Below the pieces are notes generated by a model, which did not search any database, was not told the DNA's origin, and saw only the letters and a program-made list of their open reading frames with translations. From Providencia burhodogranariea DSM 19968 (GTDB lineage Bacteria > Pseudomonadota > Gammaproteobacteria > Enterobacterales > Enterobacteriaceae): a stretch of DNA of 64,000 nt. Shown here piece after piece: positions 1-64,000 of the stretch. The stretch lies in assembly GCF_000314855.2 (NCBI RefSeq), contig NZ_KB233222.1:2165342-2229341 (forward strand). The letters are read 5' to 3'. Position numbers and translations under genes: made by a program. Position 1 is the first letter of the stretch; the number at the start of each line of letters is the position of its first letter.

Positions 1-88
<88 letters not shown>

Positions 89-126
89 AACGGGAGGTAA
101 TTGAGTGGCATTCAAGGATAACAAAT

Positions 127-159
127 AAAAAACGGCGCATTAAACATAAGCACCGTTTT
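127..159 (-). terminator. Rho-independent terminator of ihfB
   Basis: On the minus strand a stem AAAACGG (159-153) pairs with CCGTTTT (135-129), extended by a GC/GC pair across one mismatch. It runs into a T-rich stretch. It begins about 28 bases after the ihfB stop codon. Confidence 0.75.
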
Positions 160-186
160 GAACTAATAATTAAGATTTATAATCAG

Positions 187-474
187 TTATTGATCATAAA
201 TATTTACACGGTCACGCAATTCCTTACCTGGTTTGAAGTGAGGAACGTATTTGCCTTCCAATTCCACCTTGTCTCCAGTTTTTGGGTTACGCCCAACACG
301 CGGAGCACGGTAGTGAAGAGAAAAACTGCCGAATCCGCGGACTTCTATACGTTCACCACTAGCCAGCGTATCAGCCATATGTTCGAGAATTTCTTTAATT
401 GCTTCCTCGATGGTTTTTGCTGAAAGATGCGATTGCTGGCTAGCCAGTCTTTCTATTAACTCAGACTTGGTCAT
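187..474 (-). CDS. ihfB: Integration host factor subunit beta
   Basis: This 95-residue protein is the beta subunit of IHF, the heterodimer that binds and sharply bends DNA in recombination, replication and transcription. The N-terminal helices ([11 protein letters not shown]) and the DNA-binding arm with the conserved RNPKTG motif (about residues 62-67) are intact, and the length is that of the E. coli protein. An AGGGAGG ribosome binding site precedes the ATG. It follows rpsA by 55 bases on the same strand, the usual enterobacterial rpsA-ihfB arrangement, and is followed by its own terminator. The partner gene ihfA is not in the window. Confidence 0.98.
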
Positions 475-529
475 AGTACCTCCCTAAACTACCGTTACAA
501 AGGGGCAACATCTGTTACCCCCAACTTAA

Positions 530-2203
530 TTATTCGCCTTTAGCTGCTTTGAAAGCTTCAGCCATTGCGTTGTTGCTAAAACTAGTTTCTTCTTGTTTGT
601 TCACAGTTGCGATAGCATCTTTTTCATCAGCTTCGTCTTTTGCACGAACAGAAAGATTGATTACACGATTTTTACGATCAACACCAGTGTATTTAGCTTC
701 TACATCATCACCGACGCTCAGAACCAGAGTTGCATCTTCAACACGGTCACGTGAAGCTTCTGATGCACGCAGGTAACCTTCAACGCCCAGAGTCAGCTCA
801 ACAGTTGCGCCTTTAGCATCAACTGCGATAACTTTACCAGTAACGATTGCGCCTTTCTTAGTTGCAGCTAAGTAGTTATTGAATGGATCTTCAGCTAACT
901 GCTTAACGCCTAGAGAGATACGCTCACGTTCTGCGTCGACTTGCAGAACAACAGCTGCGATTTCGTCACCTTTTTTGTATTCACGTACTGCTTCTTCGCC
1001 TGTAACGTTCCAGGAGATATCAGACAAGTGAACAAGGCCATCAATGCCGCCTTCCAATCCGATGAAGATACCGAAGTCAGTGATTGACTTGATTTTACCT
1101 TCAACGCGGTCGCCTTTGTTGTGAGTTTCTGCAAATTGCTGCCATGGGTTAGATTTGCATTGTTTCAGGCCTAGGGAGATACGACGACGTTCTTCATCGA
1201 TATCCAGAACCATAACTTCAACAACATCACCAACGTTAACAACTTTAGATGGGTGGATGTTTTTGTTAGTCCAATCCATTTCTGAAACGTGAACCAGACC
1301 TTCAACGCCTTCTTCGATTTCTACGAAGCAGCCGTAATCAGTCAGGTTAGTAACGCGACCAGTCAGTTTAGTACCTTCTGGGTAACGTTTAGCGATTGCG
1401 ACCCAAGGATCTTCGCCCAGTTGTTTCAGACCTAGAGAAACACGAGTGCGCTCACGGTCGAATTTCAGAACTTTAACTGTGATTTCATCACCAACATTGA
1501 CGATTTCGCTTGGGTGTTTAACACGTTTCCAAGCCATATCAGTGATGTGCAGCAGGCCATCAACACCGCCAAGATCAACAAATGCACCGTAGTCAGTAAG
1601 GTTCTTAACGATACCTTTAACTTCCATGCCTTCTTGCAGATTTTCTAGCAGTTGATCACGTTCTGCGCTGCTTTCAGATTCAATTACAGCACGACGAGAA
1701 ACTACAACGTTGTTGCGTTTCTGATCTAGCTTAATTACTTTGAACTCTAGCTCTTTGCCTTCCAGATGCGTAGTATCACGAACTGGGCGAACATCTACCA
1801 GTGAACCTGGCAGGAATGCACGAATGCCGTTCAGTTCTACAGTGAAACCACCTTTAACTTTACCGTTAATAACACCAGTTACAGTTTCAGCTTCTTCGTA
1901 AGCTTTTTCCAGCATCAGCCATGCTTCGTGACGTTTAGCTTTCTCACGAGAAAGGATAGTTTCACCGAAACCATCTTCTACTGCATCCAGAGCTACGTCG
2001 ATTTCGTCGCCAACTTGGATTTCAAGCTCACCCTGAGCATTTTTGAATTGTTCTACTGGGATTGCAGATTCAGACTTCAGACCTGCGTCAACCAGAACAA
2101 CGTCTTTATCGATGGCAACAACTGTACCACGGACGATAGAACCAGGACGAGTTTCAATATTCTGCAGGGATTCTTCAAAGAGTTGAGCAAAAGATTCTGT
2201 CAT
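530..2203 (-). CDS. rpsA: 30S ribosomal protein S1
   Basis: S1 binds mRNA on the small ribosomal subunit and unwinds it for initiation. The protein has six S1 OB-fold repeats, visible as recurring blocks such as [29 protein letters not shown] and [16 protein letters not shown] start at the ATG at 2203 ([12 protein letters not shown], 557 residues, the E. coli length); an in-frame start five codons upstream is open but not supported by the family. There is no canonical Shine-Dalgarno sequence before this ATG. That is a known trait of rpsA, whose structured leader supports autogenous control by S1. Confidence 0.98.
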
Positions 2204-2288
2204 ATTAATGATCTTCAAGAGTTTTTAATTAACGTCCATTCAGCATCCGGCCAGATGGGGTTGTTTCACATACCCCACAACTTTCCAT

Positions 2289-2317
2289 GTCATAAGGTTG
2301 CTACTATGCCAAGTCAA
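2289..2317 (-). promoter_or_regulatory. Probable rpsA promoter
   Basis: On the minus strand TTGACT (2317-2312) is separated by 17 bases from TATGAC (2294-2289). This is a fair sigma-70 promoter in the 176-base cmk-rpsA gap. It would give a leader of roughly 80 bases, consistent with the long rpsA leader known in E. coli. Confidence 0.5.
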
Positions 2318-2379
2318 AAAATTAACATAGTATTAAGTGCGTATACTATCTACATTATGAGTTAAAATACAGCCAATTA

Positions 2380-3063
2380 TTAAGATAATTGCAGAATTTT
2401 TTTCGCATAGGCATGTGCTTTTTCAATGACTTCCTCAATAGACATACTTGTTGAGTCGAGTATTAAAGCATCCTTAGCGGCAATTAAAGGTGCAACCGTG
2501 CGGTTACGGTCCCGATAATCACGTTCCTGTATTTCGGCCAAAAGTCGTTCAAAGTTAACATCAAACCCTTTATCCTGCAACTGCTTCATACGTCGATGAG
2601 CTCGTTCTTCAGCGGAAGCATCAAGGAAAATTTTAACAGGTGCATCAGGGAAAACCACTGTTCCCATGTCTCGACCATCTGCAATTAGGCCCGGCATGGT
2701 TTTAAACGCTCGCTGACGTCGAAGCAATGCCTCTCTTACACGAGGAAAAGTAGCTGTTTGAGAAGCCGTATTGCCGACAGTCTCTGTGCGAATCTGATTC
2801 GAGACATCTTCACCTTCTAAGATCACTTTCAGTTGATTTTCTTCGGGAACAAAACGGACATCTAAATTAGCAGCAAGTGGGACTAGCGCATCTTCTGATT
2901 GGATATCGACATGATGGTGCAATGCAGCTAATGCGAGAACACGATAAATCGCACCAGAGTCTAATAATTGCCATCCAAATTTATTTGCTAGCGCTTGGCA
3001 TAACGTACCTTTACCAGCTCCGCTTGGTCCATCAACGGTTATTACAGGGGCAATTGCCTCCAT
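2380..3063 (-). CDS. cmk: Cytidylate kinase
   Basis: Cmk phosphorylates CMP and dCMP with ATP in pyrimidine nucleotide recycling. The P-loop GPSGAGKGT lies near residue 12, and DSGAIYR and the DGRDMGT nucleotide-binding stretch follow. I choose the ATG at 3063 (MEAIAPVIT, 227 residues, same length as E. coli), which has AAGGAGA eight bases upstream. The open frame extends seven codons further but without family support. The gene lies upstream of rpsA, and the two may be partly cotranscribed. Confidence 0.97.
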
Positions 3064-3219
3064 AAAAGGTCTCCTTCTCTGCAAGTAGTGTAACCACCTG
3101 CAATTAAAATCTGTGCCGATATTATACCTACTCGACAGTTTTGTGAAATAAGCAGGTTAGAATGTAAGAGATAAAAATATTTAAACTAGAGGATAAATCA
3201 CAAGTGCAGAGGTAGATTT

Positions 3220-3248
3220 GACTGACACTAAATTAGCTAATGCCAGTC
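3220..3248 (-). terminator. Possible weak terminator after aroA
   Basis: An 8-bp stem with one G-T pair (GACTGGCA with TGTCAGTC on the minus strand) starts 19 bases after the aroA stop. It lacks a clear T tract, so it may be a weak or Rho-assisted stop. Confidence 0.35.
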
Positions 3249-3266
3249 ATTCGAATGATTCAAAAA

Positions 3267-4541
3267 TTAGCTAAGATGCGCTAATTGTTCAAAATAATTA
3301 GGAAATGTTTTTGCTGTGCAACCAGGATCAAGAATAGTAACGGGTGTATCTGACAGAGCAACTAACGAAAAACACATAGCAATGCGGTGATCATTATAAG
3401 TTTCAATTTCAGCATGTTTAAGTTTTACTGGAGGTTTAATACGAATAAAATCATGCCCTTCTTCCACTTCTGCGCCAACTTTACGTAATTCAGTTGCCAT
3501 TGCATACAACCTATCCGTTTCTTTAACTCGCCAGTTATAGATATTACGAATAACTGTTTCACCTTTAGCGAACAGAGCCACGGTTCCAATTGTCATTGCT
3601 GCATCAGGAATAGCATTCATATCCATATCAATCCCTTTAAGGGTACCTCGTTCACATTCAACAAAGTCATCACCCCAACGGATTATGGCGCCCATTTTTT
3701 CGAGTACATTAGCAAATTTCGTGTCACCTTGCAGGCTATTACGGCCAATGCCTGTTACTCGAACTGTACCGCCTTTAATGGCGGCGGCGGCAAGAAAATA
3801 AGAAGCAGATGAAGCATCTCCTTCAACAAGGTACTCACCCGGCGATTGATATTGCTGTTGCCCTTTAATCACAAAGCATTGATATTCATGATTTTCCACT
3901 TTAATCCCAAAAGTAGCCATCAATGCCAATGTGATATCAATATAAGGTTTTGAAACTAGATCACCTGAGATTTTAAGAACCGTATCTTGTTGAGCTAATG
4001 GTGCCGCCATCAAGAGCGCAGTCAAAAATTGGCTCGATACTGAACCATCGACTGAAACTGTTCCGCCAGAAAAGCCACCACGTAGGCGGATTGGTGGATA
4101 GTTCTCTTGCTCTAAATATTCTATGACTGCACCACCTTCACGCAATGCATCGACTAAGTGACCAATTGGTCGCTCCTTCATACGAGGTTCACCCGTCAAA
4201 ATAATATTGTTCTCAGCAAGCGATAATGCTGCGGTTAATGGTCGCATAGCCGTTCCCGCATTACCTAAGAATATTTCTAGTTCATTTGAATGGCTTAAAC
4301 GACCGCCAAGACCTTGTACCGAACAGCGTGTTTTATCGCTGGAGAGCTGATATTCAACGCCAAGCAAGCTTAATGCATTCAGCATATGGCGAATATCATC
4401 ACTATCTAATAAGTTTGTTAGCACCGTAGTGCCTTTAGCCATTGCCGCTAATAAAAGAGCTCGGTTCGATACACTTTTAGACCCTGGCAGGTTGATAGTA
4501 CCGTTGATGGAAGAGATGGGTTGTAATGTCAGGGATTGCAT
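3267..4541 (-). CDS. aroA: 3-phosphoshikimate 1-carboxyvinyltransferase (EPSP synthase)
   Basis: This enzyme transfers the enolpyruvyl group of PEP to shikimate 3-phosphate, the sixth step of the shikimate pathway. The 424-residue protein has the N-terminal [16 protein letters not shown] motif, the [14 protein letters not shown] motif (the region around Gly96 in E. coli), and the C-terminal DHRIAMCF motif. The pattern is that of a class I enzyme. It lies 104 bases downstream of serC, matching the conserved serC-aroA operon that joins serine and aromatic biosynthesis. Confidence 0.98.
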
Positions 4542-4645
4542 AAAGAGCAGATTCTCCAGTATTGTTTGCCTAATTATTTATTATCGTTATCAAAAATGAT
4601 ATTTCAAAATCCAGCCCAACACTAATAGTGAGCTGGATAAGTTAT

Positions 4646-5734
4646 TTACGCGTAGCGACGTTCAAAATCAGCCATAAAATCAACAAGGGCCTGAACACCT
4701 GCTAATGGCATTGCATTGTAAATTGATGCTCGCATGCCACCTGAAACACGATGTCCTTTGAGTGACAATAAGCCCAATGCGTTTGCTTCTTCAAGGAATT
4801 TTGCATCTAACGCTGGGTTTTGCATCTGAAATGGAACATTCATCCAAGAGCGGTTTTCAACTGCAACGCGGTTGATATAAAATTCGCTATTATCGATTGC
4901 ATTATATAACAGCTGAGATTTTTCATAGTTGCGTTTTGCCATCTCTTGCAAACCACCCTGCTCTTTTAACCATTTGAAAACCATACCAGATAAGTACCAG
5001 GCAAATGTTGGTGGTGTATTAAACATTGAATCATATTTAGCAAGAACGGAATAATCAAAAATTGAAGGAGTCTGTGTTGATGCTTTACCCAACAAATCTT
5101 CGCGGATAATGACAATAGTTAGACCTGCCGGACCAATATTTTTTTGCGCACCAGCATAAACGACACCATATCGGCTGATATCAATGGGTTTAGACAAAAT
5201 AGACGATGAGTAGTCCGCAATAATGACTTTATCATCTGGAAAATCAGGTTCTTCGTGAATAGCAAGTCCATCGATAGTTTCATTTGGACAATAGTGAATA
5301 TAGGCTGCATCTTTGCTGAGTGGCCATTCACTCATGGGTTTAACACTCACAACACCATCTTTCTCTTGTTTAACGTAAATAATGTTCGGAGTGCAGTATT
5401 TTTTTGCTTCTTCTGCTGCTGATTCCGCCCAATAACCACCAACAATATAATCAGCTGTTGTTTTATCACCCAATAGATTCATTGGTAATGCTGCAAAGTG
5501 GCCGCGAGCTCCACCATGGCAAAATAATACTTTATAATTTTGTGGGATATTTAATAAATCACGCAAGTTCTGCTCAGCGTCTTCTGCTACAGCAATAAAA
5601 TCTTTGCCACGATGGCTGACTTCCATAACTGAAACACCTAACCCCTTCCAATTACAAAATTCTTGTTCTGCACGACGCATGACTTCAACGGGCAGCATAG
5701 CTGGGCCCGCACTGAAATTATAAACCTGACTCAT
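4646..5734 (-). CDS. serC: Phosphoserine aminotransferase
   Basis: SerC is a pyridoxal phosphate enzyme that converts 3-phosphohydroxypyruvate to phosphoserine and also acts in pyridoxal phosphate synthesis. Visible are the N-terminal [10 protein letters not shown], the PLP lysine in [10 protein letters not shown], and the C-terminal [11 protein letters not shown] phosphate-binding stretch. The ATG at 5734 ([11 protein letters not shown], 362 residues) is preferred because AGGGTGAGG lies just upstream and the length equals E. coli SerC; a GTG three codons earlier is also open. First gene of the serC-aroA operon. Confidence 0.98.
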
Positions 5735-5942
5735 TGACCTCACCCTATCTTCAATAATGTTTGTTAAGTTAACTCAGTGACTATGGTTGTATCATCACGC
5801 GCTGCTTGCTGCAACGGTTATTGTCGAGTTGATTAGAAATACGATACGACAGATTTGTTGATAAAAAAGAGAGGGATTTTGTCAATGGCATCACAACAAA
5901 TATAACCTTAATATTATGATGAAATAGATAACTAACAAAATA

Positions 5943-5980
5943 AAATCCCGATTATAGAATATTGACTATAATCGGGATCT
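5943..5980 (-). terminator. Terminator of pgm
   Basis: A perfect 13-bp stem (5945-5957 with 5966-5978) and an 8-base loop are followed on the minus strand by TTTTATTTT. It lies 37 bases past the pgm stop and separates the pgm transcript from serC. Confidence 0.85.
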
Positions 5981-6014
5981 AGACTGTTTCTATCAACAAA
6001 CAATTAATTTGCTA

Positions 6015-7649
6015 TTAAGCAATAACCTTATTAACAATTTCTATCGCTTCTTGCTCAATTTGGTGCAAATGCTCTTCACCGCGGAAACTTTCACAATAAA
6101 TTTTGTATGCTTCTTCTGTGCCTGATGGGCGTGCAGCAAACCAACCGTGGTCAGTCATAATTTTAAGCCCGCCAATAGAAGCGCCATTACCTGGAGCTGT
6201 TGTTAAGCGTTGAGTTATTTTATCACCGGCTAAAGTATCCGCAGATACCATTTCTGGTGATAATTTGCTCAACTTAGCTTTTTGCTCGTGTGTTGCTTTT
6301 GCCTGAATTCGGCTATATACAGGTGAGCCAAATTTCTCAGCGAGTTTATTATAACGTTGCTGAGGGTTTTCACCCGTTACAGCTGTAATTTCAGCGGCAA
6401 GTAAGCACAGAATAATGCCATCTTTATCTGTTGACCAAGGTGTTCCATCAAATTTCAAGAAAGAGGCTCCCGCACTTTCTTCACCACCAAAGCCCAATGT
6501 TCCGTTAAATAACCCGTTAACGAACCATTTAAAACCGACAGGAACTTCGATAAGTTCGCGCCCAATATCAGCAACAACACGATCTATCATCGCACTTGAT
6601 ACTAGTGTTTTACCTACCGCAACATCTTTTCCCCATTGAGGACGATGTTGGAATAAGTAATCAATGGCAACAGCAAGGTAATGGTTTGGATTCATTAAAC
6701 CTGCTGGAGTCACGATGCCATGACGATCATAATCAGGATCATTAGCAAAGGCTAAATCAAACTTCTCTTTCATGCCTAATAAACCGGCCATTGCCCAACG
6801 TGATGAGCAATCCATACGGATGATTCCATCGTGGTCAAGCGGCATAAATCGGAAAGTCTGATCCAGTTGGTCATTAACTAATTCAAGATCTAATTCATAG
6901 TATTCTGCTATTTTTCGCCAATATTCGATACCTGAACCGCCAAGTGGATCCACGCCAATTTTTAAGCCTGCTCGCTGAATGGCTTTCATATCAACCACTT
7001 CACCTAGAGCTATGACATAAGGCATTATCAAATCTTGTTCTATTACAAAATCACTTGCCTGTGCATCTTCAAAAGAAATACGTTTAATACCAACAAGGTT
7101 ATCTGCAAGTAGTTGATTTGCATTTTGTTCGATCACAGAAGTTAAATCTGTATCAGCAGGCCCGCCATTTGATGGATTATATTTAATACCGCCATCTTCA
7201 GGTGGGTTGTGCGAAGGTGTAATAACAATGCCATCTGCAATATCTTGATGGTATTGGTTATAGCTAAGAATAGCATGGGATACAGCAGGAGTTGGCGTAA
7301 AACCATTATCTGCTTGAACAACAATATTGACTTGATTAGCAGCTAAAACCTCAATCACGGAAATAAAGGCAGCTTCAGACAATGCATGAGTGTCTTTACC
7401 AACAAAACACGGCCCAGTAACACCTTGTTGTTTGCGTAAATCAGCAATAGCTTGAGCAATCGCGAGAATATGATTTTCATTAAAATTCTTACGAGCTGAG
7501 CTACCTCGATGGCCTGATGTACCAAACTTCACCGCGTGTTCTGAATTACCAGACTGTGGCTGTAGCTGGTAATATTGAGCTGTCAGTTGTGCGACATTAA
7601 TCAAATCAGTCTGAAGCGGAAGCTGCCCTGCACGTTCATGTATTGTCAC
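6015..7649 (-). CDS. pgm: Phosphoglucomutase (alpha-D-glucose-specific)
   Basis: Pgm interconverts glucose 1-phosphate and glucose 6-phosphate, feeding glycogen and UDP-glucose synthesis. The catalytic serine lies in [12 protein letters not shown], the metal-binding loop is DPDYDRHG, and the sugar-binding loop is GGEESAGAS. The likely start is the GTG at 7649 (VTIHERAGQ, 544 residues). GGGAGAG lies just upstream and the sequence then aligns with the E. coli N-terminus. The 24 extra open codons upstream have no family match and would run into seqA. It follows seqA by 56 bases, the conserved seqA-pgm operon. Confidence 0.96.
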
Positions 7650-7705
7650 TTGTTCTCTCCCAAAGCAATGGCATCGGGTTAACGATACCAGCAATGCTTC
7701 AATTT

Positions 7706-8248
7706 TTAGATAGTACTGCAAGCCTTCTCAATCACATTGGCAGGAAACTGCATCTCCTGCATGATGGCTTCAACCATGCTGCGTTTGCGATTGGTATTTG
7801 TGTTGGTGATCACCCAGTATGGTGTTCCCGGAATATGGCGCGGTTTAGATTGTTTACCCGCAGCTAATAACGTTTGCTCATCACCTGCAAAATAAACACG
7901 GGTACGACCATGCATTGACTCTGTTGCATTAGCAAAAATAGTTGAATCTAAACTATAAAGTGTAGATAGAATCAGCATAAAACGGTCTATTGCTTTGTTT
8001 TTTTCTGCATAAGCATCAGAGAGTAATAGTTCTCTCACCACTCGAACCGGATTTTGCGGCGTAATTTGTGTATTTTTTGTCTGTACAGCCTCTTCTGGCT
8101 CTTCATTGCCGAGTTTTTTTACTTGTACTGGCTGACCGGACTTAAAATTTAACATACGGCGCAAAATATCCGATGCACTTTCACCGATATGTTGTGTATG
8201 GCTGGCAATATAGCGGTAAAGCTCTTCATCAACTTCTATCGTTTTCAT
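7706..8248 (-). CDS. seqA: Negative modulator of replication initiation SeqA
   Basis: SeqA binds hemimethylated GATC pairs, sequesters oriC and limits re-initiation. The 180-residue protein has the N-terminal multimerisation segment ([18 protein letters not shown]), a linker, and the C-terminal DNA-binding domain with [12 protein letters not shown] and the NTNTNRKR stretch. The length is essentially that of E. coli SeqA (181). GGGAA precedes the ATG. It is divergent from ybfF and upstream of pgm, the same neighbourhood as in E. coli. Confidence 0.97.
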
Positions 8249-8562
8249 TTTTTCCCAGTACTTTATTTTAACTAAAATTTACTTTGAGATTATAAGATAG
8301 ATTTCAAAAAAACAAAACAATTAAAATTTCAATAACTTAAAGCAAACATGAACCTAAGTTTAACGGTATTTCAGTAAGTTAACGCCTTATTGGTTATTTT
8401 GTGTTTGATGATAAAAAATACGTATTTTTAAGTTAATCAGAATAGCTAGATTCACTTCCTTCATTAATTGGTAGTACCGTATGATTAATCCCTTTATTTG
8501 GATTTTGACGCACTACATGCCATCATATATTTATATGTCGATTAACCAGTTGATAATTCAAT
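8249..8562. other. Divergent seqA/ybfF intergenic region
   Basis: A 314-base AT-rich gap between two divergent genes, which must hold both promoters. I cannot single out a convincing -35/-10 pair or operator, and see no additional gene. Confidence 0.6.
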
Positions 8563-9345
8563 ATGACAAACCTGTTAAACTATACTATCCATAAACCTGA
8601 AACACCTATATCACCAACCCCTGTTGTACTTATTCATGGGCTATTTGGGGATCTTAACAATTTGGGTGTTATCGGCCGCGATCTACAGAAGTATTTTGAA
8701 ACAATTCAAATTGATGTACGTAACCATGGTGACTCCTTTCGCTCTGAAAAAATGCAATATCGCGAAATGGCACAAGATGTGATGACACTTTTACAATCAT
8801 TAGGGTATCACAATGCCATTTTAATCGGCCATTCAATGGGGGGGAAAATTGCGATGGCAGCGACAGAAATTGCACCTGATTTCATTGAAAAAATCGTTGT
8901 TATTGATATAGCTCCTGTTACTTACCAGACTCGCCGTCATGACACGATTATTACAGCATTGGAAGCCGTGCTTAAAAGCTGTGCGAAAACGCGTCAAGAA
9001 GCAACGCTAATTATGCGCGAATATCTTGAAGAAGACGGTATTATTCAATTTTTACTCAAATCTTTTCGTCAAGGTGAATGGAAATTTAACCTGCCAATAA
9101 TCAAAGATAACTATGAACTGATTATTGGTTGGGAAACCGTACCTGCTTGGAATAAACCCGTCTTATTAATTCCCGGCGGGAACTCTCCTTACGTTCAATC
9201 TGAACATCGTAAGGAAATTACAGAGCAATTTCCAAATGCAAAAGCTTGGGTCGTTGCAGATGCTGGGCACTGGGTTCATGCGGAAAAGCCAGACCAAGTA
9301 TTGAGAGCAATTCACCGTTTTCTTTCATTACCTGAGTTCAAATAA
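8563..9345 (+). CDS. ybfF: Alpha/beta-hydrolase esterase YbfF
   Basis: This 260-residue alpha/beta-hydrolase resembles the E. coli esterase YbfF, reported to act on acyl-CoA and similar esters. It has the oxyanion HG motif (LIHGLFGDLNN, near residue 26), the nucleophile elbow GHSMGG (near residue 90), and the catalytic histidine in DAGHWVHAE. The ribosome binding site is weak. In E. coli ybfF lies next to ybfE; here a secretion operon separates them. Confidence 0.94.
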   Translation: MTNLLNYTIHKPETPISPTPVVLIHGLFGDLNNLGVIGRDLQKYFETIQIDVRNHGDSFRSEKMQYREMAQDVMTLLQSLGYHNAILIGHSMGGKIAMAATEIAPDFIEKIVVIDIAPVTYQTRRHDTIITALEAVLKSCAKTRQEATLIMREYLEEDGIIQFLLKSFRQGEWKFNLPIIKDNYELIIGWETVPAWNKPVLLIPGGNSPYVQSEHRKEITEQFPNAKAWVVADAGHWVHAEKPDQVLRAIHRFLSLPEFK

Positions 9346-9382
9346 ACTTACCACAACTTGGGATGTTAACTGTATGCATTTC

Positions 9383-9425
9383 AAGTTAGTCTTATAATTA
9401 TTAATAATAATTATAAGACTAACTT
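9383..9425. repeat. 43-bp near-perfect palindrome downstream of ybfF
   Basis: A 21-bp arm (9383-9403) is exactly repeated in inverted orientation at 9405-9425, with a single base between. The arm is AAGTTAGTC followed by an AT-only stretch. It lies 37 bases after the ybfF stop and could act as a terminator-like hairpin or mark an insertion edge; no T tract follows on either side. Confidence 0.8.
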
Positions 9426-9690
9426 CGATACACTTATAATTATTATCTCTGTATTATCTCATACCAAAGCCATTCAATTTCTATAAAACTGAACTTTATT
9501 GTATGTATATGACATAAAAATCAACCTAGATAAAAATACAAAATATTTTAATTGGAGAGTTAGCATAATAGTATTTATATGATTTGATATATTATACACA
9601 TTAGTTTAAAAAAACCATATTTTATAAACAATAGTTATAAAAAGAACAACCAAATACATATTATATATTAAAGGAATATTTACATAAAAA
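9426..9690. other. AT-rich leader before the type I secretion operon
   Basis: About 265 bases of very AT-rich DNA with no credible gene. It presumably holds the secretion operon promoter; AT content makes -10-like matches too frequent to choose one. AAAGGAA lies unusually far (about 14 bases) from the first ATG. Confidence 0.5.
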
Positions 9691-11778
9691 ATGGAACATG
9701 AAAAAACACAATCAATATTATATTTCATTGGCGTTATAATTAAATTAACAGGTGATATTAATCATGAAGAATTCAATCAGGCAATTATTCATAAAGAAAA
9801 TTTGAGTGATATATTAAAATCAATAAATGAAAAATTTAATGTGAAATGTCAATATAAAAACCAAAGAGAAAAACAAATAAAAAAAATAGATAGCCCATCA
9901 ATTATTTATGGTAATGATGGGAATGTATATTTATTAGCTAATTTCAATCATGAGCAAGTTCTTATACAACGATTTGGAAATCATCCACCTGAATTGTGGA
10001 GCATGTCTGAATTCAATCAATTATGGAGTGGCAAGTGGTTACACGTAAAACAAAAACAGAAAAAATTTAACGTTACTTGGTTTAGAACTGAGTTTTTAAA
10101 ATATAAAGTGATTATTAGTTGGGTTTTATTGTTTTCATTTATTCTACAAATACTTGCTTTAGTTTCGCCTATTGTAATCCAAGTTATTATGGATAAGGTA
10201 TTAGTCCATAATAGTTTAGCAACACTTGATGTGCTTATATTTGGTCTGATTGTTGCGGCCTGTATTGAAGTTACACTCAGAGGGTTACGAGAATACATTT
10301 ACAATCATACGGTTAATCGTATTGATATAACTTTAGGATTAAAGCTAGTTAACCATTTATTACATCTCCCCATTTCATTTTTTAAAACTAGGCAAATTGG
10401 TGCGATTGTGACCAGAGTTAAAGAATTGGAAACTATCCGTGAATTTTTGACTGGGAGCTTTTTTACGCTTTGTGTTGATGTATTATTTTTATTTGTTTTT
10501 ATTTATGTTATGAGTTTATTGTCATCGATACTCACTTTCGTATTTATTTGTTCTATTCCGTTTTATTTACTTGTTGCTTGGTGGCTAACACCTAAGATTG
10601 AAGCTGCTGCTCATCAACAATTTTCCAATATTGCTATCAATACGTCTTTTCTCACCGAAAGTATTAATGGCATTGAAACAGCAAAAAGTCTTTCAATTGA
10701 ACCTAATTTTACCCGTCGATGGGATAATCAAACATCCGATATGAGCCATACGACTTTTGTTGCAGGCCAAATAAATTCACGATCTGAACACATCGTTATG
10801 GTGATAGAGAAACTCACGAGTGCCATTATTTTATGGATAGGGGCATCCGAAGTACTAGCTTTACAATTAACAATTGGGCAATTCATCGCGTTTCATATGA
10901 TGGTTAACCATGCAAGTCAGCCACTAGTGAAACTTGTCAAGCTATGGGGTGACTATATCAGAACCAAAGTTGCAATTGAAAAGTTGGCTCAAATTATAAA
11001 TTTACCGACAGAACAAACGAAACAAGGTGCACATAAGACCTTACACGGTAATATTGATTTACATGACATTTCTTTCCGTTACCAACCTAACATGCCTTAC
11101 ATTCTCGATAACTTTAATTTATCTATTCGTGCTGGTGAAACATTGGGAATAGTTGGTACATCAGGCTCAGGTAAAAGTACTCTAGCGCGCTTATTATTAC
11201 GATTATACACACCTGAAAAAGGCACTGTTTTACTTGATGGTACTCCATTAGCATCTGTAAGTATTCATTCATTAAGAGAACAAATTGGTATCGTATTACA
11301 AGAAAATTTTCTTTTTAATCAAACAGTCTTCGATAATATAGCTCAAACTCGTCCCAATGCGTCTTTGGATGAAGTAATGCATTCCGCTAAAATGGCCGGA
11401 GCGCATGATTTTATTTTAAAATTGCCTATGGGTTATGATACGGTCTTATCAGAGGGGGGGGCTTCGTTATCCGGAGGCCAACGCCAACGTATTGCTATAG
11501 CTCGAACCCTTCTAGCAAATCCTAAAATTATTATTTTCGATGAAGCCACCAGTGCGTTGGATGATGAGTCCCAGGCTGTCATTCAGGAAAATATGCAAGT
11601 TATTGCTCAAGGTAGAACGGTTATTACCATCGCTCACCGCCTATCCACAATTCGTCATCATCAACGCATTATTGTTATGCGAGAAGGCAAAATTATTGAA
11701 CAAGGAAGTCATCAGCAATTAATTGAACAAGGTCAGTTTTATAGACATTTATGGGCATTACAGCAATCTTTTAAATAA
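9691..11778 (+). CDS. Type I secretion ABC exporter, HlyB/RtxB type
   Basis: This 695-residue inner-membrane exporter has three parts: an N-terminal degenerate C39-peptidase-like domain (about 1-125), an ABC membrane domain (about 150-425), and a nucleotide-binding domain. The latter has Walker A GTSGSGKST (near 489), signature LSGGQRQR (near 593) and Walker B IIIFDEAT (near 613). No catalytic cysteine motif is visible at the N-terminus, as in HlyB-type exporters that do not cleave their cargo. It is followed by an HlyD adaptor and a second exporter, an order like rtxB-rtxD-rtxE of Vibrio MARTX loci. No substrate gene or TolC lies in the window. Family call is firm; the cargo is unknown. Confidence 0.9.
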   Translation: MEHEKTQSILYFIGVIIKLTGDINHEEFNQAIIHKENLSDILKSINEKFNVKCQYKNQREKQIKKIDSPSIIYGNDGNVYLLANFNHEQVLIQRFGNHPPELWSMSEFNQLWSGKWLHVKQKQKKFNVTWFRTEFLKYKVIISWVLLFSFILQILALVSPIVIQVIMDKVLVHNSLATLDVLIFGLIVAACIEVTLRGLREYIYNHTVNRIDITLGLKLVNHLLHLPISFFKTRQIGAIVTRVKELETIREFLTGSFFTLCVDVLFLFVFIYVMSLLSSILTFVFICSIPFYLLVAWWLTPKIEAAAHQQFSNIAINTSFLTESINGIETAKSLSIEPNFTRRWDNQTSDMSHTTFVAGQINSRSEHIVMVIEKLTSAIILWIGASEVLALQLTIGQFIAFHMMVNHASQPLVKLVKLWGDYIRTKVAIEKLAQIINLPTEQTKQGAHKTLHGNIDLHDISFRYQPNMPYILDNFNLSIRAGETLGIVGTSGSGKSTLARLLLRLYTPEKGTVLLDGTPLASVSIHSLREQIGIVLQENFLFNQTVFDNIAQTRPNASLDEVMHSAKMAGAHDFILKLPMGYDTVLSEGGASLSGGQRQRIAIARTLLANPKIIIFDEATSALDDESQAVIQENMQVIAQGRTVITIAHRLSTIRHHQRIIVMREGKIIEQGSHQQLIEQGQFYRHLWALQQSFK

Positions 11779-11795
11779 TTACATGGATGGTAGTT

Positions 11796-13124
11796 ATGAA
11801 CAAACAATCTACAAACAAACGGTATGATAGCTTTTTACCGTCTCATTTAGCACTACTTAAAAGTCCGCCTTCTTATCTCGCATTAACGATAGCGATCATT
11901 ATTAGTTTAGGTATTTTATGTGCAATTATATGGTCATATATTGGGAAGTTAGATATTCAAGCTACAATGCAAGGTAAGTTAATTGTTTCAGGTCGAACAC
12001 AATTAATCCAAGCATTCGAACTTAGTCGCCTCCAACATATTTATGTCACTGACGGCCAAAAGGTTAAACAAGGTGATGCCTTGTTACGGGTTAATGTGTT
12101 AGGCATAAATCAAGATATTCTTAATCTCAGCTATAAAGTTAATTTTCAACTTATTGAAAAGTTAGTTCACCACTCGTTGCTTAATCAAAAACCACCTGAG
12201 TTATCTGCTGAGTTTGCTCAATTATTACCAAAAGAGCAACAACGGGTAGCACTTAGTTATAAAAGTATTAAAAATGAATATGATGCGTTAGTTAATGAAA
12301 TTAATAATGAAATCACACTCAATAGAACTAATTATACCGCAAGGGAACACGAACTAAAGGACATACATGCTCTCATCATTAACATTAAAAAACGCCTCCG
12401 TGCCTATAGCTCACTTAATAAAAAACAGATAATTAGTGAAAAAGAGTTTTTAGAACAAGAGCGTGAGCTTTTAATGGCTAAAAAAGAAAAAACGACTAAA
12501 TTAGCCGACTTAGCAATACTCAATAGTCAGAACCACTCATTACAGGAAAAACTTAATAAGCTAAAAACCCAAAAAACTCAAGAATGGTATGATAAATACA
12601 GACAAGCTGAATTTAATCATGCTTCATCTGAACAGGAATTATTCAAAAATCAGGAAAGAGAACAATTAAAAATTATTCGCTCACCTGTTAATGGCACAGT
12701 ACAGCAATTAGCAACCCATACTATAGGTGCTGTATTACAGCCCGCTCAACAACTTATGGTGATCGTTCCCAACAATGATGTTCAACTTGCTGAAGTGAAA
12801 ATTTTAAATAAAGACATTGGGTTCATTCGTGAAGGACAAAGTGCTACGGTCAAAATTGATGCTTTTCCTTATACACGTTATGGCACTATTAAAGGTGAGG
12901 TTATTTCTATTTCAAGAGATAGCACCCAAGATGAGCAATTAGGTTTGGTATTCTTAGGACAAATTGGCTTAAATAAAAAAAGTTTGCTTGTCGAAAATAA
13001 GGAAATAGAGCTCACCCCAGGTTTATCTATTACAGCAGAAGTCAAAACTGAAAAACGTCGCGTTATCGATTATTTATTGAGCCCAATTCAGGAATATACC
13101 TCTACTGCAATGAGGGAGAAATAA
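11796..13124 (+). CDS. HlyD-family periplasmic adaptor (type I secretion)
   Basis: A membrane fusion protein that would link the ABC exporters to an outer-membrane TolC channel. One N-terminal transmembrane segment (about residues 33-55) is followed by a lipoyl-like half motif, a long charged coiled-coil region (about 150-300), and a C-terminal beta-barrel. The stretch IIRSPVNGTVQQLATHTIGA is typical of HlyD. I prefer the ATG at 11796 (442 residues), which has GGATGG just upstream; an ATG at 11787 is in frame. It lies between two ABC exporter genes with gaps of 17 and 3 bases, so the three are one operon. Confidence 0.9.
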   Translation: MNKQSTNKRYDSFLPSHLALLKSPPSYLALTIAIIISLGILCAIIWSYIGKLDIQATMQGKLIVSGRTQLIQAFELSRLQHIYVTDGQKVKQGDALLRVNVLGINQDILNLSYKVNFQLIEKLVHHSLLNQKPPELSAEFAQLLPKEQQRVALSYKSIKNEYDALVNEINNEITLNRTNYTAREHELKDIHALIINIKKRLRAYSSLNKKQIISEKEFLEQERELLMAKKEKTTKLADLAILNSQNHSLQEKLNKLKTQKTQEWYDKYRQAEFNHASSEQELFKNQEREQLKIIRSPVNGTVQQLATHTIGAVLQPAQQLMVIVPNNDVQLAEVKILNKDIGFIREGQSATVKIDAFPYTRYGTIKGEVISISRDSTQDEQLGLVFLGQIGLNKKSLLVENKEIELTPGLSITAEVKTEKRRVIDYLLSPIQEYTSTAMREK

Positions 13125-13127
13125 TCA

Positions 13128-15236
13128 ATGGCCACAAATCAAAATAATTATGGTTTAGAAGCGCTAGTCTGGATAGCCAACTACTACCAGAAAAATGTCA
13201 CTAAAGATCAATTAATGCATTCAATTGGTATGCAATCTATTTCACCTACAGATTGGGAAATTAGGGAATGTGCCCATATTTCTGGTTATGAAACTTCACT
13301 TCTTGCACTAGACAAACCAATTTTGACCGATATTCCACTCCCTGCTCTGATCTGCCTAAATGGATATTGGCTAGTTTTATCTAAGAACAAAGACGACGAA
13401 CATATTTTAATTCATCCTGAGACTGGGGAACAATCTAAATGGTGTAATTATAAATTGAATGAAACAGCGAATATCTCCCTACTATTAGTAAAAGAACAAT
13501 TTGAAAGTGAACAAAAAATAAAATTTGGTATTGGCTGGTTTATCCCATCGATATTACGCCAACGCTCTCAACTCAAAAACATTTTTATACTGGCCGCAAT
13601 TGTGCAACTATTTGCGTTAATCAGCCCGTTATTATTTCAAAATGTCATCGATAAAGTTCTAGTTGGACGCAGTTTAAATAGCCTTCATGTATTAGCAATA
13701 GCCATAGTGAGTATTTCATTTGCTGAGCCTATTTATAGTTTCATTCGAAATAAAATTTTTAGCCATACAAGTACTCAAATAAGTGCTGAATTATCAGGCA
13801 AATTATATCGGCATTTAATGGCGCTTCCATTGAACTATTTTAAATTGCGCCCTACTGGAAAAATCATTGCTCGCATAAGAGAAATGGCTCATATTCGCCA
13901 ATTTTTAACTGGCTCAACATTGATGCTATTTATCGATTTACTATTCGTTAGTTTATTTATCGCTGTTTTATTTTCATATAGCGCGATCATGTCATGGATC
14001 TTAATTGGTTCCTTAGTCGTTTTTTTCATTCTATGGATGATACTTGGCCCGATAATTCGCCAGCAAACCGAGAAGTCTTATCAAGCTGATGAGAATGGAT
14101 TAACCTTTTTAACTGAAGCTATAACCGGAATTGAAACAATTAAAACGACAGCAACCGAAAAATACTTTTATCAACGCTGGCAAAAACTCCTTAGTAAACA
14201 ATTAACTCAAGGATTTAAAGTATCTATACGGAGTGAGGTTGCATCACAATTAATGACTCTTGTGAGCAAGATAACGATTGCCGCTTTACTTTGGGTTGGA
14301 GTAAAGGAAGTTATGAATGGTGGGATAACACCTGGTGAGTTAGTTGCCTATAACATGTTAAGCGCTCATGTAACCCAACCAGTTTTGAGATTAGCTCAAA
14401 TTTGGCAAGATTTTCAACATACCATTATCTCCCTTCGTCGAGTAGGAGACATTCTCGATGAACCCGTTGAAAATGAAAGAAAAGGTATAGTCAGCTCAGC
14501 ATCAATTCAAGGTCAGATTGATTTTCAAAATATCCGTTTTCGTTATCAACCTGAAACGCCAGAAGTTCTTAATAACCTCTCTTTATCTGTAAAAGCGGGT
14601 GAATTTATTGGTATTACAGGGCCTTCTGGTTCTGGAAAAAGTACCTTAACGAAACTGTTACAACGATTATACATTCCCCAACATGGGCAAGTGATAGTAG
14701 ACGGTATGGATTTATCAGTGAGTGATACTGTCGCATTAAGGCGTCGTATGAGCGTAGTATTACAAGAAAGCATGTTATTTGTAGGAACTATAAAAGAAAA
14801 CATTCGTTTGAGTAAGCCGCAAGCCAGCGATCATGACATTATTCAATCGGCTAAACTCGCAGGGGCTTATGAATTTGTGATGTCATTACCGGATAACTTT
14901 GATTATCACTTATCAGAACGCGGCCTCAATCTTTCAGGAGGGCAGCGCCAACGAATTGCTCTTGCGAGAGCTTTGCTCACTGAACCTGATATACTAATAC
15001 TCGACGAGGCTACATCTGCATTAGATTACGAATCAGAAGCCGCTATTATGGCTAATATGCCTTTAATAACAAAAGGAAGAACCGTGATCAGCATCGCTCA
15101 TCGCTTAAATACGATTATGCATGCAGACAAAATTTGTGTTATTCGTGATGGTGAAGTCGCAGAAATGGATACACACGAAAATTTACTACAACAAAATGGC
15201 GTATATGCTCATTTGTGGCAACAACAGACTAGTTAA
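13128..15236 (+). CDS. Second type I secretion ABC exporter, HlyB/RtxE type
   Basis: A 702-residue paralogue of the exporter two genes upstream. The N-terminal C39-like domain (NYGLEALVWIANYY) lacks the catalytic cysteine. The membrane domain holds SPLLFQNVIDKVLV and PTGKIIARIREM, both close to HlyB. The nucleotide-binding domain has Walker A GPSGSGKST (near 498), LSGGQRQR (near 602) and an intact Walker B (ILDEATSALD). Both exporters keep full ATPase motifs, so they could work as a heterodimer, as proposed for RtxB and RtxE. GAGGGAGAA precedes the ATG, and a strong terminator follows. Confidence 0.9.
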   Translation: MATNQNNYGLEALVWIANYYQKNVTKDQLMHSIGMQSISPTDWEIRECAHISGYETSLLALDKPILTDIPLPALICLNGYWLVLSKNKDDEHILIHPETGEQSKWCNYKLNETANISLLLVKEQFESEQKIKFGIGWFIPSILRQRSQLKNIFILAAIVQLFALISPLLFQNVIDKVLVGRSLNSLHVLAIAIVSISFAEPIYSFIRNKIFSHTSTQISAELSGKLYRHLMALPLNYFKLRPTGKIIARIREMAHIRQFLTGSTLMLFIDLLFVSLFIAVLFSYSAIMSWILIGSLVVFFILWMILGPIIRQQTEKSYQADENGLTFLTEAITGIETIKTTATEKYFYQRWQKLLSKQLTQGFKVSIRSEVASQLMTLVSKITIAALLWVGVKEVMNGGITPGELVAYNMLSAHVTQPVLRLAQIWQDFQHTIISLRRVGDILDEPVENERKGIVSSASIQGQIDFQNIRFRYQPETPEVLNNLSLSVKAGEFIGITGPSGSGKSTLTKLLQRLYIPQHGQVIVDGMDLSVSDTVALRRRMSVVLQESMLFVGTIKENIRLSKPQASDHDIIQSAKLAGAYEFVMSLPDNFDYHLSERGLNLSGGQRQRIALARALLTEPDILILDEATSALDYESEAAIMANMPLITKGRTVISIAHRLNTIMHADKICVIRDGEVAEMDTHENLLQQNGVYAHLWQQQTS

Positions 15237-15242
15237 TCTAAT

Positions 15243-15277
15243 AAAAGCATCAATGAATGACACGTTGATGCTTTTTC
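15243..15277 (+). terminator. Terminator of the type I secretion operon
   Basis: An 11-bp perfect stem (AAAAGCATCAA with TTGATGCTTTT, 15243-15253 and 15265-15275) ends in five T residues, starting 7 bases after the last exporter gene. Confidence 0.88.
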
Positions 15278-15403
15278 AATCAAACCTTTCTTTTTTTTAC
15301 TATCAATGACTTTCGCTCAACATGCAGCTATGGCACAAGAGAAGCAGCTAGGGTATCATTGCGCGCTGGATTATTGGTACACGCCCTTTAGCATTAAAAA
15401 AAT

Positions 15404-15697
15404 ATGGCAAAAGAACAAACTGATCGCACTACACTTGATTTGTTCGCTGAGGAACGCAGGCCTGGGCGACCTAAAACAAGTCCGCTTTCGCGGGATGAGC
15501 AATTAAGAATCAACAAACGTAACCAACTCAAGCGAGATAAAGTCAAAGGACTGCGCCGTGTTGAATTGAAATTAAATGAAGATGCTGTCGCCATTTTGAA
15601 CCAGTTGGCTGATGAAAAAAACATGAGCCGTAGCGAACTAATTGAAGAAATACTCATGTCTCAATTAGAACAGGTCTATGAGCCTTCAGGTAAATAA
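15404..15697 (+). CDS. ybfE: Small DNA-binding-like protein YbfE
   Basis: A 97-residue protein nearly identical in its first 45 residues to E. coli YbfE, a LexA-regulated protein of unknown exact role. The C-terminal half (RRVELKLNEDAVAILNQLA, then SRSELIEE) has the ribbon-helix-helix pattern of CopG/MetJ-type DNA binders. The middle is highly basic. It precedes fldA and fur, as in E. coli. I looked for a CTG-N10-CAG LexA box upstream and found none that is convincing, so SOS control cannot be claimed here. Confidence 0.92.
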   Translation: MAKEQTDRTTLDLFAEERRPGRPKTSPLSRDEQLRINKRNQLKRDKVKGLRRVELKLNEDAVAILNQLADEKNMSRSELIEEILMSQLEQVYEPSGK

Positions 15698-15851
15698 TTC
15701 ATCTTCATAAATCACACAAATTCGACAGACTTTTTCGCATTTTTTCGCCAAAATGGGGCGTAAAATTCTACTTACTTTAGTTCAAATTTAGCCCTATCTG
15801 GCCCTATTAATACATTAAACCAGATCGGAAAAACAAGAGGTTATTCACTTT

Positions 15852-16379
15852 ATGGCAGTCATAGGCATTTTCTTCGGTAGTGATACAGGTAACACAGAAA
15901 ATATTGCCAAAATGATCCAAGAAAGATTAGGCAAAGACAACGCTGAAGTTCATGATATCGCAAAATGTAGCAAAGAAGATATTGAGGCTTTCGATATCCT
16001 GCTTCTAGGTATTCCAACTTGGTACTATGGTGAAGCTCAATGTGATTGGGATGACTTTTTCCCAACTCTCGAAGAAATTGATTTTGAAGGTAAACTTGTT
16101 GCTTTATTTGGCTGTGGTGATCAAGAGGACTATGCAGAGTACTTCTGTGATGCAATGGGCACCATTCGCGATATTATTGAACCACGAGGCGCAGTCATCG
16201 TGGGTCATTGGCCAACAGATGGCTACCATTTTGAAATATCTAAAGGCATGGCTGATGATAACCATTTTATCGGGCTTGCAATTGATGAAGACCGCCAGCC
16301 AGAGCTAACTGAAGAACGCGTCGATGCATGGGTAAAACAAATTTCAGAAGAGATGTCGCTGGCAGAAATTATTGGTTAA
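15852..16379 (+). CDS. fldA: Flavodoxin 1
   Basis: A long-chain flavodoxin (175 residues) that carries single electrons on FMN to acceptors such as the activating enzyme of pyruvate formate-lyase. The FMN phosphate loop GSDTGNTENIA is near residue 8, the aromatic FMN loop is PTWYYGEAQCDWDD, and the long-chain insertion GCGDQEDYAEYFCDA is present. AAGAGG lies upstream. It sits between ybfE and fur as in E. coli. Its known partner PflA is encoded 13 kb away in this window. Confidence 0.98.
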   Translation: MAVIGIFFGSDTGNTENIAKMIQERLGKDNAEVHDIAKCSKEDIEAFDILLLGIPTWYYGEAQCDWDDFFPTLEEIDFEGKLVALFGCGDQEDYAEYFCDAMGTIRDIIEPRGAVIVGHWPTDGYHFEISKGMADDNHFIGLAIDEDRQPELTEERVDAWVKQISEEMSLAEIIG

Positions 16380-16550
16380 CTTGCCAATCAGCACAGATTA
16401 CTGACATTATCATAATAATGAGACAATGCATGGTTTCTATTTTCTATTTCCATGTCTATAATTGTAAATCAGTTTAGAAGACAACTGAATTTATGTTATA
16501 AACGTCTAATTATTGTTAAATTTATGATTTAAGATACAGGACAAACCCGC

Positions 16551-17000
16551 ATGACAGACAACAATAAAGCATTGAAAAATGCTGGACTCAAAGTCACTCT
16601 TCCAAGATTAAAAATTTTGGAAGTACTTCAGGAGCCTGAGTGCCATCACGTCAGTGCGGAAGATCTCTATAAAAAGCTGATTGATATGGGCGAAGAGATC
16701 GGTCTGGCTACGGTATACCGCGTATTAAACCAGTTTGATGATGCAGGTATTGTAACGCGCCATAACTTCGAAGGCGGTAAATCCGTTTTTGAACTGACGC
16801 AACAACACCATCATGACCATTTGATTTGTTTAGACTGTGGAAAAGTTATCGAATTTTCTGATAAATCAATCGAAGATCGTCAAACAAATATCGCAGCTCG
16901 TCATGGAATTAAGCTTTCTAACCATAGCTTATATCTATACGGCCACTGTGCAGACGGCAGTTGCCGTGATAACGCAGATGCTCACGAAGCAAAAGAATAA
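16551..17000 (+). CDS. fur: Ferric uptake regulator
   Basis: Fur is the iron-responsive repressor. The 149-residue protein has the winged-helix DNA-binding domain (KVTLPRLKILEVLQ to YRVLNQFDDAGIV), the histidine-rich HHHDHLICLDCGK metal region with the CxxC zinc pair, and a C-terminal dimerisation domain. Length and sequence match E. coli Fur (148). The 171-base gap from fldA must contain its promoter. I did not find a small upstream ORF resembling uof, nor a clear Fur box. A strong terminator follows. Confidence 0.98.
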   Translation: MTDNNKALKNAGLKVTLPRLKILEVLQEPECHHVSAEDLYKKLIDMGEEIGLATVYRVLNQFDDAGIVTRHNFEGGKSVFELTQQHHHDHLICLDCGKVIEFSDKSIEDRQTNIAARHGIKLSNHSLYLYGHCADGSCRDNADAHEAKE

Positions 17001-17062
17001 TACGTTATCATCTTAATACTATTTAGAATGAGTTATCTCTATAACAAATAACTCAATAAATT

Positions 17063-17096
17063 AATACCAGTCAGCTGCCCTGTCTGGTATTTTTTA
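17063..17096 (+). terminator. Terminator of fur
   Basis: Stem AATACCAG with CTGGTATT (17063-17070 and 17084-17091), extended by CA/TG across one mismatch, ends in a run of T, about 60 bases after the fur stop. Confidence 0.9.
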
Positions 17097-18008
17097 TTGA
17101 GGCACTTCTTTCTCAATTTTATTTTCACTTCTCAAAAGAAAAAATCATATCCTCGATTAATTCGACCGAAAATGAATCTTAAAAAATTAACAGTTCTACA
17201 ATACTAATGGTATTTTGAAAACATGTGCCGCGAGAGTTTTTGCTAATAAATATAACTATAACCCACTCTAACACTTTTAGAAGATGTTCTTCTTTTTTAA
17301 AATAAAAGTGGTATATCTGATGTTTTAAATAATTTAACAGTATAAACGAATAATAGTCTCACCTAAGTAGTCTTTTTTTAGAGTTTATAATATGGTTATT
17401 AGTCAATAGTTAAGAGCTACAATCAATTTAAAAAAATACTTTTTAAATTATCCATTTTAGAGACCTGATATCATAACACCAAGATCTTTCAACTAAGCAT
17501 ATCAAGATTAACTAATAACCATTACTCTAAAAAAAATTTACTCCTCACTTGATATAATATAAATATAAATTTATATTTACCCTTATTCAAGATAGTTGTT
17601 CATTAATAAATAACTCTTAATTAATTGTTGAAAATAAAATTCAGGAAAAATAAAAAATATAGATAGTATAATTCATTAAAATCATGCATCAAAAAAACAA
17701 ATACTTTTCATTTCAATAACCATTCAATCCAATCAAAAATCACGCAAATTAAACGCTTAAAATCAATAGGTTACAAAAAAAACTAAAAATCTAAATTTTA
17801 GTTCATAAAATTCACAGAAAGATTAAATAGTATCAAAGATGAAATTCATATCCGTTATAAGCAATATAATGAATTATAAAAAATGAAAATTAAATTTATG
17901 AATCAATATTTTTCATTAGTGATGAAGAATAAGTTAAGCTATTTTATTCAGGCATTAACCATATAAAATATAATTTATTCACCTTTAAAATAACTAGGGG
18001 TTATTCCT
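17097..18008. other. AT-rich intergenic region after fur
   Basis: About 910 bases of extremely AT-rich sequence with no open frame I can support and no recognisable RNA. Its composition differs sharply from the fldA-fur block and continues through the small orphan gene that follows, which suggests a horizontally acquired patch likely to be bound by H-NS-type silencers (inference). Confidence 0.6.
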
Positions 18009-18515
18009 ATGAAAATATCTAACACTAACTTTGATAATGCTATTATAACTACACAAACATCACAACCTTCACTAGAAAAATCATATCAAGAAATAAACAA
18101 ATTAACTCGAACGATTAACGCTATAAATAATAATATTCACATATACTATAATAAACCAATTGCTATTAAAGAAGACATAATTAACAATAAGCACAATATA
18201 TTAATAAAAGTAAATAAATTTATAACTGAACATGATGAAAATTCAATTGTTAGGTTTAAAAATGGAAAATTCAAATTAGGAAAACCTAATGGATTTTTAA
18301 AGAATATATTCCATGGGGCCCGTTATCAGGCTGAACGTGCTGCTGCTGCAAAAATAGCAAATATAAATGTCGGGAAAACTTCTGCATCTCAAATCAGAGA
18401 TTCCCTTAATACGGGGATAATAAATATGAAATATGAGATTTCACTATTGAACGATGAAAAAGAAGAGCTACAAACCAAGATTAATAAAATTGAATTAAAA
18501 CTTGATATTGTATAA
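18009..18515 (+). CDS. Orphan hypothetical protein in AT-rich island
   Basis: I do not recognise this 168-residue protein. The first 30 residues are polar and rich in Thr, Ser and Asn (MKISNTNFDNAIITTQTSQP), with no signal peptide or membrane segment. Residues 90-125 are basic and Ala-rich (LGKPNGFLKNIFHGARYQ, then AERAAAAK). The last 40 residues (LLNDEKEELQTKINKIELK) look like a coiled coil. AGGGG lies about 9 bases before the ATG and a terminator follows 90 bases after the stop, so it looks like a real single-gene unit. A polar N-terminus and coiled coil occur in some secreted effectors, but that is only a guess. Confidence 0.65.
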   Translation: MKISNTNFDNAIITTQTSQPSLEKSYQEINKLTRTINAINNNIHIYYNKPIAIKEDIINNKHNILIKVNKFITEHDENSIVRFKNGKFKLGKPNGFLKNIFHGARYQAERAAAAKIANINVGKTSASQIRDSLNTGIINMKYEISLLNDEKEELQTKINKIELKLDIV

Positions 18516-18604
18516 CTTTAAATTAATATAGCAGAAAAATAACATAATCTAATCTATAAAATGCAAAACATCGTGAAATAGAACAGCGATACTATACAGA
18601 AAAA

Positions 18605-18631
18605 TCAGTCTCAAGGATTGAGACTTTTATA
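18605..18631 (+). terminator. Terminator downstream of the orphan gene
   Basis: Stem AGTCTCAA with TTGAGACT (18607-18614 and 18618-18625), a 3-base loop, then TTTTAT. Confidence 0.75.
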
Positions 18632-19057
18632 TTATCCTTCTAATCATTTAGAAAAAAATCACTATTTTACATCTCCATCGATTTAGAATACGTGTTATCT
18701 GTTAGATACTTTAAAATAAACACTTTATCATTAGAATTAGCTAAGTGATATTTAATCATACAATAATTTAATCTATGCTAGCTCCCTAATCAGCCTTAGG
18801 TATAAGAAATATTTCCCCCGTTTATTAACTATCAATATTATTTTTTATCTGAACATAATATAAATAGACATTAACGATAAAAAATCTATTTCTATGGTAA
18901 ACAATCAGGGAGCAAACACAAAATTACATACCTTATTTCATTTAGTAGAAATCAATTTGAATTCTGACTATAAAAACAATTATTGGTACATACTAAACCA
19001 TTTAAGTTTTTATTATTTATAATATCTTCATTAAATTAAAAGCCTATCACTGTTCTA
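18632..19057. other. AT-rich gap before chiP 3' end
   Basis: About 425 bases without a supported gene between convergent transcripts. No clear terminator for chiP was found here. Confidence 0.5.
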
Positions 19058-20482
19058 TTATTTTTTGGTTGTAGTAGCTGTTCCATCAAAAATAGTGAAC
19101 GGCATCATAACCATAAACTTAATATCTTTTTCATCTTGGAATATATTCCCGAATCCACCTGCACCAGTAGGAATATCGGTATGGTTATCATATTTAGTAA
19201 AGTGTAATTTAAATAAGGTATCTTTAGCTTTGCCAGTTTGGATGGTATATAAGATGTCAACATTCCAAGCACTTTCTTTTAACCGTACATCTTGATTAAA
19301 TTTGGGATTGGTACTTGGTTTTGCATCCCATCCATACACATAAGATGTTCCAACTTTCCAGCCAGCTAGATCCCATTTTTTCAAATCATACATCACACCA
19401 GCAAAGACGGCTTTTTCATTGTTTGCATTAAAGTCAGAGCGGCCATCCCACCAAATATCTAATCGGCCATTTGAGGTTGCATAACCCGGTGTCATACGCT
19501 GTAAGAAATATCCTTGATTACCTTTAGCTTTAGTATATGTACCTTCAAGTCGGAAATCGAATTGATCGTAGGTATAGCCTAATGTCATTGCTTGGAGGAA
19601 AGCAAGCCCATCATAGACATCATTGACAGCACCATTTGTTACTTTATCTTTCGCTCCATAGAATTGATAAGACATACTTAAATCACGTGAAGCAACTGGC
19701 ATGGTATAGGCGACTTTACCAAAGTATTGATCCATATAGTCTTTGGCCTGGCCATACGCACCTTCCAGCACTAAAGAATTTTTAAAATCATATTTCAAAC
19801 CAATTGAATGTAAATAGCTAATACCTGTCTTCCCATCGGCTTCACGGAAGTTATACATGTCTCTATACCAAGGTGCTTTATAGTGGTCTGTCCACATATA
19901 AGACATGCTAAGCTCACCTTTTTCATCAAAATCAAATGCTGCACCCACCTCAACCCCTCGATAGGTTCCTGGCATATAACTCCAGTGGGGAGCTAATAGT
20001 GTTTGCCCTGAAGGCTGAATATAGCCACCTTTTCCCCAAAATGGACCATATTTCATTTTAGCTGCCGCTTTATAAACACTGAAACCACTAGTGTCACCGT
20101 TCCATTTTTCATCCCATCGTGATTTTGCATTACTAAAACCTATTTCATTAGGAGCAGCAGGTCCACCATTTGATAATTCAACCGCAGTAAATGCCGCAAG
20201 ATCTAAACCAATAACATCTTGAAAATAACCCGATGAAAAATCAAGACTGGCATTTGCACTAGAATGTTTAAGATTATCCACATATTTTTTATATTTATCA
20301 CTAGCTGGATTTAAATCTTTTCTTGATCGATCACGTTGCCAATAATAAATTCCACCTTTAAGAGTTGAATTATCTAAAAATTGTTCGGCAAAACTTATTG
20401 GTTGATAGGTTATTGGAAGTAATGTAATCATTATTTTAAGCGCAAGAATCCTCCTGCCACTATTGACATTTATATTAATCAT
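19058..20482 (-). CDS. chiP: Chitoporin (OprD-type outer-membrane porin)
   Basis: A 474-residue outer-membrane porin that matches E. coli ChiP/YbfM over its whole length: [54 protein letters not shown] and [15 protein letters not shown]. It admits chito-oligosaccharides. A signal peptide spans about residues 1-32 with cleavage after SFA. GAGGGAA lies just before the ATG. In E. coli chiP is followed by the lipoprotein gene chiQ; no chiQ is visible here. E. coli chiP is controlled by NagC and the ChiX small RNA; I could not confirm either site. Confidence 0.92.
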
Positions 20483-21053
20483 TTAGTATTCCCTCAGCTT
20501 TTTATATTATTTTCAATGTGATTTATTTGTAGTCGTTCTTTTAATAAAATTAACCTTAACACGCATGCACGTATATTCACTTATAGTATTTTCGCAATGA
20601 AAATTATCAAGACAAAAAATGATTTTATTCATAAAACAAGATTCGCGTCACATTAATTAATCAATGGGATTAAATTAACCATTAATTATAGAAATTATAT
20701 TTCATTCTTAATTAATATATAATTATTGATAAATAAAAATTATTACAACCAATTAATAAACCCTATTAATTGATTGTTCTTCCAAAATTATCTAATTTTC
20801 AGTAAGTTAATTTTTTGGCTTTATTAATATGGCTTATTGGTTTTATTTTGGTTTTTTATCCATTTAACACTTTTAATATAAAAATCAACATTAATAAAAT
20901 TTAAATAGCGATTTTTTTAATCTTTATTTAAATTTCATAATTACGTTTTAAAAATACGCCCATGTCAGCCTAATTTGCTAAGCTGATATATGAATCGAAT
21001 AATATTTTCTTAAAATATCGTATGGGTGAACATGTTCACATAATAAAATTCAC
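20483..21053. other. Divergent chiP/MFS intergenic region
   Basis: A 571-base AT-rich gap. Half sites resembling CRP half boxes (TGTGA near 20518, TCACA near 20649) are present but unpaired, so no operator is called. No gene is supported. Confidence 0.5.
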
Positions 21054-22514
21054 ATGAAAATAGAGAAAAAAATGAAGCAACCGCAAAATCATCTCGATAA
21101 CAACCAACAAGAAGGTTGGCGTACATTACTTACAGGGAAAAATCTTTGTTTCACACTTGCGTTATCAGGTGGTATTTGCCTTCATGCTATCAACGTCTAT
21201 ATCACCATAACCACTCTACCTTCAGTTGTACGCGATATTGGTGGGATTGATTTTTATGCATGGAACACTACATTATTTATTCTTTCATCCATTATTTTAT
21301 CAGCATTAACTTCGCGAATTCTTAACCACTTAGGTCCTCGGAAAAGCTATATGTTTGCCACCGTGATTTTTCTAATCGGAACAATTATTTGTGCCGTCAC
21401 CCCCTCTATGCCTGTTATGTTGCTTGGTCGGATCATTCAAGGCGCTGGTGGTGGAATACTACTGACTTTATCTTACTCAATGGTACACATTGTATTCGAA
21501 CAACACCTGTGGTCTAGGGTTATTGCCATGATGTCGAGTATGTGGGGAATGGCGACATTACTAGGACCTGCTCTTGGTGGTATGTTTGCTGAATATGATG
21601 TTTGGAGAGGCGCTTTTTGGTGTTTAGCTATCGTTGGAATACCCTATTTATGGTTAACATGGCAAGTTTTACCCACCCTAAATTCTAATAAACAATGCAC
21701 TCCAGAACCTGTTCCCTTACAAGCCCTTTTAATACTCTCTTGTGCCGTGCTAGCCATCTCTTTCGGGAGTTTAAGCCAAGATAAACAGATCCCTATTATC
21801 GGAATGATAATCGCTATTTTATTGTGTATACGTTTGGCTGTAATCGAGCGTCGTGGTTTCAATACAATTTTTCCTAGTAGAACATTTCATTTTTCTAGTC
21901 AATTAGCTCCCATCTATTTAACTATGGCGTTATTGGGGCTTAGTGTTCAAACAGAGGTGTTCGTTCCCTATTTTTTCCAAATATTGCATGGTATTAATCC
22001 ACTACTTTCAGGTTACTTAGCCGCTCTCGTTGGTGCTGGGTGGTCTAGTGCTGCCATTGTGACATCCTCTTTAAAACCCTCCATCACAATCAAAGTTATT
22101 CGCATAGGCCCACTGCTCACTTTCATCGCCTTAATAACCCTTGCATTATTCATGACAAATATTGTTTATATTGAAGAGTTTCAAATATGGATTATATGCA
22201 TAGCATTATTTATGACAGGAGCAAGCATTGGCGCAGCTTGGCCACATTTGCTTACACGAGTATTGCTCGTATCTGCCGAAAATGAATCACAAAAAGCTTC
22301 TTCAGCGATCACTACATTACAACTGTTTTCCACCGCTTTTGGCGCATCTTTGGCTGGCATGATAGCTAACCTTTCAGGATTATCTTCCCCTGGAGGCATA
22401 ACAGGTACACAGTCGGCTTCAATTTGGTTATTTTTGCTATTTTCTCTCGTACCTTGCTTGGCACTTATTACAGCTAATATTGTTGCAAATCAAATTAATT
22501 CACAAGCTGACTAA
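21054..22514 (+). CDS. MFS transporter, DHA2-like drug/proton antiporter
   Basis: A 486-residue inner-membrane protein with about 14 predicted hydrophobic segments, the DHA2 (EmrB/QacA-like) pattern. After a polar N-terminus, segment 1 starts near residue 30. The loop 2-3 motif is weak (RILNHLGPRKSYMFAT), and the motif-C-like GPALGGMFAEY lies after segment 5. The substrate cannot be told. No EmrA-like adaptor is adjacent, so it probably works alone. Start is uncertain: ATG at 21054 or 21072, neither with a strong ribosome binding site. Confidence 0.8.
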   Translation: MKIEKKMKQPQNHLDNNQQEGWRTLLTGKNLCFTLALSGGICLHAINVYITITTLPSVVRDIGGIDFYAWNTTLFILSSIILSALTSRILNHLGPRKSYMFATVIFLIGTIICAVTPSMPVMLLGRIIQGAGGGILLTLSYSMVHIVFEQHLWSRVIAMMSSMWGMATLLGPALGGMFAEYDVWRGAFWCLAIVGIPYLWLTWQVLPTLNSNKQCTPEPVPLQALLILSCAVLAISFGSLSQDKQIPIIGMIIAILLCIRLAVIERRGFNTIFPSRTFHFSSQLAPIYLTMALLGLSVQTEVFVPYFFQILHGINPLLSGYLAALVGAGWSSAAIVTSSLKPSITIKVIRIGPLLTFIALITLALFMTNIVYIEEFQIWIICIALFMTGASIGAAWPHLLTRVLLVSAENESQKASSAITTLQLFSTAFGASLAGMIANLSGLSSPGGITGTQSASIWLFLLFSLVPCLALITANIVANQINSQAD

Positions 22515-22611
22515 TAGTACAAAAAATTTGCCGTTGTAAACGGTCAAGCATACTCTGATGCGACCTCAATACCATAACAATAATATTAATTTAATTAGCA
22601 TAATAACCAGT

Positions 22612-22646
22612 TTAAAAAGACCGTAATATTATTGTTCACGGCCTGT
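22612..22646 (-). terminator. Terminator of ansB
   Basis: On the minus strand AGGCCGTGA pairs with TTACGGTCT (two G-T pairs; 22644-22636 and 22626-22618) followed by TTTTT. It is 35 bases past the ansB stop. Confidence 0.7.
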
Positions 22647-22678
22647 TTAATTTTCTAAATTAGCAACACGTTGTTCTT

Positions 22679-23722
22679 CTAGTATTTTTCAAATAATGGT
22701 TGAATTTTTTTCGGATCCTTAGTTTGTGTCAATGCTAGTTGGAGCAAAACACGTGCTTTTTGTGGGTTTAATCTTTCTGAGGCAACGAATCCATACAAAT
22801 TATCATCAACTTCAGCGTTACGCGTTGTATAGCCTGTTGGAACACGGCTCGCACGAACCACAACAATATTATCTTTAGCCACTGTCGCTAATGCTTCAAA
22901 GATAGCTTTATACATGTTTCCATTACCAACACCTGCGCTCACAATTCCTTCTACACCTTCATCGCGTAATGCTTTGACCGGTGCCGCTGAAGCATTTGCA
23001 TAATTATAAACAATGCCAACTTGTGGTAATTTTTCTAGCTTACTGACATCGAAAGCTGCTTTATTTTCGCGAGGTTCAGCAGGCTTATAAAAAGTAACTT
23101 TACCATCATGGATAAAACCTTGAGCCCCTGCATTAACAGCATCAAAAGCTTGCACTTCAGTCGTGCTCATTTTAACCACATCACGTCCATGCACCACTTT
23201 ATTATTCATCGCAATTAAAACCCCGCGCTCGCCTGCCGACTTATCTGTTGCAAGCACCACGGCATTATAAAGATTAAGAGGGCCATCAGCACCCAGTGCA
23301 GTTGAAGGACGCATTGCACCAACTAATACAATCGGCTTTTGACAAGCCGTCGTTAAATCAAGAAAAAAAGCTGTTTCTTCTAAAGTATCAGTACCATGAG
23401 TAATCACAAACCCATCGGTTTTGTCGCACTCTTGGTTAATCTTTTTAGCGAGAGTTAACCAGACTTGGTCATTCATATCTTGTGAACCAATATTCACCAG
23501 TTGTTCACCATTGAGATTGGCAATTTTTTTAACATCAGGCACTGCATTAATTAAAGCATCAATTCCTACTTTACCGGCTTGATAACTAGAGGACGTTGCA
23601 GAGTCACCTCCTCCAGCAATAGTTCCTCCCGTTGCTAATACCGTAATATTCGGTAAAGCAAACGCTGATGCCGTACAGAATGAGATAACTGTCGCCAATA
23701 ATACTTTATTACTACTTTTCAT
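22679..23722 (-). CDS. ansB: Periplasmic L-asparaginase II
   Basis: AnsB hydrolyses asparagine to aspartate and ammonia in the periplasm. The signal peptide (about residues 1-22, ending SAFA) is followed by LPNITVLATGGTIAGGG with the nucleophile threonine, and THGTDTLEETAFFL with the second threonine-aspartate pair. The lysine lies in the VLVGAMRPSTA to VVHGRDVVK region. The 347-residue length is typical. GAGGC precedes the ATG. E. coli ansB needs FNR and CRP; I could not find clear sites in the 193-base gap to ycaO. Confidence 0.96.
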   Translation of the reverse strand: MKSSNKVLLATVISFCTASAFALPNITVLATGGTIAGGGDSATSSSYQAGKVGIDALINAVPDVKKIANLNGEQLVNIGSQDMNDQVWLTLAKKINQECDKTDGFVITHGTDTLEETAFFLDLTTACQKPIVLVGAMRPSTALGADGPLNLYNAVVLATDKSAGERGVLIAMNNKVVHGRDVVKMSTTEVQAFDAVNAGAQGFIHDGKVTFYKPAEPRENKAAFDVSKLEKLPQVGIVYNYANASAAPVKALRDEGVEGIVSAGVGNGNMYKAIFEALATVAKDNIVVVRASRVPTGYTTRNAEVDDNLYGFVASERLNPQKARVLLQLALTQTKDPKKIQPLFEKY

Positions 23723-23915
23723 CTTATAGCCTCTATTTATATAAACTGTAGTTATTATGTGGAATTAGAGCAGTATTTCCGTGATGCCTCTATATTTTTT
23801 CGGCAAAACTATTAACTTTCAGATGATTTGTAATGTTTAGAATAAAAAGCGTGAGCAGGCTCCGAAAAATCCGTATTATAGGCCACCTATACACTCTATT
23901 AACAAGTGACTGACA

Positions 23916-25670
23916 ATGAGCCAAACATTTATTCCTGGCAAAGATGCCGCCCTTGAAGTTTCCATCGATGCATTTCAAACTAAATTGAAAAAGCTGGGAT
24001 TTGATATTGAAGAAGCCTCTTGGCTGAACCCTGTTCCTAATGTTTGGTCAGTCCATATTAGGGATAAAGAGTGCCCGTTATGCTTTACCAATGGCAAAGG
24101 AGCAAGTAAAAAAGCAGCGCTCGCTTCAGCACTTGGTGAATACTTTGAACGTTTATCGACTAACTATTTCTTTGCTGACTTCTATTTAGGCAAATCTATC
24201 GCCGAAGGTGATTTTGTTCACTATCCGAATGAAAAATGGTTCCCATTAACCGAAGATGACAGTTTGCCTGAAGGTATTTTAGATGCTCGTTTACGTAAAT
24301 TCTATGATCCTGATGATGCGCTTGCTAGCAGCCAATTAATTGATTTACAGTCTGGTAATGAAGAACGTGGTATCTGTGCACTTCCTTTTACTCGCCAATC
24401 TGATAACCAAACTGTTTACATTCCAATGAATATCGTTGGTAACTTGTATGTTTCGAATGGTATGTCTGCGGGTAACACGGCAAACGAAGCCCGTGTCCAA
24501 GGCCTATCTGAGGTTTTTGAACGTTTCGTTAAAAATCGTATTATTGCAGAAAGTATCAGCCTTCCGACTATTCCTAATGAAGTCATGGCTCGTTACCCAA
24601 GTGTTGTCGAAGCGGTTGAAACACTTGAAAAAGAAGGTTTTCCAATCTTTTGTTACGACGCATCACTGGGCGGTCAATTCCCGGTTATCTGTGTTGTTCT
24701 ATTTAATCCACAAAATGGGACTTGTTTTGCCTCTTTTGGTGCCCACCCAGATTTTGGTGTCGCCTTAGAGCGTACAGTAACAGAGCTGTTGCAAGGTCGT
24801 GGACTAAAAGACCTCGACGTGTTCAATGCACCTACCTTTGATGATGAAGAAGTTGCTGAACATACTAACTTAGAAACTCACTTTATCGATTCAAGCGGCT
24901 TGATTAGCTGGGATCTCTTTAAAGATGATGCAGATTATGAATTTGCAGATTGGAGCTTCAAAGGAACGACCCAAGAAGAATTCGCAACACTGATGGCAAT
25001 CTTTAACCAATTAGATGCTGAAGTCTATATTGCAGATTACAACCATTTAGATGTTTATGCATGCCGTATTTTAGTTCCGGGTATGTCTGACATCTACCCT
25101 GTCGAAGACTTGCATATCGCCAACAATGCAATGGGGGCATTTTTACGTGACACCATTATCAATCTTCCTAATAGCCAGTGGGAAAAACAGGATTACCTCG
25201 CCTTTATTGAGCAATTAGACGATGAAGGGCTTGATGACTTCACACGTGTACGCGAATTACTTGGCCTTGCCGTAGGCAAAGATAATGGCTGGAGCAATCT
25301 ACGTATTGGTGAGTTAAAATCAATGTTAGCTCTGGCTGGTGGGGATCTTGAACAAGCACTAGCGTGGGTTGAATGGACACAAGATTTTAATAGCTCGGTA
25401 TTCACTGCTGAGCGCGCTAACTATTATCGCTGCCTACATACATTACTGCTCTTAAGCCAAGAAGATCAACGTGACATGTCACAATACTACACGGCATTTG
25501 TACGCATGTATGGCCAAGAAGCTGTTGATGCTGCATCCGCAGCTATTGTGGGAGAATCTTGCTTCTATGGTTTATGGTCAATTGATGATGAATTAAAAGC
25601 ACTTCCAGCTCACCAAGCTTTACTTGCCGCTTATGAAAAGTTGCAAAAAGCCAAGCGTGAAAATGCTTAG
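23916..25670 (+). CDS. ycaO: YcaO ATP-dependent cyclodehydratase-like protein
   Basis: This 584-residue protein is the E. coli-type YcaO, founder of the YcaO superfamily of ATP-dependent backbone-activating enzymes and genetically linked to RimO-dependent methylthiolation of ribosomal protein S12. The N-terminal YcaO domain shows the ATP-binding stretches ASALGEYFERLS, NEARVQGLSEVFER and ALERTVTELLQGRG. The C-terminal part is a TPR-like extension. It lies upstream of focA-pflB as in E. coli. No peptide substrate or partner protein is adjacent, so a RiPP role is not suggested. Confidence 0.96.
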   Translation: MSQTFIPGKDAALEVSIDAFQTKLKKLGFDIEEASWLNPVPNVWSVHIRDKECPLCFTNGKGASKKAALASALGEYFERLSTNYFFADFYLGKSIAEGDFVHYPNEKWFPLTEDDSLPEGILDARLRKFYDPDDALASSQLIDLQSGNEERGICALPFTRQSDNQTVYIPMNIVGNLYVSNGMSAGNTANEARVQGLSEVFERFVKNRIIAESISLPTIPNEVMARYPSVVEAVETLEKEGFPIFCYDASLGGQFPVICVVLFNPQNGTCFASFGAHPDFGVALERTVTELLQGRGLKDLDVFNAPTFDDEEVAEHTNLETHFIDSSGLISWDLFKDDADYEFADWSFKGTTQEEFATLMAIFNQLDAEVYIADYNHLDVYACRILVPGMSDIYPVEDLHIANNAMGAFLRDTIINLPNSQWEKQDYLAFIEQLDDEGLDDFTRVRELLGLAVGKDNGWSNLRIGELKSMLALAGGDLEQALAWVEWTQDFNSSVFTAERANYYRCLHTLLLLSQEDQRDMSQYYTAFVRMYGQEAVDAASAAIVGESCFYGLWSIDDELKALPAHQALLAAYEKLQKAKRENA

Positions 25671-25692
25671 TCATTCCTTAAGTTATTCTTTT

Positions 25693-25725
25693 TTAGATAA
25701 TGGCCTTCGGGCCATTATCTTTATA
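25693..25725 (+). terminator. Terminator of ycaO
   Basis: An 11-bp perfect stem (25695-25705 with 25710-25720) capped by a TTCG tetraloop, followed by TTTATAT. Confidence 0.9.
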
Positions 25726-26014
25726 TAAGTTAAATTAATTAAATACACACTGTTTTTTGCAATAATTAAACAACAATTCACCTAATTTATTTACGTCATA
25801 TCTACGTAAATACTTATATCCTAAAAAAAATTAATAAAATTTAAAATTTATTTATTACTTTATAATCAACTAGATACCTTGACATTTAACTTTTAAGCAA
25901 CAATCATTCATGGTTTCTTACCCGAGTTAATGATCCATATCAATTTTCTGGTTTACCCCGTTTGTTACTATTGTTGCGTGCTATAATTAATCAACTTTAT
26001 AAGAGAGTGTTAGT
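25726..26014. other. focA upstream regulatory region
   Basis: About 290 AT-rich bases without a gene. It contains the FNR-like box described separately and presumably the focA promoters. Confidence 0.7.
25930..25943 (+). promoter_or_regulatory. FNR box upstream of focA
   Basis: ATGATCCATATCAA matches the FNR consensus TTGAT-N4-ATCAA at 9 of 10 defined positions. It lies 72 bases before the focA ATG. FNR and ArcA strongly induce focA-pfl in E. coli without oxygen, so the site fits the genes. Confidence 0.7.
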
Positions 26015-26881
26015 ATGAAAGCTGACAACCCTTTTAATCTTTTGCCCCCGGCTGTAATGGCTCAAGTTGCAGATGATGCTGGTGTTTACAAAGCTAACAA
26101 ACATCCTGCAATTACATATATGTCAGCATTCACTGCTGGTATCTTTATCTCAATCGCGTTTGTTTTCTACATTACAGCGACCACGGGTGCACAAGCGGCT
26201 CCATTTGGTTTTATGAAACTCATTGGAGGCATATGCTTTTCTCTAGGGTTAATGTTAGTTGTTGTCTGCGGTGCTGACCTTTTTACTTCGACTGTGCTCA
26301 CTATTGTGTCAAAAGCGACGGGCAGAATCACTTGGGGGCAGATGTTCCTAAATTGGTTTAATGTATATATTGGTAATTTTTTTGGTGCACTATTTTTTGT
26401 TGCTTTGATTTGGTTTGCTAGCCAATATACGGCTGCAAATGGTCAATGGGGATTAAATGTTCTACAAACTGCTGACCATAAACTTCATCACACATTTATT
26501 GAAGCGGTCTGTTTAGGTATTTTAGCTAACTTAATGGTTTGCTTAGCGGTTTGGATGAGTTACTCAGGTCGTAGCCTTGCTGATAAATTATTGGCGCTTG
26601 TGCTCCCTGTTGCCATGTTCGTTGCTAGTGGTTTTGAGCACAGCATCGCAAACATGTTTTTGATTCCATTGGGGATCATGATTAAAGAATTTGCTCCTGT
26701 TGAATACTGGACTCAAATCGGTGTTTCACCAGAACAGTTTTCTCATTTGACCGTAGGCAATTTTATTACAGACAACCTAATACCAGTAACTATCGGTAAT
26801 ATCATTGGCGGCGCACTTTTAGTCGGCCTAATTTATTGGTTCATGCATCTACGTAGTGGCAAAAATATAAATAGCCACTAA
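26015..26881 (+). CDS. focA: Formate channel FocA
   Basis: FocA is a pentameric inner-membrane channel that exports, and at low pH imports, formate. The 288-residue protein has six membrane segments and FNT-family signatures (GICFSLGLMLVVVCGADLFTS; FIEAVCLGILANLMVC; NFITDNLIPVTIGNIIGG). The pore histidine lies in KLHHTF. It is 60 bases upstream of pflB on the same strand, the conserved focA-pflB operon, under the FNR box above. AGAGAG precedes the ATG. Confidence 0.97.
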   Translation: MKADNPFNLLPPAVMAQVADDAGVYKANKHPAITYMSAFTAGIFISIAFVFYITATTGAQAAPFGFMKLIGGICFSLGLMLVVVCGADLFTSTVLTIVSKATGRITWGQMFLNWFNVYIGNFFGALFFVALIWFASQYTAANGQWGLNVLQTADHKLHHTFIEAVCLGILANLMVCLAVWMSYSGRSLADKLLALVLPVAMFVASGFEHSIANMFLIPLGIMIKEFAPVEYWTQIGVSPEQFSHLTVGNFITDNLIPVTIGNIIGGALLVGLIYWFMHLRSGKNINSH

Positions 26882-26941
26882 TACACACGAAACGATTTAT
26901 TAAGATCCTTAAAAGATCCATTGTTAAAAGGTAAAAGTATC

Positions 26942-29224
26942 ATGTCAGAATTAAATGAAAAATTCGCTTTAGCATGGCAAGGTTTTAACCAAGGTAACTG
27001 GCAGGGTGATGTTGATGTACGTGACTTTATCCAGAAAAACTATACTCCATATGAAGGTGATGAATCTTTCTTAGCAGGCTCAACCCCAGCAACTGATAAG
27101 TTGTGGGAAAAAGTCATGGAAGGCATCAAAATCGAAAACCGCACTCACGCACCTGTTGATTTTGACACTGACGTTGCGTCAACGATTACTTCACATGATG
27201 CTGGTTACATTACCAAAGATTTAGAACAGATCGTTGGTCTGCAAACTGATGCTCCTCTGAAACGTGGTCTTATCCCATTCGGTGGGATCAAAATGGTCGA
27301 TAGTTCATGTAAAGCTTATGACCGTATTTTAGATCCTAGCCTGAAAAAAACATTCACTGAATTCCGTAAAACCCACAACCAAGGTGTTTTCGATGTCTAT
27401 ACCCCAGACATCCTAAAATGCCGTAAATCAGGCATCTTAACAGGTCTGCCTGATGCATACGGCCGTGGTCGTATCATCGGTGACTACCGTCGTGTTGCAC
27501 TGTACGGTATTGATTTCCTGATGAAAGATAAATTTAACCAATTCAATTCTTTGCAAGCTAGATTAGAGCAAGGTGAAGATCTGGAAATGACTATCCAATT
27601 GCGCGAAGAAATTGCTGAACAGCATCGTGCATTGGGTCAAATTAAAGAAATGGCTGCAAAATATGGTTATGACATTTCAGCACCAGCAACTAACGCAAAA
27701 GAAGCCGTTCAGTGGACTTACTTCGGCTATTTAGCGGCAGTTAAATCACAAAACGGCGCAGCAATGTCATTTGGCCGTGTTTCAACATTCTTAGATGTTT
27801 ATATTCAACGTGATATTAATGCGGGTCATCTGACTGAACAAGAAGCTCAAGAGCTGATTGACCATTTAGTCATGAAATTGCGTATGGTACGTTTCCTGCG
27901 TACGCCTGAATATGATGAGCTGTTCTCTGGTGACCCAATCTGGGCAACAGAATCACTGGCGGGTATGGGTCTTGATGGTCGTACCCTAGTCACTAAGAAT
28001 ACTTTCCGTTTCTTGAACACACTATACACTATGGGCCCTTCTCCAGAGCCTAACATGACTATCCTGTGGTCAGAAAAACTGCCTATTAGCTTTAAAAAAT
28101 ATGCAGCGAAAGTTTCTATCGATACATCATCAGTTCAATATGAAAATGATGACCTAATGCGCCCTGACTTCAATAGTGATGACTACGCTATTGCATGTTG
28201 TGTGAGCCCAATGATTGTTGGTAAACAAATGCAGTTCTTCGGTGCTCGTGCAAACTTAGCGAAAACTATGCTGTATACCATCAATGGTGGTATTGATGAA
28301 AAAATGAAAATGCAAGTAGGTCCTAAACATGCCCCAATCCTAGACGAAGTTCTTGACTTCGACATAGTGATGGATCGTATGGACCACTTCATGGACTGGC
28401 TTGCAACACAATATGTCACTGCATTGAACATCATCCACTATATGCATGATAAATATAGCTATGAAGCTGCACTGATGGCTCTACATGACCGTGATGTATA
28501 TCGTACAATGGCTTGTGGTATCGCAGGTCTGTCTGTTGCAGCTGACTCACTGTCTGCTATTAAATACGCAAAAGTTAAACCAATTCGTGATGAAGATGGT
28601 ATTGCAATTGACTTTGAAATCGAAGGTGAATACCCACAATTCGGTAATAACGATTCTCGTGTAGATGATATCGCTTGTGACTTAGTTGAACGTTTCATGA
28701 AGAAAATTCAGAAACTGCATACTTACCGCAACGCAGTACCAACTCAGTCTATCCTGACAATCACGTCTAACGTGGTTTATGGTAAAAAAACGGGTAACAC
28801 TCCAGATGGTCGTCGTGCTGGTGCACCATTCGGACCAGGTGCAAACCCTATGCACGGTCGTGACCAAAAAGGTGCTGTTGCTTCACTGACTTCTGTTGCT
28901 AAACTGCCGTTTGCTTACGCGAAAGATGGTATCTCTTATACCTTCTCTATCGTACCAAATGCGTTAGGCAAAGATGATGATGTCCGTAAAGCGAATTTGG
29001 CAGGCCTGATGGATGGATATTTCCATCATGAAGCATCAATTGAAGGTGGCCAGCACTTGAACGTCAACGTAATGAATCGGGAAATGTTACTTGATGCGAT
29101 GGAAAACCCTGAGAAATATCCACAGTTGACCATTCGTGTTTCTGGTTATGCAGTGCGCTTTAATTCATTGACTAAAGAACAACAGCAAGACGTTATTACT
29201 CGTACTTTTACCAGTTCAATGTAA
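26942..29224 (+). CDS. pflB: Formate C-acetyltransferase (pyruvate formate-lyase)
   Basis: PflB cleaves pyruvate with CoA to acetyl-CoA and formate during anaerobic growth, using a glycyl radical. The active-site cysteine pair is in [11 protein letters not shown] (near residues 418-419) and the radical glycine in RVSGYAVRF near the C-terminus. The ATG at 26942 ([10 protein letters not shown], 760 residues, same as E. coli) is preferred, with AAAGG upstream; a TTG seven codons earlier is also open. Activated by PflA, encoded next. Confidence 0.98.
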
Positions 29225-29250
29225 TAATTAGCAATTAAAATAATATAAAT

Positions 29251-29279
29251 AAAAGCCCCGGACTCATGGGGCTTTTTCA
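29251..29279 (+). terminator. Terminator of focA-pflB
   Basis: Stem AAAAGCCCC with GGGGCTTTT (29251-29259 and 29268-29276) and an 8-base loop ends in T residues 27 bases after the pflB stop. Confidence 0.9.
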
Positions 29280-29285
29280 GAACTA

Positions 29286-29411
29286 AACCCGAATAATTTA
29301 AATTTTTGATTGTAAGTCATTGATTGTAAGTAGTTACTAAAATCGTAAATAGCTACATATATAGTCAAATCAGTCAGTCAATTCAACTGCAATTTGAAGT
29401 ATAACGGGTAT
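29286..29411. repeat. Degenerate ERIC-like element between pflB and pflA
   Basis: The right end GCAATTTGAAGTATAACGGGTAT (in two parts, 29389-29411) is the inverted complement of the ERIC-like terminal repeat seen elsewhere in this window. A weak left copy starts near 29286 (ACCCGAATAATTTAAATTT). The total is about 126 bp. It ends just before the pflA ribosome binding site. Confidence 0.4.
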
Positions 29412-29427
29412 TTTTGGAGTTCCTGCT

Positions 29428-30168
29428 ATGTCTATATTAGGTCGTATCCACTCTTTTGAATCCTGCGGGACCGTTGATGGCCCAGGCATACGATTTATTG
29501 TCTTCTTTCAAGGCTGTTTAATGCGTTGTCTGTACTGCCATAACCGTGATACGTGGGATACACATACGGGTAAAATGGTCACCGTAGATGAGCTAATGAA
29601 AGAAGCTGTCACATATCGCCATTTTATGAATGCGACTGGAGGCGGTGTAACTGCATCCGGTGGTGAAGCTATTTTGCAGGCTGAGTTTGTCCGTGATTGG
29701 TTCCGAGCTTGTAAAGAGCAAAATATTAATACTTGCCTTGATACAAATGGGTTTGTTCGTCGCTATGACCCTGTTATTGATGAGTTAATAGATGCTACAG
29801 ACTTAGTGATGTTAGATTTAAAACAACTTAATGATGAGATTCATCAGGTACTGGTGGGTGTTTCTAATCATCGTACACTTGAGTTTGCTCGCTACCTTGC
29901 AAAACGTAATCAAAAAACGTGGGTACGGTATGTCGTTGTTCCGGGGTGGAGTGATGATGACCACTCAGTTCATCTATTAGGTGAATTCACTAAGGACATG
30001 AAAAATATCGAGAAAATTGAATTGCTCCCTTACCATGAATTAGGTAGACATAAATGGGAAACGATGGGTGAGGAATACAAGCTTGCTGATGTTACCCCCC
30101 CCTCAAAAGAGATCATGGAACGTGTGAAAGGCATACTTGAGAGCTATGGCCACAACGTCATGTATTAA
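29428..30168 (+). CDS. pflA: Pyruvate formate-lyase 1-activating enzyme
   Basis: A 246-residue radical SAM enzyme that abstracts a hydrogen from the PflB glycine to create the active radical. The cluster motif C-x3-C-x2-C is in [13 protein letters not shown] (near residue 30), and the SAM-binding [13 protein letters not shown] follows. It lies 200 bases after pflB with a terminator between, so it probably has separate expression as in E. coli. Reduced flavodoxin (fldA, above) is the known electron donor. GGAG precedes the ATG. Confidence 0.97.
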
Positions 30169-30178
30169 TAGATTAGCT

Positions 30179-30204
30179 AGGCTCTGCCCTCGTGTAGAGC
30201 CTAC
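30179..30204 (+). terminator. Possible weak terminator of pflA
   Basis: A 7-bp stem AGGCTCT with AGAGCCT (30179-30185 and 30196-30202) starts 11 bases after pflA but has no T tract. Confidence 0.4.
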
Positions 30205-30401
30205 ACTCCCCCATAAAAATATTCATTCCAATTCCAGCAATAAATATATCCATTACTGTTCATCGAAAAACAATTCAAGATGTATGAAGTGATCCTAACA
30301 TTGTTATAAATACATTCGAGCCTCTGAATAAAAAATACTATTCACAATGTTCGGCATGCAAATTGAAGTATTTCTTTAAGAATTGATCGCAGGTTAGATT
30401 C

Positions 30402-30823
30402 CTATTTAAATAGTAATAAATTGCCCGTTAATTTATTAATTTTACTTTTATTACCAACCAAACCAATTGCTGCTAATTGAATATCCTGATCTTGAGTGTT
30501 CGTTAGCTTTTGAGCATAATCATCATAATTTTTACACGATTGAGCAATTAAACTAAACGGTAGAATATAAATACCTTCAAGCTTAGAGCAGTCTTTTTGT
30601 ATTTTTTTATTATATCATTTGTCGTTTTTAATATTGGTAATGAGGATGAAATAACGCCGGGATAATCAACACCATCGACACTTATTAAATCTTTACCAAT
30701 AAGTTGTTTAATTTCATTGCCAATTCCAACACCAATAATACTCGCTGCATTAATAGCAAGGCCAAGGGGTAAATTTTGATTAATTATAATCACACAACGA
30801 TCTACAGAAGCATCAAACTGCAT
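30402..30823 (-). pseudogene. DUF2000-family gene with a single-base frameshift
   Basis: The N-terminal part (MQFDASVDRCVIIINQ, then LPLGLAINAASIIGVGIGNE and GVDYPGVISSSLPILK) fits the DUF2000 family of small proteins of unknown function. After residue 91 the frame is lost at a run of seven A (minus strand; 30608-30602 on the plus strand). Adding one A restores a continuous frame (QKDCSKLEGIYILPFSL to NKLTGNLLLFK) that ends at 30402 and gives about 140 residues, the family's usual size. GAGGGAA precedes the ATG at 30823. It is either a recent pseudogene, a homopolymer sequencing error, or a slippage-controlled gene. As read, the in-frame product stops at 30548. Confidence 0.7.
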
Positions 30824-31008
30824 AGTTCCCTCTTTAATTTTCAAATTATATATTGATATATTGCTAAAGTGACTATCCACTCTAGCGTGAGCTTGTGATG
30901 ATTATGTCATTAATAAACAGAAAGTTGTTACCTATCTCATCTGTTTTAGGCTATGATTTGGAATAAATTAACCTATTAATAATAATAGTAAGCAAGGAAA
31001 TGTCTAAT

Positions 31009-31491
31009 ATGGCAATAAATAAGACAGAAATCAAAATTCTTAAACTACTGCAAGATGATGCCCGCATTACCAATCAAGTACTCGCAGATAAAGTAGGTAT
31101 GTCTGCCTCACCTTGCTGGCGACGAGTGAGAAAGCTGGAAGAAGATAATATTATTCAAGGCTATCGAGCGATCCTTAACCGTAAAAAAATAGGTTTAGGT
31201 GTCATGGTGTTTGTTCGAGTAACTATTGATAGTCACAGTGAAACCGAAGCTAAAAAATTCGAGCAAGAAGTTAGTGAATTAGAAAATGTAGTATCTTGCT
31301 ATAGTATCGGTGGTGATGCCGACTTTTTATTGCAGGTCGTCTCTCATGATTTAGACTCTTATGCAGACTTTGCTATGTCGGTCATCCGCCGCCTCCCTGG
31401 TATAAAAGAAATGCAAAGTATGTTTGTACTAAAAGAAATTAAACCATTAGTTTCTTATCCCGTTACAAAAATTAATTCATCTTTAGACTAA
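31009..31491 (+). CDS. AsnC/Lrp-family transcriptional regulator
   Basis: A 160-residue regulator with an N-terminal helix-turn-helix (RITNQVLADKVGMSASPCWRRVRKLE) and a C-terminal RAM/AsnC ligand domain (VSCYSIGGDADFLLQVV). It is clearly distinct from the true Lrp at 49.2 kb. I prefer the ATG at 31009, because AAGGAA is about nine bases upstream; the ATG at 31000 sits almost on it. It is divergent from the DUF2000 gene, which is a natural target candidate. The effector cannot be told. Confidence 0.88.
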   Translation: MAINKTEIKILKLLQDDARITNQVLADKVGMSASPCWRRVRKLEEDNIIQGYRAILNRKKIGLGVMVFVRVTIDSHSETEAKKFEQEVSELENVVSCYSIGGDADFLLQVVSHDLDSYADFAMSVIRRLPGIKEMQSMFVLKEIKPLVSYPVTKINSSLD

Positions 31492-32057
31492 TAATATAAA
31501 ACGTAACTCATTAAAATTTAATTTAGTTGGTAAGTAAAACTATCCTCATACAGTCTAAGAGTATAATTAAGATACCAGGCTCGCACTAAAAACAGTGATA
31601 TATCATATATTCTAAGAATAGTTTTATGTTATAAAAAATATCTTACCTATATTAATATCATCTTAATCTCACCCTTGTATGTTGTATTTTTTTATTTATC
31701 TTGAATTCGACTCATATTTATTAAATCTGTTTATAAAATACTTTATATCTATAGCATTTTTTATAAAAATCATAGATAACCATCATTAGTTTATCTAATA
31801 ATGATGACCTATTGAGTTCATATTCAGGATCTAAATTAATTTAAATGTTATTTTTTATGATTTATTATCCAATATATCGACTTATAATTTTGCTTTGGGA
31901 AATCAATACCTTAATTAAGAGTATAAAACTTACCAGAATAGTCTGCTTTAATTTTTTCCCATTTTAGATCATACTTAGCAAGATTTGATTTTTTATTTAA
32001 AGTATTTATACATAATAATATATAGCTAACTCACTACTAACGGACTATTTCTCCATC
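31492..32057. other. AT-rich intergenic region
   Basis: 566 bases between two plus-strand genes. I see no gene, strong terminator or recognisable RNA; it must hold the promoter of the membrane-protein gene that follows. Confidence 0.55.
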
Positions 32058-32891
32058 ATGAACAATGAAAACTTCAATGCGCAGAACACACCAACCCCTT
32101 CTGCAAACGAATATAATCAAACTGATAACTCAGTGTTTCTACCCGAGCCACGTGCAGTTGATGCAGGTGAAGGCATTAATTGGATTAGCCAATCTTGGGC
32201 AATCGTTAAAGAAAAACTGGGAATGTGGGTACTGATCAATATTATTTTCTTCGCTTTCATTCTTATCGTCTCAATGATCCCATTTGTGAACTTTTTCGTT
32301 AGCTTTCTGACACCAATCCTAATTGGTGGCATTATTGTGATTTGTGAAAAACAACGTAAAACCGGCGAAGTGGATATTGGTTCATTATTTGCTGGTTTCC
32401 AGCAAAAATTTGGTGCTCTTTTTGCTGTGGGTGCGATTAATTTCGGTGTAACGCTGATTGGCATGATTATCGCACTAATGATTGGTGGTACTGCTGTACT
32501 TGGAGCGGTTATGGAAATGAATGAGTATGGAACAATATCTCCAGATGTCGTTATGGCATTAAGTGGTTCATTCTTCTATATTTTCATTATAATGGCTATC
32601 GCAAGTTTATTAGCAGCTGCAATGACTTGGTTTGCACCAGCACTTATCATGAACCATGATTTTAAAGTCGGTGCAGCTATTTCAGCTAGCTTGAAAGCTG
32701 TCTCTAAAAATATCCTTCCCGGTATTCTGTTCTTTATCGTAATGGCTATTATTTTAGTTATTTCAGCAATTCCATTAGGATTAGGTTTGTTGATCACCAT
32801 GCCTATTATGTACGTTGGTTATTATACTAGCTATCGCAGTATCTTCTTTGCACATGATAATAAAGCACAACAAAACTCAATCGTTGAGTAA
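32058..32891 (+). CDS. BPSS1780-type integral membrane protein
   Basis: A 277-residue inner-membrane protein of unknown function. The first 45 residues are polar and Asn-rich, followed by the family hallmark RAVDAGEGINWISQSW and about six hydrophobic segments (near residues 55-75, 80-95, 115-145, 170-195, 215-235, 240-260). This matches the BPSS1780 family as I remember it. It stands alone with its own bidirectional terminator. No enzymatic motif is visible. Confidence 0.75.
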   Translation: MNNENFNAQNTPTPSANEYNQTDNSVFLPEPRAVDAGEGINWISQSWAIVKEKLGMWVLINIIFFAFILIVSMIPFVNFFVSFLTPILIGGIIVICEKQRKTGEVDIGSLFAGFQQKFGALFAVGAINFGVTLIGMIIALMIGGTAVLGAVMEMNEYGTISPDVVMALSGSFFYIFIIMAIASLLAAAMTWFAPALIMNHDFKVGAAISASLKAVSKNILPGILFFIVMAIILVISAIPLGLGLLITMPIMYVGYYTSYRSIFFAHDNKAQQNSIVE

Positions 32892-32970
32892 ATTATTAAC
32901 TAAAAATACTCAAGGTGCATATAGGTAATACAATCTATGTGACTTGTGTATAACTGATAAATAATGATTA

Positions 32971-33007
32971 AAAATACCCAGCACGTTGTGTGACTGGGTA
33001 TTTTTTT
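32971..33007. terminator. Bidirectional terminator
   Basis: Stem AAATACCCAG with CTGGGTATTT (32972-32981 and 32994-33003), with an inner CAC/GTG, has T runs on both strands. It would end the membrane-protein gene on the plus strand and the small minus-strand ORF at 33023-33091. Confidence 0.88.
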
Positions 33008-33022
33008 GATTTAAATAAAACG

Positions 33023-33091
33023 CTAAGCAAATAAATCTGCTCTCAGCTTCTGATGTTCAGAAAATGCATTCATTTTCTGCTTTTCACTCAT
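33023..33091 (-). CDS. Candidate 22-residue small protein
   Basis: A short frame encodes MSEKQKMNAFSEHQ followed by KLRADLFA. It has an AAAAAGGTGA ribosome binding site seven bases before the ATG, and a good terminator begins about 16 bases past its stop. The peptide is charged and hydrophilic with an amphipathic look and no membrane segment. I do not recognise it. It lies immediately downstream (on its strand) of the operator array of the PTS operon and could share that control, but translation is unproven. Confidence 0.4.
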   Translation of the reverse strand: MSEKQKMNAFSEHQKLRADLFA

Positions 33092-33131
33092 CACATCACC
33101 TTTTTATATTCTTGTTTAATCACTCTTCTGC

Positions 33132-33212
33132 GAAACACGAGTGTTTTTTAAAACTCTTGTAAGTTTAGTGTATCAATGACGTGAAACACTAATTCAAAAA
33201 AAGAAACACTAA
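33132..33212. promoter_or_regulatory. Upstream activator site array for the PTS operon
   Basis: GAAACACTAA occurs twice in direct orientation 20 bp apart (33183-33192 and 33203-33212). Related sites are the inverted TTAGTGT at 33165-33171 and the palindromic GAAACACGAGTGTTT at 33132-33146. The array lies about 55-135 bases upstream of the -24 element, where enhancers of sigma-54 activators such as LevR are found. A similar GAAACACTTT sits in the leader of the activator gene itself. Confidence 0.6.
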
Positions 33213-33267
33213 AAAACAAGGTAAAACAGTATCAACTATCATATTGTTTTATAAGAATAATATAAAG

Positions 33268-33285
33268 TTGGCACGAAACATGCTC
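33268..33285 (+). promoter_or_regulatory. Sigma-54 (-24/-12) promoter of the PTS operon
   Basis: TTGGCACGAAACATGCTC carries GG and GC exactly 12 bases apart (33270 and 33282), matching TGGCAC-N5-TTGCW with one change in the -12 box. It is 100 bases upstream of the EIIA gene, and a LevR-type sigma-54 activator is encoded at the end of the locus. Confidence 0.85.
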
Positions 33286-33384
33286 TATATGACAAGCAAC
33301 CAGAGTTTAAAAATATTACCCGAGTTAAATAGCAAATATTCGCTTTCAAAGCTCAAATCAGAATTATAAGGGGATCAGCAAAGT

Positions 33385-33774
33385 ATGAAGTGTACCGTTG
33401 TGATTGTTACACATGGAAAGTTAGCGAATGAGCTATTAGAAACCAGCCGTATGCTTATAGGCGATCAAGAAGATGTGATGACCTTAGACTTTTTACCCGA
33501 TGAAAATATGGAAGGCTTAATCAAAAAAATAACTAAGGCTATTGAAACCTTACCCACGGTAGTTCCTATCTTGATACTTGTGGACATGCTATCAGGTAGC
33601 CCATTTAATGCCTCAACCTTTATTGTAAAAAATAGGCCAGGAACTCGAATAATACCCGGAGTTAATATTCCTATGTTGCTCAATATTTTACTTGAACGTT
33701 CCGAAGTTGAAAATTTAGATGAACTTGTTGAGTTAGCAGTAACCGTCGGAAAAAATGCGATAAAACCACTATAA
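33385..33774 (+). CDS. PTS mannose-family EIIA component
   Basis: A 129-residue stand-alone EIIA of the mannose family, which takes phosphate from HPr on the histidine in VIVTHGKLA (residue 10) and passes it to EIIB. The LVDMLSGSPFNAS and GVNIPMLLN stretches are family hallmarks. AAGGGG precedes the ATG. It is the first gene of an EIIA-EIIB-EIIC-EIID operon under the sigma-54 promoter. Separate EIIA and EIIB genes, as in LevD/LevE, differ from the fused ManX of E. coli. Confidence 0.93.
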   Translation: MKCTVVIVTHGKLANELLETSRMLIGDQEDVMTLDFLPDENMEGLIKKITKAIETLPTVVPILILVDMLSGSPFNASTFIVKNRPGTRIIPGVNIPMLLNILLERSEVENLDELVELAVTVGKNAIKPL

Positions 33775-33791
33775 CAAAATGGAGATGTATT

Positions 33792-34274
33792 ATGTCTAAT
33801 ATTTCACTATTACGTATTGACGATAGATTAATTCATGGTCAAGTTATGACGGGATGGGTTAAACATTTAAATGCATCAAAAATTATCATTATTGATAATG
33901 AATTAGTTAATGATGATTTTATGATTTCAGTATTAGAAATGGCAGTGCCAAGTCATATGCAGTTAAATATCTATTCTGTAGATAATGCAGTATCAATTTT
34001 AAAAAATATTCAAAATGATGGACGAGATGACCAAATTATTATCTTAGTTAAAAGTCCGCTACCTGTTTGGGAGTTGATCAAACAAGATGTTAATTTCGAT
34101 ACACTTACTGTTGGTGGTATGGGAGTGAATGAAAATAGAACAAAATTATATCGTAATCTAGCTGCATCACAATCAGAAAGAGAGGCCTTTAGAGAGATAA
34201 GCAAAACGGGTTTACCTATCTTAATACAAGTTATACCAAATGATAACCCGAGTGATTTATTACAACACTTATAA
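33792..34274 (+). CDS. PTS mannose-family EIIB component
   Basis: A 160-residue cytosolic EIIB that phosphorylates the incoming substrate. The phospho-histidine lies in RIDDRLIHGQVMTGW (residue 15). The GGMGVNENRTKLYRN segment is typical of mannose/sorbose-family EIIB. It lies 17 bases after EIIA. Substrate specificity cannot be read from it. Confidence 0.94.
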   Translation: MSNISLLRIDDRLIHGQVMTGWVKHLNASKIIIIDNELVNDDFMISVLEMAVPSHMQLNIYSVDNAVSILKNIQNDGRDDQIIILVKSPLPVWELIKQDVNFDTLTVGGMGVNENRTKLYRNLAASQSEREAFREISKTGLPILIQVIPNDNPSDLLQHL

Positions 34275-34319
34275 TATTAATAATAAAAATATCTGATCCT
34301 ACACTGAAGGATAATAACC

Positions 34320-35063
34320 ATGTTAATCCCAGCAATATTAGTTATGTTAATTGCGACAATTACCAACTGGTGGGGTATGCATTTAATAACCCGCTCTTGG
34401 ATCTATCCAATTATATCCGGGTTTTTAGTTGCAATTGCATTAGGCGATCCTATTGAAGGAATGAAAGCCGCAGCTTATATCAACTTAGCCTATTTAGGCT
34501 GGATGACTGTTGGCGGGACCATGCCAGGAAACTTACCTGTCGCATCTGTATTTGGAACAGCAATGACAATATTAAGTGGTGCTGAACCTTCCACTGCTGT
34601 TGTATTTGCCGTGCCATTTTCTTTATTAGGTATCCTCACATTCCAAGCTGCAATGAGTATTAATGCATTATGGGTTCATAAAGCCGAGACCATGCTAAAT
34701 AATGGGAATATAACTGGCATGCGGATTATGAACTATGTTCCATCATTCTTTGTTGCACTAATTTTAGTCGGAATTCCAGCTTTCTGCATGGTTTACTTAG
34801 GTGCAGATTTTATGAAGAGCATGCTATCACAAATACCAAAAAGCCTTGTTGAAGCATTCCAAGTTATCGGTGGTATTATGCCTGCACTCGGTATCGCAAT
34901 GCTTGTATCGTTCTTAGGAAAGAAACATTTAATGCCATTTTTCTTCCTTGGTTTCTTCCTAGTTGCATTCCTAAAAATAGATATTATGGGTATCGCTGTA
35001 TTTGCCATTATTGCAGCAGTTATCATGAATATGGATTTAAAACCATCTGTAAATAAAGAATAA
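34320..35063 (+). CDS. PTS mannose-family EIIC permease
   Basis: A 247-residue membrane component with about seven hydrophobic segments, forming the sugar channel together with EIID. Family traits include GDPIEGMKAAAYINLAYLG and GGTMPGNLPVASVFGTA. It lies 45 bases after EIIB and 16 bases before the likely start of EIID. Confidence 0.93.
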   Translation: MLIPAILVMLIATITNWWGMHLITRSWIYPIISGFLVAIALGDPIEGMKAAAYINLAYLGWMTVGGTMPGNLPVASVFGTAMTILSGAEPSTAVVFAVPFSLLGILTFQAAMSINALWVHKAETMLNNGNITGMRIMNYVPSFFVALILVGIPAFCMVYLGADFMKSMLSQIPKSLVEAFQVIGGIMPALGIAMLVSFLGKKHLMPFFFLGFFLVAFLKIDIMGIAVFAIIAAVIMNMDLKPSVNKE

Positions 35064-35079
35064 ATAAGAGGTGGATATA

Positions 35080-35937
35080 ATGAGTAATATAGCAGAAACT
35101 GATGTAATCATAAAGAAACAGTCACTCACAAAAATCGAATTATTAAAAGCTTGGGCATTAAATTATTCTTCTGAAGCTTGTTATAACTATGAACGTTTAC
35201 AAGCATTAGGACAAGCCAACGCCATGGTGCCTGTCATTCGGAAATTATATCCAAATGACAAAGAGAGTCAGGTTAGAGAATTAAAGAAATATCTCAACTT
35301 CTTTAATACAGAACCCTCATTTTGCGGTACGGTAATTACAGGTGTTTCTTCTGCAATGGAAGAACAACGTGCGAATGGCGCGGATATTCCTGCTAATACT
35401 ATTACATCATTGCGCTCTGGATTAATGGGACCTGTCGCAGGTATCGGTGATACGATTCAGGCCATTGTCTATTCTATTCTAGCGGCAATTGCATGTAACT
35501 TAGCTATACAAGGTAATATAGCTGGTCCTATCATATTTGAGGTCGCCTATAAATTTATCATGATATTCTGTAGTTTAAATATGTTCTTTTTAGGTTATAA
35601 AAAAGGCCGAACAGTTATTCTCGACCTATTAAAGAAAGGATTAATTGATAAATTAACCAATGCATTTGGCTTAATTGGTCTTATGGTAGTTGGTGGTATG
35701 GCTGCAGCTCGAGTTGATGTAATGACACCAGCCACAATTAACATCAATGGTATTGATATTGTATTCCAAGATATTTTAAACACCTTATTACCGTCACTGA
35801 TCCCTTTATTAATTACTATTTCAATTCTGAGAATGATCAGAAAAAAAATGAAACCAAATACGGTTATTGCGATTATTTTCATCTTTGGTATCGCAACCTC
35901 TTATCTTGGGCTACTAGCTGTACCAGGTGCAGCTTAA
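35080..35937 (+). CDS. PTS mannose-family EIID permease
   Basis: A 285-residue membrane component with the EIID signatures WALNYSSEACYNYERLQALG, FFNTEPSFCGTVITGV and SLRSGLMGPVAGIGDTIQ, and hydrophobic segments in the C-terminal half. I choose the ATG at 35080 because GAGG lies seven bases upstream; a GTG at 35071 is also in frame. It ends the membrane part of the PTS; a 186-base gap with an ERIC-like repeat precedes the metabolic genes. Confidence 0.93.
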   Translation: MSNIAETDVIIKKQSLTKIELLKAWALNYSSEACYNYERLQALGQANAMVPVIRKLYPNDKESQVRELKKYLNFFNTEPSFCGTVITGVSSAMEEQRANGADIPANTITSLRSGLMGPVAGIGDTIQAIVYSILAAIACNLAIQGNIAGPIIFEVAYKFIMIFCSLNMFFLGYKKGRTVILDLLKKGLIDKLTNAFGLIGLMVVGGMAAARVDVMTPATININGIDIVFQDILNTLLPSLIPLLITISILRMIRKKMKPNTVIAIIFIFGIATSYLGLLAVPGAA

Positions 35938-35954
35938 GCTTCTAATTTAAACTT

Positions 35955-36095
35955 TATACCTTAATTAATTTAAATTATACGATATAAATAAACAAAGCAT
36001 TATCTGATGATAAAACCCAAGTCATAAAAATGACATTTTGACTTGGGTCGCTGAGTTCTATCAATATCCATGCAACTTAAAGTATGACGGGTATA
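35955..36095. repeat. ERIC-like element inside the PTS operon
   Basis: The right half (CTGAG at 36051, then CCATGCAACTTAAAGTATGACG to GGGTATA, in two overlapping parts up to 36095) closely parallels the right half of the element at 48.8 kb. A weaker left terminal copy (TATACCTTAATTAATTTAAA, 35955-35974) gives about 141 bp. Inside is a 10-bp hairpin (ACCCAAGTCA with TGACTTGGGT, 36015-36024 and 36039-36048). It could affect mRNA stability or read-through between EIID and the dehydrogenase gene. Confidence 0.55.
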
Positions 36096-36123
36096 TATCT
36101 TCAATTCAGATCTTGGAGTTTAT

Positions 36124-37164
36124 ATGAAAGTTTTATCATTAACCCAATTAGGGCAATTTGAATTACAAGAACGTGAAAAACCTACCGCTGGTGCTGGTGA
36201 AGTATTACTTAAAGTTTGTGCCGCTGGCGTATGTGGCTCTGATATTCCAAGAGCATTTGTTAATGGTCCTTACCATTATCCGTTAGTATTAGGTCATGAA
36301 TTTGCAGGACAAATCGAAGCTGTTGGAGATGGCGTTGATGGTGTGTTGATCGGCAGAAAAGCGGCAATCTTCCCATTAATACCTTGTAATGAATGTCAAT
36401 TTTGCCATGAGCACCACTATGCTAAATGTACAAACTACAGCTATTTTGGTTCTAGACAAGACGGTGGCTTTAGTGAGTACGTCGCAATACCTGAATTCAA
36501 TTTAATTCTGTTAGATGATAAGACAGATCTGCGTGAAGCGGCCATGCTTGAACCTGCAGTTGTTGGATTGCACGTCATGCGCAGAGCACATTTAGATTTA
36601 AATGATAATGTCGTTATTTATGGCGCGGGTCCCATTGGGATCATGGTTGCTCGCTGGGCGAAAATCTATGGTGCGAATAAAGTACTACTCGTCGATGTCG
36701 ACCCGAAAAAAATTGATTTTTGCAAAAAACTCGGTTTTAACTTGGTATGTAATGCAAGGGAAACAGACCCCGTACAATGGGTACTCGATAATACGGATAG
36801 CCATGGTGCTGATGTTTGTGTCGAAGGCAGTGGCTCCTCCTCTGGATTGGTGAATTCTCTGGCATCTTGCCGTGTATATGGAAAGGTTCTACTACTTGGT
36901 AATCCGCATTCAGATATGGTTTTACCTCGCTTAGCTTATGACAAATTTATGCGTAAGGAAGCAACTATTTTAGGCGTATTCAATTCCGTTTATAAATTGA
37001 ATCCACACGATGAATGGAAAGATGCCGCGGAAGCAATTCAGTCAGGTAAACTTAAAATTGATGACTTGATTACTCATACAGTAAGCATCGATGATCTCGA
37101 AAACCTGATTCAAATAATGTACAAAAATTCCGAACCTTATTGTAAAGGAATGATGGTGATGTAA
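36124..37164 (+). CDS. Zinc-dependent polyol-phosphate dehydrogenase, GatD-like
   Basis: A 346-residue medium-chain alcohol dehydrogenase. Catalytic zinc ligands are the cysteine in AAGVCGSDIPRAF (near residue 37) and the GHEF histidine-glutamate (near residue 59). A structural zinc group is in PCNECQFCHEHHYAKC, and the Rossmann motif is GAGPIGIMVA (near residue 165). It resembles galactitol-1-phosphate dehydrogenase GatD most, so it probably oxidises the polyol phosphate delivered by the PTS to a keto-sugar phosphate. GGAG precedes the ATG. Its stop overlaps the start of the isomerase gene. Confidence 0.88.
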   Translation: MKVLSLTQLGQFELQEREKPTAGAGEVLLKVCAAGVCGSDIPRAFVNGPYHYPLVLGHEFAGQIEAVGDGVDGVLIGRKAAIFPLIPCNECQFCHEHHYAKCTNYSYFGSRQDGGFSEYVAIPEFNLILLDDKTDLREAAMLEPAVVGLHVMRRAHLDLNDNVVIYGAGPIGIMVARWAKIYGANKVLLVDVDPKKIDFCKKLGFNLVCNARETDPVQWVLDNTDSHGADVCVEGSGSSSGLVNSLASCRVYGKVLLLGNPHSDMVLPRLAYDKFMRKEATILGVFNSVYKLNPHDEWKDAAEAIQSGKLKIDDLITHTVSIDDLENLIQIMYKNSEPYCKGMMVM

Positions 37165-37727
37165 TGGATAAACTCTCATATATCGAGCGTGTAGATCATA
37201 TCAGTCAGGAATTAAGAACTGTATTATCACACATAGATCCAGCACAAACAGATGATTATATTGCTATTATTTTAGCTTCCGACAAAATATTTGTCACCGG
37301 CGTCGGACGGGTATTATTAGCATTAGAAACGATGGTTAAACGCTTTAATCATTTAGGTATTTCAGCTCATATTGTCGGTGCGGTAAATGAACCCCCAATA
37401 AGTAAAAATGATTTGCTTATTGTAGGTTCGGGTTCTGGTGAATCTTTAATTCCTAAACACATCACTCTATGCGCTAAAAAAATTGGTGCTAAAATTGCTC
37501 ACTTGACCTCTAGCCCACACAGTTCAATTGCTCAGCAATCGGACGTCATTGTCAATTTCAAATGTGGATCAAAATCTGGGGAAGGAACCTATCAATCAAT
37601 TCAACCAATGACAACGTTATTTGAACAATCATTAATGGTATTTGGCGATATTATTTGTTTAGAATTAATGCAATTAAAAGAATTGTCATATGCTGACGTC
37701 AGTAAGAATCATGCTAATCTAGAGTAG
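37164..37727 (+). CDS. SIS-domain isomerase, 6-phospho-3-hexuloisomerase type
   Basis: A 187-residue single SIS-domain protein of the size and pattern of 6-phospho-3-hexuloisomerase (HxlB/PHI). Visible are FVTGVGRVLLALETMVKRF (near 43-61), the phosphosugar loop IVGSGSGES (near 91), LTSSPHSSIAQQSDV, and a C-terminal helix with FEQSLMVFGD. HxlB converts 3-hexulose 6-phosphate to fructose 6-phosphate. No hexulose-phosphate synthase is present, so formaldehyde fixation is not implied; here it would act after the adjacent dehydrogenase. One base is shared with the preceding stop codon, so translation is coupled. Confidence 0.85.
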   Translation: MDKLSYIERVDHISQELRTVLSHIDPAQTDDYIAIILASDKIFVTGVGRVLLALETMVKRFNHLGISAHIVGAVNEPPISKNDLLIVGSGSGESLIPKHITLCAKKIGAKIAHLTSSPHSSIAQQSDVIVNFKCGSKSGEGTYQSIQPMTTLFEQSLMVFGDIICLELMQLKELSYADVSKNHANLE

Positions 37728-37752
37728 CACTACGTTTTATAATCATCGAGAA

Positions 37753-37786
37753 TGCGGGCAAACCCTCTAGGTCTGCCCGTATTATT
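37753..37786. terminator. Bidirectional terminator between PTS operon and its activator
   Basis: Stem CGGGCA with TGCCCG (37755-37760 and 37774-37779), with an inner ACC/GGT, separates two convergent genes. AT-rich tails lie on both sides. Confidence 0.65.
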
Positions 37787-40512
37787 TATTCAGATTCAAT
37801 CATATCAATAATATAAAACAGTTCATCATCACTTAATTTAGCACCAATTTTTTCTTCAAGTAAATAATTAGCATGTTGATAAATTTTAAATAACTGACTA
37901 TCCATCAATTTTTGTTTATTATTTTTATTATACTCAATAGATTCATGTCGAATCGATCTTTCCAGTGCTAAACAAATATGAACACAATTTTTTAGTAAAT
38001 CTTTCCCAAAATCATCCAGTTCTCGCTCTTCTCTTATTTTTCGAATAAAAGACATTATAATTGGGACAATTTTCTTCGGATTTAAAAATACTAAAAAATC
38101 TTGTAAGTATTGTTCTGAAAGCTTAGTTACCGTCACTGGATTTTCATCCGATTTTCCTGTTGTAAAGCTTCTACCAATAACATTCTGAAAAGTTAATTCT
38201 CCAGCGGGTGTGAATAAATGGGCTAATGGAATATACGGTGCATCTAATTGCGGATCTATGACCCCTACTGATAATAAAACCTGATAATCGGTGAGTAAGC
38301 TGTGTTTTTCTGATAAGACTTCATCAACTGAAATATTGACGATGTGGATATCCTTTCGATTCATTTCATCTAGAATAGAGCGTAATAGATCTTGTAATTT
38401 TTTAGCGATCCCTTTCCCTGTTGAACAAATGGCCAGAATCGCTAATGGTTTTTCCGTTAATGCGAGATAATCCGGCTTATTAGCGCCATAACCTTTAAAG
38501 TGCTGTAAGCTAAAATAGATTTCATTTAAATCTGCATTCAAAATTACCGTTCTACGTAGGGCTTCGATCACTAAAGGAGTGGAAACCATATCTAATGTTT
38601 TGACAGGAATATTATATTCTTGTTCGATTATCTCACCAGCTTGCAATAAGGAGCCCATATCAACCAGTAATAAAAAACCTTTTGCATTTTCGGTCGATAT
38701 AATGGTTCCTTTGATTTTATCTATAGCTTGATTTGGACGAATATCCAGTGGCATATCTACGGCTGTTATATTCTGTTCGCCAATTAATTTTTTAGCGATA
38801 TCTGCCATGTTACTCGCAATTTTTTCACCGTGAGTGGCAACAATAATATGTATGACTTTCCCTCGTTCATGAACAACAAGAGATGATAACAAAATAGTGA
38901 GGTAAGCAACCTCATCATCATTAATCGAAACATTAAAATCACTTTGAAGCCGTGTTTTGATGGTCTGAGCAGAACCATATTCTTTAAATTTATCGATGGC
39001 ATAACGACGAGTCCAAGTATTCACACGGTAAGTTTGTGGATTGTCGATAATATTCTGTAAATGATAGCCAAATAAATAAACAAATCCGTTGCCTAACTCT
39101 TTACCAAGTTGCAACGTAATCTCAGCTTGTAATGAATAACAGAAATTAAGTATTTTACTATCGATGCCATGATCAAAATTATCTTTGCTATTTTGAATGT
39201 TAAATGACAAGAAATTATTAAGTTCAGATGTAATATAGCGATTAACTTGTTGGATATCGAATTTTTGGTCTAAGATAAAATTCATTCTATTATCAATGAA
39301 TTCATAAACCTTAAAAGGCGTATCATGCTTAGTTAAATCGATATAGCTGTCATTTGATAATTGATAATGTGGACTATCTGGTGATACATGAATACCATCA
39401 CCAATTGCTCGCTTTATTTTAGATTGATAGTCATTGTCACGCTCTAGGTTAAAAACGCCCATTTTCGTGGTCAATTCTAGTGCTTCAAAGTTTACATTTA
39501 TATGATTTTCATGAGCACTTTTATCAATAAAAAATTGAGCACATACAGATTGTATGGTGGACTTTAATTTGCCAATATTGCCAGTAAATGAAGAACCCAC
39601 AATAGCTTTGACACTTTCTGGGTCAAGCGATACTGCACAGTTAATTCGTTTAGATTCAATCTCTACGAGGAATTTAACCAGCTCAATTTGATCTTCTGGT
39701 GTTCGTTGGGCGAGATTAGGAAGATGTATCGTAATCGGGATACGTCTTAAAAAAGTTGATAACAGTGCTGAGCTAGGTTCTTCAGTGGTTGCACAGACGA
39801 GTAATATTTCAGATTCTCTATGGCGTTTTGTCTCACCTAAGAAGCCGTATGTCCCCGTATCCATAAAATAAAAGATCATCTCCTGACCTTCTGGGGGTAA
39901 CCGGTGTACTTCATCTAGGAATAACATTCCGCCATTTGCTTCACTAATTAATCCTGCTTTGTCTTTATCAGCACCTGTGAATGCCCCTTTAGCATGACCA
40001 AAAATATGGGAAACAAGTAGCTGAGGATTACTTGCATAATCAGCGCAATTAAATACAATGAATGGTGCATTATCTGCCAGACGATTCATGAACACAGCGT
40101 ATTTGTACATTAAAGTTGCAAAAAGACTTTTTCCTACGCCAGTATCTCCTGTTAATAAAGTATGTAACCCCTTAGGTGGGTAAATCACTGCCGCCTTTGC
40201 TTGGCTGATCTGTTTTTTTAAGCTTGAGTTATATCCTAAAAGATAATAAAAGGGATCAGGGATATTTGACTTTAAATATTCAGTTGTATTCTTTTCTACG
40301 TTTCCAATAAGTTCCTTTTTGTTCGTATGATATTGAACTGGGCGCGTATTTGTTTTATAAATTAATCCTTCATTAACCAGGATATTTAGGTAATGACTAA
40401 CGTTAGCTCTTGATATTCCAGTTTGTTCAACTATTTCAATTGTCGTCGCACTTATTGAATTATTTTGCGTTAATTCAATCACTTTTTCCAATATTCTATC
40501 TTTCCTACTCAT
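37786..40512 (-). CDS. LevR-type sigma-54 activator with PRD and PTS domains
   Basis: A 908-residue transcription activator. In order: an N-terminal winged helix (about 1-60), an AAA+ domain with Walker A GDTGVGKSLF (near 115) and the sigma-54 contact loop GAFTGA (near 170), a first PTS regulation domain (about 440-550), an EIIA-mannose-like domain (about 555-690), a GatB-like EIIB segment, and a second PRD at the C-terminus. This is the LevR/DagR architecture: phosphorylation by the PTS tunes activity. It is convergent with the PTS operon. ATG at 40512 is chosen; a TTG at 40518 is also open. Confidence 0.92.
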   Translation of the reverse strand: MSRKDRILEKVIELTQNNSISATTIEIVEQTGISRANVSHYLNILVNEGLIYKTNTRPVQYHTNKKELIGNVEKNTTEYLKSNIPDPFYYLLGYNSSLKKQISQAKAAVIYPPKGLHTLLTGDTGVGKSLFATLMYKYAVFMNRLADNAPFIVFNCADYASNPQLLVSHIFGHAKGAFTGADKDKAGLISEANGGMLFLDEVHRLPPEGQEMIFYFMDTGTYGFLGETKRHRESEILLVCATTEEPSSALLSTFLRRIPITIHLPNLAQRTPEDQIELVKFLVEIESKRINCAVSLDPESVKAIVGSSFTGNIGKLKSTIQSVCAQFFIDKSAHENHINVNFEALELTTKMGVFNLERDNDYQSKIKRAIGDGIHVSPDSPHYQLSNDSYIDLTKHDTPFKVYEFIDNRMNFILDQKFDIQQVNRYITSELNNFLSFNIQNSKDNFDHGIDSKILNFCYSLQAEITLQLGKELGNGFVYLFGYHLQNIIDNPQTYRVNTWTRRYAIDKFKEYGSAQTIKTRLQSDFNVSINDDEVAYLTILLSSLVVHERGKVIHIIVATHGEKIASNMADIAKKLIGEQNITAVDMPLDIRPNQAIDKIKGTIISTENAKGFLLLVDMGSLLQAGEIIEQEYNIPVKTLDMVSTPLVIEALRRTVILNADLNEIYFSLQHFKGYGANKPDYLALTEKPLAILAICSTGKGIAKKLQDLLRSILDEMNRKDIHIVNISVDEVLSEKHSLLTDYQVLLSVGVIDPQLDAPYIPLAHLFTPAGELTFQNVIGRSFTTGKSDENPVTVTKLSEQYLQDFLVFLNPKKIVPIIMSFIRKIREERELDDFGKDLLKNCVHICLALERSIRHESIEYNKNNKQKLMDSQLFKIYQHANYLLEEKIGAKLSDDELFYIIDMIESE

Positions 40513-40924
40513 ATACAAAGTGTTTCCTATAGTAATATTTTTATTGATGGGGCACTTAGTGATATAAATTTGGTTTTTAATAAAAAATTAAAATATAATA
40601 AAACTTGAAGATTAATAAAGATATAAAATCTATTACTAATATAATTCATGTCGTATCTAAATGACAAGTGATGCTATCCACAAAGTATTAATAATATGAT
40701 AAAACAAATCTAATTGAAAATAATCAATATCAAAATAACGTGGAGTATGATGTCCATATATCGAAATCAGTAAATTAGACATAAAAAATGAGGTAATTAA
40801 ATTTACGCTATAAACAAAATAAAGTTAATATTATACTTAAATAATAGTTGCATTTTTATTTAACTAATATTCAAATTTAATGTTAACTTTTTAAAATATT
40901 TCTTGATAATTTAAAAACAAAAAA
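40513..40924. other. Intergenic region between the activator and serS
   Basis: About 410 very AT-rich bases between two minus-strand genes. GAAACACTTT (minus strand, 40526-40517), related to the PTS operator sites, overlaps the leader of the activator gene. No gene is supported. Confidence 0.6.
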
Positions 40925-40955
40925 TAAAAAACCGCCACTGCAATAGTGACGGTTA
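40925..40955 (-). terminator. Terminator of serS
   Basis: ACCGTCACT pairs with AGTGGCGGT across one mismatch (minus strand, about 40954-40930), followed by TTTTTTATTTT, 28 bases past the serS stop. Confidence 0.85.
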
Positions 40956-40982
40956 TATTCATAATTAATTATGACGCGATGA

Positions 40983-42690
<1,708 letters not shown>

Positions 42691-44034
42691 TTAGCGATAG
42701 CGTTTTGTTGAGCTATTTTGATCCTGCTGCGTTAACCAGTTTAATTTTTCGGCTATTTTACTTTCTAAGCCGCGATTTGTTGGCTGATAATACTGAGTAT
42801 GTTGCATTTCTGGCGGAAAGTAGACTTCCCCCGCAGCATAAGCATTCTCTTCATCATGCGCATAGCGATACTCCTTCCCTGCCCCTAACTCTTTAAGTAG
42901 CTTAGTCGGTGCATTTCGTAAATGAGCAGGAACATCATAGTCAGGTTGCATTTGTGCATCAGCTAGCGCTGCTTTATAGGCGGTATAAACAGCATTACTT
43001 TTGGGAGCACAGGCTAAGTAAACAATCGCTTGTGCAATCGCTCTTTCCCCTTCTGCTGGCCCGATACGAGTGAAGCAATCCCATGCAGAAATAGCGACTT
43101 GCATGGCTCGAGGATCTGCATTACCGACATCTTCAGAAGCAATCGCTAATAAACGACGTGCGACATACAGCGGATCTCCTCCAGCGGTGATAATGCGCGC
43201 ATACCAATATAGTGCAGCATCTGGCGCAGAACCGCGTACTGATTTATGTAAAGCAGAAATTAAGTCGTAATAACGATCGCCTTTGTTATCAAAACGCGCA
43301 GTACGTTCCCCACTAACCTCTTTGAGTAATTCAGCCGTTAAAACACGCTGGCCTTGGTCATTACTTTCGGCCATGTCAGCCATCATTTCTAAGAGATTGA
43401 GTGAACGCCTTGCATCACCATTAACTAACTCTGCAATTAATTTCCGAGTGCTATCAGGCAAAATAATATTTTGCCCTCCCAACCCACGAGTTGAATCACT
43501 CATTGCTTGCAATAACACTTCTTCAATATCGCTGACATCTAGAGACTTGAGTAAATAAACTCGGGCTCGAGACAAGAGCGCTGAATTTAATTCAAAAGAG
43601 GGGTTTTCAGTCGTGGCACCAATAAAGGTAATTGTGCCATCTTCAATATGTGGCAAAAATGCATCTTGTTGGCTTTTATTAAAGCGATGAACTTCATCCA
43701 CAAATAAAATAGTTCGACGCCCTGCACTACGATTTTGTCGGGCTTTTTCTATTGCTTCGCGGATCTCTTTAATACCAGAGGTGACAGCAGATATTCGTTC
43801 TATATCCGCTTGAGCGTAGTGACCAATAATTTCAGCTAGCGTTGTTTTACCTGTTCCTGGAGGCCCCCACAAAATCATTGAATGTAAATGGCCCGATTTT
43901 ATTGCACGAGGTAACGGTTTACCTTTGGCAAATAAATGTTTTTGACCGATATATTGTTCAAGTACCTCTGGGCGCATACGTGCAGCCAGAGGTTGAAATT
44001 CATTTTGTGAAAAATCGAGTGATAGGTTACCCAC
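42691..44034 (-). CDS. rarA: Replication-associated recombination protein A
   Basis: RarA is an AAA+ ATPase, related to clamp-loader subunits and RuvB, that acts at stalled replication forks. The 447-residue protein has Walker [10 protein letters not shown], Walker [13 protein letters not shown], the sensor GATTENPSF, and the C-terminal tetramerisation domain with [20 protein letters not shown]. It follows lolA by nine bases on the minus strand, the conserved lolA-rarA pair. Confidence 0.97.
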
Positions 44035-44043
44035 TATTTCCTC

Positions 44044-44664
44044 TTATTTGCCACCAGAACGCTGATCATCAAGTGTCACACCTTTAGGTACAGTAAATGA
44101 GAATTTACTCTTATCGACATTGCCATTTTTTTGCTCTTTCAACTGATAAGCGCTGGTTTGCCCGTCTTGCTCAATAGCTGAAAATTTCTCAATTGTTCCT
44201 TCAGGCGAAACCGTGATCGAAAAAAGCTTCAATGTGCCGTTGGTTAATTTAGGTTTTAGGTCAAAGGTATTACCCTGCTGAATGATGGAATACTGTTTCC
44301 AATCTAACGGGTTATTGCGAGTAATCAGTAAAAATGGCGTGTCTTGTGTCGCATCTGCTAAATTAGTCACCGTGACTTGCTCAACAAAAGGGTTGTAGAA
44401 CCATAAATTTTTGCCATCAGAAACCAAAACACTTTCATCCGGAGATGTCATGTTCCAGTTAAATAAATTGGGGCGTTGAAGCCACAATTCACCAACACCT
44501 TCTTGCACCAGATCACCTTCTGGGCTAGTCACTTTTTGAGAGAAACTGGCGTGAAAGCTATTAACTTTATTCAGGCGTTCCTGAAGATCTTGGCTGGCGT
44601 CTGCCAGTACTGAGCCGATATGTAAACTGAGGACGAATGCGCCCAATAACATCATTTTTTTCAT
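44044..44664 (-). CDS. lolA: Outer-membrane lipoprotein carrier protein LolA
   Basis: LolA ferries lipoproteins across the periplasm from LolCDE to LolB. The 206-residue precursor has a signal peptide ([13 protein letters not shown] to VLA, about 21 residues) and the mature fold starting [13 protein letters not shown], with the hydrophobic-cavity stretch [18 protein letters not shown]. The ATG at 44664 is preferred for its signal peptide and AAAGG upstream; seven extra codons are open upstream. It lies between ftsK and rarA as in E. coli. Confidence 0.96.
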
Positions 44665-44868
44665 CGAACAAAGACCTTTTATCAATACTATAAGAGACGC
44701 TACGCCTTTATATCTATCTAACTTGTTGCTTATTGCTACGCATGAAGACGAATTCCAAAACCTGAGCCATATATCTACCTATATGGTTCGCGGTTGCTTC
44801 GCTATTCATTCAGATCAATCCACAATATTTTAGATATATACCCACTTATATTACACATACAATTAATA

Positions 44869-48576
<3,708 letters not shown>

Positions 48577-49073
48577 TACTGTTTCTTTGCTTACTGATGA
48601 TGTCACTCGTGTCGAGACGAACTCATTTGAATTCGCAATGATTATACGCGCATTGTTGAAGGCCATTCTAACATCAATCACCTTCTTGTGCGTGACTTGT
48701 TGCTGCTATGGCAAACTAAACCGCTATATACTCAAAATAATTCGATTTGCATGTAGGCGACAAGGAAAGATAGACGGGGAGCATAGATAAACTATGTAAC
48801 TCGACTAGCTGAGCGCAATCAACAACCATGCAACTTGAAGTATGACGAGTATTGATACATTGGGATGCAGTATTTCATCTTAATGATTAGGATTCAATTT
48901 CTATTTGAAGTTAAAAATCTTAAATATTTATAGCTTTAATATCAACAAATTGAAACTAAAAATTACGTTTATTTACTGTTATTTCAGTAAACATCATAAA
49001 ACAACCGATAGATATTAAAATGGAGAGGTTAAAAATTATTAATTTGAAGTGATTTTACTGCCTCAAACGGAAC
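48577..49073. other. ftsK/lrp intergenic region
   Basis: About 500 bases between two minus-strand genes, holding an ERIC-like element (48727-48853) and otherwise AT-rich sequence. No gene is supported; ftsK promoters are expected here. Confidence 0.6.
48727..48853. repeat. ERIC-like element, about 127 bp
   Basis: Terminal inverted repeats TATACTC with TTCGATTTGCATG (48727-48753) and CATGCAACTTGAAGTATGAC, GAGTATT (48828-48853) agree at about 20 of 26 positions. The interior has AGGCGACAAGG and GAGCGCAATCAAC, echoes of the ERIC flanks. The total length of 127 bp is that of ERIC/IRU elements. It is the best copy in this window. Confidence 0.65.
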
Positions 49074-49095
49074 AACGCTGAGTAAACTCAGCGTT
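49074..49095. other. Hairpin downstream of lrp
   Basis: A perfect 9-bp stem AACGCTGAG with CTCAGCGTT around a 4-base loop lies 60 bases past the lrp stop. On the minus strand it is followed by GTTCCGTTTG, not a T tract, so it may stabilise the lrp mRNA end rather than terminate alone. Confidence 0.6.
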
Positions 49096-49154
49096 GAAAC
49101 TGCAGTGCGACAACAATGACAAATGTTGTGCAGGAATGAGACTCTCTAAGCCTG

Positions 49155-49649
49155 TTAGCGAGTTTTAATAACCAGACGGTTACTCTGCTTAACTTCTTCC
49201 ATAACTACATAGGTACGAGTATCGTTCACACCTGGTAGACGCAGAAGGGTCTCTCCAAGCAGCTTACGATAAGCGGACATATCAGGCACACGCGTTTTCA
49301 ACAGATAATCGAAATCACCAGAAACAAGGTGACATTCTTGAATCTCTTCAAGTTTTTGAACTGCAGTGTTGAATTGTTCAAAAACATCTGGCGCGCCACG
49401 GTTTAAGGTAATTTCAACAAAAACCAGTAGTGATGCATCTAGATAGTGCGGGTTCAGTAATGCTGTATAGCCAGAAATAAACCCTTGTCTCTCCAAACGA
49501 CGAACACGCTCTAAGCATGGAGTTGGTGATAAACCAACACGTTTAGACAGTTCCACGTTAGAAATACGTCCATCTTTCTGGAGTTCGTTGAGTATATTTC
49601 TATCGATACGGTCGAGGTCTTTTCCTGGACGCTTTTTATTGTCAATCAT
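49155..49649 (-). CDS. lrp: Leucine-responsive regulatory protein
   Basis: The global feast/famine regulator Lrp, 164 residues, almost identical to E. coli Lrp. The helix-turn-helix is RISNVELSKRVGLSPTPCLE, and the RAM domain includes HLVSGDFDYLLKTRVPDMS. It controls amino-acid metabolism, pili and transport. It lies between ftsK and the divergent trxB, as in E. coli. It is a different gene from the AsnC-type regulator at 31 kb. Confidence 0.98.
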   Translation of the reverse strand: MIDNKKRPGKDLDRIDRNILNELQKDGRISNVELSKRVGLSPTPCLERVRRLERQGFISGYTALLNPHYLDASLLVFVEITLNRGAPDVFEQFNTAVQKLEEIQECHLVSGDFDYLLKTRVPDMSAYRKLLGETLLRLPGVNDTRTYVVMEEVKQSNRLVIKTR

Positions 49650-51156
<1,507 letters not shown>

Positions 51157-51591
51157 CCATCGCTAAATACAGCAAGGCATCTTGTGGTGCCTTACTACCC
51201 TACAAATTACCATCAATCTCGGTAACCATTCGAATAAATGCGTTATCTGCATTTGACTTGCTAAAATACAACCTTGTTTTGGTGTAAGCTTATATTGAGC
51301 TTTAACCTTGTAGCCTATAAATATTAAAAATATTTCCCAGAAAGGAAATCAGTACAAGTTAGTAACTACAAGGATAATATATTTGTGGTTATTCCTATTT
51401 TTTGGTCAAAATATTTTTTGTTATTCAATCTGTTATCATTTTACTGCCAACGATTTGTTAAAATTAAATAAATTTAGATATTCATCTCTGAGCATAGATG
51501 AGTAAAGGAAACTTGTGACGCTTCAAGTTAACTTGGTATAAAGTTTATTTACAGGGAGTGCAAAAAAACAATTTTATCGATAAATATATAG

Positions 51592-51605
51592 CGTGACATG
51601 TCACG
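51592..51605. promoter_or_regulatory. Perfect 14-bp palindrome, operator-like
   Basis: CGTGACATGTCACG is fully symmetric and stands out in AT-rich DNA about 435 bases after trxB and 660 bases before cydD. It looks like a dimeric regulator site, but I cannot name the regulator. Confidence 0.35.
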
Positions 51606-52113
51606 TTTTGTGGTAGAAAATTGCATCCCATACGACAAACCTCAATTAAAACCCTTTAGTTTCAAAGGTTTAAGTTTAACCATTGTAATTTATGCACTAC
51701 ATCATTATTCAATTATTATGTCATTATTTGAATTCTAATTGTGCGATCAGGAAGTAACCCCTATGTCACCTCACTTACTCATTAAGCTCAAAGCTCATTA
51801 AGTTTAAGTACATCTAACTTTTTGGATTAATCGTTTTTAGGGCAATAAATCTGATCACTGAACTTACTTTTAGTGATTTTATTACCTGATGTTCAGTTTA
51901 AATTAACTCGCACTTTCACTTACTACGATTTTAATAAACGCTAGTTCACATTATTATATTTTACCTTTATAAAACATATTACTAACAATAAACTGTGCTA
52001 TTTTAATAACACGCTTTTATTATATAACATATCTCAAAGAAGCTGTTATGATAGAAAAAACTCCGTTAGTCTTTAATCTTTTACGCATTTTAGCTAGCGG
52101 CATACTCTCAATA

Positions 52114-52244
52114 CATACCTTAAATTATTCAAGTTGCTGTAGGCTACCGGCGAAGAAATTTAGAGCCACGACTAACATTGTGATTCAAGTCTTAGGCTTC
52201 GCCTGCAATAAGTCACTAACGACAACTTGAGTATGATGGGTATT
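52114..52244. repeat. ERIC-like element upstream of cydD
   Basis: CATACC and ATTATTCAAGTTGC (52114-52137) face CAACTTGAGTATGATGGGTAT (52223-52243; given here as a 21-base span, key parts CAACTTGAG and GATGGGTAT) in inverted orientation. About 131 bp in total, with an interior GGCTTCGCC stem. It ends 25 bases before the cydD ATG. Confidence 0.55.
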
Positions 52245-52268
52245 AAAACACCTGCACACTAAATCATT

Positions 52269-54035
52269 ATGGATAAAACAAGACAGATTGAATTGGTACG
52301 TTGGTTAAAGCAGCATAGCACTTCCGCAAAGCGTTGGTTGCGTATTTCTATGCTATTAGGCATTGTTAGTGGCCTGCTTATTATCGCACAAGCATGGTTT
52401 TTAGCGGTAATACTGCAAGCTCTCATTATGGATCATATTCCACGAGAACAACTGGTTACCTCATTTATATTACTTTTGGTTGTGTTTGTGCTACGCGCAC
52501 TCGTGACGTTAGTTCGAGAACGTGTCGGATTTCGTTGTGGACAAATGGTACGCCAAGAGATCCGTACACAAGTACTCGATAAGCTCCAAGAATTAGGCCC
52601 TGTGTGGGTCAAAGGCAGGCCTGCTGGTAGTTGGGCTACCATTGTATTGGAACAAATTGAAGATATGCAGGAGTACTATTCTCGCTATCTTCCGCAAATG
52701 TACCTTGCTGGTATTATCCCAATTATGATTTTAATTGCTATCTTCCCATTTAACTGGGCTGCAGCATTAATTCTACTTGTGACAGCGCCATTAATTCCCA
52801 TTTTTATGGCGTTAGTGGGCCTAGGTGCTGCAGATGCTAACCGCCGTAATTTTGTTGCACTTGGTCGACTTAGTGGCAGCTTTCTTGATAGGCTGCGTGG
52901 CTTAGAGACTTTACGTTTATTTTTTCGCGAAAAAGCTGAAGTAGAGCAAATTCAGGAATCTACTGAGAATTTTCGTTCCAGAACAATGGAAGTCCTGAGA
53001 ATGGCTTTCCTTTCTTCTGGCGTTTTAGAGTTCTTTGCATCAATTTCAATTGCTATTGTCGCGGTTTATTTTGGCTTCTCCTATCTTGGTCAATTCCATT
53101 TTGGTAGCTATGGCCTTCCTGTTACTCTTTTTGCTGGCTTCCTTGCTCTGATTTTATCGCCTGAATTTTTCCAACCACTACGGGATCTAGGTACTTACTA
53201 TCATGCAAAAGCACAAGCGGTTGGCGCCGCTGAAACACTCGTCACACTTTTGGAGAGCGACGGTGAGCAAAAAACTACCGTAGGCAATAAAATTCTAAAA
53301 GACGAGCCCATTCAAATTCAGGCTACTGAGCTAGAAGTTTTATCTCATGATGGGCAATGCCTTGTAGGTCCTTTGAATTTTACTATTGCCGCCAACCAGA
53401 GAATTGCACTTGTCGGTCAAAGCGGTGCAGGAAAAAGCTCTCTGCTCAATTTACTATTAGGTTTTCTACCCTATCGAGGGTCGATTAAAATTAATGGTGA
53501 AGAGCTCAATGAGCTATGCCCAGAGCAATGGCGTGCACTAATTGGCTGGGTTGGCCAAAACCCTCATTTACCAGAGCAAACTTTGGTTGAAAATATCTGC
53601 TTAGGTAAACCTAATGCATCACAAGCCGAAATACAGCAAGCTATTGATGACGCTTACGTTTCAGAGTTTTTACCTATGCTTCCAGAAGGATTAAACACAC
53701 GTCTTGGAGACTATGCAGCTAGGCTCTCGGTTGGCCAAGCACAACGTGTCGCCGTTGCTCGTACACTTCTAAAACCATCTCATCTTCTGCTATTAGATGA
53801 GCCAGCAGCTAGCCTTGATGCTCATAGTGAGCAGCGCGTTATGCACACCTTAAATCAACTAGCACAAAAGCAAACCACTCTCATGGTAACTCACTTGCTA
53901 GAAGAAACGATTAATTATGACCAAATCTGGGTGATGGCTGACGGGAAAATCATTCAGCGTGGTGATTACGCAAAACTAAGCCAATCTGAAGGGCCATTTG
54001 CCCGTTTACTGGCCCACCGCAGTGAGGAGCTTTGA
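52269..54035 (+). CDS. cydD: Heterodimeric ABC transporter subunit CydD
   Basis: CydDC, long described as an exporter of cysteine and glutathione and linked to periplasmic haem handling, is needed to assemble cytochrome bd. The 588-residue subunit has six membrane segments in residues 20-320. Its ATPase domain has Walker A GQSGAGKSS, signature LSVGQAQR (a variant of LSGGQ) and Walker B LLLLDEPAASLD. The variant signature is also seen in CydD of E. coli. The ribosome binding site is weak. The stop overlaps the cydC start. Confidence 0.96.
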   Translation: MDKTRQIELVRWLKQHSTSAKRWLRISMLLGIVSGLLIIAQAWFLAVILQALIMDHIPREQLVTSFILLLVVFVLRALVTLVRERVGFRCGQMVRQEIRTQVLDKLQELGPVWVKGRPAGSWATIVLEQIEDMQEYYSRYLPQMYLAGIIPIMILIAIFPFNWAAALILLVTAPLIPIFMALVGLGAADANRRNFVALGRLSGSFLDRLRGLETLRLFFREKAEVEQIQESTENFRSRTMEVLRMAFLSSGVLEFFASISIAIVAVYFGFSYLGQFHFGSYGLPVTLFAGFLALILSPEFFQPLRDLGTYYHAKAQAVGAAETLVTLLESDGEQKTTVGNKILKDEPIQIQATELEVLSHDGQCLVGPLNFTIAANQRIALVGQSGAGKSSLLNLLLGFLPYRGSIKINGEELNELCPEQWRALIGWVGQNPHLPEQTLVENICLGKPNASQAEIQQAIDDAYVSEFLPMLPEGLNTRLGDYAARLSVGQAQRVAVARTLLKPSHLLLLDEPAASLDAHSEQRVMHTLNQLAQKQTTLMVTHLLEETINYDQIWVMADGKIIQRGDYAKLSQSEGPFARLLAHRSEEL

Positions 54036-55780
54036 TGATGAGAGTTTTATTACCTTTTCTGGCTCTGTATCGCCGTCATTGGTTCTTAATCCTGCTTGGA
54101 ATGATTTTAGCTATCGTAACGTTGCTAGCAAGTATTGGATTACTGACCTTATCTGGATGGTTCCTTGCAGGTACAGCGATTGCTGGTTTTCCTGGGCTTT
54201 ACTACTTTAACTATATGCTGCCCGCTGCTGGTGTACGAGGGGCCGCTATCTTCCGTACTGCTGGCCGCTATGCAGAACGATTAGTCAGCCACGATGCAAC
54301 ATTTAGAGTCCTTTCACACTTACGCGTGTTTGCCTTTAGCAAAATACTCCCGCTCTCACCGGGAGGTATTAGTCGCTTTCGTCAAGGCGAGATACTCAAC
54401 CGATTAGTCGCTGATGTTGAAACTTTAGATCACCTCTATTTACGCGTTATATCACCGATTTTTGCAGCTTTTGTCGTAATCTTCGTGCTAACTTTCGGTT
54501 TAGGCTTTCTTGATACTCGTTTAGCTTGGACGCTTGGCGGTATCATGCTATTTCTACTGTTTACTTTGCCATTTGTATTTTATCGTGCAGGTAAACCTAT
54601 CGGCCAAGAATTGACTCATTTACGAGCTCATTATCGCACTATTTTAACCTCTGCTTTACAAGGTCAAGCCGAACTAACATTATTCGGCGCCCTACCTCGA
54701 TTCCGTCAAACGCTAATAACTATTGAAAGCCAATGGCAAGTGCGTCAGCAGCAGCAAGCTAACCTGACAGGACTATCTCAGGCAATTATTTTGTTTGCCT
54801 CAGGCTTTACTGCAACTCTACTATTATGGATGGCGGCAGATCATGTTGGTGGAAATAGCGAACCTGGCGCATTAATTGCCTTATTTGTTTTCTGCGCGTT
54901 AGCCGCTTTTGAAACGCTCGGCCCTGTTGCTGTCGCCTTCCAACATATGGGGCAAGTAATTGCTTCTGCTGAACGTGTATCTCAGCTGATTGATGCAAAA
55001 CCTGAAGTCACTTTCCCTAACAAAGGTTCCGTATTATCACAACTGGAAAGCCTCGTCGTCGACAATGTTTCATTTACTTATCCTGAGCAGCCTTTTGCTG
55101 TCTTAAAACACGTATCGCTTTCACTACGCCAAGGGCAGCACATTGCATTATTGGGAAAAACCGGTTGTGGTAAATCAACACTATTACAATTGCTAACCCG
55201 CGCATGGGATGTTAACAGTGGTGTTATCAAGATTAATGATCAACCTATTGCTGATTATAGCGAAGAGGATTTACGTGCAGCGATGTCGGTTGTTCCTCAG
55301 CGTGTGCACGTTTTTAGTGATACACTACGTAATAATCTTTTACTCGCTGACGAAAAAGCTACCGATAAGCAGCTCAACGACGTGTTAGAACAGGTTGGGC
55401 TTGGCAACCTACTGGAAAATGAGCAAAAGCTCAATGCTTGGATGGGAGAAGGTGGTCGTCAATTATCCGGTGGTGAACAACGCCGTTTAGGTATTGCTAG
55501 AGCTTTATTACATAATGCGCCATTGGTTTTAATGGATGAACCAACAGAAGGGCTTGATGCTCAAACAGAGCAACAAATCCTCGCATTGCTAAAAGAAAAA
55601 TGTGCTGATAAAACACTGATTGTGATCACACACCGGATGCAGGGGTTAGATCAAATGGATACTATTTGTGTTATGGATAATGGTGAAATTGTTGAAAAAG
55701 GTTCACATCAAAATCTTATTGATTTGAAAGGCCGTTATTTCCAATTTCGTCAACGGCATATGCAGCAACATGCTATCTGA
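54035..55780 (+). CDS. cydC: Heterodimeric ABC transporter subunit CydC
   Basis: Partner of CydD, 581 residues, with six membrane segments ([16 protein letters not shown] region) and an ATPase domain with Walker [10 protein letters not shown], signature LSGGEQRR and Walker [19 protein letters not shown] lies five bases before the ATG at 54035. An ATG at 54038 gives the E. coli-like MRVLLPFL start and is equally possible. TGATG overlap with cydD indicates translational coupling. Confidence 0.96.
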
Positions 55781-55788
55781 GATACTCA

Positions 55789-56493
55789 ATGTACCAACTT
55801 GATGATAACTCTTATTTATTCCCGCCCGTCAATGAGGCAATGCGGGAACCAAACGGGCTACTTGCTATAGGTGGAGACCTCTCACCTGAAAGGTTAAAAG
55901 CGGCCTATTATGACGGTATATTTCCTTGGTTTAATCCAAATGAGCTACCGCTGTGGTGGTCGCCCGACCCAAGAGCTGTTTTAATGGTCGGCGAATTACA
56001 TATCAGCCGTTCAATGAAAAAGTTATTGAGAAAGAAAAAATATCGTATCACTATCAATCATGCTTTCAAGGAAGTCATTGAAGCTTGCTCGGTACGAGAA
56101 GAAGGAACATGGATTTTACCTGAAGTACGTGCTGGATATCAGGCTTTGCATCAACATGGAATCGCACACTCTGTCGAGGCTTGGTATGGTGAAAAGCTAG
56201 TTGGCGGCTTGTATGGCGTGAACATCGGGCACCTGTTTTGTGGGGAATCAATGTTCAGTAGAATGAATGATGCATCCAAATTTGCTTTTATTACATTCTA
56301 TTTTCATTTTTTGCGCTATAATGGGCAGCTTTTTGATTGTCAGGTACTTAATCACCACACAGCCTCATTAGGCGCAAAAGAAATATCCCGTAGGGATTTT
56401 TTAAATATTCTTTATCGGTGGCGTAACAATGCGATTAACCCAGTCTGCTGGTTACCGCAATCGATTGAAATATCACCACTATTCGAACAATGA
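55789..56493 (+). CDS. aat: Leucyl/phenylalanyl-tRNA--protein transferase
   Basis: Aat adds Leu or Phe to the N-terminus of proteins that start with Lys or Arg, marking them for ClpS-ClpAP. The 234-residue protein carries [36 protein letters not shown] and [18 protein letters not shown], all family signatures. It starts eight bases after cydC. The degradation partners clpA and clpS are encoded just downstream on the other strand. Confidence 0.97.
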
Positions 56494-56630
56494 ATTTTGG
56501 TTTTAAGTAATTTTATGCCTATACTACTCAAGAAAAATCGCTTTAAAATGCGACATTTCTTTACTTAACGAGGGTTTTTGGGCATTATCTTGCACGTTAA
56601 AAATCATGGTTATTAGACTTAGAGGATTAG

Positions 56631-56849
<219 letters not shown>

Positions 56850-56878
56850 TTATATCCCTTCAGGCAAGGCCTGATACT

Positions 56879-56918
56879 GCCACAGGTGCTGTGCAAGCTG
56901 CACAACACACCTGTGGTC
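56879..56918. terminator. Bidirectional terminator between infA and clpA
   Basis: A long hairpin: CCACAGGTG (56880-56888) with CACCTGTGG (56908-56916), and inside it GTGCA with TGCAC (56891-56895 and 56900-56904). It separates two convergent genes. Confidence 0.8.
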
Positions 56919-56924
56919 TATTTG

Positions 56925-59210
56925 TTAGAATACCGCATCCTCCGGCGAGGCCTTGTGCACGCTACTGAAGCTGTATGTCAGTGTGTTACTTTTATCATCA
57001 AGCCCGATACTTACCGAGCCGCCATTAGTTAACGAACCAAACAGTAATTCATTTGCTAATGGTTTTTTCAGGTTATCCTGAATGACGCGTGCCATAGGTC
57101 GGGCTCCCATCGCTTTATCATAACCTTTCTCACACAACCAGCTACGAGCTGCTCGACTAACCTCAATCGATACCCCTTTCTCATCCAATTGTGCCTGTAG
57201 TTCAACAATGAATTTATCCACAACTTGAGTAATAATTTCAACAGATAACGAATTGAACCAAATAATGCCATCCAGACGATTACGAAACTCAGGCGAAAAG
57301 GTTTTTTTGATTTCCGACATCGCATCTGTACTGTTGTCTTGGTCTGCAAAACCAATTGAACGACGTTGAGTCTCTTGTACACCTGCGTTGGTTGTCATCA
57401 CCACAATTACATTACGAAAATCTGCTTTGCGCCCGTTATTGTCTGTCAGAGTTCCATGATCCATCACTTGAAGAAGGATATTAAATACATCTGGATGTGC
57501 TTTTTCTATCTCATCAAGTAGAACCACCGAATGAGGATGTTTGATAACTGCATCGGTGAGTAACCCACCTTGATCAAACCCGACGTATCCCGGAGGTGCA
57601 CCAATTAAGCGGCTTACTGTATGTCGTTCCATATACTCAGACATATCAAAGCGCAACAATTTGATATCTAGTGCTTTAGCTAATTGAACTGTGACTTCAG
57701 TTTTACCGACACCTGTTGGACCGGCAAACAAAAAAGAACCAACTGGTTTATGATCAGGCCCTAATCCAGCTCGACTCATTTTAATCGCTTCCGTCAAAGC
57801 AGCGATCGCATTATCTTGCCCAAATACTAGCATTTTCAAACGCGCATCAAGTGTTTTTAATCTGTCTTTATCGCTAGAAGATACCGTTTTTTCTGGGATC
57901 CGTGCGATACGAGCAACAACAGATTCAATTTCAGGAATACCAATCGTTTTTTTACGCTTACTCGGTGCAACTAAGCGAGTTCTAGCTCCTGCCTCATCAA
58001 TAACGTCGATTGCTTTATCAGGAAGGTGCCTGTCAGTAATGTACTTAACAGATAAATCCACCGCTGCCTGAATCGCTTTCGCGGTATAGCGAACATCATG
58101 GTGAGATTCGTATTTAGGTTTTAACCCATTAATGATACGTACAGTCTCTTCAGCCGTTGGCTCAACAATATCAATTTTTTGGAAACGACGAGCTAACGCT
58201 CTATCTTTCTCGAAAATATTGCTAAATTCTTGGTAAGTCGTTGAACCAATAACTCGGATACGACCACCTGATAATAATGGCTTAATTAAGTTAGCCGCAT
58301 CGACTTGCCCACCAGAAGCTGCGCCAGCACCAATAATAGTGTGAATTTCGTCGATAAATAAAATACTTTTAGGATCTTTTTCAAGCATTTTTAGCAGTGA
58401 TTTAAAGCGTTTTTCAAAATCACCGCGGTATTTAGTTCCAGCAAGCAGAGAACCAATATCCAATGAATAAATAGTGTATCCCTTCATCACTTCAGGAACG
58501 TCATCTTGCTCTATTCGCCATGCAAGCCCTTCCGCAATCGCGGTTTTACCAACACCTGATTCCCCCACCAACAATGGGTTATTTTTACGGCGACGGCACA
58601 ATACTTGAATGGTACGCTCTAATTCTGCCTGACGCCCAACGAGAGGGTCGATATTACCCTGTTTAGCCTGTTGATTAAGGTTAGTGGTAAAGCTATCCAT
58701 GTGATCATCTGAAACAGGCTGCTCTTCGTTGTTTACATTACTATTCGGTATATCTTGTTCAGATGAAGGTGCTTCTTCGCCTTTTATCGTGCCATGAGAA
58801 ATAAAATTCACCACGTCTAAGCGACTCACATCATGCTTGCGTAATAAATAAGCAGCCTGAGACTCTTGTTCACTAAAAATAGCAACGAGTACGTTAGCGC
58901 CACTCACTTCATTGCGCCCCGATGACTGGACATGGAAGACCGCACGTTGCAATACGCGTTGAAAGCTTAATGTTGGCTGAGTATCGCGATTATCATGCTC
59001 AGGTAACAGCGGGGTCGTTTGTGCAATGAAATGCTCAAGTTCTTGTCGCAGGACGACAATGTCAACTTTACAGGCATCCAATGCTTCACGTGCAGACGTA
59101 TTACTCAATAATGCCAGTAATAGGTGCTCCACCGTCATAAATTCGTGTCGATTGTCTTTCGCTTTTGCAAATGCGACGTTTAGACTAAGCTCCAATTCTT
59201 GATTGAGCAT
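56925..59210 (-). CDS. clpA: ClpAP protease ATPase subunit ClpA
   Basis: ClpA unfolds substrates and feeds them to ClpP. The 761-residue protein has the N-terminal repeat domain (1-145) that binds ClpS, a first AAA+ module with GESGVGKTA and the [15 protein letters not shown] Walker B, a second with GPTGVGKTE and [11 protein letters not shown], and the ClpP-binding loop SIGFADQ. The ATG at 59210 has GGGAGG five bases upstream; the GTG two codons earlier is open but less likely. Paired with clpS as in E. coli. Confidence 0.97.
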
Positions 59211-59237
59211 AAGCACCTCCCAAAATTGATATTAAGC

Positions 59238-59367
59238 TATACCCATCATACTTCAAGTTACATGGGGTTAGTATCGCTCAATGACCCGAATATTAATGAT
59301 ATAATCACGCATACTCTTCTGGGTATTCGCTTACTGCCTACATATATCTTGAAATACCTAAAGTATA
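59238..59367. repeat. ERIC-like element between clpS and clpA
   Basis: TATACCCATCATACTTCAAG (59238-59257), continuing TTACATG, faces CATATATCTTGAAATACC, AAGTATA (59341-59367) in inverted orientation. The length is 130 bp. It fills most of the 159-base clpS-clpA gap and so lies in the shared transcript. Confidence 0.6.
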
Positions 59368-59369
59368 AA

Positions 59370-59690
59370 TCACACTTTTTCTATTGTGCAGAGTAAAGGG
59401 TATTCATGTTCACGTGCATAAGTGTTAATTTGTGCCGCTTTAGTTTCTGCTACCTCTGCCGTAAAAATCCCACAAACCCCTTTGCCCTGAAAATGAACAT
59501 CTAACATTATCTGTGTAGCGCGTTCTTCATCAAAAGAAAAGTATTTTTGTAACACTTCAACAACAAAATCCATTGGAGTGTAATCATCATTATTTAATAG
59601 AACTTTATACATTGAAGGGGGCTGTAAAATTTGCTCCACTTCGTCCTTAAAGATGACGTCTGTTTTAAATATACCAAAAAAATCGCTCAT
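59370..59690 (-). CDS. clpS: ATP-dependent Clp protease adaptor ClpS
   Basis: ClpS binds N-degron residues and delivers such proteins to ClpAP. The 106-residue protein has the conserved [20 protein letters not shown] motif (Asp-Asp of the N-degron pocket), the [19 protein letters not shown] stretch and TAEVAETK. The first 25 residues form the flexible tail and differ most from E. coli. It is upstream of clpA, divergent from cspD. Confidence 0.97.
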
Positions 59691-60075
59691 TACTTGTCGT
59701 GCTCAGAGTTATAAATTCAATTAAGCATAGCCTTTATTATCAATGATTTCTATTAATCAAGATAACAGTAAAACACAGTGGGAATCATTTATTTTATCAA
59801 TCTCTGGCTCCCTACAGCTACAGTGTAACATGCTATTTAGCGTAACTCATACGGCTAAGATTTTGTGATCAACTTCAAATTTTATGAAAATGATCGTGCC
59901 TCCCATATCCAATTTTCATCACTTTACCTTAAAACCTCAAACTCATCACTTGACGTCATAGGTCAATTCACTACAGTATGATTTGCAGACAGTCAATATG
60001 GGTAATTATACTTAGCCAATGCGTAGAGATTATGCATTTATGTCAAACACAACTTGCAAATATGAAGGACGAGGT
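59691..60075. other. Divergent clpS/cspD intergenic region
   Basis: 385 bases with no further gene. The cspD reading frame is open 19 codons upstream of its real start but that part has no cold-shock similarity. Promoters for both genes are expected; none is clear enough to mark. Confidence 0.55.
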
Positions 60076-60327
60076 ATGGAGACAGGTACAGTTAAATGGT
60101 TTAACAATGCCAAAGGCTTTGGTTTCATCTGCCCAGAGAATGGAGGCGAAGACATTTTTGCACATTACTCCTGTATACAAATGGATGGTTACAGGACATT
60201 AAAGGCAGGCCAGAAAGTCAATTTTAGTATCAATATTGGCCCGAAAGGGAATCATGCGAACCTCATTGTTCCTATTGAGGATAGTACGGTTAATAATACA
60301 AATATAGAGGCTGTGTCTCAAGAGTAA
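60076..60327 (+). CDS. cspD: Cold shock-like protein CspD
   Basis: CspD is a stationary-phase, nucleic-acid-binding inhibitor of replication in E. coli. The 83-residue protein has the RNP-like motifs KGFGFICPE and DIFAHYS and the CspD-specific IQMDGYRTLKAGQKV. The ATG at 60076 is chosen because GACGAGG lies just upstream and the sequence then matches E. coli. The C-terminal tail after VPIED is a little longer than in E. coli (74 residues) and polar. Confidence 0.95.
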   Translation: METGTVKWFNNAKGFGFICPENGGEDIFAHYSCIQMDGYRTLKAGQKVNFSINIGPKGNHANLIVPIEDSTVNNTNIEAVSQE

Positions 60328-60434
60328 CTGGGTTAATAGAGCACAGTTAATTACTTATCGATTTAGTGATTACACATTTATAATCTGCGGTAGTTAACTG
60401 TGTCTATTTTTTAATTCAGACTTTAATCTTCTAA

Positions 60435-61367
60435 CTAATGACTTTGGGTCTGGATACGAGACATATCACCATAAAGTAATTTCAGTAATGTAAATTGTTC
60501 TTTATCATAAAATTGACAATTCCCGCTACTAAACTCCTTCGCAACTTCAATCATAAATTTTACGGATGACGCAATATCAATTTCATGGCTAGCACCTGTT
60601 GAACAACCAGGCACAATTGTTTGCGTACAAATAGCAACACCAACAACAGGAGCTGTTGTTGATACCGCTGGCTGCATAATGCTATTGATATGATGGAGCC
60701 CATTTCCATAAGGCGTAATGTCTTGAACTGCGAGTGGGAAAGTTACAGCATGTTGGCCACTACTCCATTCCATCAAACTTAATAAGTCTTCAGAAACAGG
60801 TAAGATATAACCTTCTTTGACTGTTGGAGATAGCGCGTAACCTTTATGATTGAGTAGTCTATTGCCCTTGGTAGTATCCACTGACAATATAGCATCCGCT
60901 TCCGAGATCGACTCATGTTCATTCATTGTCTCGTCTTTAAGCGGTGAGTCCATAAAATCGACAGGAGTATGAGGGCGTGTCGGTGCAGTTGGGCAGATAT
61001 GAGTTGAAATGATCACATCTCCCAGTAATACATCACCTTTTTGTTTCATTTCAGCTAATTTAAGTGCCGCAGCAATCGCTGCAATTGCACCATCAGCATC
61101 AGAAACTACACCAATACGAGATGGCCTCGCACCAATTCCACCTAAGCGACCAATGATCCCTAGTGTTGGTGCATTTTTACCTCGTAATTTGCCTTCGCTT
61201 CCCGGAATAACAATACGAACAAAATCACTCTGCCCTTTTTCGTCTTGTACTGTTTTTGAAGATACTTCAATTGCCGTAAAATCATTAAATAAAGCAACAA
61301 TATCATTCCCACAAACGGCTGCGCTATCGATCAACTCGTAAACACATAGGGTCTGTTTTAAACTCAT
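60435..61367 (-). CDS. DUF1177-family protein
   Basis: A 310-residue protein of the DUF1177 family, function not established. Strong blocks are NAPTLGIIGRLGGIGARP, GDVIISTHICPTAPTRPH, SVDTTKGNRLLNHKG, TVKEGYILPVSEDLL and PGCSTGASHEID. The GD, His and Asp positions suggest a metal-binding hydrolase, which is inference. AAGGGAA precedes the ATG at 61367; 32 more codons are open upstream but unlike the family. It is the last gene of a minus-strand cluster with an IclR regulator, a nitrilase-type hydrolase and an NCS1 permease. Confidence 0.85.
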   Translation of the reverse strand: MSLKQTLCVYELIDSAAVCGNDIVALFNDFTAIEVSSKTVQDEKGQSDFVRIVIPGSEGKLRGKNAPTLGIIGRLGGIGARPSRIGVVSDADGAIAAIAAALKLAEMKQKGDVLLGDVIISTHICPTAPTRPHTPVDFMDSPLKDETMNEHESISEADAILSVDTTKGNRLLNHKGYALSPTVKEGYILPVSEDLLSLMEWSSGQHAVTFPLAVQDITPYGNGLHHINSIMQPAVSTTAPVVGVAICTQTIVPGCSTGASHEIDIASSVKFMIEVAKEFSSGNCQFYDKEQFTLLKLLYGDMSRIQTQSH

Positions 61368-61483
61368 AAATTTCCCTTGGTATTTTTTACTACTTTCAGA
61401 TCTATCGATCTGATTTCCTGATGAAGGCGTATATACGCACTGTAGGATTGTTAATGTTAACAATCCTACATATTTTTTTTATT

Positions 61484-62233
61484 TTATGATTTGGTACTGC
61501 GTTTTAACCAGTACGGATCGCCTACCATACTACCTAGATAGGATGCCTTATGACATATTTTAGCGGCTAACTTTGCCAATAATTCGGGAGTAATTTGTGA
61601 TGCCGGCAGACTCAAGCAAAGTGCATATAGTGTCCCTTGTGAAGGGTCATACACTGTACTCGATACTGAAGCGACACCAGGCACAGCCTCATTGATTGAA
61701 TAAGCCCAACCACGTTCTTCAATTTGATTCAGTTCTTGACGTAACTTGTCTTGCTTTTCTTCCGGTTCTTGACAAATGATCACCTCTCTTTCACTCAAAG
61801 AATTACGAGATAATAGCGCTTTCCCTGTTGAAGTACCTGCGATAGGCAATCTTGTACCCGGCTGAGTAATCACTTGGAGCATGCTGTTACCAATCCGAGC
61901 ATGCACCACTCTCACTTGGTCCTTGTCACGCAAAGAAACATAACTCGTGAAACCTGTTTCTTTGGTTATTTCATCAAGAGATTCAAGAGACATATCTATT
62001 AGCGGATTCATTCCCCTAGCGCGATGAGCCAATTCCATGATGATCAAACCAGGTCGATAAATTGGCGCATCTTTTTTCTTTTCGAGCAAACCATACTCAG
62101 ACATCTGTTTTAATAAACGTGACGCTGAACTTTTTGGCATCCCCAATTCATTAACTAATGTTGTTACCGTTAGCTCATCACCAGAGCGAAGAAATAACCG
62201 ATATACGTCAACAACACTCGAGAGAATACTCAT
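61484..62233 (-). CDS. IclR-family transcriptional regulator
   Basis: A 249-residue regulator with an N-terminal winged helix (TVTTLVNELGMPKSSASRLL) and the C-terminal IclR effector domain (ITQPGTRLPIAGTSTGKALL and GWAYSINEAVPGVASVSS). It overlaps the end of the hydrolase gene by four bases (ATGA), so it is in the same operon and likely controls it. The effector is unknown but is probably the substrate or an intermediate of the pathway. Confidence 0.92.
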   Translation of the reverse strand: MSILSSVVDVYRLFLRSGDELTVTTLVNELGMPKSSASRLLKQMSEYGLLEKKKDAPIYRPGLIIMELAHRARGMNPLIDMSLESLDEITKETGFTSYVSLRDKDQVRVVHARIGNSMLQVITQPGTRLPIAGTSTGKALLSRNSLSEREVIICQEPEEKQDKLRQELNQIEERGWAYSINEAVPGVASVSSTVYDPSQGTLYALCLSLPASQITPELLAKLAAKICHKASYLGSMVGDPYWLKRSTKS

Positions 62234-63075
62234 AATTCACCTGTAAACTGAGAATTCTGCACCAATTGCTCATAGCTTTGTGGCTTTCTATCTCTTAAAT
62301 AAGGGATGCTAAGGCGGGTATGTGCCTGAGAGAGGAAATTAATCTCACCAATCAATAACGCTTCACCATCACAATTAGCCTCACGAAGTACTTGACCACG
62401 AGGGCCTAAAATTTTACTACCACCAAACATATGTAGTTCTTCTTCATTACCCCAGCGATTAACTGCCAGTAAATGGCTACCATTTTCCAGCGCTCGGCAA
62501 GCAGTATTGATATCCCACATATCTCTATCTTGAACGCACCATGCTGATGGTGCGATTAATAACTCAGCTCCATTTAAGGTGAGAATACGAGCAACCTCAG
62601 GAAACCCCATATCATAGCAAATCATGATGCCAATCTTACCGATTGGCGTATCAAATACAGGGTAACTATTTCCATTACGAAACCACTGTTTTTCAATACC
62701 AAATGCGTGAACTTTACGGAAAACACCGCTGATTCCATCACAACCTGGATTCCAAACACCAACAGAATTATAGATTTCACCGAGGTAACGACCACGCTCG
62801 ACAAAGCCACTCACAATCGTGAGATCTAAACTTGTCGCAAGAGAACTAAATAATTGATAAGTTTCACTACCATCAGTATCGCTGAGATCCCATAATTTAG
62901 TGGTCAATAGGTCACCACGATACCCTGTAGTGGCCAGCTCAGGGAAACAGATCAATTTAGCGTCTTGATCGGCTGCTTGATGGCAGAGATCTGCCATTCG
63001 TTGTAAATTATTTTTCTTGTCACCTAGCGAGGAATTAAATTGTGCAAGAGCAACTTTAACAATGTTATGACCCAT
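62230..63075 (-). CDS. Carbon-nitrogen hydrolase (nitrilase superfamily)
   Basis: A 281-residue enzyme with the Glu-Lys-Cys triad of the superfamily: CFPELATTGYRG (Glu), FRKVHAFG (Lys) and IGIMICYDMGFPEVAR (Cys). The family hydrolyses amides, N-carbamoyl compounds or nitriles; the substrate is not clear. The ATG at 63075 has AAGGA seven bases upstream; a GTG at 63081 is also open. Between the NCS1 permease and the IclR gene, so probably cleaves an imported amide or ureide. Confidence 0.9.
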   Translation of the reverse strand: MGHNIVKVALAQFNSSLGDKKNNLQRMADLCHQAADQDAKLICFPELATTGYRGDLLTTKLWDLSDTDGSETYQLFSSLATSLDLTIVSGFVERGRYLGEIYNSVGVWNPGCDGISGVFRKVHAFGIEKQWFRNGNSYPVFDTPIGKIGIMICYDMGFPEVARILTLNGAELLIAPSAWCVQDRDMWDINTACRALENGSHLLAVNRWGNEEELHMFGGSKILGPRGQVLREANCDGEALLIGEINFLSQAHTRLSIPYLRDRKPQSYEQLVQNSQFTGEL

Positions 63076-63085
63076 GCTCACATCC

Positions 63086-64000
63086 TTAATCTGAGTGATT
63101 GACTTTACGGAAGTGAACTGTACCTACACCTTTTATACGCCCTTGCCAACGCATACCTAGCCAATAGGCTATAGCACTGATAACGAGTGAATTAAGTGCT
63201 GGCACCCCAAAGTCTGCATTGAAAGGACCTAGCTCAGAGCTTCCCCAACCAACCACAACAGCTATCACCCAAACAATTAATGTTATAGGGTTAAAAGCTT
63301 CACATGTTGACGGCAATACACCTTGCGTTCTCGTCGTATCAAGCTCTTTGCGATCACGTTTTAATAGATAGTAATCAACAACCATGATGCCTGCGACGGG
63401 AGGAATAGCTATTCCCAGATAAATGAGGAAACCGATAAAGTTATCTAAAATACCTAACATTGAGGCAATAGTACCAAAAATACCAATAATCCAAGTTAGA
63501 TAACGACGGTCGAAATGCTTGTTAAAAATAGCATTCAATAATGTGGAAAAACCTAATGATGATGAATATAGATTAATATCATTCATTTTTATGGTTGAAA
63601 AGATAACAATTGATGCACCAATCAAGCCCGTCAATGTCATCATCAAGTCAAATACTTGGTAGGTATGTAATGCGAGTGCCATCAATACTGCAATCATATT
63701 GACTAACAATTCACCAAAAAAAGTCCCGATAAGTGTCATCCAGAAAACCTCTTTTGGGCTTTTCATAAAACGACTAATATCGGGAGTTGTTACTGCTGCA
63801 ATGATAAATCCGCCAGCAACCATGGTAATAGCTGCGGGCATGCTCATACGCGGCCCTGATGGTTCTGTACTACTAATAAGAGCACCGATATCCTGCCCTG
63901 AAAGCAAATTATAGGTAGCCCAAGCTAATGCAAGTAAAAATAGCGGCGTTGAAATATTGGCAGTAATAGATAAAAAGCGATACCCATATACCGTAATAAT
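63086..64000 (-). CDS. NCS1-family nucleobase/hydantoin permease (partial)
   Basis: The frame is open through the right window edge, so the N-terminal part is missing. About 304 residues are visible with eight or more hydrophobic segments. TTPDISRFMKSPKEVF and LGIAIPPVAGIMVVDYYLL are typical of CodB-like NCS1 transporters for cytosine, purines, hydantoins or related compounds. It ends 10 bases before the hydrolase gene, in the same operon. The TTG at 63907 is not a real start. Confidence 0.88.
   Translation of the reverse strand: MITVYGYRFLSITANISTPLFLLALAWATYNLLSGQDIGALISSTEPSGPRMSMPAAITMVAGGFIIAAVTTPDISRFMKSPKEVFWMTLIGTFFGELLVNMIAVLMALALHTYQVFDLMMTLTGLIGASIVIFSTIKMNDINLYSSSLGFSTLLNAIFNKHFDRRYLTWIIGIFGTIASMLGILDNFIGFLIYLGIAIPPVAGIMVVDYYLLKRDRKELDTTRTQGVLPSTCEAFNPITLIVWVIAVVVGWGSSELGPFNADFGVPALNSLVISAIAYWLGMRWQGRIKGVGTVHFRKVNHSD

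Follow-up and report, generated by a model that had tools for sequence, protein, structure and literature searches.

The window (the whole 64,000-nucleotide stretch of Providencia burhodogranariea DSM 19968 that was analysed) carries a discrete insertion, recognised by comparison with genome G207, in which a BPSS1780-family gene adjoins serS. The insertion holds separate mannose-family EIIA, EIIB, EIIC and EIID genes, a dehydrogenase, a single-SIS protein and an activator, all of them intact open reading frames; the Pfam and NCBIfam assignments bear out the gene list of the original prediction, which had named the dehydrogenase GatD-like and the activator LevR-type. The features are:

32855..40925, no strand: extent of the insertion relative to G207 (genome comparison)
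33132..33146, no strand: near-palindromic box GAAACACGAGTGTTT, candidate activator binding site (sequence inspection)
33183..33210, + strand: two GAAACACT boxes, candidate activator sites (pattern count)
33269..33284, + strand: sigma-54-type -24/-12 element TGGCAC-N5-ATGCT, 100 bp upstream of EIIA (conserved position)
33385..33774, + strand: mannose-family PTS EIIA (PF03610, EIIA-man, 90 bits; TIGR00824, 110 bits, above cut-off)
33792..34274, + strand: mannose/sorbose-family PTS EIIB (PF03830, PTSIIB_sorb, 149 bits)
34320..35063, + strand: mannose/sorbose-family PTS EIIC (PF03609, EII-Sor, 200 bits; 65–100% identity in relatives)
35071..35937, + strand: mannose-family PTS EIID (PF03613, EIID-AGA, 273 bits)
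36015..36048, + strand: hairpin with 10-bp arms in the EIID-dehydrogenase gap (fold; no role assigned)
36124..37164, + strand: GatD-like zinc-dependent medium-chain polyol-phosphate dehydrogenase (Pfam ADH_N/ADH_zinc_N; NCBIfam; tree)
37164..37727, + strand: single-domain SIS isomerase of the HxlB family (Pfam SIS; TIGR03127; solved relatives; hxlA-free clade)
37786..40518, - strand: LevR/DagR-type sigma-54 activator (Pfam Sigma54_activat, EIIA-man and PRD; GAFTGA in AAA+)
40519..40526, - strand: GAAACACT box immediately preceding the activator gene, a candidate autoregulatory site (pattern count)

The start of the SIS gene overlaps the dehydrogenase stop by 1 base. The 186-base gap between EIID and the dehydrogenase is 98% identical in P. 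alcalifaciens, and as a whole it folds with z = -3.39 (1 of 200 shuffles equally stable).

The activator combines an N-terminal HTH, an AAA+ domain with GAFTGA, and EIIA-man and PRD domains, and its target has a -24/-12 promoter, which together support the earlier claim of a sigma-54, LevR-type mannose-family PTS operon. Its best NCBIfam model is DagR (DagR/DgaR, D-glucosaminate regulator, NF047795), at 464 bits against a cut-off of 1400, so that it is not an equivalog. The -24/-12 pattern occurs 12 times in the window against 12.7 expected, which is the chance level, and the evidence for the element is therefore its conserved position alone: on the same strand and with at most one mismatch, it lies within about 100 bp upstream of EIIA in all five loci searched. 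A pattern derived from GAAACACGAGTGTTT, allowing two mismatches, has 4 matches against 1.91 expected, a count reached in 17 of 100 shuffles, so this box is not significant by itself. GAAACACT occurs six times in the window (2.23 expected; 3 of 100 shuffles reach 6), three of these at the PTS locus, and one of the two copies at 33183..33210 sits in a stretch absent from P. alcalifaciens. GAAACAC is found twice upstream of EIIA in locus L033, where its total count is not above chance. The GAAACAC boxes are thus weakly indicated candidates for activator sites, and the limits first drawn for the locus, 33132–40526, fall on boxes of this type.

The gene set recurs in at least P. alcalifaciens, a further genus of the Enterobacteriaceae and three loci of Enterococcus (the SIS gene being split in one), a lower bound from a genome scan that took in 80 of 554 relatives. 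Between the window and P. alcalifaciens the seven genes have dN/dS of 0.04–0.34, and this, with gene content and arrangement shared across two phyla, argues for more than chance association.

The SIS protein (187 aa, a single SIS domain) scores 162.7 bits on TIGR03127 (6-phospho-3-hexuloisomerase), above the cut-off of 160; its G064 orthologue falls just under, at 156.1 bits. Its best solved relatives are HxlB proteins of the formaldehyde-fixing RuMP pathway, likewise with a single SIS domain (YckF 1m3s/1viv, the nearest chains, and the HPS-PHI fusion 9lj9), and it shares the motifs SGSGE, FEQ and HANLE with an hxlA-linked Priestia protein. However, it differs from canonical HxlB in having no HxlA in its locus or genome, in its lower TIGR03127 scores (156–172 bits in the seven clade members scored, against 232 and 260 in the two hxlA-linked proteins scored), and in its placement in a separate 13-row clade with support 100/100, none of whose rows has an adjacent hxlA by tblastn. 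V47, V50, K59, E76, P97, I100, H113 and T150, which lie in conserved loops, are fixed in this clade and occur in none of the 19 remaining rows of the tree, hxlA-linked HxlB having A at 47, S at 50 and A or G at 150. A tree forcing five man-PTS rows together with eight hxlA-linked rows was rejected (p-AU 3.3e-6, a value to be taken as a guide since the groups were picked after the first tree). The final tree left out the long-branch rows L087, L144, L044, L041, L045 and L141 (among them L141 is hxlA-linked and L144 RPE-linked) and two outgroup rows, and added L180; an earlier tree retaining the long-branch and outgroup rows recovered the clade, then of 12 rows, with support 99/98. L087, outside the final tree, has V47 in common with the clade. 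Both SIS fragments of E. alishanensis (L100), whose gene is divided between two frames, were omitted.

The best match to HxlA in the own genome of this Providencia scores 26 bits on TIGR03128 against a cut-off of 200, confirming that the synthase is absent, and formaldehyde fixation was rejected on that ground. Identity as a deglycase, AgaS or KdsD/GutQ was also rejected (KpsF/GutQ 28.6 bits against 203.7; no deglycase or AgaS model among the matches listed; nearest solved chains of HxlB type). The original assignment as a 6-phospho-3-hexuloisomerase-type enzyme therefore stands at the level of the HxlB family, but not as a canonical HxlB; in the phylogeny it had called for, the protein falls in an HxlB-family branch apart from the hxlA-linked members. 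This clade of uncharacterised isomerases is named 6-phospho-3-hexuloisomerase in databases, and no member examined adjoins the synthase.

The best NCBIfam model for the dehydrogenase is galactitol-1-phosphate 5-dehydrogenase (GatD, NF007642), at 232.5 bits against a cut-off of 550, so it too is not an equivalog. It belongs to a clade of six rows (support 100/100), each of them SIS-linked, which in a SorE-rooted tree is sister to the group containing E. coli GatD. For the 58 remaining locus rows, absence of a SIS gene within 3 kb means that no match exceeded 60 bits, and short contigs restrict this count; the weak match (45 bits) to SIS beside the L084 dehydrogenase is an RpiR-type regulator, and in L046 and L087 HxlB-like genes lie farther away. 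A search of solved structures with the dehydrogenase alignment gave no match at 1e-70 (hmmsearch). The GatD-, SrlD- and MtlD-like families take their names from enzymes that oxidise hexitol 6-phosphates in the C2 manner, and from these family names we take the presumed regiochemistry of the window's enzyme to be C2.

Partners of the SIS clade are GatD-like dehydrogenases in five rows, SrlD-like in six (adjacent to the SIS gene in four; about 5–6 kb away in the same cluster in L036 and L137) and MtlD-like in one; L030 has a pfkB kinase, the SIS gene and an RPE-like gene, with no dehydrogenase found there. An RPE/AlsE-fold gene is present at 10 of the 13 clade loci. These epimerases come from three lineages (AlsE type, mannitol-PTS type and L030 type; the tree omitted five short duplicate loci and the L180 epimerase, which was scored separately), a pattern suggesting that epimerases were recruited more than once for a step connected with the SIS reaction. 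The E. raffinosus epimerase is of the AlsE type (342 bits against a cut-off of 271, with a PDB check also run), and an AlsE-type gene follows dehydrogenase-SIS-SDR in all three Enterococcus loci. There is no epimerase gene in the window's operon, in P. alcalifaciens L053 or in G064 L033; in Providencia and L033 the dehydrogenase and SIS genes overlap or abut with no further enzyme gene. The single RPE-fold match in the own genome is housekeeping Rpe, the only match to AlsE there (177 bits against 271) grouping with Rpe. Outside the clade, hxlA-linked HxlB genes stand beside MtlD/SrlD-like dehydrogenases at L039, L050, L052 and L136.

Sequence comparison establishes the EIIABCD PTS, a polyol-phosphate-type zinc dehydrogenase, an hxlA-free HxlB-family isomerase, the activator, the -24/-12 element, the insertion and the conservation. 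A hexitol substrate and fructose 6-phosphate as end point are plausible, and this Providencia chromosome carries a regulated, recently acquired gene set that probably imports a rare sugar alcohol and makes fructose 6-phosphate from it. Our preferred, though tentative, reading is a horizontally acquired LevR/DagR-type sigma-54 operon that serves a single rare hexitol, or a ketohexose related to one, with C2 oxidation followed by a keto shift and epimerisation. The PTS would import and 6-phosphorylate the hexitol, and the dehydrogenase, like GatD-type enzymes, would act at C2 and yield a 2-ketohexose 6-phosphate different from fructose 6-phosphate. The SIS protein would shift the carbonyl between C2 and C3, an RPE/AlsE-fold epimerase would invert the carbon beside it (C4 of the 3-ketose, or C3 of the 2-ketose), and the SIS protein would then move the carbonyl back to C2, with fructose 6-phosphate as the product; for Providencia the epimerase step would fall to housekeeping Rpe. 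C4 of the 3-ketose is geometrically equivalent to C3 of ribulose 5-phosphate, and we know of no RPE that acts on 3-hexulose phosphate. D-tagatose 6-phosphate, from galactitol or D-talitol 6-phosphate (that is, D-altritol 1-phosphate), would be the 2-ketose needing exactly these enzymes; by Fischer bookkeeping it alone, under C2 oxidation, needs exactly the SIS protein and a C4 epimerase, and D-altritol/D-talitol or galactitol fit best as substrates.

The SIS clade without hxlA, its fixed residues, the GatD/SrlD/MtlD-like partners, the frequent epimerase and the sister position to the GatD group would all suit this preferred reading. Against it, the window, L053 and L033 have no epimerase gene, the sole RPE-fold protein of the own genome is the housekeeping one, and the Enterococcus AlsE-type epimerase is of a kind suited to allulose 6-phosphate, not to a C4 step. 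At the hxlA-linked loci with MtlD/SrlD-like enzymes, C2 oxidation would give fructose 6-phosphate, so that a C2 dehydrogenase beside HxlB does not by itself indicate an unusual 2-ketose; and since the own genome already holds a GatZ/KbaZ protein, tagatose 6-phosphate may have another outlet. It is rather doubtful, yet conceivable, that the whole forms a carbonyl relay, in which an hxlA-free HxlB-type shift to C3, RPE-fold inversion at C4 and a shift back would convert tagatose 6-phosphate to fructose 6-phosphate with no need of an aldolase or a kinase, the module having been assembled several times with different PTS, dehydrogenases and epimerases and Providencia using its housekeeping Rpe.

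The original prediction, of a PTS-phosphorylated hexitol oxidised perhaps at C3 and isomerised in a two-enzyme route, is upheld in operon type, HxlB family and lack of HxlA, but C3 oxidation is weakened by the pairing of the SIS clade with enzymes of C2-type families; the two-enzyme content holds for Providencia and L033, but not for the 10 clade members with an epimerase gene. Direct oxidation at C3 of a hexitol 6-phosphate, with the SIS protein turning D-arabino-3-hexulose 6-phosphate into fructose 6-phosphate, is a less likely possibility. It is favoured by the lack of a dedicated epimerase in the window and accounts for the overlapping or abutting gene pair, the SIS score above the HxlB cut-off and the single RPE-fold gene of the own genome; the bookkeeping makes the SIS protein alone sufficient only for C3-oxidised mannitol or altritol 6-phosphate, so the hexitol would be D-altritol (6-phosphate) or mannitol. 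However, it calls for a C3 dehydrogenase within a family of C2 type, members of the same SIS clade also stand with SrlD-like and MtlD-like dehydrogenases or a kinase, the SIS loops carry fixed differences from hxlA-linked HxlB, and the epimerases at 10 of the 13 loci are left unexplained.

The AlsE-type genes of Enterococcus (by HMM and PDB check on the E. raffinosus locus) would be explained, and C2 chemistry retained, if allitol or altritol 6-phosphate were oxidised to D-allulose 6-phosphate and this were then converted to fructose 6-phosphate by inversion at C3. In Enterococcus AlsE would do this; in Providencia, with no epimerase needed, the SIS protein itself would, through a 3-keto form with relaxed protonation. 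We consider this unlikely: the SIS protein would be redundant wherever AlsE is present, isomerases of the HxlB kind normally keep the face of protonation, and elsewhere the clade is accompanied by epimerases of other lineages. Uptake of a pentitol (arabitol, ribitol, xylitol) or other polyol, with the SIS protein carrying out a repair or side reaction that has a pentulose phosphate as substrate, seems no more probable. Pentulose phosphates are substrates of RPE, IspD linkage is frequent among the nearest non-SIS dehydrogenases (16 of 58 loci), and a gene annotated as galactitol-1-phosphate 5-dehydrogenase is reported to be induced with the Bacillus methanolicus arabitol operon (PMC6685057); but dehydrogenase and Rpe would then be enough, with no need for the SIS protein, and the Enterococcus epimerase is of the AlsE (hexulose) type. 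Least probable is that the SIS protein interconverts an aldose and a ketose, such as allose or altrose 6-phosphate and allulose 6-phosphate, with the dehydrogenase handling the matching alditol: the kinase, SIS and RPE-like genes of L030, with no dehydrogenase found, look like a set for an imported sugar, but HxlB-family chemistry is 2-keto/3-keto, and Providencia, lacking AlsE, would not reach fructose 6-phosphate.

Should either proposed chemistry be true, the locus would bring a rare hexitol into glycolysis with neither aldolase nor kinase, a widely used annotation would be corrected, and testable enzymes for rare-sugar interconversion would be gained. There is in any case a recurring module in Enterobacterales and Enterococcus, of PTS, polyol-phosphate dehydrogenase and HxlB-type isomerase, usually with an RPE-fold epimerase.

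We found no characterised operon with this gene content in the open-access literature. The earlier statement to that effect thus holds for characterised operons, but similar content was annotated in 2009: Streptococcus uberis 0140J SUB0285-0289 is an operon of mtl-PTS, RPE, PHI and MtlD, with functions by annotation only (PMC2657157). Compared by that annotation, it resembles the window in joining PTS, polyol-phosphate dehydrogenase and PHI, but it also has RPE, matching locus L180 in composition, and its PTS is mannitol-type with MtlD, whereas the window has a mannose-type PTS and a GatD-like enzyme. The Salmonella dga (DgaR) and gfr (GfrR) systems, for D-glucosaminate and glucoselysine/fructoselysine, are similar in their mannose-family PTS and LevR-like sigma-54 activator under PTS regulation domains, but the window's enzymes are a dehydrogenase and an HxlB-type isomerase (PMC4987338). 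The sorbose operon of E. coli CFT073 (sorE and sor PTS, L157) is similar in combining a mannose-family PTS of separate EII subunits with a zinc dehydrogenase (SorE) and an SDR, but has no SIS gene, and SorE lies on a very long branch of the dehydrogenase tree. GatD of the galactitol operon gatYZABCDR (E. coli K-12, L154) represents the best-matching characterised family for the window's dehydrogenase, but falls in another branch, and that operon has a Gat-type PTS, tagatose aldolase genes and no SIS gene. A near DNA search for the operon in E. coli genomes gave no match; of 5426 E. coli genomes, 14 matched a related SIS gene, one of the 14 loci being inspected.

In the window (2165342-2229341 on contig 1 of a 4.58 Mb genome), seven genes sit between the gene for a BPSS1780-family membrane protein and serS; these are all the components that the original prediction had named.

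+ strand: EIIA, EIIB, EIIC and EIID genes, a GatD-like zinc dehydrogenase gene and a single-SIS protein gene
Minus strand: LevR/DagR-type activator gene, convergent with the PTS, dehydrogenase and SIS genes
100 bp upstream of EIIA: sigma-54-type -24/-12 element TGGCAC-N5-ATGCT, which departs from the pattern at one base

The dehydrogenase stop and SIS start overlap by one base here and by 17 bases in Enterococcus raffinosus, and the two genes abut at locus L033 of genome G064. The window's dehydrogenase retains motifs that we take to be the cysteine-rich structural and the catalytic zinc sites. A conserved hairpin (36015-36048), with no T run after it, lies between the EIID and dehydrogenase genes.

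All five loci searched for the -24/-12 pattern (window, L033, L009, L054 and L100) have a same-strand match with at most one mismatch within ~100 bp upstream of EIIA. Since matches over the whole window occur at chance level, it is this conserved position that constitutes the evidence for a promoter. Boxes of the form GAAACACT lie upstream of EIIA and immediately ahead of the activator gene, with six in the window compared to 2.23 expected (reached by 3 of 100 shuffles); L033 has two GAAACAC boxes upstream of EIIA, its total there not being above chance. Both are candidate activator sites. In the activator itself, an AAA+ domain carrying GAFTGA is combined with EIIA-man and PRD domains. Its assignment as a DagR equivalog was rejected (464 of 1400 bits).

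The BPSS1780-family gene adjoins serS in two (G207 and G218) of four other congeners fetched, the aligned blocks lying 66 and 127 bases apart, and the window therefore carries an insertion of ~8 kb at 32855-40925. P. alcalifaciens (L053) has the same locus at 95-100% protein identity, with matching flanking genes. Between these two species dS is 0.04-0.11 for the seven locus genes compared to 0.53 and 0.36 for two flanking genes, thus the locus has moved recently; dN/dS for the seven genes is 0.04-0.34. The dehydrogenase was detected at E <= 1e-60 in two of 24 Providencia genomes, including the strain's own, which was also the only one of 394 genomes sampled from the order to hold a close copy (two other matches were 33-34% identical). 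Among 198 family genomes queried with the SIS protein, one further genus (G064) holds the whole gene set. Different DNA occupies the interval between the BPSS1780-family gene and serS in G217 (L151, ~4 kb) and G201 (L152, ~2 kb), which suggests that this position is a hot spot for insertions in Providencia.

The same gene set is present in at least P. alcalifaciens L053, G064 L033, E. raffinosus L009, Enterococcus sp. MJM16 L054 and E. alishanensis L100, a lower bound on the spread of the operon, L053-L132 being among the matches listed. The E. raffinosus locus lies on a megaplasmid, and a second record (NZ_CP104765) matches as well. In E. alishanensis the SIS gene (L100:11156-11588) is split across two reading frames, which reflects either a decayed gene or a sequencing error. 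In all three Enterococcus loci, genes for an SDR and for an epimerase of AlsE type come next. With 342 bits, the E. raffinosus epimerase exceeds the NF007266 cut-off of 271, and its nearest solved chain is AlsE 3ct7 (274 bits, the next 147). A search of the Providencia burhodogranariea genome found no AlsE over cut-off, and the single RPE-fold match there clusters with E. coli Rpe.

The SIS protein was predicted to be of HxlB type, and it does pass the family cut-off, if only just (162.7 against 160), but the tree places it in a separate clade without hxlA, the gene for 3-hexulose-6-phosphate synthase. In the final tree of 32 rows, from which six long-branch rows were omitted, it falls inside a 13-row clade with support 100/100, and none of the 13 members has an adjacent hxlA. 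Seven clade members score 156-172 bits on the HxlB model, two hxlA-linked proteins 232 and 260, and two further proteins outside the clade 206 and 208. Forcing the five mannose-type PTS rows together with eight hxlA-linked rows was rejected (p-AU 3.3e-6, a guide only as the groups were picked after an earlier tree). Every clade member has V47, V50, K59, E76, P97, I100, H113 and T150, eight fixed residues that occur in none of the 19 other rows; L087, among the omitted rows, also has V47. The SGSGE, FEQ and HANLE motifs are common to the SIS protein and an hxlA-linked Priestia protein, and the nearest solved chains are YckF (1m3s, 1viv), AF1796, the HPS-PHI fusion 9lj9 and MJ1247.

Pairing of a dehydrogenase with the SIS gene recurs across genomes, but the dehydrogenase family varies, and an RPE/AlsE-fold gene accompanies 10 of the 13 clade members (none at the window locus, L053 or L033).

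Partners of the SIS clade
Mannose-type PTS and GatD-like dehydrogenase: window, L053, L033, L009, L054
Mannitol-type PTS, SrlD-like SDR and RPE-fold gene: L034, L035, L036, L037, L038, and L137 (E. coli)
Mannitol-type PTS, MtlD-like dehydrogenase (336 bits, cut-off 356) and RPE-fold gene: L180
GatC-type permease and SIS genes, with a LacI, pfkB kinase and RPE-fold gene set transcribed divergently: L030

The SrlD-like SDR gene adjoins the SIS gene in L034, L035, L037 and L038 and is 5-6 kb off in L036 and L137. The MtlD-linked SIS protein of L180 sits within the window's own sub-branch (97/92), and the dehydrogenase has therefore been exchanged. G064 lacks an epimerase gene at L033 but carries one at L034, its second locus. 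The clade's epimerases belong to three lineages, and HxlB-like genes outside it are paired with further lineages.

In a 66-row dehydrogenase tree the window enzyme belongs to a six-row clade (100/100), every member of which is SIS-linked; an HxlB-type gene (> 60 bits) was found within 3 kb of none of the 58 other locus rows, a count limited by short contigs. Sixteen of those 58 are IspD-linked and TarJ-like by context. When rooted on the very distant SorE, the window's clade is sister to a group containing E. coli GatD. Some gut and rumen bacteria (L057, L061, L066 and others) have a GatD-like (TarJ-like) dehydrogenase gene beside genes for an IspD-like cytidylyltransferase and an RPE-fold epimerase, candidates for CDP-polyol synthesis with an epimerisation step.

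The names GatD, SrlD and MtlD refer to oxidation of the carbon adjacent to the unphosphorylated end, which is numbered C5 in a 1-phosphate and C2 in a 6-phosphate. As GatD-, SrlD- and MtlD-like families all meet the same SIS clade, their names point to a 2-ketose 6-phosphate as the shared intermediate and count against a dehydrogenase specialised for C3. This argument is weakened by L039, L050, L052 and L136, where hxlA-linked HxlB genes also lie beside MtlD- or SrlD-like genes and the 2-ketose would be fructose 6-phosphate itself.

Fischer bookkeeping for all eight hexitol 6-phosphates of the D series, assuming that the SIS step keeps the hydroxyl side as in arabino-3-hexulose to fructose, shows that mannitol and altritol are the only ones from which C3 oxidation and SIS alone lead to fructose 6-phosphate. 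Following C2 oxidation, mannitol and glucitol give it at once, allitol and altritol require a C3 epimerase only, galactitol and talitol require SIS and a C4 epimerase (via tagatose 6-phosphate), and gulitol and iditol require SIS and both epimerases. We tentatively favour, as quite possibly the operon's mechanism, C2 oxidation followed by a carbonyl shift between C2 and C3, epimerisation and a shift back to fructose 6-phosphate. C4 of 3-hexulose 6-phosphate would be inverted by an RPE-type enzyme, which could act there because this carbon is placed relative to carbonyl and phosphate like C3 of ribulose 5-phosphate; we know of no report of this reaction.

With this carbonyl relay, the epimerases, the dehydrogenase families and the locus with a kinase are accounted for; the absence of an epimerase in Providencia is not. 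The route originally predicted, C3 oxidation of a hexitol 6-phosphate followed by the SIS step, gives the best account of Providencia but the worst of the rest of the clade, and we consider it doubtful. A route through allulose, the best fit to Enterococcus, seems unlikely, and a pentitol substrate equally so; that the SIS protein is an aldose isomerase is more improbable still.

In the open-access PMC literature we found no work on the function of an operon like this and, as the original prediction had supposed, no characterised operon with this content. A passage of the Streptococcus uberis genome paper has, by annotation, a mannitol-type PTS with RPE, PHI and MtlD (PMC2657157), and a listing in the BEN2908 E. 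coli paper has a SIS_PHI gene beside a glucose-type PTS gene (PMC12928451). As far as that literature shows, three things are new: the hxlA-free clade and the residues fixed in it, the association of this clade with three families of dehydrogenase and three lineages of epimerase, and the sigma-54 version with a mannose-type PTS that Providencia and Enterococcus have in common.

Other HxlB and epimerase modules were also encountered. An island in E. coli ET350 (L136, 3531-16249) carries HPr, a mannitol-type PTS, MtlD, HxlA (270 bits, cut-off 200) and HxlB, with a sigma-54 activator, glycerol dehydrogenase, PfkA and transketolase, and from its gene content looks like a hexitol route via hexulose phosphate to ribulose 5-phosphate. 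Salmonella plasmid pS2122_1 (L139, 5452-9187) encodes PtsG, a glucose-6-phosphate-isomerase-family protein, HxlB and HxlA, the same set occurring in L042 and L049; it possibly converts glucose to ribulose 5-phosphate and formaldehyde by RuMP enzymes running in reverse. In Pantoea, Klebsiella and other Enterobacteriaceae (L031, L138, L043, L048, L051), a Gat-type PTS, Rpe-fold epimerase, SDR and HxlB-like protein form a second module of the PTS/epimerase/SIS kind, which falls outside the SIS clade of the window and lies on plasmids typed conjugative in its Pantoea and Klebsiella records. The SIS query matched 151 Enterococcus plasmid records. A YjbQ-family protein, RPE-fold epimerase and HxlB-like protein occur together in L140, L144 and the family f27 loci L165, L166, L170-L175, L178 and L179, with a Gat-type PTS besides in L140 and L144.
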